A DNA stretch of 39,965 nucleotides from Akkermansiaceae bacterium (GTDB lineage: Bacteria; Verrucomicrobiota; Verrucomicrobiia; Verrucomicrobiales; Akkermansiaceae), in assembly GCA_029253285.1 (NCBI GenBank), contig JAQWZU010000071.1, positions 1-39,965 of the forward strand, in the 5' to 3' direction. The position numbers and the translations under genes are program-made. A model generated the notes under the pieces. It worked only from the letters and a program-made list of their open reading frames with translations. It was not told the origin of the DNA and did no database searches. Positions 1-39,965 of the stretch are shown here, in pieces. Positions within the stretch are counted from its first letter, which is position 1. Every line of letters begins with the position of its first letter.

Positions 1-30
1 AACACTGCGCTCTACCAATCGAACAGGTCC
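1..30 (-). tRNA. Possible tRNA 5' part (D-arm), cut by window edge
   Basis: Read leftward just after the pyrE stop, the sequence GTTCGATTGGTAGAGC looks like a tRNA D-arm. GTTC can pair with GAGC (one G-U pair) around an ATTGGTA loop, and it is followed by GCAGTG as a possible start of an anticodon stem. tRNA-Trp often has GTTCAATTGGTAGAGC here. The rest lies outside the window. Position 8 would be C rather than the near-universal U, so the match is weak and could be chance. Confidence 0.3.
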
Positions 31-31
31 T

Positions 32-589
32 CTACCCGATCAACTCGCTTCGCGTGAAAATACTCACGACCGGCACTCCATCCGCCTCAATCGCCGGACG
101 GCCGCCTTCTTCGCGGTCAACCAGCACCAGACAAAAAACCACCTCACCGCCCGCGGCCCGAATGGCTTCGATCGCCTTCAGCGTCGATCCGCCCGTCGTG
201 ATGACATCGTCTACCACCACCACGCGGTCGCCTTCCTTGAAATTCCCTTCGATCTGTTTCCCCCGCCCGTGCCCTTTCGGCTCCTTGCGCACCGTGAACA
301 CCTGCAACGCTTTTTCGTGCTCCGAGCTTGCCATTCCCACCACCAGAGAGATCGGGTCCGCCCCCATCGTCATCCCGCCAATCGCATCTACCTCAAGTCC
401 CTCGGCTTCAATTTTCCCGAGAACCAAGTTCCAACCCGCCTGACCAATCCAATGCGCCCCTTTATTATCCAACGCCGTCACCCGACAGTCCACGTAAAGG
501 TCACTCTTCTTCCCCGAAGCGAGAGTAAAATCCCCGGTTCGAACCGATTTTTCGAGTAACATTGTCTTCAGATCATCCTTGGCGCTCAT
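32..589 (-). CDS. pyrE: Orotate phosphoribosyltransferase
   Basis: PyrE transfers orotate onto PRPP to give orotidine 5'-phosphate, the fifth step of pyrimidine synthesis, in the cytosol. The PRPP-binding loop VVVVDDVITTGGS is intact around residues 123-135. The catalytic-loop segment RKEPKGHGRGKQIEG and the N-terminal TGDFTLASGKKSDLYVD typical of OPRTases are also present. I start at the ATG at 589, giving 185 residues. The open frame extends to a TTG at 625 with no supporting signal. It lies 42 bases downstream of the enolase-superfamily gene on the same strand and may share its transcript, although there is no metabolic link. No SD motif is visible. Assignment is secure. Confidence 0.93.
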   Translation of the reverse strand: MSAKDDLKTMLLEKSVRTGDFTLASGKKSDLYVDCRVTALDNKGAHWIGQAGWNLVLGKIEAEGLEVDAIGGMTMGADPISLVVGMASSEHEKALQVFTVRKEPKGHGRGKQIEGNFKEGDRVVVVDDVITTGGSTLKAIEAIRAAGGEVVFCLVLVDREEGGRPAIEADGVPVVSIFTRSELIG

Positions 590-631
590 CGGGGCGGAGC
601 TTGCCGGACTCACGGAAAAAGACAATCCCTC

Positions 632-1972
632 TCACAAAGATTCCACCCCCGCATATCCAAAGCCGGGACCGGAGAGCGTGCTCAGGTCAAGAATGCCACC
701 CCGTCGTTGATACAAGCCGGGATGCACTTTAAGAAACTCCGACGAAGCCTCGGGGTAAAACTGCATCCCGTTACTCTCCACACCGCAAATCGTTCCGGCG
801 TAGGCAGCCAATAAAACATGCGGCACTTGGGCCAATCTTGGATTAGTCAAATCCTGTACCATGAGAGTCATGCCGTGCTCCTTGGCCCAGCAAAGACTGA
901 GCAGTGCTCCGGTCAAAGTCTTACAAGTCTTCAATGCCACACTGGTCCAGCCCAACTCCCGGCCCAGACGCACAAAACGCCAATCGTGCGCGCTTTCATC
1001 CATGAAGAGAGGCTTGCGTTCGCTCACCGAATGAACGTCGATCCTATTGGCCTCCAGATCATACGGGAAAGGCTGCTCAACATAAACAATGCGATCATAA
1101 ATCTCGGCCTCTTCCTCCTTCAACCGATCCAAAATCTCATTGACGTAGTCCGGGTCGGTCACCATGCAATTAAAGTCTGTCGTAAGATTCGCCACGCCTT
1201 CTTCGAGCGAGATTTTCCCAATTGCCACGAGGCGGTCATAGTCCCAAGCGAGATCGTTGCCGCGCAATTTGATCTTCAGACAATCCAGACCATCCCGCTG
1301 AATCCAATCACGCAAGAGCACCGGGTAACCATCGTCAGGCTCCTCACCCGTCAGCTCGCTTTCATCAATGGCATCCAGCCCTCCCACCAAATGCCAGACC
1401 GGTTGCTTCATCTCCGGCGTCACGAGATAGTCACCGGGATACTTCCCAAGAAATTTTTGAGCAGGCTCCAGGAAATGACTCAAATCCAACTCGCCCAACC
1501 ACTCCTGGGTGAGACTTTCGAAGGCCTTCACCTCATGCAATTTTCCAAAGGCATCATAGAGCGCGAGATCGAATGCCGAGAGGCATACCAAACCCGCCAA
1601 ATGCGGCATGAAGGCCTCTTCCCCCAGCCCTTCATTCTCTTCATCCAGACGATCGTGCAAGCGATCTTCAATATACCGGTGACCAATCGCCATCGGATGC
1701 CCCGACTCACCGTGCGCCACCAAATCATCGCGCAACACTTTGCAAAATTCCTTCAAGCGATCTTCCCTCTCGGCATAGCCCAAATCCGAAGGCCAAACCC
1801 AGGCCACGCTCAACGGCGTCTCAGCCCAACCCGTCGCGATCCTGCCATCTTCCCCTTCGACATGCACTGCTACCCTGGCGCAACTCACTTCGGTGAGGGT
1901 CTGATTGCCAAACTTCAGCGGCACCCGCGTCACCACGGAAACAAAGGAGAGATCAATGCGGGAAATTTTCAT
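632..1972 (-). CDS. Enolase-superfamily (muconate-lactonizing/mandelate racemase-like) enzyme
   Basis: Enolase-superfamily enzymes abstract a proton alpha to a carboxylate using a Mg2+ site at the mouth of a (beta/alpha)7-beta barrel. The expected residues are visible in order: K233-I-K235 (KxK base), D266 with N268, E299 in YVEQPF, D325-E326 in LFMDES, and K348 in VALKTCK. The KxK plus distal Lys pattern points to the muconate-lactonizing-enzyme subgroup rather than true mandelate racemases. At 446 residues it is longer than the usual 350-400, mostly through an acidic insertion around residues 100-220. The substrate cannot be read from sequence. A dehydratase or cycloisomerase acting on a sugar acid is plausible. 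A LysR regulator lies 51 bases upstream on the same strand, suggesting inducible catabolism. Confidence 0.8.
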   Translation of the reverse strand: MKISRIDLSFVSVVTRVPLKFGNQTLTEVSCARVAVHVEGEDGRIATGWAETPLSVAWVWPSDLGYAEREDRLKEFCKVLRDDLVAHGESGHPMAIGHRYIEDRLHDRLDEENEGLGEEAFMPHLAGLVCLSAFDLALYDAFGKLHEVKAFESLTQEWLGELDLSHFLEPAQKFLGKYPGDYLVTPEMKQPVWHLVGGLDAIDESELTGEEPDDGYPVLLRDWIQRDGLDCLKIKLRGNDLAWDYDRLVAIGKISLEEGVANLTTDFNCMVTDPDYVNEILDRLKEEEAEIYDRIVYVEQPFPYDLEANRIDVHSVSERKPLFMDESAHDWRFVRLGRELGWTSVALKTCKTLTGALLSLCWAKEHGMTLMVQDLTNPRLAQVPHVLLAAYAGTICGVESNGMQFYPEASSEFLKVHPGLYQRRGGILDLSTLSGPGFGYAGVESL

Positions 1973-2023
1973 CGTGCAGCGCCCCCAACTTGCACATCCC
2001 TTACACAGGCGACAACCCCGATC

Positions 2024-2923
2024 TTAAAAGCCCTTCGTGACATTTCGGGAAATCCGCAAGAAATCCTCCTCCACCATGGAAAGGTGACGCGACTCGTGGC
2101 AGAAGTATCCCCACTCCCGCTCGAATTTTTTGTCGCCCAGAGGAAGAGCAATGAGCTCTCCGGATGCGATTTCCTGTCGTGCCGTCCACGGTGCCACGAT
2201 GCCCACCCCAAGACCCACTTTGGCCATCTCCTTGATCGCCCCCATATCGCCCAGACTCAATCCCGGCCGCAATTTGGCGCCGGATTTTTCAAAGGACGCT
2301 TTCAGTAAGCGATAAGTTTCACTGGCCCGCGCATAGACTAGAAAGGATTCTTTCTCCACCTCGGCCAACGGAACTTCCCCGAGCTCGGCCCACGGATGGC
2401 TGGGCGAGACCACAAAAACCAATTCATCTTCAAAGATTCTCTCAAAACGAGCCCATCCCGGACACCGCCCTCCAATTCCCAACACCAGATCAATTTCCAC
2501 GCGTTCAAGAATGTCGATCAGTTCCTGAGTATCCTCTGATTCAATATGAATCTCACACCGGGGATAAAGCTCTTTAAACTCCCGCATCACTTCCGGCAGC
2601 ATGTGACTGCACAGCGAGTGCGTGACACCTACCCTTAGGCGTCCCTGCCCCCAGCGCTTGAGCACGCCCAATTCCTCCCCCGCTTTCTCAAGCTCCCCAA
2701 GTGCCGCCCGAAAACGCCGAACCAAAATCATACCATGCTGGGACAAAGCCACCCGCTTTCCGGATCTCTCCAGTAACTTGCAATCAAGTTGAGTCTCGAG
2801 CCCGCGAATCGAATGACTCACTGCAGACTGCGTCACATGAAGACGCTCCGCTGCTTTCGTAAAACTCTCTGTTTCCGCCACTGCTACCAGCGAGCGGACT
2901 TGTCGAAGATCAGGTAATTCCAT
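2024..2923 (-). CDS. LysR-family transcriptional regulator
   Basis: This 299-residue protein has the standard LysR layout. An N-terminal winged helix-turn-helix spans residues 1-60 (SFTKAAERLHVTQSAVSHSI, then GLETQLDCKLLERSGKRV). A periplasmic-binding-protein-like effector domain follows from about residue 90. Within it, RLRVGVTHSLCSHMLPEVM and the later MAKVGLGVGIVAPW are typical. LysR proteins bind T-N11-A dyads and respond to small metabolites. The gene lies just upstream of the enolase-superfamily gene on the same strand, so regulation of that gene and of itself is likely. A matching dyad lies at 3016-3030. The ligand is unknown. Confidence 0.9.
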   Translation of the reverse strand: MELPDLRQVRSLVAVAETESFTKAAERLHVTQSAVSHSIRGLETQLDCKLLERSGKRVALSQHGMILVRRFRAALGELEKAGEELGVLKRWGQGRLRVGVTHSLCSHMLPEVMREFKELYPRCEIHIESEDTQELIDILERVEIDLVLGIGGRCPGWARFERIFEDELVFVVSPSHPWAELGEVPLAEVEKESFLVYARASETYRLLKASFEKSGAKLRPGLSLGDMGAIKEMAKVGLGVGIVAPWTARQEIASGELIALPLGDKKFEREWGYFCHESRHLSMVEEDFLRISRNVTKGF

Positions 2924-3015
2924 GAATAAATTCTATCGGTTCTCCAAAGGGGTGAATCCTCAAGAGCACGCCACATACCAACATTGAGCGAAATTCATCG
3001 CCCGACCCACAATCG

Positions 3016-3030
3016 ATGAGAGCGACTCAT
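3016..3030. promoter_or_regulatory. Candidate LysR-type operator (T-N11-A dyad)
   Basis: ATGAG-N5-CTCAT is a perfect dyad that contains T-N11-A (T3017, A3029), the consensus of LysR-family sites. It sits about 95 bases upstream of the lysR start, a usual place for autoregulation. A second perfect palindrome, AGCAATATTGCT, lies at 3039-3050. Binding is inferred, not shown. Confidence 0.35.
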
Positions 3031-3115
3031 GATAACTTAGCAATATTGCTGTATACCTCGCGCTTATTCCGCCCGATCCAGAGGAGAAAAAAGACGCCTC
3101 CCGCCTCGTCGTTGG

Positions 3116-3142
3116 CACTTTTAAAAATATTTTTTAAAAGTG
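3116..3142. repeat. Perfect 12-bp AT-rich inverted repeat
   Basis: CACTTTTAAAAA (3116-3127) and its exact reverse complement (3131-3142) flank a 3-base TAT centre. It could be a protein-binding palindrome or a weak bidirectional transcription end, since each strand carries short T-runs. Confidence 0.7.
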
Positions 3143-3194
3143 TCGGTGAAAAATACACCAGCTATGTCGTGTTCCTTCACCTCGAAAACATTGA

Positions 3195-3229
3195 GGAGGG
3201 AGAGGGGCTAATGCCCAAAAACTCCCTCC
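3195..3229. repeat. Nested GC-rich hairpin
   Basis: GGAGGGAG (3195-3202) pairs with CTCCCTCC (3222-3229). Inside, GGGC (3205-3208) pairs with GCCC (3213-3216) around a TAAT loop. The two-tier stem is strong for a region that otherwise looks non-coding. There is no T-run, so it is not a classic terminator. The role is unknown. Confidence 0.5.
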
Positions 3230-3431
3230 ACACTTATGGCTACTACCAATGTCATCTCATTAAAGGAGATGGCCCGATTGAGCCCGGCTCCATCAGCCAT
3301 TCCGCAGTCCCAAAAAAAGTCAACGAATCAAAGCCTACCTCAATCGCAGTAACGGACTTTGGGGAGTCCTTTATCCTCATTGGTTCGAAGCCGCCCCCAA
3401 AAAATAATAACCATGAGGGTACTTGGCTGTC

Positions 3432-4604
3432 TTATTCCTCACCCAGCGCGAAGAGCGTTCCATCCTCACTCCCAACCAACAAAATACCATCGGCAAAGGA
3501 GGGCGCGGCGATGATGGATTCACCGAGATCGACTCTCCAAATCTCCTCTCCTTTTTCGAGATCGATGGCGTAGAGACGACCGTCGCTGGAACCACAAACG
3601 AGGGCATTGGTGAAAAGGAGCGGTGAGCTTTCGACCCGGCCGCCGGTTTTGTATTTCCAAATTCCATTTCCATCTTCCCGGGAAATGGCGTGGATCTTCT
3701 TATCGCGACAACCGATGTAAACTCGTGTCTTGTCGATGGCTGGAGCGGACATGAAGGGAAACTTACGATCGGTATATGTCCAACTTGTTTTCCCGGCGGT
3801 AACATCAGCGGCGAGCACTTCGTTTCCGTAATTCCCCCAGGCCACAAAGGTTCCTTCGGTCGCCACGGTGGAGACAATCTCCGCATTGGTTTCGACCTGC
3901 TTGGCAGGTTTTCCGGTGGCGAGATCGAGGGTATAGAGAATGCGGTCGCATCCACCGAAGACGATCCACTTTCCATCGACAATCGCCGGTGTGCCATTGA
4001 TGTATTCCTCGGTCTGATGGATCCAAACCTGATCTCCCGTTTTGGCATCGAGCGCACGGCAGGCTCCATCGTAGCCATTCAAAACAACCCAGTGAGTCGA
4101 GCCATCCGGACTGGGGGTGATGTTTACTCCAGCCGTGATCTTCTCGTTGGTCTGAATCTTCCACTTCTCTTCGCCGGTCGCAAGGTTGAGAGCGTAGAGA
4201 TAGGTATCCTGACAGCCAATGAACAAGGTGTCCTCGAAAATGGCGGGAGCTGCTTCGATGCTGTCTTCGAATTCCTTCTTCCATTTCGGCTCGCCCGTTT
4301 TGAGGTCCAACACGTGCAGCCATCCCAGGTCATTTCCAAAAGCCACCAATCCTTGCGACACGACCGCCTCCCCCGCAATGGGTCCCTCGGTTTCAAATGT
4401 CCAAAGTGTGATCGGTTTCTTCAAGACCGGGTCTCCCACCTGCCCGCTCAAACCGGCCCCACCACGGGCCACCGGCCAGTCAGCTCGGGACCACGGAGAT
4501 TCAGGTCCAGTCGGAGCGTCTTTCACGACTTCCTTTTCGGGCTCTCCACACGAAGCCAAAAACAGCGACCCAAAAAGAGGAAATAATGTTGTGAAGCGTT
4601 GCAT
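3432..4604 (-). CDS. PQQ-repeat beta-propeller lipoprotein (BamB-like fold)
   Basis: From the ATG at 4604 the protein has 390 residues and begins with a lipoprotein signal peptide whose lipobox is LASC (Cys at residue 19), so it should be lipid-anchored outside the inner membrane. The longer frame begins at a TTG and adds six residues ahead of the signal, so I prefer the ATG. The mature part is a string of about seven PQQ-like blades, each ending in a motif such as LDLKTGEPKW, LNLATGEEKW, LDAKTGDQVW, ISREDGNGIW or IDLEKGEEIW. Similar propellers include BamB and quinoprotein dehydrogenases, but no enzyme-specific residues are evident. A scaffold or binding role is likely. The gene stands alone between two intergenic gaps. 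Confidence 0.85.
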   Translation of the reverse strand: MQRFTTLFPLFGSLFLASCGEPEKEVVKDAPTGPESPWSRADWPVARGGAGLSGQVGDPVLKKPITLWTFETEGPIAGEAVVSQGLVAFGNDLGWLHVLDLKTGEPKWKKEFEDSIEAAPAIFEDTLFIGCQDTYLYALNLATGEEKWKIQTNEKITAGVNITPSPDGSTHWVVLNGYDGACRALDAKTGDQVWIHQTEEYINGTPAIVDGKWIVFGGCDRILYTLDLATGKPAKQVETNAEIVSTVATEGTFVAWGNYGNEVLAADVTAGKTSWTYTDRKFPFMSAPAIDKTRVYIGCRDKKIHAISREDGNGIWKYKTGGRVESSPLLFTNALVCGSSDGRLYAIDLEKGEEIWRVDLGESIIAAPSFADGILLVGSEDGTLFALGEE

Positions 4605-4746
4605 CGCCAGATCGTGGCACAATTTTCATCGGACTCAAAGGGCAGGAATCGAATATGACCAAAGCAACTCGAAACTATTAACCGTGACTTTGATATCTGG
4701 CTCCTTCAGAGACCGCATCCTTTTGACATGAATACCGACCCCAATA

Positions 4747-4902
4747 TTGGAACTCGACCAAAAACTCATCAACCTCGTATCTCCTTGGAGCCCCGGCACG
4801 ATGATCTCCTCTTATTTTCTGGAGACCGTCCGGGGTAACTCGTCAGCAGCAGCCAAGATGCTGGAAAGGGCCAAAGCGAGTGGCTTGAGCTTTCCCAACT
4901 AA
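4747..4902 (+). CDS. Possible small or relic reading frame
   Basis: An open frame encodes a protein-like segment, including TMISSYFLETVRGNSSAAAK and then MLERAKASGLSFPN, with an amphipathic helical look and good amino-acid balance. It has no well-placed ATG at its left end: the choices are a TTG at 4747 (52 codons including the stop) or an ATG at 4801 (34 codons including the stop). A frame shift relative to an upstream ATG at 4728 would join the two. It converges with the alcohol dehydrogenase gene, and the stop codons overlap by four bases. It may be a small gene or the end of a decayed one. I do not recognise the family. Confidence 0.25.
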   Translation: MELDQKLINLVSPWSPGTMISSYFLETVRGNSSAAAKMLERAKASGLSFPN

Positions 4903-5963
4903 GCCAGAAGCAAAGCTTCCCGATACACCTTTTCAAAATCCTCGACCTCCAAAGGCCGTGGATTAAATTGACCTGTCCATTGCTTGGAAGCTTCCTGGGC
5001 CAATTGCGGGATGTCGCTTTCGGAAACGGTCACCGGCTCCAATCCGGCATGGCCGCGCAGACTTTCCACCCAAGCAACGAGATCGGGCTGAAGTTGCTGA
5101 TAAACCTCCCCGACAACTTGTGAATTCCACTTCATGATGGAAGGCAGCATTGTCAAGACCGCGCGCCCGTGCACGACATCATAATGCGCCGTGAGGGGAT
5201 TCGCAGCAGCATGGGCGGCACCGAGCATTGAGGCCTCGATCGCTTGTCCCGCCAAGGCCGCCCCGAGGAGCATCTCACCTCGCTGTTCGACTGTCGCCTT
5301 CCCGGCAAGAACCGCTTCAATCACGGGCTCCATCTTACGAAAAGCGCTAAAGGAAATCGCGCGGGATTCTTCCGTGCTGGTATTGCAGACCGCACTTTCA
5401 AGCGCATGGGAAAGGGCATCCAGAGCCGTGAGTCGGGCCACACCGAGCGGCATCGATCCCGTCAGATCCGGATCAAGAATCGCCGCCCGCGCCAGAGCCC
5501 GGGAATCTCCACAAGCCATCTTTTCGTGTGAGCCGTCACGCGAGAGCACCGCGTAGGACTGGCACTCGCTGCCTGTTCCCGCGGTGGTCGGTATCGCGAT
5601 GAAGGGGAGCATTTCACCCTTGGCTTTGCCATGACCGTGGTAGTCGGACATCCGTCCACCGCCACTCAGAAGAAAGAGCGTTCCCTTCGCGGTGTCCATC
5701 GAACTTCCACCGCCCAATCCCACGATGACATCGGGATTCACCGACCGGGCAAAATCCGCGCACTTAGCAACTTCGGACTCGGTGGGATTTTCGTGGACGC
5801 CGTCAAAAACGACCACATCATCGAGCAAATCCACCGCCCGCGCGACATGACCTGCGTCAACAATCCCCGGATCGGTCACGATGAGAACTTTCCCGGCAAC
5901 CAGTGAAGGCAACTCGCGGAGAGACCCCGAGCCGTGAAGGAGTTGTTGAGACGAAGCAATCAT
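4899..5963 (-). CDS. Iron-containing (type III) alcohol dehydrogenase
   Basis: Family members oxidise alcohols or reduce aldehydes with NAD(P) in the cytosol. The nucleotide-binding GGGSSMDTAKG lies at residues 84-94. The metal ligands are all present: D182 and H186 in LDALSHALES, H251 in GAAHAAANP, and H265 in YDVVHGRAV. The IPTTAGTGSE segment (124-133) is also typical. At 354 residues it is slightly short for the family (about 380) but complete at both ends. The natural substrate is unknown; lactaldehyde, a polyol or another small alcohol is possible. The start is an ATG at 5963 without an SD motif. Confidence 0.9.
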   Translation of the reverse strand: MIASSQQLLHGSGSLRELPSLVAGKVLIVTDPGIVDAGHVARAVDLLDDVVVFDGVHENPTESEVAKCADFARSVNPDVIVGLGGGSSMDTAKGTLFLLSGGGRMSDYHGHGKAKGEMLPFIAIPTTAGTGSECQSYAVLSRDGSHEKMACGDSRALARAAILDPDLTGSMPLGVARLTALDALSHALESAVCNTSTEESRAISFSAFRKMEPVIEAVLAGKATVEQRGEMLLGAALAGQAIEASMLGAAHAAANPLTAHYDVVHGRAVLTMLPSIMKWNSQVVGEVYQQLQPDLVAWVESLRGHAGLEPVTVSESDIPQLAQEASKQWTGQFNPRPLEVEDFEKVYREALLLA

Positions 5964-6192
5964 GATGGATCCGTGAAGGGCTTGAGGACTTGATCGCCAA
6001 ACCTGCTGGAATTGACCTCCTGATAAGCTCCGCGCCAGCCTCCTCTTTCAACTTCCATCATCGAATATGAGTTTCGGCGGATTTTCCCAAAAATCAACTC
6101 GACTATTAACCCACCGGATACGGCTTGGTCTTCAGGGAGAGCTTTTCAGGGATAGTCAGTTTTAGAACACTCGCACTCCCCTACTCGAAAGG

Positions 6193-6378
6193 TCATCTTT
6201 CTGATCCAAAGACACCTTCCGGTTCTGGTATCGAAAACCTCTTTCCCCAGGGTGGTCTGGTCGCTTCATCACTCGCCGCCAGGCTCCGACATCCAGCCAT
6301 CATTGAGATCCCAAGAAGGGTCACCATCCACATCAACACGGAAAGATAAGGAAGAGGTATTTGGCGGGAAAATCTCAC
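6193..6378 (-). CDS. Small predicted lipoprotein
   Basis: A 61-codon frame starts at a GTG (6378). Its product has basic residues (MRFSRQ), a hydrophobic stretch (LPYLSVLMWMVTLLGISMM) and a lipobox MAGC with Cys at residue 30. A short mature tail of about 30 residues ending in EPEGVFGSER follows. This is the standard form of the tiny lipoproteins found scattered in many genomes, but no family is recognised. The only purine-rich signal upstream is an AAGGGGGGGG run (6391-6400 on the top strand as a C-tract). The homopolymer could slip and change spacing. No partner gene is evident; it reads toward the alcohol dehydrogenase across a 229-base gap. Confidence 0.45.
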   Translation of the reverse strand: MRFSRQIPLPYLSVLMWMVTLLGISMMAGCRSLAASDEATRPPWGKRFSIPEPEGVFGSER

Positions 6379-6500
6379 ATCGCTTTGCTACCCCCCCCTT
6401 CAAATGGGAGAGTTTCCAGCTCGCAAGCGTCCGAATTTTGATCTGTGAAATTAATTAGGAAGCCTGTATTAAGCGTCCCTGAAGCCCCATTCTTCCAGCC

Positions 6501-7379
6501 ATGATTTCCATTCTGCGTCGACTCCGGCCCCTATCTCCCCTTCCGATCCTCATCCTTGCTTTAGGGTTTCTACCTCTGGACTCAAGCCTCGCCGGGCTTG
6601 GAACCGAGCTCGAAGTTGAGATCGAAACCTACGTTAAATCACTTCGCCGTAAGGGGGGTGTTCGGGGTGACGAACGGACCGCCTGGGTGGTCTACGACAT
6701 CACCTCCAACACCAAACTCGCGAGCATTAACGAAAATTCCTCGCTTCAGGCCGCCAGCATGATCAAGCCCTACGTGGCCCTCGCTTTTTTCCATCAGGTG
6801 AAAGCGGGCAAACTTCACTACGGCCCGACAAGTCGCAAGCACATGGAGTTGATGATCCAGAAAAGCAGCAACACCTCGACCAACTGGGTGATGAAACAAA
6901 CCGGGGGCCCCGCCGCGACCAGAGCCCTGCTCAAACGACACTATCCCTCCCTGTGCAATCAGCTGCACCTCGTGGAATACATTCCCAGTGGCGGAAGGAC
7001 TTACCTAAACAGGTTGTCAGCCGGCGACTATGCCCGCTTCCTCACCTCGATGTGGAAAGACCAACTTCCTTCATCCGGAGAAATGAAACGCCTCATGGCC
7101 CTGCCCGGAAGGGACCGCCTCTACTCCAGCGCAAAACGAGTTCCCACCGGTACTAAAGTTTACAACAAGACCGGGAGCACCGCGATGTGTTGCGGAGACA
7201 TGGGGATTCTCGTTGCCCGAGGCTCCAACGGCCAACCCTACCCTTACATCATCATCGGCATCATCGAGAGCGGCAGTCGCAACAAATCCTACGGGCCCTG
7301 GATCAGAAGCCGTGGAAATATCATCCGCGAAGTTTCCAACAAAACCTACCTCGCGATACAGAAGCGTTATTCGCTTTAG
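6501..7379 (+). CDS. Beta-lactamase-like serine hydrolase (class A fold)
   Basis: A signal peptide of about 31 residues precedes a penicillin-recognising hydrolase domain. The three active-site motifs are in order: S86-M-I-K89 (SxxK), S122-S-N124 (SxN) and K223-T-G225. The segment LSAGDYARFL between motifs two and three is also typical. I cannot place the class A general base (Glu166 equivalent), so true beta-lactamase activity is uncertain. A D,D-peptidase or another cell-wall serine hydrolase acting in the periplasm is as likely. At 292 residues it fits the family. The ATG at 6501 has no SD motif. The gene is transcribed alone, and no clear terminator follows it. Confidence 0.8.
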   Translation: MISILRRLRPLSPLPILILALGFLPLDSSLAGLGTELEVEIETYVKSLRRKGGVRGDERTAWVVYDITSNTKLASINENSSLQAASMIKPYVALAFFHQVKAGKLHYGPTSRKHMELMIQKSSNTSTNWVMKQTGGPAATRALLKRHYPSLCNQLHLVEYIPSGGRTYLNRLSAGDYARFLTSMWKDQLPSSGEMKRLMALPGRDRLYSSAKRVPTGTKVYNKTGSTAMCCGDMGILVARGSNGQPYPYIIIGIIESGSRNKSYGPWIRSRGNIIREVSNKTYLAIQKRYSL

Positions 7380-7556
7380 CAAGGCCGTGGAAATCAAGCC
7401 GACTCCCGGAGAGCCCGGGATGCCTCCTTGCGTTAATGAAAGTCTGAAGACCCCGGAAGCTCGATATTCTTTTCAACCTCGTCCTGCGCTCCGGCCGATG
7501 AAATAGAAATCAACAATACCAGCAAACAACGCAAATTATGGGGAATTCCGGGGCAG

Positions 7557-8621
7557 CTACGCCAAGTCCTCGTTGAAGTAGACCTTTATATAATTCATCT
7601 TTCGCTCTTCATCGTAGCCCTTCTCGAGGACTTCTCCGGGCTTATCGACGACTTTGGGGCGAAGGCGAATTTCCACGCCGGTATCGAGCTTCATGATGGA
7701 CTTCATGAACTTCTTTGCCTTGGTGACGTCACGCTTGGAGATGTCGAAATTCTCTTCGAGGGTAATTCCTTCGTCTTCCTCGAGTCGCTCACGCTCCTCT
7801 TTGAACTTCTTCTTAGCGGCATCGGTGCGGAGAGCTTTTTCCTCGAATTCCTGAAGGCTGAAATTCTTCTGTCCCTTGAGATACGAAAGTGCCTCCTGGG
7901 CGGGTTCATTAACGTCCCACGGCGGGCTGTCATTGGTCGGAGCTTCCGCAGGCGAAACCGCCGCCACGGCGAGCTCGGCCACGCGCTTGGTCATCAAGGC
8001 CGAATCGGGAATGGGACGAACAGTGAGGAAATCACGCACCCAAAATCGCGATTCCGAGCCACCACGATCAAAGGTGAGTACGTAGAAACCCTTCCGCTCA
8101 AAGTGTTCAAGAATGAGGCAGCCTTTGTCGATCTTCTCAGGATTAATCCCCTGTTCGGTCGCGAGTTGGAGGTCGCCGTCTCGTGCCGAAATGCTCAGGA
8201 AAGGCGTCACGCTCTCCGACTTGAGGATACAAATCGCGCGCTTCATTTCGCCGTCCAGATCGATCCCGGTCATCAGGGAAATACAAAGATCGCCCGATTT
8301 AATATTCGGGTGGGAGGATTTGGAATAAAGCCGCTGGGCAATCTCGCAGCCTTTCTCGAGAAGCTTCGACGAATCTTCAAAAATCGCCGCCGCCGAGGCA
8401 TTGACTTCATTTTTCTCCAGCGAGCTGTGATGAGTGAAGCGCTGGCCGACGAGATTACGGAAGGGCCGCAGAAAAATTGGCGTCAGAAGGGCCTGATCGT
8501 CCTCTCCCACCTGAAATAGTTGCTTCGAGGTCTGCAGTGGTTCATCGCGCGAAGGATTCCCCACTTTGGCCAATACCAGGCCGCTAATTTCGACATTCTC
8601 AAAGTTAAGCTTCAAAGTCAT
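7557..8621 (-). CDS. Nucleoid-associated protein, YejK/NdpA family
   Basis: This 354-residue protein matches the YejK/NdpA pattern. An N-terminal half contains ALLTPIFLRPFRNLVGQRFT and SSKLLEKGCEIAQRLYSKS. It is followed by the core SGDLCISLMTGIDLDGEMKR, then AICILKSE and a histidine/aspartate-rich middle. The C-terminal half is charged and lysine-rich (residues about 245-320), consistent with DNA binding. The family associates with the nucleoid; its molecular role is poorly defined. The gene is read leftward from an ATG at 8621, with the short dyad GTCTC-TAAT-GAGAC (8627-8640) just upstream. It is divergent from the VKOR gene. Confidence 0.8.
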   Translation of the reverse strand: MTLKLNFENVEISGLVLAKVGNPSRDEPLQTSKQLFQVGEDDQALLTPIFLRPFRNLVGQRFTHHSSLEKNEVNASAAAIFEDSSKLLEKGCEIAQRLYSKSSHPNIKSGDLCISLMTGIDLDGEMKRAICILKSESVTPFLSISARDGDLQLATEQGINPEKIDKGCLILEHFERKGFYVLTFDRGGSESRFWVRDFLTVRPIPDSALMTKRVAELAVAAVSPAEAPTNDSPPWDVNEPAQEALSYLKGQKNFSLQEFEEKALRTDAAKKKFKEERERLEEDEGITLEENFDISKRDVTKAKKFMKSIMKLDTGVEIRLRPKVVDKPGEVLEKGYDEERKMNYIKVYFNEDLA

Positions 8622-8734
8622 GGGGAGTCTCTAATGAGACAAATCGTAATTAGGAATCCATTTCCCCGAAAAATGCGTGAGATCGTCAAATTTCCTGTTC
8701 ATTCTGATTACGGTCGCTTCAACAATCCACCGCC

Positions 8735-9892
8735 ATGCCATCCAAACGCCGCACTCTCAGCAAAGCCAATTTCTTTCTCGTCCGCGCCTTTGCCTCGATC
8801 GGTCTGTGTATCACCGGATATTTGCTGATCATGAAATTAACCGGGGAAATCAGCTCTATCGTCGGCTGCGGCGGTGAAGGCGGATGTGCCAACGTCCTCG
8901 GCTCAAAATGGTCGGCTTGGGTTCACATTCCAGTAAGTTTGCTCGCCGCTCTATTTTACGCAGCCGTGATTGCATTGTCCTTTCAACGATCGCGCAGCCT
9001 GCTGATCTCTTCAGCGCTCATCTTGATCGGCGCGGCGCTGTGGTTCATGGGAATAATGACTTACAAAATCGAATCATTCTGCCCCTGGTGTCTCGCCACT
9101 CACATCACGGGTATCCTCACCGCAATTTCAATTTTCGTGACGACCCGGCGGACCGGTCCAATTTCCTGGACCGCTTGCTCCATTTTCGCCATCGCCCCCC
9201 TCTCCGTCCTGATTGGCGGGCAAATTTGGGGGCCCGAACCTGACACACATGCCATTAGCGAATATGCCGCCAAAACCAAAAACAAACCCATCCATCAACG
9301 CGGTAGTGGACGCCAACTTACCTATGGCGGAAAGATATTTAACATAGCGCAATTGCCCTTTATCGGCCCGGCCGACGCCAAGCACGTCTTCGTCAAATAC
9401 TTCGACTACACCTGCGGATCCTGCCGGAACATGGAAGAAGACCTCGACAAACTCATGGAAAAACATCCCGGAAAATTCGCGGTAGTCCTCCTCCCCACTC
9501 CGCTGAATCGTGAATGCAATTCCAACCTGAAACCGAAGATTGAAAACCATCCCTGGGCCTGTGAACTGGCCAAACTTGGCTTGGCGGCGTGGAGAGCTCA
9601 ACCTGAGTCCTTCCCCGAGGTTCACAAGCGCCTCTTCAGTCGTCCTATTCTTACCGGGGAGGAGGCCCGCCGTGAAATTTCCCGGATCATCCCCAAAGAA
9701 AAACTGACTCAATCCCTGAAAGATCCCTGGATCAACGACCTCATCAAAGCCAATACCGAGGACCATCAAACTCTCTCCGCCCAGAGCGTCGTCATGCCCA
9801 AACTGCTCCTCGTCGACACCAAGGTCTTTCAGGGAGTCGCCAAGAGTTCAGACATTTTTGTCAGCGCGATGGAAAAGCTCTTCGGACTTTAA
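8735..9892 (+). CDS. VKOR-thioredoxin-fold fusion, disulfide-forming membrane protein
   Basis: The N-terminal domain (residues 1-140) is a bacterial vitamin K epoxide reductase with about four to five membrane helices. It carries the loop cysteines C45 and C51 and the quinone-side CPWC at 116-119. After a linker and a further membrane segment (about 147-163), a DsbA-like thioredoxin-fold domain begins near residue 210 with active-site C227-G-S-C230. VKOR reoxidises the thioredoxin domain and passes electrons to quinone, so the fusion is a self-contained oxidative folding enzyme replacing DsbA/DsbB. All catalytic cysteines are present. Its stop overlaps by four bases the end of the convergent membrane-protein gene. 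Confidence 0.9.
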   Translation: MPSKRRTLSKANFFLVRAFASIGLCITGYLLIMKLTGEISSIVGCGGEGGCANVLGSKWSAWVHIPVSLLAALFYAAVIALSFQRSRSLLISSALILIGAALWFMGIMTYKIESFCPWCLATHITGILTAISIFVTTRRTGPISWTACSIFAIAPLSVLIGGQIWGPEPDTHAISEYAAKTKNKPIHQRGSGRQLTYGGKIFNIAQLPFIGPADAKHVFVKYFDYTCGSCRNMEEDLDKLMEKHPGKFAVVLLPTPLNRECNSNLKPKIENHPWACELAKLGLAAWRAQPESFPEVHKRLFSRPILTGEEARREISRIIPKEKLTQSLKDPWINDLIKANTEDHQTLSAQSVVMPKLLLVDTKVFQGVAKSSDIFVSAMEKLFGL

Positions 9893-10608
9893 GCGTCCTT
9901 ATTTTCCGAAAACTCCTCGATCAATTCCTCCCGCTGTTCCGCCACTGCGCGGTCGAAATTCCCAAGAAGATCACCCGCCTTATCGGTGGATGTAATCAGG
10001 GCAACAATGAGATACTGCGTAATCGCAACAAAGTAACACACCCAGCCGACTGTTCCTTCCGTCGTCCCGGCATCCCCGCCAAAAATCGCCGCCATCATCG
10101 CCAATACCGGAGAGGAACGATTGAGGTGCACACAGGAAAACTTCTTGATCCAACGAACACGATTCACCCAAATTTTGCGCAGACATCCTTTCCCCATCGG
10201 GAGATTCAAGGGGCCTGAATGAATGACTGCAAAAATCGCCTGATCTGGCATCAATTCAATCACTCCAATCACCAGGAGTAATCGAAAAAAGACTCCGATC
10301 CATCCCTGGTCACCATCAAGATCCAGAGGAACCCATCCAAAAAGCAAGTGCTCCATGTTAGCCGTTGCCACCAACAAAATCAGAGCCGCCCGAAACCATC
10401 CCTCGAGATCTTTTTCCAGTTCCTCCTCCACCTGGGCCATACGCATTCCCCGACGCACCACGAGACGAAAAAGAGGAATAGCAATTAAGCCGACCAGAAT
10501 CCTCGTTAAGGGTTTGAGCAACGGACGGAGTATGGCCCATCGAATGATATTTCCAAACACGGCAAGAACCTGCGACATCCGGACCAGAAGGTGAAGAAGA
10601 GATGACAA
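9889..10608 (-). CDS. Multi-pass membrane protein of unknown function
   Basis: The 239-residue product has about five hydrophobic segments: residues 13-35, 37-50, 72-90, 105-125 and 200-222. A charged stretch MAQVEEELEKDLEGWFRA lies between the second and third, and the C-terminus is acidic (REELIEEFSENKDA). I do not recognise the family. The start is chosen from the ribosome site: GGGAGGA lies nine bases before a TTG at 10608, one of the few strong SD motifs in this window. An in-frame ATG at 10578 has no SD. It converges with the VKOR gene and is divergent from the small gene at 10699. Confidence 0.65.
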   Translation of the reverse strand: MSSLLHLLVRMSQVLAVFGNIIRWAILRPLLKPLTRILVGLIAIPLFRLVVRRGMRMAQVEEELEKDLEGWFRAALILLVATANMEHLLFGWVPLDLDGDQGWIGVFFRLLLVIGVIELMPDQAIFAVIHSGPLNLPMGKGCLRKIWVNRVRWIKKFSCVHLNRSSPVLAMMAAIFGGDAGTTEGTVGWVCYFVAITQYLIVALITSTDKAGDLLGNFDRAVAEQREELIEEFSENKDA

Positions 10609-10698
10609 TACATCGTTCCTCCCAGCCGCCGGGATAGCATGGAACGTCCGATTGAGACTCGCATCCAGCCCCCTATCAATTTAACTATCGTCTCCACC

Positions 10699-11043
10699 AT
10701 GAAACCGGAGCCCGTTAATCCCGATGCCATCGCCGCTCTCCAAGGTGTTAAGCATAGCTTCCAAACCGACCGCAATTTTCAGGAAATCCATTGCTCTTCC
10801 AATGCGGCCGCGGAATTGCAGGAAATCGCACCGACCTGCCTCCGCCTGGCCTCCAAGCTGGCCGCCAATGCCGAACTTGGGACCCTCTACCGAATGCAAG
10901 CCAGCTCCGACCACGATCACTTCATCATCCTTGCCCTCAATCCAGAAGTTCCCAACGCACCCGGTCCGCGCTTAGTCGGCCTTCACACCGATCACACCAC
11001 GGACATCGATCATCTGGCGGTGGAACTTACTTCACTTCTCTAA
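10699..11043 (+). CDS. Small protein of unknown function, upstream of roadblock-like gene
   Basis: From the ATG at 10699 the product has 114 residues. An ATG at 10639 would add 20 residues that look non-coding (IQPPINLTIVST). The middle, ELQEIAPTCLRLASKLAANA, suggests a helix, and LYRMQASSDHDHFIILALNP a strand-rich part. No family is recognised. The size, alpha/beta character and tight link (10 bases) to a roadblock-like gene raise the possibility that it is a divergent partner of the same fold. No SD motif is present before either ATG. Confidence 0.55.
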   Translation: MKPEPVNPDAIAALQGVKHSFQTDRNFQEIHCSSNAAAELQEIAPTCLRLASKLAANAELGTLYRMQASSDHDHFIILALNPEVPNAPGPRLVGLHTDHTTDIDHLAVELTSLL

Positions 11044-11053
11044 GCTAAATCCC

Positions 11054-11398
11054 ATGGGCAACAACGAACTCATTCAATATCTCAGCCGTTCGGGAAACAT
11101 TACAGGCTCCTTCCTGGTGAGTCCCACTTGCTCTTATCTGGCAGGTGACCTTCCTGACTTTTTCGACTCAACAAAAATTCCCGCAATGGCTGAAGACGGC
11201 TATACCGCCCTCGAGGCAATTCGCACAAAAATACCTGATGCTAAGGAGATTAGAATAGACACTCACTTGTTAGCAATTTTTTTCCGCGACCTCGGCAGGG
11301 CCCTTCTGATTGTCCTCGTCAATGATTTAGCCAAAGCCAACTCCGCAAAAATTGCAATCGATGTCGTGGCGCGCCGGTATTTACCGGAGGGAGGTTGA
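11054..11398 (+). CDS. Roadblock/LC7-like small protein
   Basis: The 114-residue product has the order expected of a roadblock/LC7 fold: an opening helix (NELIQYLSRSG), a strand with TGSFLVSPTCSYLAGDLP, a long helix (AMAEDGYTALEAIRT), then strands KEIRIDTHLLAIFFRDLGRA and LLIVLVNDLA with a closing helix. Such proteins dimerise and regulate small GTPases or nucleotide-binding partners. No GTPase gene is present here. Instead the gene is followed 246 bases later by a Ser/Thr protein kinase on the same strand. The roadblock call rests on pattern, not alignment. Confidence 0.5.
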   Translation: MGNNELIQYLSRSGNITGSFLVSPTCSYLAGDLPDFFDSTKIPAMAEDGYTALEAIRTKIPDAKEIRIDTHLLAIFFRDLGRALLIVLVNDLAKANSAKIAIDVVARRYLPEGG

Positions 11399-11422
11399 AA
11401 AGATGCAATCCAGCGAAGCAAG

Positions 11423-11451
11423 TTGACGCCTTAAATTTTTTCACTTATCCA
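11423..11451 (+). promoter_or_regulatory. Weak sigma70-like promoter candidate for the kinase gene
   Basis: TTGACG (11423-11428) and TATCCA (11446-11451) are separated by 17 bases in the 246-base gap ahead of the kinase gene. The -35 hexamer is close to consensus, the -10 is poor. The gap also has a GGTTAT/ATAACC inverted repeat (11477-11482, 11501-11506). Confidence 0.25.
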
Positions 11452-11644
11452 CAATCCGCCCATTTGAATTTCATCGGGTTATCAGGAAAGCCAAAACGAA
11501 ATAACCTTTATCGAAGACAAACAGGCTCGAGGGTCAGCTTCATTCATACATTAAACAGCAGTAAAAGGGTTCACAACTCCTCCCAAACATTGCGGTTTAA
11601 TACAAGCTACCAAGTTAATTGAGGGTTCACGGTTTCTATTCCCC

Positions 11645-13483
11645 ATGTCCGGCTACAAAAATCGACCGATCGACCCGCTTTCCCAAGCGGCCAGGCTCTC
11701 GCGGTCCCAACCGAATCCTATTCAGGTGCAGCATCACACGATGCCGGTTCAAGCACAGCAGCCCCATTACCCCCAAGCTCCGCAACAGCAACAATATCCA
11801 CAAGCCCCGCTCCAATACCAACAGCAGGAACCTCAATATCAGCACCCTGCTCCTCAATACCAGCATCCCCTGCCACAACAATATCAGCAACCGGTTGCTC
11901 CCCATTACCCACAAGCGCCACAACAACAGCAATACCAGCATCCCCTGCCGCACGCTCCCTCTCTGCCACAGGCTCCGTATTACCCGGCTCAACAGCAGGC
12001 TCACTATCAACAGCCCCAACAATACCAACAAACCATCCCGGAGCCGCCGAGGACACGCCGTCTAATCACTGGCGATTCCATGACATCTCCGGCAACCCAA
12101 CAGATCCCCGTTCCCACAGCCACCCAGCGTGTGGCCGTCGGCCCCCCGCAGGCATTTACCGGAGAAATCCCGGTACCTCCTCCCACGAGAGCCCTCAATG
12201 TTGGTGTTCTTCAAAATCAAGGGCAGGTCATTCCCGCGCCTACCGCCACCCAACCAATGAACGTGGAGCAAGCACGCACCTATTCAGGCGGAAACGCTCT
12301 CGTGCCTGCCAATCTCAACGGTGTCGCGGGTTCCCAAATGGCAACCCCTCTGGGACCTGAAGGACAAACCATTCCGCCTCCCCCTCCCACCAGATTGCTG
12401 GTCGGAAGAACCGACGATCTGAAACCGGCCCAAGCCACTATCACCGCCACACCTGCTGCAGTGGCAGTCGCCGCTCCTGTCGATGAAGCTGCCTTAGACT
12501 CCGCAGTCACCAGTCTCGGACCGGTTCCTTACTACTCACTCAGCCAGATCGTCGAAAACCTCCAGACTCTCACCGGCATTCCAACCGGAACCTCCGCAGT
12601 CAGCGTCCATACCTCCGGCCATGTCGCTGCCGAAAGCAATCCCGGTAAACGCTATCTCAATGAACAGGAAATCGGCGAAGGTGGCACCTCCGTGGTCTAT
12701 CGGGCTACCGACAGGCGAATGGGGAGAAACGTTGCTCTCAAACGATTCAAATCCATCTCACGGACCGACAAAAATCGTGACTACGCGCTGGAAATGAAAT
12801 CCGCGTCGCATATCAGCCACCCATACGTCGTGAGCATTTACGATGCCGATATCGATGAAAAAGGACGCTATATTACCATGGAGTTGATCGAAGGCTTCAA
12901 TATGGAAGAAGCGATCAAAATTCGGAAACTCAATTTCGACATCAACCGCTTTATCAATTTCGCCGAGCAAGCACTCGAAGGATTGGAAGCAACACACAAG
13001 TCCGGCTTACTTCACCTTGATTTGAAGCCCTCCAACATCATGCTCTGCGAGCAGGGTGGGGGCCGCGATATTATCAAGCTCATCGACTACGGACGCGCCC
13101 AACTCATTCAGGACGAGAACGGTGATGCGCCAAAAGGGCGTGGACTCGAAGGCGCCATTTTCTTTTGCTCACCAGAGCAGATTCTCAAAGAAGACCTCGA
13201 TATCCGCACCGACCTCTACGCCCTGGGAACAGTCTTTTATTGGGTCCTCACGCATCGACGCCCATTCGACGGAGGCAATCCCATCTCCATCATGTCGGCC
13301 CATCTTCAGCATATCGTCACCGACATCTCGGAAATCATTCCCAACATTCCCAAGTGGCTTGCTGAATGGGTCATGTCATTGATCGCCTTGGAAAAAGATG
13401 ATCGTCCCCAGTCGGCTGCCGAAGCACTCGATACCCTGCTCAATGGAAGAGACGAACAGAAGGTCACCAAGTTCCGTGCTTGA
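11645..13483 (+). CDS. Ser/Thr protein kinase with Q/P/Y-rich, repeat-bearing N-terminus
   Basis: The C-terminal 270 residues form a Hanks-type kinase. The glycine loop is at 343-349 (IGEGGTSV), the ATP-binding lysine is K366 (VALKRF) and the catalytic loop is H457-L-D459-L-K-P-S-N464. The metal-binding motif is D481-Y-G483, a DFG variant. SPE lies at 509-511 and DLYALG at 523-528. All catalytic residues are present, so it should be active. Residues 30-130 are a low-complexity Gln/Pro/Tyr tract. Residues 131-254 carry five copies of a motif close to I-P-x-P-x-x-T-[RQ]. No membrane segment is seen, so the kinase is probably cytosolic. Two small genes precede it on the same strand. A terminator follows at 13506. 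Confidence 0.9.
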   Translation: MSGYKNRPIDPLSQAARLSRSQPNPIQVQHHTMPVQAQQPHYPQAPQQQQYPQAPLQYQQQEPQYQHPAPQYQHPLPQQYQQPVAPHYPQAPQQQQYQHPLPHAPSLPQAPYYPAQQQAHYQQPQQYQQTIPEPPRTRRLITGDSMTSPATQQIPVPTATQRVAVGPPQAFTGEIPVPPPTRALNVGVLQNQGQVIPAPTATQPMNVEQARTYSGGNALVPANLNGVAGSQMATPLGPEGQTIPPPPPTRLLVGRTDDLKPAQATITATPAAVAVAAPVDEAALDSAVTSLGPVPYYSLSQIVENLQTLTGIPTGTSAVSVHTSGHVAAESNPGKRYLNEQEIGEGGTSVVYRATDRRMGRNVALKRFKSISRTDKNRDYALEMKSASHISHPYVVSIYDADIDEKGRYITMELIEGFNMEEAIKIRKLNFDINRFINFAEQALEGLEATHKSGLLHLDLKPSNIMLCEQGGGRDIIKLIDYGRAQLIQDENGDAPKGRGLEGAIFFCSPEQILKEDLDIRTDLYALGTVFYWVLTHRRPFDGGNPISIMSAHLQHIVTDISEIIPNIPKWLAEWVMSLIALEKDDRPQSAAEALDTLLNGRDEQKVTKFRA

Positions 13484-13505
13484 GTCCTCGCCGACAAACC
13501 TTCGT

Positions 13506-13536
13506 AAATCACGGGAATGCCACCTGTGATTTTTTT
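13506..13536 (+). terminator. Rho-independent terminator after the kinase gene
   Basis: AAATCAC (13506-13512) pairs with GTGATTT (13526-13532) and the stem runs into a T-tract reaching 13536. It lies 22 bases after the kinase stop and would end rightward transcription before the convergent ATP synthase operon. Confidence 0.75.
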
Positions 13537-13548
13537 ATGTCCCGACGT

Positions 13549-13579
13549 AAAAAAACGACGAACCGAATCGAACCGTCGT
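13549..13579 (-). terminator. Rho-independent terminator of the ATP synthase operon
   Basis: Read leftward, ACGACG (13574-13579 on top as CGTCGT) pairs with CGTCGT (13555-13560 on top as ACGACG) across a 13-base loop. A run of seven T follows (A-tract 13549-13555 on the top strand). It lies 25 bases past the atpC stop. Confidence 0.75.
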
Positions 13580-13603
13580 CTTTGAAATTTGTGAGAGGGA
13601 ACT

Positions 13604-14011
13604 CTAGCGGCGCTTGCGCTTCAGCTTGAGCATGGCCTCGGACTTGGCAATGGACATCATGAGAGCCTGCATTTCCTCGGGATCATCTCCCACCACTCCA
13701 TCCAGAGCATTTTTGGCCCGCTTCATTGCCTCTTCGACCTGATGCTCGTCGATGGCGTCTTCGCCGATCGCAAGATCAATGAGAACGGAAACCTTGTCCC
13801 CGGTCACTTCCACAAATCCCTCACCAACGGCAAGCTCCTCGACTTTACCGTCCTTGAGGTAACGAAGCTCACCCGGTTGCAAGGGTGCCACCAATGCGGA
13901 GTGCATTGCCAGAATGCCCATCTCACCTTCGCTACCAGGCAGGTAAACGTCATCGACGGAATCTGAGAAGATCGTCTTCTCGGGAGTTACGATGTCGAGT
14001 TGGAATGGCAT
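13604..14011 (-). CDS. atpC: F1Fo ATP synthase subunit epsilon
   Basis: Epsilon is part of the central rotor stalk and can inhibit ATP hydrolysis. The N-terminal beta-barrel begins MPFQLDIVTPEKTIFSDSVD and contains LPGSEGEMGILAMHSALVAP and LQPGELRYLKDG, both family hallmarks. The C-terminal helical hairpin follows from about residue 85 and ends in a basic KLKRKRR. At 135 residues it has the usual length. It is the last gene of the operon, 27 bases after atpD, with a terminator just beyond. The ATG has no SD motif. Confidence 0.95.
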   Translation of the reverse strand: MPFQLDIVTPEKTIFSDSVDDVYLPGSEGEMGILAMHSALVAPLQPGELRYLKDGKVEELAVGEGFVEVTGDKVSVLIDLAIGEDAIDEHQVEEAMKRAKNALDGVVGDDPEEMQALMMSIAKSEAMLKLKRKRR

Positions 14012-14038
14012 GAGATAGAATAGGCTCGGTTGGAAAAA

Positions 14039-16454
<2,416 letters not shown>

Positions 16455-16495
16455 TGGAAATGAAGAATTTTAAATTTGATAAACGGAACCAAGCC

Positions 16496-18028
16496 TTACT
16501 TCCAACTTCCTTTGAAGTCTTCAAGGGCGGTTTTAAGACCAACATTGGTGTCGTCCGAAAGTGCCTTCTCGTCGGCAATCTTCTGCAGAAGTTCAGCCTT
16601 GCGTGTGGAGAGAAATTCCTCAAGAGCAGCCTGACACTCCTTGACGCGTTCCACATCGACATCATCGAAGTGACCGTTCTGCATGGCCCAGAGAACTGCC
16701 ACTTCCATCTCCATGGAAAGCGGTGAATACTGGTTCTGTTTAAAGAGTTCAACGATGCGTTGTCCGCGGCTGATCTTGGCCTTGGTGGCATCATCAAGAT
16801 CCGAACCGAACTGGGCGAAGGCCTGAAGTTCGCGGAACTGTGCGAGGTCCAATTTGGTTGTTCCTGAGACTTTCTTAATCGCCTTGGTCTGCGCCGCGGA
16901 TCCCACACGGGAGACGGAGAGGCCAACGGAAATCGCAGGGCGGATACCCTGGTAGAACAAGTCGGTCTCAAGGAAGATCTGACCGTCGGTAATGGAAATC
17001 ACGTTGGTGGGAATGTATGCCGAAACGTCACCAGCCTGGGTTTCAATAATTGGAAGCGCAGTCAGGGAACCCCCGCCTTCTTTTTTCGAGAGACGTGCGG
17101 AACGCTCAAGGAGACGTGAATGAAGGTAGAAAACATCTCCGGGATAAGCTTCGCGACCGGATGGGCGACGAAGAATCAGGGACACCTGACGATAGGCAAC
17201 AGCCTGCTTGGAAAGGTCATCGAAGACAATCAGGACGTCCTTACCCTGGTCCATGAGATACTCGGCGAGAGCACATCCGGAGTAGGGAGCGAGGAACTGG
17301 TTGGTTGCAGAGTCCGAAGCGCAAGCAGCAACGATGATGGTGTTGTCGAGAGCGCCGGCTTCTTCGAGAATGGAGACGGTCCGGGCGACGTTTGACTGCT
17401 TCTGACCGATGGCAACATAGACGCAGTAAACTGGCTTGTGGTCTTTAAGGCGACCTTCAGCAGCGGCCTTGTTCTGATTGGACTGCGAAATGATAGTGTC
17501 GATCGCAATGGTCGTCTTGCCGGTGGAGCGGTCACCAATGATAAGTTCACGCTGACCGCGGCCGATGGGGATCATGGCGTCAATGGAAGCAATACCGGTC
17601 TGAAGCGGAACCGAAACGGACTCACGCTTAATAATGCCGGGAGCAATCTTCTCAACGGGATATTCGGTTTCCGAAGCAATCTCCCCTTTGCCGTCGATCG
17701 GACGAGCAAGAGTGTCGACAACACGACCGAGAAATGATTCGCCAACGGGAATCGAAAGAAGCTGACCAGTGGTCTTACACTCCATTCCCTCGGTGATGTG
17801 CTTACCGTCACCGAGGAACACAACTCCCACTTCGCCTTCCTCAAGGTTCAGGGCGAGGCCCATCAGGCCGCCGGGGAATTCAATCATTTCGTTCAACTGC
17901 GCGGAACTGAGTCCTTCCACTTTGGCGACACCGTCACCAGTTTCACGGACGATACCGATGTTGGTCTTCTTAACGGACGTTTTGACGTTCGCGATTTGGG
18001 CTTCCAGTTCTTGGAGAATGCTGCTCAT
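16496..18028 (-). CDS. atpA: F1Fo ATP synthase subunit alpha
   Basis: Alpha subunits alternate with beta and hold the non-catalytic nucleotide sites. The P-loop [15 protein letters not shown] lies near residue 170. [40 protein letters not shown], and [20 protein letters not shown] are all typical. The signature [20 protein letters not shown] is intact. Length (510) is standard. Its N-terminus starts [20 protein letters not shown], which contacts delta. The ATG at 18028 has a C-rich leader without SD. Confidence 0.98.
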
Positions 18029-18064
18029 GACTTTAAAGGGTTAGAGAGTGGGTGAAGGAGATTG

Positions 18065-18457
18065 TTAAAATGAATTTGCGAGAGTTTCGAGGCGGGCCTT
18101 AACCGAGCCATCGTAGACGTCATTTCCGACGCGGATGCGAAGACCACCGAGGAGTTCGGGGTCGACTTTGAAATTGAATGTCAGTCCCTCGCCGTATTCT
18201 TTACAAAGAGAGGTTTGGACTTTGCCGAGAGTTACTTCGTCAAGCTTCGCCGCGCTTTCCACGGTGACCTGCTTTTTGATCAGTTCGGCCTGAACGAGAC
18301 GACGAAGAGAAACAAGAATGCCCCGATAGTCACGGGGCTTCTCATCGCCAATTCTCTTGATGATGGGCTTCAACTTCCGCGCGTCGATTTTACCGTCCTT
18401 GAGGCAAAGGCGGAAAATTCGGCGAGCGGTGCTCTGGGCGACTTTGGAAGCTTTCAT
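18065..18457 (-). CDS. atpH: F1Fo ATP synthase subunit delta, shortened form
   Basis: Delta links F1 to the peripheral stalk. The C-terminal signature GGLRIRVGNDVYDGSVKARL is clear (residues 104-123). The protein has only 130 residues, against about 175-185 in most bacteria. The first helix (VAQSTARRIFRLCLKDGKID) runs almost directly into the part that aligns with helices five and six of the usual N-terminal bundle. A block of roughly 45-50 residues in the middle of that domain appears to be absent. The reading frame is intact and flanked normally by atpF and atpA, so I take it as a functional compact variant rather than a broken gene. Confidence 0.88.
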   Translation of the reverse strand: MKASKVAQSTARRIFRLCLKDGKIDARKLKPIIKRIGDEKPRDYRGILVSLRRLVQAELIKKQVTVESAAKLDEVTLGKVQTSLCKEYGEGLTFNFKVDPELLGGLRIRVGNDVYDGSVKARLETLANSF

Positions 18458-18485
18458 CGGATGTTAAAAATTGACGAAATGAGAT

Positions 18486-19022
18486 TTACAAGCTGGAGAG
18501 GGCTTCTTTATTGATGCGCTTCTGGTCGGTAGCATTGAGGGTCTTACCGGTAACTTGCGTGGTGGTTTCGACGACGAGGCGGCCGAATTCCTTTTTGATC
18601 TCCGCCTTGAGAGCGGCAGCTTCGGCTTTGGATGCTTCCTCAGCTTTGGCGAGAATATTTTGAGCTTGGGCAACAGCCTCCTGGGATTTTTTCTCCGCGA
18701 GGGCGGCAGCGCTCTCTTTGGCTTCATCCACGAGGCGCTTGGCGTCCTCGTTGGCCGCTTCAAGGAGAGTGGCCTTTTCTTGTTCGCTGTCAGCAAGCTT
18801 CTGCTCGATCTCTACGAGTTTGGCCTCACCATCGGCGATGCGATTCTTCCGCTTTTCAAGGATCTCTTGGATCGGGCCAAAGGCAAATCTCTTGAGGACA
18901 TACAGCACCAGGGCAAAATTAACTACCTGTGCGATGAACAAAGGTGCTTTCCAGCCGAAAGTCCGGCCGATCTCTTTTGCGGTGTCAGCGAGGCCTCCGG
19001 CTTCTGCGAGAAGTGTGAACAT
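18486..19022 (-). CDS. atpF: F1Fo ATP synthase subunit b
   Basis: Subunit b forms the peripheral stalk. A single membrane helix (residues about 27-47, APLFIAQVVNFALVLYVLKR) is followed by FAFGPIQEILEKRKNRIADG, the classic start of the b coiled coil. A long charged Ala/Glu/Lys helix then runs to residue 178. One b gene is present, so the stalk is probably a homodimer. The leader before the ATG is C/A-rich (CACAACCACCAAGTCAC) with no SD. A strong hairpin lies between this gene and atpE upstream. Confidence 0.95.
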   Translation of the reverse strand: MFTLLAEAGGLADTAKEIGRTFGWKAPLFIAQVVNFALVLYVLKRFAFGPIQEILEKRKNRIADGEAKLVEIEQKLADSEQEKATLLEAANEDAKRLVDEAKESAAALAEKKSQEAVAQAQNILAKAEEASKAEAAALKAEIKKEFGRLVVETTTQVTGKTLNATDQKRINKEALSSL

Positions 19023-19068
19023 GTGACTTGGTGGTTGTGTAGTTGGGAAAAAGAATCAGAAAAAAGGT

Positions 19069-19092
19069 CCGCGCTTCCCGCAGGAAGCGCGG
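19069..19092 (-). terminator. Terminator-like hairpin between atpE and atpF
   Basis: CCGCGCTTCC (19069-19078) and GGAAGCGCGG (19083-19092) form a perfect 10-bp stem with a four-base loop. Read leftward, the direction of the operon, the stem is followed by ACC and six T (19061-19066 as A on top). This has the form of an intrinsic terminator inside the operon, directly after the gene of the most abundant subunit. Partial termination or RNA-end protection would favour atpB-atpE over the distal genes. Confidence 0.7.
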
Positions 19093-19101
19093 TAAAAACA
19101 C

Positions 19102-19332
19102 TTAAACGGCGAAGGCCGAGAGGATAAAGATACCCTCAATAAGAGCTGCAAGAATAATCGAGATCACGAGGATCGGAGTAGCGGCGCCTGGATTACGTCC
19201 AGTTGCTTCGGCGGCTCCACGGCCCAGAAAGCCGATGCCGATTCCACCACCGACAGCTGCGAGGCCGACGTGAACAGACTTGAGGTCGATCTCAGCAAGA
19301 AGTGAGAACATTGCGAACAATTCAGTAAACAT
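19102..19332 (-). CDS. atpE: F1Fo ATP synthase subunit c
   Basis: Subunit c forms the ion-translocating ring. From the ATG at 19332 the product has 76 residues. A longer frame begins at a GTG at 19380 but adds only basic, polar residues. Helix one is glycine-rich (AAVGGGIGIGFLGRGAAEAT), the polar loop is R46-N-P48, and helix two carries the ion-binding Glu at 66 (ALIEGIFIL). The Gln in helix one and the Ser/Thr after the Glu that mark Na+ rings are absent, so proton coupling is inferred. The mRNA just before the ATG is almost free of G. Confidence 0.95.
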   Translation of the reverse strand: MFTELFAMFSLLAEIDLKSVHVGLAAVGGGIGIGFLGRGAAEATGRNPGAATPILVISIILAALIEGIFILSAFAV

Positions 19333-19367
19333 TGTCTTGGTTGTTTTGGTTTGGTTTTTGTTTTTAA
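19333..19367 (-). promoter_or_regulatory. Unstructured A/C-rich translation-initiation region of atpE
   Basis: Read leftward, the 35 bases before the atpE ATG consist almost only of A and C (AAAAACAAAAACCAAACC, then AAAACAACCAAGACA). There is no SD and almost no potential for pairing. Unstructured leaders raise initiation. The E. coli atpE leader is a known enhancer of the same kind, though U/A-rich and with an SD. High c-subunit synthesis is the likely purpose. Confidence 0.5.
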
Positions 19368-19410
19368 CTCCGGCCTCCACGGTTTGCCCATGGTCCGACC
19401 GGCGAAATTT

Positions 19411-20286
19411 CTAGTGATGCTCTTCCTCGCCGTGATCGCAAATAAGATTCAGGAAAATGGCGGCTAGGAGCGAAAAGACGAGAGCTTGAATGAGGCCCAC
19501 GAGGATCTCCATGAAGCAGAAAGGAAGAGCGGGAAGGAAGGCCAGGTTCTCCGGCACGAGCATCATGAGCTTCTCAAGAGTTTGCTCACCGCCATAAATA
19601 TTACCGAAGAGTCGGAAACTCAACGCAATCGGGCGGATCAGGATAGAGATGACTTCCAGAATTCCTACCATGAAAAATACCACGACCATGATCTTCAACA
19701 TGATGCCCTGAAATTTTCCTTTGGGAGCGAAGATGTGTGCCACGAATCCTTTGACACCGTTTTCCTGATAGGCCCAGAAAGTCCAAACGGCCATGAAGGT
19801 CACAGCCATCGCAGAGGTCATGTTGAGGTCGGCGTTGCCGCCGCGGAGCAAAGGAAGATAGTGGCTTCCACCACCATCGTATTTGATATCCCAACCCAAG
19901 GTTCCAACACCGGGCATCAACGCGAGCCAGTTATTGACTAGGATAAAAAGGAAGGTGCCTCCAAAGAACCAGAAGGTCTTTTTAACCAAGTGATCTCCCA
20001 AAAGGCTTCCGAAAAAATTATAGAGGCCCTCAATCAGCCACTCGGCAAAGTTTTGGAATCCAGCAGGAACCAAGGCGATCTTGCCCGCCGCAGCCCGGCA
20101 AAAAAGAACGATCAGGAGGGTGGAGAACCATACCATGATCGATGAATTGGTAAAGATACCGAGAAAGCTGTCGGTGACAGATTCTGCATTGAGCGGCATC
20201 TTATGCCCTCCAGCTGCGAAAGCCGAAGATGCCGTTGCGAAAAAAACCACAACTGCGGCTGGAAATATACGAAGAAAACCTTGCAT
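19411..20286 (-). CDS. atpB: F1Fo ATP synthase subunit a
   Basis: Subunit a provides the two ion half-channels next to the c ring. The essential Arg is R225 in PIALSFRLFGNIYGGEQ. The last helices (ILVGLIQALVFSLLAAIFL) end in DHGEEEHH. WFFGGTFLFILVNNWLALMP is also typical. The first 25 residues resemble a cleavable signal peptide (FPAAVVVFFATASSAFAAGG), a feature of some long a subunits. At 291 residues it is longer than E. coli a (271). It is the first gene of the operon; no atpI or atpZ is seen upstream. Upstream elements include a CRP-like dyad and a hairpin eight bases from the ATG. Confidence 0.95.
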   Translation of the reverse strand: MQGFLRIFPAAVVVFFATASSAFAAGGHKMPLNAESVTDSFLGIFTNSSIMVWFSTLLIVLFCRAAAGKIALVPAGFQNFAEWLIEGLYNFFGSLLGDHLVKKTFWFFGGTFLFILVNNWLALMPGVGTLGWDIKYDGGGSHYLPLLRGGNADLNMTSAMAVTFMAVWTFWAYQENGVKGFVAHIFAPKGKFQGIMLKIMVVVFFMVGILEVISILIRPIALSFRLFGNIYGGEQTLEKLMMLVPENLAFLPALPFCFMEILVGLIQALVFSLLAAIFLNLICDHGEEEHH

Positions 20287-20294
20287 CGGAATTC

Positions 20295-20310
20295 GTCCCG
20301 ATACCGGGAC
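20295..20310 (-). promoter_or_regulatory. GC-rich hairpin adjoining the atpB start
   Basis: GTCCCG and CGGGAC form a perfect six-base-pair stem with a four-base loop. It ends eight bases before the atpB ATG, so it occupies the place where an SD would lie. It may limit ribosome access or protect the mRNA 5' end. Confidence 0.45.
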
Positions 20311-20353
20311 ACGCGAGCGGTCTATCTATGAGCTTGACTTCATTCAAGTCGAA

Positions 20354-20373
20354 TTTGTGAAAAATTTCACAAA
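20354..20373. promoter_or_regulatory. Perfect CRP/FNR-family-like dyad upstream of atpB
   Basis: TTTGTGAAA and TTTCACAAA flank a two-base centre, giving an exact TGTGA-N6-TCACA, the consensus of CRP-type regulators. It is centred 77 bases upstream of the atpB ATG, in the 183-base gap that should hold the operon promoter. A GACTT/AAGTC repeat (20336-20350) adjoins it. No CRP-family gene lies in this window, so the regulator is unknown. Confidence 0.5.
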
Positions 20374-20469
20374 GTCCGTTTTTGCCCGTGGTTGCAAGGA
20401 TTCAGGATAGTTTGGTCATCCGAATTTTTGGCCGATTTCCGAGCAAAAAATCAGATTATTCACAATCTT

Positions 20470-21999
20470 CTAATGCGCCGTCCGGAATCCCAGATCGGGG
20501 CGACGGACGTTTCGATCCTCCAACCATTCACGGCTGGCCACTCCCTGACCAGGGGTTTTAAACGAACCACCTGCGGCCACCGGCTTCCTCGGACTGAGCT
20601 GAAATGCAGGATTCAATTCCGGGTCACGCGTCCATTCCCGGACGTTCCCGGCCATTCCCACCAAACCGACACCAGTTAGGTCATCTGGAGACAGATCCGC
20701 CGGGCCCCAGTCCGAAATTTTCTCTGGAGCGCCCTCATAATGAGCCGCCGCCGCCCATTCGTCCATCGCAGGAAGTCGGGAGCCCTCCCACTGGCAATAG
20801 GCCCAGGCATCCCACCAATCAATCCCCACAACCGGGCATTGGGCAAAGACCCGACGCCCGTTCCATTCTCCTCCCTTTTGGGCTGCTTCCCACAAATTAT
20901 CCCAATCATCCGGGAAATGACCAAACTTCTCGACCGGTTGATCCGAGTGATCGTAACTCCGTGCTACCGCCGGGCCTCCGATTTCCAACTCATCGAGGAA
21001 TCGTGCGTATTGCGACAGAGTAACTTCCGTCTTACTCATCGAAATCCCCTTTTCCAAATTCACCGTCCGCCCCCCGTGAATCTCCACCTGACCAATCGGG
21101 ATGGAAATCCAAACCGGACCGGCTCCATTGGTCGAATCATTGGTATCCGGGGTAATCCTGCCCGCACCCTGATTAAGAAAGTAAATTAATGCCCCAAAAA
21201 CCACAACCCCGGCAACGAACGCCGCAACGGTCGCTGAACGGTTGGAGCTTGGCACAGGTGCGACCTCCACAGGCTGGGTCATCGAAGCTTGGGCCTCTTG
21301 CCCCGATTCATCTGTCCCCTCCAATTGCCCGCGCACCTGCTGGGACAACTCCTGAATCTGCCGCCAAGATAAAGGATGCTCTCGCTCCAAATCAGCCATA
21401 AATCCCAACAAGGAATTTACCCGAACCGCTCCGGGCTCTCCACGAACCAACATTTCATCAAAAGCCACGCCCAACAGTTGCTTGGCCTTGGTTCCCAATA
21501 TTACATCGGGCTTCCCATCGACCGCGAGGTTCATCATGCGGACCGTATTTTTCTTATCAACGAGGATATGATGCAGCCCCATCTCCACCGAAGCCATTCC
21601 CATCGCCTCAAGATGACGCATCGCAGTGGCAATCTGATCCAGAAGAATCACCACCTCCACGGGCTTATATTGCTTGCCCTGATCATGGAGTTCTTCCAAA
21701 TCCGCTCCTTCCAGACGCTCCCGGGCAAAATAGCTCGCATCATCATTGCAAACGGCCTCGTAAACAGCCCCAATTCCGGGGTGCTTTACCAAAGCCTTCG
21801 CCCGCACATCCGCGAGAAAAGCCTCAATCCATGAAGGATCCATGGCCGCTTCCTGTTTGAGCATTTCCAGCATCACAGTGCGGTTCATCGACACCTGCTC
21901 CGCTTGCCACAAGCGAGTCAATTGACCTTCGCTGACAAGTTTCACGAGACGGTATCCTCCTACCGATTCACCTTCTTGTCGTCTTGGGAAGGAATTCAT
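20470..21999 (-). CDS. Pseudokinase-TM-FGE-fold fusion protein
   Basis: The N-terminal 225 residues resemble a Ser/Thr kinase domain (YRLVKLVSEGQLTRLWQAE, later LEGADLEELHDQGK) but lack the glycine loop. The catalytic HRD loop is replaced by GLHHILVDKKN, and no DFG is present, so this is a pseudokinase. One membrane helix follows (about 257-275). The C-terminal part (296-509) is a formylglycine-generating-enzyme-like domain with MSKTEVTLSQYARFLDEL, VVGIDWWDAWAYCQWEGSRL, GMAGNVREWTRD and RRPDLGFR. The active-site cysteines of true FGE after the GGS motif are missing (GGSFKTPGQGVASREW), so it should not activate sulfatases. It may be a sensor or scaffold with its C-terminus outside the membrane. 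It is 25 bases from the TPR gene. Confidence 0.8.
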   Translation of the reverse strand: MNSFPRRQEGESVGGYRLVKLVSEGQLTRLWQAEQVSMNRTVMLEMLKQEAAMDPSWIEAFLADVRAKALVKHPGIGAVYEAVCNDDASYFARERLEGADLEELHDQGKQYKPVEVVILLDQIATAMRHLEAMGMASVEMGLHHILVDKKNTVRMMNLAVDGKPDVILGTKAKQLLGVAFDEMLVRGEPGAVRVNSLLGFMADLEREHPLSWRQIQELSQQVRGQLEGTDESGQEAQASMTQPVEVAPVPSSNRSATVAAFVAGVVVFGALIYFLNQGAGRITPDTNDSTNGAGPVWISIPIGQVEIHGGRTVNLEKGISMSKTEVTLSQYARFLDELEIGGPAVARSYDHSDQPVEKFGHFPDDWDNLWEAAQKGGEWNGRRVFAQCPVVGIDWWDAWAYCQWEGSRLPAMDEWAAAAHYEGAPEKISDWGPADLSPDDLTGVGLVGMAGNVREWTRDPELNPAFQLSPRKPVAAGGSFKTPGQGVASREWLEDRNVRRPDLGFRTAH

Positions 22000-22024
22000 C
22001 TAATTTGAACCCGAGCTGGTTAGC

Positions 22025-23239
22025 TTACTCATCCTCATTCGGCAAGGTTTCTGGAGCGATTGGAGCCAGATTTGTCTTTGGAATTAACGGACCATCCCAA
22101 TTGGGCAAATTCTCAGGATCAACCGGCTCCACATAATCACCCTGGGAAGGGAGAAGGGTTCCGTTGGCATTTTTAATCATCTCCAGAATCGGGCTAATAT
22201 CCTCATCCCACCCTTCCTCGGGACCCTTGGAATAGGACATTTCCTTAATTAAGGTCCGCGGCTGAGCCATCATATCGACCAAGCGTCCATCGTAGTATAG
22301 CTCCACCACCATACCATAAAACTTACGCTCGCCCGAAAAATAGGCCTCTCGCACATCTTGATCGGGCACGAAATACCACACTTCCGCCAGTTCCTCGCCA
22401 TCGTCCCAATTCACTGGCGCGCTGACCCACTCGAAACCCGAACCATCAGGGGTAATTACGGCCGGCTGGATCTTTCCGTCGACCTCCTCAAAGAAATTCA
22501 TCCTCGGATCAAGAAGCTCGGGATCAAATTCCTTCCCCGGAGCCACCGAGATCGGCATCATCACCGTCCTCCGCTCCCCGCCCGCCACACGACTGGGCGA
22601 CGATTTGCGAACCAAGCCCAATGAGGCCAAGCCTTTCAAATCTGCAATTCTGCCTCGCTCAATTTTCGCAGAAGCCTTGGCAAAAAGCGATCCTCCTTCG
22701 ATCGGGCCCAGCTGCACAACCTTGATGTAATATTCATCTGCCTTGTCATAGACCCGCAGGGCATCGAAGTTCACCGCCAAATCGTAAAGCACATTAGCAT
22801 TCTCCCCTTCGAGGTGCTCCGCTTCGTTGAGCTTAGTTTGGGCCAACACCAAATCACCCGTAATGCGAGCCTCGCGGGCTTCCTCGATCAATCTCTCGAC
22901 GATGGGGTTCTTGATCGGCGGAGCCACATCCATTGCCTTGGGAACCGGCGGGATGTCGAGAGCATCGATATCCGGCAATAACAAAGGATCAAATACCGGC
23001 TCCTCGGCGGCTACTTTTTTTGGCGCATCTTTCGGTGGCTTGACCCGAACCGGCGTCGGTCGGGGTACTACCACATATTCCGTAACCACCTTAGTCTCCA
23101 CCTCCGGGTGGGCCGTCCCTTTTATAACCATTGCCACACCAACTGACATCAATTGCACAAACGCCACCAAGCCCAACATCCAACATGAAACATGAAAGAC
23201 ACCTAGGTTTGAGTTATTATTTTGAGCTGCTGCAGTCAT
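22025..23239 (-). CDS. Single-pass membrane protein with TPR-like region
   Basis: A short N-terminus of about 16 residues precedes one membrane helix (17-38). A proline- and valine-rich linker (47-112) and a TPR-like helical part (about 113-178, with VLAQTKLNEAEHLEGENANV and YDKADEYYIKVVQLGP) follow. The remaining 220 residues look beta-rich and acidic (WYFVPDQDVREAYFSGERKF, YGMVVELYYDGRLVD). The C-terminal tail is Pro/Asp/Glu-rich. No family is recognised. It is 25 bases upstream of the pseudokinase gene on the same strand, so the two probably form one unit. Its ATG is 31 bases from the divergent pabB start, leaving little room for two promoters. Confidence 0.65.
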   Translation of the reverse strand: MTAAAQNNNSNLGVFHVSCWMLGLVAFVQLMSVGVAMVIKGTAHPEVETKVVTEYVVVPRPTPVRVKPPKDAPKKVAAEEPVFDPLLLPDIDALDIPPVPKAMDVAPPIKNPIVERLIEEAREARITGDLVLAQTKLNEAEHLEGENANVLYDLAVNFDALRVYDKADEYYIKVVQLGPIEGGSLFAKASAKIERGRIADLKGLASLGLVRKSSPSRVAGGERRTVMMPISVAPGKEFDPELLDPRMNFFEEVDGKIQPAVITPDGSGFEWVSAPVNWDDGEELAEVWYFVPDQDVREAYFSGERKFYGMVVELYYDGRLVDMMAQPRTLIKEMSYSKGPEEGWDEDISPILEMIKNANGTLLPSQGDYVEPVDPENLPNWDGPLIPKTNLAPIAPETLPNEDE

Positions 23240-23270
23240 CAGAAATGGACTCTACCGTTCCTTTTAAGGC

Positions 23271-24599
23271 ATGTCAACGGGAGGGCTTAGGTGGACAAAG
23301 GACTTACGTGAACAAGAGAGCCTTGCACTCGCGCAAACCCACGCTATTTCTATTCCCGTGATCGGCATCCCTCCGACCCTCGCTCCCCGGCTCGCCCCCC
23401 TGACTGGCGATCCGGGAGATCTCGTCCGGCAGCTCGCCCACCTTCCTGGCCTTGTTTTCTTCGACACGGTCGGCAACCTCCCCACCAATCACGCCCCGCC
23501 ACTCTCCATCATCGGAGCCCGCCCCGTCGATATCCTGCGGGGCAACATCGCCGATCACGCCACCCTCAATCAATCCCTTTTAAAATGGCAAACTCAGGGA
23601 CGCGATTTTGGCTTCCCCGCCGGCGCGGCCTGCGGTTGGGTCGATTACAACGGCCAATACACCTTCGGCGTTTATCCTGAACTCCTCATCTACCATCACC
23701 GCACCGGCGAATGGTGGGAAACCGGCAATCTTTCCCAGGAACTAAAAACTCCCGCCACCCCAACAGACTTCCAACTCGGCGACTGGCAGGCTTCTCTCAA
23801 CCAAAAGGAATTTATCCACGCAGTTCGGGAAGCAAAGGAATACATCGCGGCCGGCGACATCTACCAAGTCAATCTCTCACGCCGACTCCGCGCCCTGTGC
23901 CACGCGCCCGACGGACTTCTTCCGCTCTATGAAAGGCTCCGCAGTTCCTCTCCCGCTCCGGTTGCCACTTACATGAATCTCGCCGGACGCGAAGTCCTCT
24001 CGTCCTCGCCTGAAACCTTCCTTCGTTTCTCCGGACGCGAAATCGAAACGCGGCCCATCAAAGGAACCCGCCCCCGCTTCGCCGACCCCGAACTCGACTC
24101 CCGCTCCGCCTTCGACCTGCAACGGTCCGAAAAGGAAACCGCCGAGCTCGTCATGATTACCGACCTCCTCCGCAACGATCTCGGCCAGGTTTGCGAATTC
24201 GGCTCCGTCCAGGTCACCGACATGCTCCAACACGAAAAACTCGAGCACGTCCACCATCTCGTCTCCACCATCCGCGGCACCCTGCGCGATGAATTCACCT
24301 CTACCGCCGCCCTCAGCGCCTGCTTCCCCGGTGGCTCCATCACCGGAGCGCCCAAAAAACGTGCCACCGAAATCATCTCCGAACTCGAGCCCGTCAATCG
24401 CGGCCTTTACACAGGTGCCATCGGCTACCTCGGCTTCAACGGCGAATCCCAATTCAACATCGCCATCCGCACCCTCATTCACGAAGCCGGCCACCTCGAC
24501 TACCATGTCGGCGCCGGCATCGTCGCCGACTCGGATCCCGAAGCAGAGTTCGAAGAGACAGAACACAAGGCCCGCGGCGTCAGACTGGCCCTAGGCTAG
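23271..24599 (+). CDS. pabB: Aminodeoxychorismate synthase component I
   Basis: PabB converts chorismate and ammonia to 4-amino-4-deoxychorismate for folate synthesis. The chorismate-binding domain fills residues 160-440, with EYIAAGDIYQVNLSRRL, the catalytic Lys segment RPIKGTRPR, ELVMITDLLRNDLGQVCEFG, HHLVSTIRGTL, GGSITGAPKKRATEI and YHVGAGIVADSDPEAEFEET. The PIKGT motif, rather than the PIAGT of anthranilate synthases, supports PabB over TrpE. At 442 residues it is of usual length. No pabA or pabC is adjacent, so amidotransferase and lyase must come from elsewhere. The carotenoid genes follow but appear unrelated. Confidence 0.92.
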   Translation: MSTGGLRWTKDLREQESLALAQTHAISIPVIGIPPTLAPRLAPLTGDPGDLVRQLAHLPGLVFFDTVGNLPTNHAPPLSIIGARPVDILRGNIADHATLNQSLLKWQTQGRDFGFPAGAACGWVDYNGQYTFGVYPELLIYHHRTGEWWETGNLSQELKTPATPTDFQLGDWQASLNQKEFIHAVREAKEYIAAGDIYQVNLSRRLRALCHAPDGLLPLYERLRSSSPAPVATYMNLAGREVLSSSPETFLRFSGREIETRPIKGTRPRFADPELDSRSAFDLQRSEKETAELVMITDLLRNDLGQVCEFGSVQVTDMLQHEKLEHVHHLVSTIRGTLRDEFTSTAALSACFPGGSITGAPKKRATEIISELEPVNRGLYTGAIGYLGFNGESQFNIAIRTLIHEAGHLDYHVGAGIVADSDPEAEFEETEHKARGVRLALG

Positions 24600-24736
24600 C
24601 ACAAATTAAATTTGCAGAGATCTTCCTGATGGGTTTCTCCGCCCCCACGTTGACGATCATTTATGAAATGTTGGTAAATGGACTCGGCGCTCCACATCCC
24701 CAACCCCCATCCCTTGCGAAGTTGGCATCAGATAGT

Positions 24737-26287
24737 ATGATCAGCCGGAAACAATTTGGTATTTTGAACAAACGCATCATCATCATTGGCGCTGGCCCCG
24801 GCGGGCTCACCGCCGGCCTGCTTCTCGCCAACCGAGGTTACAAAGTCACTATCCTCGAAAAGGACAAAGTGGCCGGAGGTCGAAATGCCCCCATCCAGGA
24901 CGGTCCGTATTGCCACGATACCGGCCCCACTTTTCTCCACCAAAAATTCACCCTCGACGAAATCTTCGCCGAAACCGGGCGCAAACCCGAAGACTACATG
25001 GACTTCGTCAAGCTCGACCCCATGACCCGCTTGAGCTGGGGAGATCTCTCGCTCGAAACCAGCAGCAACCGCGAAAAAATGGCGGCCAACATCGAAAAAT
25101 CGTTTCCCGGAGAGGCGGAAAACTTTCTCCGCTTCATGGATGATCACGCATCCAAGCTCAAAACGATCTTCCCCTTCCTCCTCAAACCCTACACTCGTCT
25201 CTCCTCTTACCTCGACAAAAATCTCCTCAAAGCCCTCCCCTACGTCGCCACAACCAAATCGGTCATGGACGTCCTCTCTGACTACTTTCAGGACGACCGT
25301 TTGAAACTCGCTTTCACCTTTCAGGCCAAATACCTCGGTATGTCTCCCTGGAATTGCCCCGCCCTTTTTAGTATCCTTTCCTATATCGAATACGAACATG
25401 GCATCTTCCACGTGCAGGGTGGTCTCTCCAAAATTTCCGAAGGCATGGCCAAAGTCGTCGCTGAGGAAGGCGGCGAAATTCGCTACGAGGCCGAAGTCGA
25501 AGAGATCCTCTACCAAGGTAAAAATGCGGCCAAGGTCCGCCTCACCAACGGCGAAGAACTCACCTGCGATCAACTTATCGTCAATGCCGACTACGCCCAC
25601 GCCCGCACCACCATTTTTGGAAAAAAGAAGCAAACAAACGAGGACCTCAGAAAGAAGAAATACTCCTGCTCCACCTTCATGCTCTACCTTGGTCTTGATA
25701 CCCTCTACGAAGACCAACCCCATCACCACGTTATCTTTGCCGACGACTACCACCAAAATTTGGCAGACATTCAGGGGGAGAAAATCATCTCTGAAGACAT
25801 GTCCTTCTACATTCGCAATTCCAGCGTCACCGACCCGACCGTCGCTCCCAAGGGCCATTCGCAGCTCTACGTTCTTGTTCCGACAATCAATACCCGCCAC
25901 GGACATGACTGGCAGGGAACCCAAGAAGAGTATGCCGAAAAAATCATCGATAAGATGATCGCGTCCACCGGCATGAAGGATCTCCGTGACCACATTGTGA
26001 CTCGGAAAATCATCACTCCAACCGGCTGGGAAAATGCCAACATCTTCCTGGGAGCCACCTTCAATCTGGCTCACACCCTGTCTCAAATGCTCCACTTCCG
26101 ACCTCAAAACCGTCTCAAGGGATTCAACAACCTCTACCTCGTTGGAGGTGGAACTCATCCCGGTAGCGGACTTCCCACCATCTACGAAAGCGCTCGGATC
26201 ACCACTAATCTTATCGACGAGGTCTACGACCAGAAACGGATTCCGGTAGACTTTGCCTCGAGCATCCTGACAAAAGCAGCCAATTAA
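24737..26287 (+). CDS. CrtN/CrtI-type carotenoid flavoenzyme (first copy)
   Basis: The protein (516 residues from the ATG at 24737) is a FAD-dependent oxidoreductase of the phytoene/diapophytoene desaturase family. The dinucleotide fold IIIIGAGPGGLTAGLLLANR lies at residues 14-33 with EK at 41-42 and AGGRN at 46-50. The C-terminal FAD motif is YLVGGGTHPGSGLPTIYESA. The frame extends upstream to 24629, but the extra 36 residues look non-coding and lie where a promoter is expected (TTGACG at 24650-24655). In this cluster it should desaturate dehydrosqualene or squalene (CrtN role) or oxidise a terminal methyl (CrtP role). I favour desaturase from the THPGSG motif, with moderate confidence. No SD is seen. 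Confidence 0.85.
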   Translation: MISRKQFGILNKRIIIIGAGPGGLTAGLLLANRGYKVTILEKDKVAGGRNAPIQDGPYCHDTGPTFLHQKFTLDEIFAETGRKPEDYMDFVKLDPMTRLSWGDLSLETSSNREKMAANIEKSFPGEAENFLRFMDDHASKLKTIFPFLLKPYTRLSSYLDKNLLKALPYVATTKSVMDVLSDYFQDDRLKLAFTFQAKYLGMSPWNCPALFSILSYIEYEHGIFHVQGGLSKISEGMAKVVAEEGGEIRYEAEVEEILYQGKNAAKVRLTNGEELTCDQLIVNADYAHARTTIFGKKKQTNEDLRKKKYSCSTFMLYLGLDTLYEDQPHHHVIFADDYHQNLADIQGEKIISEDMSFYIRNSSVTDPTVAPKGHSQLYVLVPTINTRHGHDWQGTQEEYAEKIIDKMIASTGMKDLRDHIVTRKIITPTGWENANIFLGATFNLAHTLSQMLHFRPQNRLKGFNNLYLVGGGTHPGSGLPTIYESARITTNLIDEVYDQKRIPVDFASSILTKAAN

Positions 26288-26306
26288 TTCACGTCATGAA
26301 AGCCCA

Positions 26307-27659
26307 TCAACGCATGAACTTCTTTATCCAGCGAAAGGACTTCTCATAAGGAGGCATCATCTCCATCAAATCTTTCCCCACAAAATATCTCTTCGTGACC
26401 GACTTCTCATAGCTCAAGGCCTCAACTCCAAATCGGCCGCGATACCGGCCAGACCCACTTTGACCCACCCCCCCCAGCGGAAGCTGCAATTGCGAAAACT
26501 GCTTCATGGTATCATTCACACAGAGCGAACCCGAAGGCAGCGAACCCGTCACCTTTTCCACAAAATCCTCCTCCGTCGAAAAACAATAAACCGCCAGCGG
26601 ACTCTCCAATTTGCCCAAGCTCTCTAACAGATCTTCTTCACTCCCAAAAGTCATCACCGGCAACACCGGACCAAAGACCTCTTCCTTCATCGCAGGATGA
26701 TTCCAATCCACGCCCGCAATCAAACGAGGAGCCAAATAGCGCCTCGCCAAATCGTCTTCGCCAAATTGTTCCACCTCTCCGACACACAAACCCTGCAACC
26801 GTTCCACATGCCGCTCCGAAATGATCCCCGCCATCTCCGCGTCCCAGGAAACTTCCTCCAGCACGTCCCGGAGACATTGGCGAAATTCCTCCTCCACCCG
26901 GGCTTCGACGAGGACAAAGTCAGGCGCAAAACAAGTCTGCCCCGCATTCATCAATTTCCCCGCGACCAAGCGCCGTGCGCTCTTTACCAAGTCTGCACCC
27001 GGCCCCACCACGCAGGGACATTTCCCACCCAACTCCAACAAGGAGGGCGTGAGCGTTCTCCCCGCGATCTCCGCCACCTCACGACCCACCGCCGTGCTGC
27101 CCGTGAAAAAGATGAAGTCGAATTTCTCCCCCAACAAACCCTTCGCCACTTCCACTCCGCCGGTCACAACAGCCGCGCCCTGTCCCGCAAAAACCTCTTC
27201 AATAATTTCCGAAATCAATCGCTCACTCTGCGAGGCCAGCTCGGAAGGCTTCAGCACCACGGTGTTCCCCGCTGCAATCGCCGCGAGCAAAGGGCTCAGA
27301 GACAACTGAAAGGGATAGTTCCAGGGAGCCATAATCAGAACCACTCCGAAAGGATGTCGCTCGATCCAACTCCGACAGGGCCAAAAGTAAAAAGGCGAAC
27401 TCACCCGCTTTTTCTTCAGCCAACCCTTCAGCTTCTTTCGCACCAGCCGAATTTCTTCCAAGAGGAAATGATACTCCGCCAAAAAAGCCTCCATCCCCGG
27501 CTTCCCCAAATCAGCCGCCAGACACTCCAAAATCTCCTCCCTCTTCCCCATGAGCACCGCTTCCAATCGCGACAGCTTCTCGCGACGCCATTCCAGATCG
27601 CGCGTCGCCCCGGACCGGAAGAATTCCCGCTGCCCTTCGACAATCTCCTGCAAGCTCAT
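26307..27659 (-). CDS. aldH: Aldehyde dehydrogenase, class 3-like, probably carotenoid aldehyde oxidation
   Basis: The 450-residue product belongs to the short class 3-like aldehyde dehydrogenases. It has APWNYPFQLSLSPLLAAIAA with the catalytic Asn (N114), FFTGSTAVGREVA, the general-base Glu (E209 in LLELGGK) and nucleophile C243 (NAGQTCFAPD). The C-terminus is hydrophobic and basic (PPYEKSFRWIKKFMR), which in this class often binds membranes. The ATG at 27659 is preferred over a GTG at 27668. In staphyloxanthin synthesis, AldH oxidises diaponeurosporenal to the carboxylic acid. Placement between two carotenoid flavoenzymes, on the opposite strand, argues for the same role here. Confidence 0.85.
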   Translation of the reverse strand: MSLQEIVEGQREFFRSGATRDLEWRREKLSRLEAVLMGKREEILECLAADLGKPGMEAFLAEYHFLLEEIRLVRKKLKGWLKKKRVSSPFYFWPCRSWIERHPFGVVLIMAPWNYPFQLSLSPLLAAIAAGNTVVLKPSELASQSERLISEIIEEVFAGQGAAVVTGGVEVAKGLLGEKFDFIFFTGSTAVGREVAEIAGRTLTPSLLELGGKCPCVVGPGADLVKSARRLVAGKLMNAGQTCFAPDFVLVEARVEEEFRQCLRDVLEEVSWDAEMAGIISERHVERLQGLCVGEVEQFGEDDLARRYLAPRLIAGVDWNHPAMKEEVFGPVLPVMTFGSEEDLLESLGKLESPLAVYCFSTEEDFVEKVTGSLPSGSLCVNDTMKQFSQLQLPLGGVGQSGSGRYRGRFGVEALSYEKSVTKRYFVGKDLMEMMPPYEKSFRWIKKFMR

Positions 27660-27729
27660 TTCTCTCACTAGACGAAGCTAGTTTCCACCCACACATTCAC
27701 AAGGTCAGAGTCACCAGAATATTTCCATC
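27660..27729. promoter_or_regulatory. Divergent control region between aldH and the second crt flavoenzyme
   Basis: Only 70 bases separate the two divergent starts. They include the dyad ACTAG-N6-CTAGT (27667-27682), a possible shared operator. No clear -35/-10 pair stands out. Confidence 0.35.
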
Positions 27730-29229
27730 ATGAAATCCCAGAAAGTAGCCATCATCGGTTCCGGCCTCGGCGGACTCTCCGCCGCCATCTCTCTTCGCGC
27801 CGCCGGATACGAAGTCGAGGTCTTCGAGAAAAACGAACGCATCGGAGGCAAACTCAACATCAAGGAACTCAACGGCTACACCTTCGACCTCGGCCCCTCC
27901 ATCTTTACCCTGCCGCAATTCTTCGAAAACCTCTTCCAACGCGCTGGCAGGAAGATGGCCGACTACGTCCAACTCGATGCCGTCACTCCCCAATGGCGCA
28001 ATTTTTTCGAAGGGAAACCCACCATCGATCTCTATCAAGAAGACGACCTTATGCGAGCCGAACTCGCCAAGCTCCCCGGTGACCTCAATTCCCACTGGCG
28101 CGAGTTTCAAGATTTCCTGACCTACGCTCGCGGGCAATACGACATCATCGATAGCGGCTACTTCGACAAAGGCCTCGACTCACTTTGGGAGTTCTTCAAA
28201 CACTACAACCTGCAACTCTTCACCGGCGCCATCGACTATAAAAACTCGATGTCCCAATCGATCCACGAACGCCTCAGCGACCCCCAGATGCGCCTCATCT
28301 TCGAATACTTCATCAAGTATGTCGGCTCCTCCGCGCTCGACTCCCCCGGCTACATGAACCTCATGCCTATCATCCAGTTCGACTACGGCCTCTGGTATGT
28401 TCGTGGCGGCATGTACAACCTCGCCGTCGGCCTCGGCAAGTTGATGGAGGAAATGAACATCACGGTGCACCTCGGCGCAGATGTCCAGGCCATCGAAAAA
28501 TCTGGTAAGTCCGTCACCGGTATCCGCCTCGCCGACGGCACCGTCCACTCCGCCGACATCATCGTCAGCAACATGGAAGTGATCCCGGCCTACAAAAATC
28601 TCCTCAACGAACCGCCCACTTTTACCCGCAAGCTCGAGAAGTTTGCCCCAAGCTGCTCCGGCATCGTTCTCCACCTCGGCACCGACTGCGTCTTCCCCCA
28701 GCTCGCCCACCACAATTTCTTCTACTCCGAGAACCAGCACAAACACTTCCAGACCGTCTTCCATAAAAAGCAACTCCCCGACGACCCCACCCTCTACGTC
28801 GTCGCTCCAACCCGTACCGATCCCGACAAGGCACCCGAGGGATGCGACAACATCAAAATCCTTCCTCACATCCCCCCGCTCGAAGACAACTCCGGCATCA
28901 CTCACGAGGATTACGTTGCCCTTAAAGACCGCTGCATCGACAAGATGGAACGCTGCGGTCTCACCGGATTGCGCGACTCCATCGTGACCGAAGATTTCCT
29001 CACTCCCATCGACATCGAGCGCATGTATCGCTCGAACCAAGGGTCGATTTACGGCGTCGTCACCGACTGGAAAAAGAACTACGGCTTCAAAGCTCCCAAG
29101 ACCTCCACCAAGTACCGCAACCTCTACTTCACCGGCGGCAGCACCAACCCCGGCGGCGGTATGCCCATGGTGATTCTCTCCGGGCAAAGTTGCGCCGACC
29201 GCATTATCAAGCGTCACCCGGTCTCCTGA
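27730..29229 (+). CDS. CrtP/CrtN-type carotenoid flavoenzyme (second copy)
   Basis: This is a second member of the carotenoid desaturase/oxygenase family, 499 residues long. It has the FAD fold VAIIGSGLGGLSAAISLRAA (6-25), EKNERIGGKLN and GYTFDLGPSIFTLPQF. The C-terminal motif LYFTGGSTNPGGGMPMVILS resembles the HPGGGxPxVxLSG form of CrtP/CrtNb oxygenases, so terminal oxidation to an aldehyde is my preferred role. The alternative is desaturation, with the first copy as oxygenase. The gene starts the run crtP-crtQ-crtO, with seven bases to the glycosyltransferase, and is divergent from aldH. Its codons show strong preference for C at third positions, which gives long false frames on the other strand. 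Confidence 0.85.
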   Translation: MKSQKVAIIGSGLGGLSAAISLRAAGYEVEVFEKNERIGGKLNIKELNGYTFDLGPSIFTLPQFFENLFQRAGRKMADYVQLDAVTPQWRNFFEGKPTIDLYQEDDLMRAELAKLPGDLNSHWREFQDFLTYARGQYDIIDSGYFDKGLDSLWEFFKHYNLQLFTGAIDYKNSMSQSIHERLSDPQMRLIFEYFIKYVGSSALDSPGYMNLMPIIQFDYGLWYVRGGMYNLAVGLGKLMEEMNITVHLGADVQAIEKSGKSVTGIRLADGTVHSADIIVSNMEVIPAYKNLLNEPPTFTRKLEKFAPSCSGIVLHLGTDCVFPQLAHHNFFYSENQHKHFQTVFHKKQLPDDPTLYVVAPTRTDPDKAPEGCDNIKILPHIPPLEDNSGITHEDYVALKDRCIDKMERCGLTGLRDSIVTEDFLTPIDIERMYRSNQGSIYGVVTDWKKNYGFKAPKTSTKYRNLYFTGGSTNPGGGMPMVILSGQSCADRIIKRHPVS

Positions 29230-29236
29230 CGAACCG

Positions 29237-30343
29237 ATGAACGCCTTTCTGCTCATTTTCCCGGGAGTCGCCATCCTCTGCGCTCCCGCATTGTGGCTCA
29301 TCCTCGGCCGCCCCAGGTGGTTAAGACCCTCACCGAAAAAATCAACGGATGCTCCCTCCATCTCCATCATCATCCCAGCCCGCAACGAAGAGGAAAACAT
29401 CCGGCACCTCCTCGCATCCCTCCAGACTCAAGACACGTCCCCGCTGGAAATTATCGTCGTCAACGACGGTTCCAAAGACCGCACCGCCCAAGTCTCGCAG
29501 GAGCTTGGCGCCGCCGTTCTCGAAGCCCAGCCCCTCCCCGGGGGATGGCACGGCAAGCCCTGGGCCTGTCATCAGGGAGCCGAACGAGCCAAGGGGGAAT
29601 GGCTTCTCTTTCTCGACGCCGACACCATCCTACAAGAGGGCGCCCTCACCGCCCTCCAACAACTCACCTCGGCTGACCCCAAGGTCTACTCCCTCTGTCC
29701 TTACCACACCATCGCGCGACCCTACGAAGAATTCTCCGCCTTCTTCAATGTCCTCATGCTCGCCGGCAGCAACGCCTTCACCCCCATCCGGGACAGCCCG
29801 CCTACCCTCTTCGGGCAATCCCTTCTCCTCAGCAAAGCTCATTACGAACAAGTCGGCACCCATGCCGTCGTGCGCGATGAAGTCCTCGAAAACTTCCACC
29901 TCAGCAGACACTTCCAAGACCTTAAAATCCCCACTCGCGCCCTTCTCGGAAAAGGCCTCATTCACATGCGCATGTTCCCCCACGGCCCGGGCGAACTTTG
30001 GGCCAGCTGGCAAAAGGGCTTCACCAATGGCGCGGCCCAAAGCCACCCCCGTGCCCTTCTCTTCTCCACAATCTGGCTTAGCGGACTCATGTTCACCCTG
30101 ACCTCCCTCGCCCTCCTGCTCACCCCATTCACAAACTCCACCTACATTACCCTCACCGGAGTAGCCTATCTTCTCGGCGTGATCCAATGCCGTTACGCCT
30201 TTCGCCTCGCCGGCAACTTCTCCTTCCTCAACGCCCTCCTCTTTCCCCTCGCCCTCCTCTTCTATCAAACCCTCTTCTTCACCGCCCTGATCAAAAAAAA
30301 GCGCGGCCTCAAAAGCGAATGGAAAGGTCGCTCGCTCGACTGA
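29237..30343 (+). CDS. crtQ: CrtQ-type glycosyltransferase (family 2), carotenoic acid glycosylation
   Basis: The GT2 catalytic domain (residues about 40-260) has ISIIIPARNEEENIRHLLAS, EIIVVNDGSKDRTAQ and the donor-metal motif LLFLDADT. A hydrophobic N-terminal helix (3-23) and C-terminal helices (about 278-350) place it in the membrane, as in CrtQ. The segment GWHGKPWACHQGAERAKGEW is typical of carotenoid-acid glycosyltransferases. In Staphylococcus, CrtQ forms the glucosyl ester of diaponeurosporenoate. Sugar identity cannot be told from sequence. In Rubritalea the known pigment carries xylose. It lies between the second flavoenzyme and crtO with near-touching genes. Confidence 0.85.
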   Translation: MNAFLLIFPGVAILCAPALWLILGRPRWLRPSPKKSTDAPSISIIIPARNEEENIRHLLASLQTQDTSPLEIIVVNDGSKDRTAQVSQELGAAVLEAQPLPGGWHGKPWACHQGAERAKGEWLLFLDADTILQEGALTALQQLTSADPKVYSLCPYHTIARPYEEFSAFFNVLMLAGSNAFTPIRDSPPTLFGQSLLLSKAHYEQVGTHAVVRDEVLENFHLSRHFQDLKIPTRALLGKGLIHMRMFPHGPGELWASWQKGFTNGAAQSHPRALLFSTIWLSGLMFTLTSLALLLTPFTNSTYITLTGVAYLLGVIQCRYAFRLAGNFSFLNALLFPLALLFYQTLFFTALIKKKRGLKSEWKGRSLD

Positions 30344-30344
30344 C

Positions 30345-30818
30345 ATGATCGCAGAACTCTCCAACACCCAGATCATCGTCGCCAACTGCCTCGGCATCCC
30401 CTTGGCCCACTTCGCCATCTCCTGGCTCTGCGAACAAATTCCCCTCCAAGTGTTTCACCGACCCCTCCCCCCGTCCAGCACTCCCAATCCCATCTTCAAG
30501 CGCCTCTTTTTGATCCGTCACTGGAAACAACTCCTCCCCGACGCCGCTCCTTGGTTCAGCGGATTTCCCAAAGCCCATCTGACCTCTCTCGACGAAGGCT
30601 ACCTCAGGCGATTCATCGCCGAAACCCGCCGCGGAGAACTCGCCCACTGGCTCCAGTGGCTCGTCATATCAAGCTTCATTATTTGGAACCCCTTCCCCGC
30701 CAATCTGATCATTCTCAGCTACGCCGCCCTCCTCAATTTTCCCTGCCTCCTCAATCTCCGTCACACCCGACAACGCCTGATCGCATTGCTCCTTCGACGG
30801 ATCCGGACAAGCAATTGA
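30345..30818 (+). CDS. crtO: CrtO-type glycosyl-carotenoate acyltransferase
   Basis: The 157-residue protein matches the small membrane acyltransferase CrtO of staphyloxanthin synthesis. It has RHWKQLLPDAAPWFSGFPKA, DEGYLRRFIAETRRGELAHW, IIWNPFPANLIILSYAALLN and a closing LRHTRQRLIALLL. Hydrophobic segments occur at about residues 8-28, 100-117 and 118-138. CrtO adds a fatty acyl group to the sugar of the carotenoid ester. This family is rather specific to acylated C30 carotenoids, so it is the strongest evidence for the final product. The ATG follows the crtQ stop after one base (TGACATG), so translation is probably coupled. Confidence 0.82.
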   Translation: MIAELSNTQIIVANCLGIPLAHFAISWLCEQIPLQVFHRPLPPSSTPNPIFKRLFLIRHWKQLLPDAAPWFSGFPKAHLTSLDEGYLRRFIAETRRGELAHWLQWLVISSFIIWNPFPANLIILSYAALLNFPCLLNLRHTRQRLIALLLRRIRTSN

Positions 30819-30828
30819 ACAATTGCTT
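30809..30828 (+). terminator. Inverted repeat at the end of crtO
   Basis: AAGCAATTG (30809-30817) and CAATTGCTT (30820-30828) form a perfect nine-base inverted repeat overlapping the crtO stop, in the 22-base gap before the convergent sulfatase gene. Only a short T-run follows, so it may be a weak terminator or an mRNA-end stabiliser. Confidence 0.35.
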
Positions 30829-30840
30829 TCCCCTGCCTCT

Positions 30841-32352
30841 TTAATTTTTAGGAGGCTTGGTTTTCTTGTGGGCCTTGTATTCGTCCCAACTCAACTCACC
30901 GTCCTTATTGGCATCCGCTTCCGGGTTTTTCTTGAAATAAGTATCCTTCCAGGCCGCGGCATTTTCTTTTCCGGCCTTCGTCTTTTTTGACCTCTTCTTC
31001 CACGCTTCCGTATGAATCAAACCCAGAAAGACCGGATCAATGTTGTCCTTGTTCCAATCATTCCAGAGCCCTTTGAGTTTCGCTAATTCTTCCGACGACT
31101 GATCAAGAATGTTGTCCTTCTCCCCAAGGTCCTTCACAAGATTGTGCACCGAGGTCACTCCGGTTTTATTGAAGGAAACAAATTTAAAGTCACCGCTTCG
31201 AGCCGCCGTCATTCCAGAGTCAAACTTGCGTAAAAAGATCCCCTCGTGGGGAGGGTTGGCATTCTCACCTTTTAAATACGGGCTGAGATTCACGCCATCA
31301 AGAGGACGTTCCCTGGCAATACTGGCGCCGCTCAATTCCGCAATGGTCGCGCAGATGTCGAGCGAAGTCACCGGATGATCATAGCTCTTTCCTTTTGGGA
31401 ATTCGCCCGGCCACTGAACCGCGAAGGGAACCCGAAAGCCACCTTCCCAGGCATCACCTTTGTTCCCGCGGAGCGGGCCGTTGTCAGAACCGTTCTTGGT
31501 CGTGGGGCCGCCATTATCTGAAAGAAAAAAGACGATGGTATTTTTCTCCACTTTCTTCTCACGAAGAGTCGCGAGAACACGTCCCACTCCATCGTCAACC
31601 GCGCTCACCATGGCGGCGTAGGTTTTGCGCTTCTTGTCCTGAATATCCGGAAAGCGGGCGAGATATTCCGGAGTCGCCTGCAATGGACCATGCGGCGCAT
31701 TGTAGGAAAGGAATAGGAAGAAGGGCTTCTCGTGATTCCGCTCGATGAAACCGACGGCCTCGTCCGAAAAGTCATCGGTGAGATATTTCCTGGGAGAGAC
31801 TGGTTCATGATTCTTCATAATCCAGGTGCGATAACTTTCTGATTCCGTCTCAACCGCGTAGCTGTCTTTGAGCTTGAGCTCTTCCGGCATGTATTGATGC
31901 CCTCCTCCGAGATGCCCGTAAAATTCCTGAAATCCCCGTTTCATCGGATGGTGTTTTTTGGTCGCTCCGAGATGCCATTTCCCAATTACCCCGGAATGAT
32001 AACCCACCTTGCCCAAAGTATCAGCGATGGTCGACTCGCTAAAAGGAAGCCCCATGTTCTCATCATTCGGTTGATACTGCGGGTTGCGCTCGAAACCAAA
32101 GCGCTGCCCATAACGTCCCGTCATGAAAGCGGCCCGACTGGGACCACACACCGAATAGGCCACATAACCCGAGGTGAATTTCACCCCGTTTTTAGCGATC
32201 GAATTAATGTGCGGTGTGGGGATGTCCTTGCAGCCATTGAAACCCACATCAGCATAGCCCATGTCATCCGTCATGATGACGATTAGATTCGGCTTTTCGG
32301 CAGCCCCGGCCACCAACTGACAGAGGAATAAGAGAGAAAAAATTTTCGTCAT
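30841..32352 (-). CDS. Secreted Cys-type sulfatase with C-terminal EF-hand tail
   Basis: From the ATG at 32352 the product has 503 residues. A signal peptide (about 1-18, MTKIFSLLFLCQLVAGAAEK) precedes the sulfatase domain. Metal ligands are in IVIMTDDMGYADVG. The formylglycine site is C69-G-P-S-R in YSVCGPSRAAFMTGR. GKWHLG, YNAPHGP and LSDNGG follow as expected. Cys-type sulfatases need FGE or anSME for maturation. The C-terminal 30 residues hold an EF-hand-like loop DANKDGELSWDEY followed by KAHKK. The upstream sulfatase gene ends two bases before this ATG. Substrates are probably sulfated glycans. Confidence 0.93.
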   Translation of the reverse strand: MTKIFSLLFLCQLVAGAAEKPNLIVIMTDDMGYADVGFNGCKDIPTPHINSIAKNGVKFTSGYVAYSVCGPSRAAFMTGRYGQRFGFERNPQYQPNDENMGLPFSESTIADTLGKVGYHSGVIGKWHLGATKKHHPMKRGFQEFYGHLGGGHQYMPEELKLKDSYAVETESESYRTWIMKNHEPVSPRKYLTDDFSDEAVGFIERNHEKPFFLFLSYNAPHGPLQATPEYLARFPDIQDKKRKTYAAMVSAVDDGVGRVLATLREKKVEKNTIVFFLSDNGGPTTKNGSDNGPLRGNKGDAWEGGFRVPFAVQWPGEFPKGKSYDHPVTSLDICATIAELSGASIARERPLDGVNLSPYLKGENANPPHEGIFLRKFDSGMTAARSGDFKFVSFNKTGVTSVHNLVKDLGEKDNILDQSSEELAKLKGLWNDWNKDNIDPVFLGLIHTEAWKKRSKKTKAGKENAAAWKDTYFKKNPEADANKDGELSWDEYKAHKKTKPPKN

Positions 32353-32354
32353 GA

Positions 32355-34031
32355 TTAGTTCTTCGCTTTGAGTTTCTTGTGGGCCTTGTGTTCCGCCCAA
32401 GTCAGCTTGCCATCTTTATTGGTGTCCGCACCTGGATGCCTCTTAAAATACCGGTCCTTCCATTCGTCGGCTGTCACTTCCGGTTTGGGAATTGATTTGG
32501 GAATCCGCTTTAACAAGCTCTCACGATAGGAGAACAGCGTCGCTTCGTGCTTTGAATCCAAGGCCAAATTCGTCCACTCATGAGGATCCTCGACGACATG
32601 GTAGAGTTCTTCTTTTCCGTTCTCGTATCGAATATAGCGCCATTCTTTATCGCGCAGAGCGTAGTTCTGCTCCGCAGGGTCGTAGTAATCAGCCCACTTA
32701 TACATCGCGGTAAGAACGGCAGCCGGACCAGTCCACCCGCCATCAGGCTTGGCAAGCAGAGGCTTGAGGGAATGCCCGTCCAGCGGTCGGCCTTTGGCAT
32801 TCTTGCCAGTCTCTTTGGGAAGGTCACATAGATCAACCAAGGTAGGGTAAAGGTCAATCAAGCTCACCGGCTGCCCGCAAGTTCCGGGCTTGGTCAATCC
32901 CGGTGCGGAGATAACGAGAGGCACGCGGGTGCTTTCCTGCCAGAGTGAATTCTTATAGAGGTAATCTTTCTCGCCCATGCCCCACCCATGATCGGAGGTC
33001 AAAATCACAATGGTGTTCTCCTTCAAAGCGCTCTCCTCAATGGTATCAAGAATCTCGCCGATCAGATCGTCCACTGAAGCGACCGAGGCGAGGTAGGCTT
33101 GAATAAATTTCTTCAAGGCGAGTTCCCGGTCACCTCCATAGGATGCAATGAGCTGGTCGTAGATTTTGGAACCCCGGTCACCACTTCGGTCGTCTTCTTT
33201 CGAGCCAACCGTTCGCTTAAAGGTATCCTCGACATCGCCCCGCTTGATCACCGGAAGCTTGATTGACTCCAGCGGGAAGCGATCGAAGTATTTCTGTGGC
33301 ACAATCAAGGGTGTGTGCGGACGAATAAATCCCACGCCCATCAGGAAGGGCTTTTTGGACTGAGCAAGCGACTTGAGATTCTCAACCGCCCATTGGCCAT
33401 TTTTTTCATCTGCAGTGAGATCACGATCCTCTTCGGAATGGTATTTGAAATCTTCCAGCTTCCGCCAGGTCCCGCTCTTCCAGCTGAAGGGAGCTTTCAC
33501 TTTTTTCAGAGGTCCAAAGGAGCCATCGATCGATTCGAAATCATCGCGGAAGGGAGAAGGAACATCCGGATGCGCTACATTTTTCCCATCACGATGCGCC
33601 AGCGGGCTGTAATCTGCATCGTTCCCGTATTCGACCCATTCCTTCCGCTCCCCACTGTGCATGATCTTACCCGTTCCCAGAGTGTGATATCCATTGGCCC
33701 GAAAGTGATCCATGAAGGTGCGCGAATTTTTAAAAACCGCATTGGTTTGCCATTTTTCAAATCCGAAGAGCTTCGAGGTATGAGGATAGAGACCGAAAAC
33801 CATACTGGCCCGCGAGGGATTGCAGATCGGGATATTACAATGAGCCTGGGTGAATGACACCCCGCGATCCATCAGCCGCTTCATGTTGGGCGTCTTGGCC
33901 TGAGGGTGGCCGCCAAGGGTTTCGACGTAGTCATTGAGGTCATCGCAGATGATGAGGACGACATTCGGACGATCCGCACCACGAACAAGGAGCGGAAGAA
34001 AGAAAAGCGGAAGGAGGACTTTGGAAAACAT
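32355..34031 (-). CDS. Secreted Cys-type sulfatase, iduronate-2-sulfatase-like, EF-hand tail
   Basis: The 558-residue product has a signal peptide (about 1-18) and a sulfatase domain with VVLIICDDLNDYV, the formylglycine site C70-N-P-S-R, GTGKIMHSG, GVGFIRPHTPLIVP and LTSDHGWGMGEKDYLYKNSL. The order and spacing resemble iduronate-2-sulfatase-type enzymes. The tail carries a second EF-hand-like loop DTNKDGKLTWAEH and KAHKK, closely matching the next gene. The ATG at 34031 follows a 301-base gap after the PQQ/malectin gene. It and the following sulfatase are two bases apart. Confidence 0.92.
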   Translation of the reverse strand: MFSKVLLPLFFLPLLVRGADRPNVVLIICDDLNDYVETLGGHPQAKTPNMKRLMDRGVSFTQAHCNIPICNPSRASMVFGLYPHTSKLFGFEKWQTNAVFKNSRTFMDHFRANGYHTLGTGKIMHSGERKEWVEYGNDADYSPLAHRDGKNVAHPDVPSPFRDDFESIDGSFGPLKKVKAPFSWKSGTWRKLEDFKYHSEEDRDLTADEKNGQWAVENLKSLAQSKKPFLMGVGFIRPHTPLIVPQKYFDRFPLESIKLPVIKRGDVEDTFKRTVGSKEDDRSGDRGSKIYDQLIASYGGDRELALKKFIQAYLASVASVDDLIGEILDTIEESALKENTIVILTSDHGWGMGEKDYLYKNSLWQESTRVPLVISAPGLTKPGTCGQPVSLIDLYPTLVDLCDLPKETGKNAKGRPLDGHSLKPLLAKPDGGWTGPAAVLTAMYKWADYYDPAEQNYALRDKEWRYIRYENGKEELYHVVEDPHEWTNLALDSKHEATLFSYRESLLKRIPKSIPKPEVTADEWKDRYFKRHPGADTNKDGKLTWAEHKAHKKLKAKN

Positions 34032-34332
34032 AAGTAGAGTCTTTGACGCAATACTGCCTTAGGCAATGAAATCTAACGATCTTTCCCGGCGATTGGTTTC
34101 AACTCTACGTCTGATTCGAAGGCGCCCCGTGTGACATGGTAAAGGCTTGGTAAAACGCCCAAAGCAACCGTGACAGGGCAGCAAAGCCGTGATATTGGTT
34201 TCGTCGCTCAGGCTCTCGCGCCGTGCGCCCTGCTCTTGAGTCTTCTTTCCTTCCCCGCAACTCTCCTCGCAGAAGGCCCTGACTTGAAATGGCTCGAAGT
34301 CGAGGCCAAGAGCCGGCTTGGGAAGGAATTCC
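34032..34332. other. 301-bp gap between sulfatase and PQQ/malectin genes
   Basis: No strong promoter was seen for the leftward sulfatases. The top strand holds a short signal-peptide-like frame starting at 34170. A CCAAG/CTTGG hairpin (34306-34321) has no T-run. A segment near 34172-34188 has AGGGCAGCAAAGCC, which slightly resembles a GEMM riboswitch core but lacks the rest. Confidence 0.4.
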
Positions 34333-34388
34333 TCAGCCGCCAAACCTCCGCAGCTCGACCCCTGACAGGACGGTTTCCCCTGACTTGA
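34170..34388 (+). CDS. Possible short secreted peptide or gene remnant
   Basis: A 72-codon frame starts at a GTG and encodes a signal-peptide-like stretch (LAPCALLLSLLSFPATLLAEG) followed by GPDLKWLEVEAKSRLGKEF. The end overlaps the 3' end of the PQQ/malectin gene on the other strand, where the sequence is constrained by that gene. It could be the 5' relic of an exported protein gene, a short real gene, or chance. Confidence 0.18.
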   Translation: MTGQQSRDIGFVAQALAPCALLLSLLSFPATLLAEGPDLKWLEVEAKSRLGKEFLSRQTSAARPLTGRFPLT

Positions 34389-37131
34389 CCCGGAAATCGA
34401 TCTTCAGGTTCCCATCTTCCCTGACAGCAACTGAGGGGACTTCCAGAAGGTATCCTTTCCTGACTCCTCCAGCCGCCCTCACGACATCCAAATCTGCAGC
34501 AACCGTCTTTCCATTGACGCTGACAGCGAAAACCGAGCCGCCCTTCTTTTTCTCCGGTTCAGAGAAGACCAATCGCACCTGATAGCTCCCAGATTTGATC
34601 CCGCCGAGTTTCGCTGAACGAATTCCGCGCACTCCCGACCCGGCAACCCAGGGCCATCCTTGGCCAGCCTCCATAAAAAGAGAGTGCCGGTAAAAGGTCT
34701 CCAAATCGGCCAAAGGAGGTTCGATGACAAGATCGATCTCCGGCGACGGCCCACCGATGTTTGGCTGATCGAGCCACATCGTGCCATCTTCGGTCACCCG
34801 GTCTCCCGGCGCTCCAAAGTTAATCCCGAGCACTTGAATTTTCCCGCGCGTCTTCTCAAGCGACAATTCTCCCCACGAAGCCCATTGCTCAAACTCCGGC
34901 GGCATACCCACCAGCGCCACCGCCATCGGCAAGGGGTAGCTGCAAGTGCAGCCATCGTAAAAGTAGGGAAGGTTCAGTAAGCCATTCGCCGGAATGACAC
35001 TATTGGTGCAGCCGGAACGCGGCCCGCTGATATTAATCGTGCCGCTTTCGAGCTGCTTGTCATAAAAAGCCGGCGTTCCCGATCGCATGGTGTAAAGCAA
35101 TCCGTAATCCACTCCGCCGTCGCATCCGTAGCTCTTCGGGAAAACCCGGGGCTCGGATTCTAGGGTCATCGGGTTGATTCGCTTCCCGGCCTCGGGCGCT
35201 TTCGGTTTCCAATCATTTTTTTGACTCGGTGGACGGTACTGGCTCGGCTGGACCGTCTTGAGATCCACCTTGGAAAAGGAATGCCTTAACTTCGGAGCTT
35301 CCTTATCGCTCAGAATCCTTCCCGTATAGACGTCCGAAAATACCGGCGGCAACAAACGGTAATCGACCTTCCCTTTGCGGGTCGATTCATCGGTCCAATC
35401 TTTCGGCGTCGAAATCATCACTCCGTCGATAAACTTCGGTTGCGGCGAACGCTTGAAATGGCTCAGGGAATCATCGAACCACAACACTCCAAGCGGGCCC
35501 CGCACTCGCTCGTCCCGGCTTTCATCCCAGTTCCCCAAATAGTTGGCCGATCCGGAAAGCGGACCTTCGCGCGTGATCACCGTCCATCCGGATTCGGTTT
35601 CAGACCGTTTCGCGCCTTCAAGTGTCACTTCCTTCGGAAGCTGTTTGCCCGACCGCGCCATCAACCTGCCACCAAAGGGCCGGAGCGATTCATACACTCG
35701 CTGTAACCCTGTAGGCTCGAGCGTGATCGAATCGCCCAGCACAATCAATCCCGCAAAATACGGTGGCAGTTCGATCTTGGCAGGATCGTCTTCGATGATT
35801 GCAAATCGCTCACTCCTCCTCGCATTAACCCGAATCTCGTCCGCCGCCGGGCGGACTTTCTTCTCTCCCGAATTGACTGCGATCACATGAAACTCGGTCT
35901 CAAACAAAAGTGCTCTAATCAGCCCTGAATCAGAACCGACTCCCAACATAACCGCATACCCGTTTTTCTGATCCAGTTCCGCAAACTCTCCAGCCTCTGC
36001 TTCAAAAAACCCTCGTTCTGCCGGATGCTTGATGGGTTCGGTCGCCCCCTTCCCAAAACAATTCAGCACCCCCTCCTTCGTTACGACAAACAACTTTCCA
36101 TCAGCCACCAACATCGAGTGAATCGATCCCTCCACGCCGGGATACCCTTCGCTAAATTTCATCTCCTTCCCTGCTACGGTGATCTTATTCCGAATTCCCT
36201 CCACTCCCTTAAAATGTGGCTTATCCTCATGAATCCGGTGGTTCACCGCGTTGTCGAAGAGCAAACCACGTCGCTTTAGTTTCTGCCGTTCGAGCTCCGA
36301 CGGAGTCGAAGCAAACCAACCGCCCGGAAGGCGACCCGGGGCAGGAAGTTCGAAGGACTTCAGCTCACCCGTTTTCAAATCATACTCGGCCGGATAGGCC
36401 TGACTACTGGGAACAATTAGATTCCCGGATTCATCATCAATCAAAAGGTAACCCTGCGGCGCCAATCCTCCGAAGGCTTTGGCATTGTGAGGATGAATAC
36501 CGTAACGGTACGACGAGCGATCGTTCCGCCAAATGGTCTCTCCCGTGGCCGCTTCGACACAGAACACAAAGGTCCCCTCCAGCGGCCAGACGCCCGCCGC
36601 GAAGTAAACCCGGCCATCTTTGAGCACCGCGCCTCCCCGGATCGGCCACACTGAAATCAAACGACCATTCCCTAGCACTTTTCGCTCCGAAGGCACCGCC
36701 CGCTTTTTCCAAACCAACGATCCATCCGCCGCACTCACGCAATAGAGATAACCGTCATCGGAACCAAAAATGATTTTTCCTTCCCCGCCAACCGGAGCGA
36801 ATCTCACCGGTCCATTGGTAAAAAATTTCCAGGTCTGCTCGCCCGTTTCCGTGTCGAATGCAGTCACGCTATTGTCCAATGACGATCCCACAATGAGCCG
36901 TTTCCCAAGCACGATCGGTTCGTAGCCGCCGTCAAACTGCAAACGGTTGTCCCGATAGGCCGACTTCAATGGCGACAACTGTCGTGTCCATTGAAGGCTC
37001 AACTCCTCCGCAAGCGCTTCTTTCGTTTCCGCAGTCCGACCCGTGTCGTTCCGCCACATCGGCCAATCGGCACCAACCGCAACCCCTGAAAAAATCCAGG
37101 CCGCCACTACGCTCTTCAAAGATGTCTTCAT
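34333..37131 (-). CDS. Secreted PQQ-repeat protein with C-terminal malectin-like domain
   Basis: From the ATG at 37131 (SD AAGGAAG close upstream) the protein has 932 residues. A signal peptide (about 1-20) ends before DWPMWRNDTGR, a motif common at the start of PQQ-propeller proteins. PQQ-like blades follow: VTAFDTETGEQTWKFF, YCVSAADGSLVWKK, FCVEAATGETIWRN and others up to about residue 380. The middle has divergent repeats and a conserved-looking block with GCDGGVDYGLLYTMRSG, GPRSGCTNSVIPANGLLNLP and FYDGCTCSYPLP. The last 110 residues resemble a malectin domain (YQVRLVFSEPE, FAVSVNGKTV, DGNLKIDFR, LSGVELRRF), a carbohydrate-binding fold. Substrate is unknown. The ATG overlaps the upstream stop (ATGA), implying coupled translation. 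Confidence 0.85.
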   Translation of the reverse strand: MKTSLKSVVAAWIFSGVAVGADWPMWRNDTGRTAETKEALAEELSLQWTRQLSPLKSAYRDNRLQFDGGYEPIVLGKRLIVGSSLDNSVTAFDTETGEQTWKFFTNGPVRFAPVGGEGKIIFGSDDGYLYCVSAADGSLVWKKRAVPSERKVLGNGRLISVWPIRGGAVLKDGRVYFAAGVWPLEGTFVFCVEAATGETIWRNDRSSYRYGIHPHNAKAFGGLAPQGYLLIDDESGNLIVPSSQAYPAEYDLKTGELKSFELPAPGRLPGGWFASTPSELERQKLKRRGLLFDNAVNHRIHEDKPHFKGVEGIRNKITVAGKEMKFSEGYPGVEGSIHSMLVADGKLFVVTKEGVLNCFGKGATEPIKHPAERGFFEAEAGEFAELDQKNGYAVMLGVGSDSGLIRALLFETEFHVIAVNSGEKKVRPAADEIRVNARRSERFAIIEDDPAKIELPPYFAGLIVLGDSITLEPTGLQRVYESLRPFGGRLMARSGKQLPKEVTLEGAKRSETESGWTVITREGPLSGSANYLGNWDESRDERVRGPLGVLWFDDSLSHFKRSPQPKFIDGVMISTPKDWTDESTRKGKVDYRLLPPVFSDVYTGRILSDKEAPKLRHSFSKVDLKTVQPSQYRPPSQKNDWKPKAPEAGKRINPMTLESEPRVFPKSYGCDGGVDYGLLYTMRSGTPAFYDKQLESGTINISGPRSGCTNSVIPANGLLNLPYFYDGCTCSYPLPMAVALVGMPPEFEQWASWGELSLEKTRGKIQVLGINFGAPGDRVTEDGTMWLDQPNIGGPSPEIDLVIEPPLADLETFYRHSLFMEAGQGWPWVAGSGVRGIRSAKLGGIKSGSYQVRLVFSEPEKKKGGSVFAVSVNGKTVAADLDVVRAAGGVRKGYLLEVPSVAVREDGNLKIDFRVKSGETVLSGVELRRFGG

Positions 37132-38237
37132 CTTGCTTCCTTTCTTAAAATTAAAATGCTCCCCAGGACCAATACCATTCCAATACCAGCGATCAGCCAC
37201 AAGCTCAGAAAACTATTCCCCGTCTCTCCGTCAGCCGAAGTCCCCTCCCCGTCATTCAAAGCCCCAATCCCCATCAATGGCGGCAGGGATTTCTCAACCG
37301 CCACTTCACTCCCCGCAATGGCTGCTTCCCAATTCGCCGCAATCAGAAGATCGACTCCCGGATTCTGGTTCTTAATCTCACAAGAACAGGCTCCGCAAAA
37401 ATAAGAAGCATGTTCGAACACGTTTTTGCTATTGATACCACGCCCAATAAGAGGCTCCAGGGCCCGCCCACGACCAAAGACCGGAAAGACCATCGGCTCG
37501 TTCATGAAGTCCTCAAGATCATCTTCCATGTGCAACAGCATCTCTCGAAAAATCGCCTCCGCCGGATCGTCCCTCGAAATTCGGATAAAAGAAAAATCGA
37601 TCTTCAGAGGAATGGAAGATCGCAAGACGTCATCCGAATCACCATCCGGGCTTTCCGGCGCCTCTTCAACCGTCAACACGCCATCGGGAATCTTCAATTC
37701 GCTTTCTGCCTTGAGAAAGGCTTTCTCAATCTCGGTAGCCGCCGCCTCATCTTTCTCCTCGTCACCAGATTCGACCATGACCCAAACCGCAGATTCCCCC
37801 TTGAGAAGCCGGGCCACGATTTCGCGGCGCGCGGGAGAATCCACCAACCCCCGGGCATTCTCCATGATCAACGGACCGTGCCAAATTGGAGGCGCGTCAG
37901 CCCCAACTCCATTCAGCGGATACGAAAGCGCCATACTTGCCCGGGTGCCTTCTCCAACAGTTTCGGCATCGATCTCCACGTTCACATTCGGGGCTGGCCC
38001 GTCTGCGCTTCCCCTAGACTGCAAAAACGCAGCAACCGCTTCCTCGTCAGCGGAAAGCTCTCCCTGCGATCCCGGCACAATGACCAGAGTGTAGGAGTCC
38101 GCCTCCCATCTTTCCAAGGCGAAACGAAAAACCGGGACCTGACAAGCAAAGCCATAAGCAATGATCCCAACAAAGATCCATGCGACCAATCCGCGACATT
38201 GGAATCTGGCTCGCTGTATCAAATGGACCACGAACAC
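37128..38237 (-). CDS. Two-TM membrane protein of unknown function
   Basis: The frame is open from 38417, but its first 45 codons lie inside the sialidase gene. I choose a GTG at 38237 with GGAG about nine bases upstream, giving 369 residues. One membrane helix is near the N-terminus (LVAWIFVGIIAYGFACQVPV) and one near the C-terminus (FLSLWLIAGIGMVLVLGSIL), so most of the protein sits on one side, probably the periplasm. It is acidic and contains a cysteine cluster FCGACSCEI (CxxCxC) before a helix-rich end. No family is recognised. Its stop overlaps the start of the PQQ/malectin gene by four bases, so a joint function is likely. Confidence 0.6.
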   Translation of the reverse strand: MFVVHLIQRARFQCRGLVAWIFVGIIAYGFACQVPVFRFALERWEADSYTLVIVPGSQGELSADEEAVAAFLQSRGSADGPAPNVNVEIDAETVGEGTRASMALSYPLNGVGADAPPIWHGPLIMENARGLVDSPARREIVARLLKGESAVWVMVESGDEEKDEAAATEIEKAFLKAESELKIPDGVLTVEEAPESPDGDSDDVLRSSIPLKIDFSFIRISRDDPAEAIFREMLLHMEDDLEDFMNEPMVFPVFGRGRALEPLIGRGINSKNVFEHASYFCGACSCEIKNQNPGVDLLIAANWEAAIAGSEVAVEKSLPPLMGIGALNDGEGTSADGETGNSFLSLWLIAGIGMVLVLGSILILRKEAR

Positions 38238-38283
38238 ACTCTGACATCTCCGGAACCTCTTGCAAAGCTCCCACCTTAAAAGC

Positions 38284-39414
38284 CTATGCAAGCTTCCAGT
38301 GGGCCTGACGCAACACCGCGAACTTGGACGACGGCAGCTTTTCATACCAGACGGTAAGCAAGGTGCCGTCCGCGAGTTCGACAGTGCTGGGATAGCCAAG
38401 ATCGCCCGATGCGCCATCGCCGGAAATGATCACGGGCTCCGACCAGGATTTGCCGTGGTCATCGCTCACGCGAGCTTGGTTTCCAAATGGCTTGCGACGA
38501 TGACCGTAACTCATCAAGAGACGTCCATCGCGAAGCCGGGTCAAAAATGAAGGAAGCCCCCACACTCCGATCGCCCGTGGCATGGACCAGGTTTTCCCGC
38601 CGTCTTTGGATTCACTTTGGAGGGTTTCCCGATGGTCGGCCTTATTGTGATTTCGGATGTGAACGATGAGCCTGCCTTCAGCCCCTTCGATGGCATGAAG
38701 CTCATGGTAGTCTTTGTGGTTATCGCCCGGGCGGGTTGGGATTCCGGCAAGCCATTGCCAGGATTTGCCATCATCGCGGGACTCGCAAACGCCGATTTCC
38801 TCTCCCTCGTGCCAGAGTTTCTTGCCGGCATAAAGAAGCCTGCCATCGGAAAGTTGCGTCGGCCCGTGCGGGCTATTGACGATGGTGGGATAGCGCTCGG
38901 ACCAAGTGATGCCGCCATCGGTGGAACGGATCATCCATTCTCCAAGTTCCTTGTTACGCTCCTTTTCCGGGATCCGTTGATGGGCCGCCAACCACCGCGC
39001 GCGACGACCGTCGTTGGGAAGATGGCTGGCGTAGGCGAGAGAGGTAAATGTCGTCACGAGAAGTGTCCCTTTGGCCGTCTCCATCACTCCGGCGTCCCGG
39101 TCATCGATCGGACCATCGAGGAGCGTCCGTGGAAAGGTCCACGTCTTGCCATCGTCATCCGACCGTTGCATTTCGACCCGTCCAAAAGGACACACGTGTT
39201 GCTCCCGTCCCCCGGAACACACAACAAGAAGCTGCCCGTTTGACCTCCGGGTCAGCGTTGGCCAACCGTGATATAGATTCGGCAATTGGCTGATCGTCTT
39301 TGTTTCAAGAATCGTCGCCGTAGAGGCAGCCCCGAGTTTCATGCTGAAGCCAAGCGATCCAGCAAGTCCGAGAGCCGTGGTGTTTTTTAGAAAGTGTCGG
39401 CGAGGAAAAGGCAT
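38284..39414 (-). CDS. Tat-exported sialidase-like (BNR/Asp-box) protein
   Basis: The 376-residue protein starts with a twin-arginine signal, PRRHFLKNTTALGLAGSLGF. The mature part is a six-bladed sialidase fold with five Asp boxes: SDDDGKTW, STDGGITW, SRDDGKSW, SKDGGKTW and SDDHGKSW. Exo-sialidases cleave terminal sialic acid, but Verrucomicrobia and Planctomycetes carry many paralogues with other or unknown glycan substrates. The ATG at 39414 is preferred over an upstream frame because of the Tat signal. It precedes the unknown membrane protein on the same strand, in a row with PQQ and sulfatase genes. Confidence 0.88.
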   Translation of the reverse strand: MPFPRRHFLKNTTALGLAGSLGFSMKLGAASTATILETKTISQLPNLYHGWPTLTRRSNGQLLVVCSGGREQHVCPFGRVEMQRSDDDGKTWTFPRTLLDGPIDDRDAGVMETAKGTLLVTTFTSLAYASHLPNDGRRARWLAAHQRIPEKERNKELGEWMIRSTDGGITWSERYPTIVNSPHGPTQLSDGRLLYAGKKLWHEGEEIGVCESRDDGKSWQWLAGIPTRPGDNHKDYHELHAIEGAEGRLIVHIRNHNKADHRETLQSESKDGGKTWSMPRAIGVWGLPSFLTRLRDGRLLMSYGHRRKPFGNQARVSDDHGKSWSEPVIISGDGASGDLGYPSTVELADGTLLTVWYEKLPSSKFAVLRQAHWKLA

Positions 39415-39475
39415 CTTGGGAAAATGCCGGTTTGATACGCCTCCTGTCGATAGCAAAGATCATCCAGACCGATTC

Positions 39476-39913
39476 TCAATCACCAAAGAATTTCGAACGC
39501 CTGCTTAATCGAAGAGCCTCACCAGTATGCGCAAGAAGCTGCTGGTTCTCACTTTTATTTTGCTCGCCATCCCGCCTGTTGTCTGGCTTCCCGAATACAA
39601 CGGTCTTCGCCGTCAGAATCCTGACGGCTCCGCGCTCGAGGTAGTTCTTGACGCCAAGCTCACCAGAAATGGTCACTTTCTTTCCGTCGAAAGCCATGGC
39701 CTTCTCGATCGCCTCCATGTCCACCTCAACCGTCGCCCGTTGACCGTCCCTCGAATAGGCCAGCTCCCATCCCGTCGTCTCTCCCCCGATCGCCATAATT
39801 CCCCCGTGGAGAGTGCCGCTGAGACTCACCTCCAGTGCCACCTTAGCAGCGGCAGGATTTACTGCTGAGGCATTGCCCAGTTGAATCAGAACCACGAAAA
39901 GAATTGCTTTCAT
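39476..39913 (-). CDS. Small secreted protein of unknown function
   Basis: The 145-residue product has a short signal peptide (1-17, MKAILFVVLIQLGNASA). The mature part is beta-strand-rich: ALEVSLSGTLHGGIMAIGGE, ATVEVDMEAIEKAMAFDGKK and VTISGELGVKNYLERGAVRI, a pattern like small OB-fold secreted proteins. The C-terminal 35 residues are polar and basic. It lies 61 bases upstream of the sialidase-like gene and may be the first gene of the leftward row, since the window ends soon after. An opposing frame (39527-39868) is rejected. Confidence 0.6.
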   Translation of the reverse strand: MKAILFVVLIQLGNASAVNPAAAKVALEVSLSGTLHGGIMAIGGETTGWELAYSRDGQRATVEVDMEAIEKAMAFDGKKVTISGELGVKNYLERGAVRILTAKTVVFGKPDNRRDGEQNKSENQQLLAHTGEALRLSRRSKFFGD

Positions 39914-39965
39914 AGTATCTTGGACGCGGTAGGGGTCGTTTTCTTAGAAGTTTTTCGCAGAACGT

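Follow-up and report, generated by a model that had tools for sequence, protein, structure and literature searches.

A candidate gene cluster for acylated glycosyl C30 carotenoids, probably fed by squalene, in a marine Akkermansiaceae bacterium

Gene content and tailoring enzymes of the cluster

The window, which is the whole 39,965-nucleotide stretch of contig JAQWZU010000071.1 that was analysed, carries five adjacent genes at positions 24737 to 30818: Ox1, an aldehyde dehydrogenase (ALDH) gene on the opposite strand, Ox2, a GT2 glycosyltransferase gene, and a CrtO-family acyltransferase gene. The features, with the evidence for each, are the following.

24737..26287, plus strand: Ox1, CrtN-type C30 desaturase of the squalene-route clade (TIGR02734 and tree clade)
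26307..27668, minus strand: ALDH, class-3/fatty-aldehyde-type aldehyde dehydrogenase (PF00171, motifs, and linkage)
27669..27729, no strand: 61-bp spacer separating the divergent ALDH and Ox2 genes, probable promoter region (gene coordinates)
27730..29229, plus strand: Ox2, CrtP-type terminal-methyl oxidase (TIGR02734 and tree clade)
29237..30343, plus strand: GT2 glycosyltransferase, putative CrtQ counterpart (PF00535; 7 bp 3' of Ox2)
30345..30818, plus strand: CrtO-family acyltransferase (PF18927 and shared columns)
30835..30856, plus strand: terminator-like hairpin 3' of CrtO, weak (7-pair stem, T-rich tail)

Ox1 has an open frame from 24629 onward, in which the start at 24737 lies closest to the FAD motif. 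The E-values of the five proteins in profile searches ranged from about 1e-20 to 1e-132, which rules out chance matches. Coordinates and profiles thus agree with a preliminary description of this DNA, which had placed two CrtN/CrtP-type flavoenzymes, an AldH, a CrtQ-type glycosyltransferase, and CrtO side by side here. One weak promoter-like match (27696 to 27723) lies inside the gap between ALDH and Ox2 and is no evidence alone; the promoter scan gave 5 sites versus 1.8 expected, which is also weak. The hairpin behind CrtO is a weak call, as 14 such terminator-like sites were observed versus 7.7 expected. Signal peptidase, hemW, sulfatase, and rhodopsin are names assigned by eye, without a profile.

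Ox2 passed the TIGR02734 crtI_fam profile (352.8 bits; cut-off, 238.1) and grouped with staphylococcal CrtP in the tree with a support of 100/99. It is 45% identical to CrtP of the Staphylococcus equorum plasmid pC2014-2, our staphylococcal reference, in which gene letters were assigned from gene order and product names. ALDH matched PF00171 with 256.8 bits, contains the GQTC and LELGG motifs, and is 28% identical to the ALDH of the same plasmid; class-3 and fatty aldehyde dehydrogenases are among its best relatives of known structure, and it would be expected to convert a carotenoid aldehyde to the acid. The GT2 protein matched PF00535 (87.1 bits). In pairwise comparison, it was 29% identical to staphylococcal CrtQ at 163 bits, above the 91 to 104 bits obtained with the glycosyltransferases of alphaproteobacterial clusters, and a Cytobacillus glycosyltransferase was a higher match at 209 bits. 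The CrtO assignment, which the preliminary description had made dependent on a profile match, was upheld by PF18927, "Glycosyl-4,4'-diaponeurosporenoate acyltransferase" (74.3 bits; cut-off, 27.3). The protein has alignment columns in common with staphylococcal CrtO, and 14 columns are invariant among the 28 sequences aligned. Its AlphaFold2 model was confident (pLDDT 92.3); the model had no Foldseek match at an E-value of <= 0.001, and structural comparison returned generic helical bundles only (Z <= 6.5).

In Staphylococcus, crtOPQMN together with aldH produce an acylated glycosyl ester of a C30 carotenoic acid. The cluster studied here resembles that set in the CrtP clade, the CrtO family, a putative GT2 counterpart of CrtQ, and the presence of an aldehyde dehydrogenase. 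However, crtM, a part of the Staphylococcus set, is absent from it, its desaturase belongs to another clade than staphylococcal CrtN, and the gene order differs, with ALDH here on the opposite strand.

Conservation in relatives and clade of the desaturase

Conservation was examined in the best 80 of at least 552 encoded relatives, ranked by CrtP similarity, and the synteny counts therefore apply to near relatives. The main count covered the 41 of these 80 loci that were flanked by at least 9 kb on each side, the other 39 being left out; ALDH was found in 37, GT2 in 37, CrtO in 37, CrtN in 36, and an SQS_PSY gene in 1, and a lysophospholipid acyltransferase gene in none. Similar figures were obtained for the 49 loci whose flanks reached at least 6 kb upstream and at least 3 kb downstream (ALDH, 44; GT2, 44; CrtO, 44; CrtN, 42; SQS_PSY, 1) and within 6.5 kb for the full set of 80 loci, including those on truncated contigs (ALDH, 71; GT2, 68; CrtO, 60; CrtN, 61; SQS_PSY, 1). 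The same clustering is seen at many loci of Verrucomicrobiota, and loci of Fibrobacterota, Bdellovibrionota, Acidobacteriota, and a Kapaibacterium show it as well. N, A, P, Q, and O are all present in Rubritalea marina (L084) and in R. profundi (L095), with CrtP of the latter appearing as two overlapping frames. In some relatives, several of them named Roseibacillus, an MMPL/LolA pair joins the carotenoid operon.

Ox1 passed TIGR02734 crtI_fam with 441.9 bits (cut-off, 238.1). This profile takes in C40 and C30 enzymes alike, which would allow a C40 carotenoid cluster with acyclic xanthophyll tailoring. We rejected this reading as highly improbable. The preliminary description had named clustering of the flavoenzymes with C40 CrtI as evidence against a C30 pigment; instead, Ox2 joins CrtP, and the joining of the Ox1 group to C40 CrtI was rejected in a test whose groups were named after a quick tree had been viewed (AU p 0.0019). 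Neither SQS_PSY protein of the source genome falls in the CrtB clade of the tree, and the relatives G327, G354, and G346 hold a separate crtI-like/crtB-like pair in a C40-type cluster.

In the tree, Ox1, its CrtN-type paralogue Ox3 (contig C94 of the source genome), and alphaproteobacterial OxA formed one clade with a support of 100/99. Joining Ox1/Ox3 to staphylococcal CrtN was rejected with an AU p of 0.0002, with the same reservation about the naming of groups. Ox1 is 41.7% identical to Azospirillum OxA versus 28 to 29% to staphylococcal CrtN. Judged by its clade, Ox1 is of the squalene-route desaturase type, unlike staphylococcal CrtN. This refines the CrtN/CrtP typing of the preliminary description.

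The OxA genes of Microvirga and Palleronia adjoin HpnC/D-clade genes and a gene for an HpnE-type flavoprotein. The squalene-route clusters of these two genera and of Methylobacterium, the latter as described in PMC10448405, share with the present one the CrtN-type clade, paired CrtN/CrtP-like enzymes, and a GT2 protein, and those of Microvirga and Palleronia also have an ALDH. The alphaproteobacterial clusters differ in having a lysophospholipid acyltransferase where CrtO is found here and HpnCDE-type sets where only HpnD was found here. The same paper reports squalene as the confirmed C30 precursor for Methylobacterium extorquens PA1 and for Planctopirus limnophila. P. limnophila (Santana-Molina et al. 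2022, as cited in PMC10448405 and PMC12078418) belongs to a sister phylum and makes C30 carotenoids from squalene; its supply is HpnCDE, whereas HpnE was not found here.

Candidate genes for the C30 precursor

No SQS_PSY gene lies inside the cluster. The source genome encodes two SQS_PSY proteins on other contigs, C73 and C124, both outside the CrtM clade, consistent with the earlier reading of a set without crtM whose precursor genes lie elsewhere. The C73 protein was placed within the HpnD clade (98/98), separately from staphylococcal CrtM, and scored 237.6 bits against the curated HpnD profile, under the cut-off of 278.6. The C124 protein represents a divergent family placed outside the HpnC clade; a very long row, L036, joins its group, for which the support without L036 was 96/92. 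The two SQS_PSY copies were typed as one HpnD-like and one SQS-like in 8/8 genomes of the order checked.

The search for hpnCDE, crtM, and squalene synthase proposed in the preliminary description therefore yielded the HpnD orthologue and the second SQS_PSY protein but no HpnC-clade protein, no CrtM-clade protein, and no HpnE above cut-off in the source genome. With this genome at 96.7% completeness and spread over 224 contigs, a gene may have been overlooked. All 29 of 29 HpnE candidates were scored, and the best, an amine oxidase on C135, was rejected at 81.6 bits versus a cut-off of 283. It adjoins photolyase-like frames and had matches at an E-value of <= 1e-12 in 5/13 genomes, the match in G228 being a true HpnE. 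A match on C18 was rejected as a hopene cyclase (23.8 bits; PF13243, 19.7 bits, below cut-off). Without an HpnC-clade protein or an HpnE above cut-off, the supply does not appear to be the HpnCDE trio.

We additionally surveyed a sample of 151 genomes of the order Verrucomicrobiales. SQS_PSY genes were present in 151/151, whereas HpnE above cut-off was found in 0/151 with up to 10 candidates scored per genome, and G228, the control for this search, scored above cut-off. A hopene cyclase above cut-off was also found in 0/151; in this search all 14 control genomes stayed below the cut-off, so that this absence is less well controlled than that of HpnE. These counts suggest that squalene synthesis in the order is HpnE-free; squalene formation itself is presumptive, with HpnD of the source genome under its cut-off and no HpnE passing. 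A strong CrtP was present in 42/151 genomes versus SQS_PSY in all, suggesting that the carotenoid set is accessory and draws on a pre-existing supply. No PF00494 match was found in G032 and G139, though both carry the carotenoid gene set, and the search for the second SQS_PSY family gave nothing at an E-value of <= 0.1 in G032, G139, and G274. At locus L092, crtP-crtQ-crtO and one further gene are followed, on the same strand, by an HpnD-like gene.

Alternatively, either the HpnD-like protein or the second SQS_PSY protein could act as a diapophytoene synthase (CrtM), with dehydrosqualene feeding the cluster as in Staphylococcus. CrtM, CrtB, HpnC, and HpnD are homologous, the PDB entry that tops the solved matches to the HpnD-like protein is one named CrtM (8is6; 120.5 bits), and HpnE, which finishes squalene in the HpnCDE route, was not found in our searches. 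This supply is nevertheless unlikely given the clade positions of the HpnD-like protein and of Ox1. SQS_PSY genes also occur in g2 genomes, same family, that have no CrtN/CrtP match at an E-value of <= 1e-60, and Rubritalea squalenifaciens makes squalene. The preliminary description had named squalene or dehydrosqualene as the probable feed; the HpnD orthologue, the second SQS_PSY protein, and the lack of a CrtM-clade enzyme make squalene the better one.

Proposed pathway and its meaning

To our knowledge, R. squalenifaciens is the closest organism with known C30 chemistry. According to PMC3967232, it makes squalene together with 2-acyl-xylosyl esters of diapolycopenedioic acid (xylosyl esters A to C). 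It is a related bacterium and squalene producer whose congeners R. marina and R. profundi hold the same five genes; the structures come from R. squalenifaciens, whereas the genes come from the other two species.

Taken together, the results support the interpretation in the preliminary description, and squalene is probably the starting material from which the cluster builds an acylated glycosyl ester of a C30 (4,4'-diapo) carotenoic acid. We counted for this reading the five profiles, the linkage, the Ox1/Ox3-OxA clade, the Hpn-type neighbours of OxA, the squalene precursor of M. extorquens and P. limnophila, the HpnD orthologue, locus L092, the SQS_PSY and CrtP counts in the 151 genomes, and the Rubritalea genes and chemistry, and against it HpnD and HpnE under their cut-offs, an SQS_PSY gene linked at 1/41 loci, G032 and G139, and the 29% identity to CrtQ. 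HpnD (C73) would convert FPP to presqualene diphosphate, and the second SQS_PSY protein (C124) probably takes part in the conversion of this intermediate to squalene. Ox1, with Ox3, would repeatedly desaturate squalene to a diapolycopene or diaponeurosporene chromophore, and Ox2 would oxidise one or both terminal methyl groups to the aldehyde. ALDH would oxidise the aldehyde to the acid, the GT2 enzyme would form a sugar ester, and CrtO would acylate the sugar. All substrates are inferred, as are the sequence of the reactions, the identity of the sugar and of the acyl chain, and the number of ends that are oxidised (one or two).

Within this squalene-fed pathway, the product could be a staphyloxanthin-like mono-acid ester (of diaponeurosporenoic acid) and not a Rubritalea-like diacid ester. 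In favour of this, CrtP and CrtO are of the staphylococcal kind, the GT2 protein is a better match to CrtQ than to the enzymes of alphaproteobacterial clusters, and staphylococci produce the mono-acid. We consider the mono-acid doubtful, as Rubritalea, the nearest organism with a known pigment, and squalene-route Methylobacterium (PMC10448405) are both described as making diapolycopenedioic acid derivatives, and the source genome holds the second CrtN, Ox3.

For the order as a whole, we tentatively propose that Verrucomicrobiales form squalene with HpnD and an uncharacterised SQS_PSY family, without HpnC or HpnE, and not for hopanoids. In about 28 to 33% of the sampled genomes, this squalene may be tapped by an acylated glycosyl C30 carotenoid cluster, and in some relatives (several Roseibacillus) the glycolipid may be passed to the outer membrane by the MMPL/LolA pair of the same operon.

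The C30 pigments of Rubritalea have been known since 2007-2008. The cluster is a gene-level candidate for them, and we found no gene assignment in those parts of the open-access PMC literature that were available. It combines staphylococcal parts with parts of squalene-using bacteria, and its supply seems to lack two usual enzymes. SQS_PSY is kept in every sampled genome, and HpnE and hopene cyclase rise above cut-off in none, which leaves a testable gap. Across several phyla, a desaturase of the squalene type and tailoring enzymes of the staphylococcal type appear to travel as one set.

Composition of the carotenoid gene cluster

The preliminary description had claimed five adjacent C30 carotenoid genes, and all were found in the window at the positions it gave, followed by two further frames.

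24737-26287, plus strand: Ox1, CrtN-type desaturase
26307-27668, minus strand: ALDH, aldehyde dehydrogenase
27730-29229, plus strand: Ox2, CrtP-type oxidase
29237-30343, plus strand: GT2 glycosyltransferase, the probable CrtQ counterpart
30345-30818, plus strand: CrtO acyltransferase
30841-34031, minus strand: two adjacent sulfatase-like frames beyond the end of the cluster, identified by visual inspection

Profile searches placed both flavoenzymes in the crtI family (Ox1, 441.9 bits; Ox2, 352.8 bits), identified the ALDH and the GT2 enzyme within the cluster, and matched CrtO at 74.3 bits against a cut-off of 27.3; a pabB-like gene was identified upstream. The closest solved relatives of ALDH include class-3 and fatty aldehyde dehydrogenases. 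By their coordinates, Ox2, GT2, and CrtO stand in tandem, 7 and 1 bp apart, ALDH and Ox2 are divergent with 61 bp between them, and ALDH and Ox1 are convergent with a 19-bp gap. Such an arrangement points to two transcription units in addition to Ox1. Sulfatase-family frames lie near the gene set in 9 of 80 loci (the best 80 of at least 552 relatives); since bacteria of this group carry many sulfatases, these frames were excluded from the set.

In a careful tree of the flavoenzymes (35 rows), Ox2 and staphylococcal CrtP formed one clade (100/99), with the CrtP-like alphaproteobacterial OxB further out. Ox1 and its paralogue Ox3 joined the CrtN-like alphaproteobacterial OxA (100/99). In Microvirga and Palleronia, the neighbours of the OxA genes include an HpnE-type flavoprotein and genes of the HpnC and HpnD clades. 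C40 CrtI and staphylococcal CrtN both fell outside the Ox1/Ox3/OxA group; joining was rejected in both cases (AU p 0.0019 and 0.0002, respectively, for groups defined after a first tree had been seen). CrtO and the staphylococcal proteins have the alignment columns WK, PD, F..E..R....H, and N.PC in common. Because Ox1 groups with OxA, which in Microvirga and Palleronia is encoded beside Hpn genes, and Ox2 with staphylococcal CrtP, the cluster is, as judged by sequence, a mosaic of a putative squalene-route desaturase and an oxidase and acyltransferase of staphylococcal type. Ox3 lies outside the cluster (G000:C94:4593-6116, L030) and is 63% identical to Ox1. Two genomes of the same genus (G376 and G400) each have two more CrtI-family matches besides CrtP.

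Conservation of the linkage

CrtO was matched in 13 of the 288 genomes of the phylum sample, own genome counted. The Ox/ALDH/Ox2/GT2/CrtO set was present in 10 of the 13 regions around CrtO matches outside the window (L034-L042 and L045), and no protein of the set was matched in the other three (L043, L044, and L046). A scan of named genomes covered the best 80 of at least 552 relatives, ranked by CrtP similarity. The nearest among the matches listed were L069, 'Verrucomicrobiaceae bacterium TMED86' (99% over Ox2), and L070 (98%). The set was present in Rubritalea marina (L084), R. profundi (L095), Roseibacillus persicicus (L094), and Luteolibacter marinus (L096), and also in loci of Fibrobacterota, Bdellovibrionota, Acidobacteriota, and a Kapaibacterium (L138, L139, L141, and L144).

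Of these best 80 of at least 552 relatives, the 41 loci whose flanks reach 9 kb or more on each side were used to count linkage. ALDH, GT2, and CrtO were each linked in 37 and CrtN in 36; HpnE and lysophospholipid acyltransferase were linked in none. A squalene/phytoene synthase family protein (PF00494; SQS_PSY) was linked in 1 of the 41. The lack of crtM in the cluster, noted in the preliminary description, is therefore general among these relatives and does not reflect a local loss.

Other neighbours were seen near the cluster in relatives. Homologues of a TPR-like protein occur in 15 loci (two pairs being the same contig) and of an SRPBCC-like protein in 9, both called from Pfam matches below cut-off. 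A photolyase occurs in 12 loci, one match being contig C135 of the window's own genome. Examples of these neighbours are as follows.

L071:2285-3363
L075:9064-10563

Rubritalea marina has a second CrtN-CrtP pair (L088:7460-11518); a MerR regulator carrying B12-binding domains, which we take to be CarH-like, lies ahead of it and hints at light control.

Candidate precursor synthases across the order Verrucomicrobiales

The window's own genome encodes two SQS_PSY proteins. The tree identifies one (C73:1068-1910), which adjoins a signal-peptidase-like gene, as an orthologue of HpnD (98/98); its score of 237.6 is below the curated HpnD score of 278.6, as is that of the G228 HpnD, which is fused to a full HpnE (254.4). 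The second (C124, 319 aa) adjoins a hemW-like gene and belongs to a group outside HpnC, HpnD, CrtM, and CrtB (96/92 for its 8 rows, and 99/98 once the long row of L036 is added); both Asp motifs are retained in all 8 rows. On L092, the same contig as L045 of G237, crtP-crtQ-crtO, a signal-peptidase-like gene, and hpnD follow on one strand, and in this one genome hpnD is tied to the pathway by gene order.

Several further loci were observed. The C30 gene set also occurs in G139 (L034) and G032 (L035), two genomes from other classes that are 96-98% complete and gave no PF00494 match. In G068, a very divergent SQS_PSY adjoins the cluster (L036:13156-13962). An amine oxidase of the own genome with weak full-length HpnE similarity (G000:C135:73401-74609; L033:7378-8622) lies beside photolyase-like frames. 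In three genomes of the order (G354, G327, and G346), a crtI-like gene and a third SQS_PSY, of the CrtB clade by tree, belong to a C40-type cluster that stands apart (L201, L203, and L202 among these loci); lycopene cyclase and beta-carotene dioxygenase were identified by Pfam on L201 and a rhodopsin-like frame by eye.

All 151 sampled genomes of the order had an SQS_PSY match, with exactly two copies in 134, three in 10, and one in 7. CrtP was strong (>800 bits) in 42 of the 151 and weaker (386-426 bits) in 8 more. The small g2 genomes, from the same family as the own genome, have SQS_PSY genes and gave no CrtN/CrtP match at E <= 1e-60. The synthases are therefore a trait of the whole order, and the carotenoid cluster is accessory. 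HpnE was matched in none of the 151 genomes at E <= 1e-40 or over cut-off, and hopene cyclase in none over cut-off, with four weaker matches at E <= 1e-30. According to excerpts of PMC7671984, a squalene synthase inhibitor raised the bile sensitivity of Akkermansia muciniphila, and terpene-cyclase-family genes were called hopanoid genes; that naming is without support from the hopene cyclase profile search of the 151 genomes.

Proposed pathway and destination of the product

With gene identities and clades in hand, the most likely order of reactions, as predicted from the sequences, is as follows. HpnD and the second SQS_PSY protein would form squalene, which Ox1/Ox3 would desaturate; Ox2 would then oxidise the end methyl(s) of the desaturated C30 chain, ALDH would yield the carotenoid acid, GT2 its sugar ester, and CrtO would acylate that ester. 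The individual parts and the squalene route are already known. In the excerpted sources, Rubritalea squalenifaciens, a squalene producer, makes 2-acyl-xylosyl esters of diapolycopenedioic acid (PMC3967232), and Methylobacterium extorquens makes a 2-O-acyl-glucosyl ester of this acid from squalene, with an acyltransferase that differs from the CrtO of the window's cluster (PMC10448405). Methylomonas, too, has C30 diacid genes and neither crtM nor hpnCDE, a single SQS_PSY adjoining hopene cyclase (PMC10745290). We found no description in the open-access literature of CrtN (squalene type)-ALDH-CrtP-GT2-CrtO combined with an HpnE-free supply.

In 10 of the 80 loci (best 80 of at least 552 relatives), an MMPL transporter and LolA, families assigned by Pfam on L109, are encoded downstream of crtO on its strand, within 0.6 kb in 9 and at 3.3 kb with other genes between in L119. 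The pair lies directly 3' of crtO at these positions.

L109:13165-16305
L107:6197-9276
L122, L126, L129, L130, and L132:13123-16218

MMPL, in its mechanically called frame, overlaps crtO by 4 bp in L107, L122, L126, L129, L130, and L132; crtN comes after the LolA gene in L105, L107, L122, L126, L129, and L130 (broken frames in L122 and L129). For aryl polyene clusters, an RND transporter and Lol-like proteins have been proposed to deliver a polyene lipid to the outer membrane, according to excerpts of PMC8253772. Because MMPL and LolA adjoin crtO, and by this analogy, we infer that the outer membrane would be the destination of the carotenoid glycolipid, at least in the species bearing MMPL/LolA.
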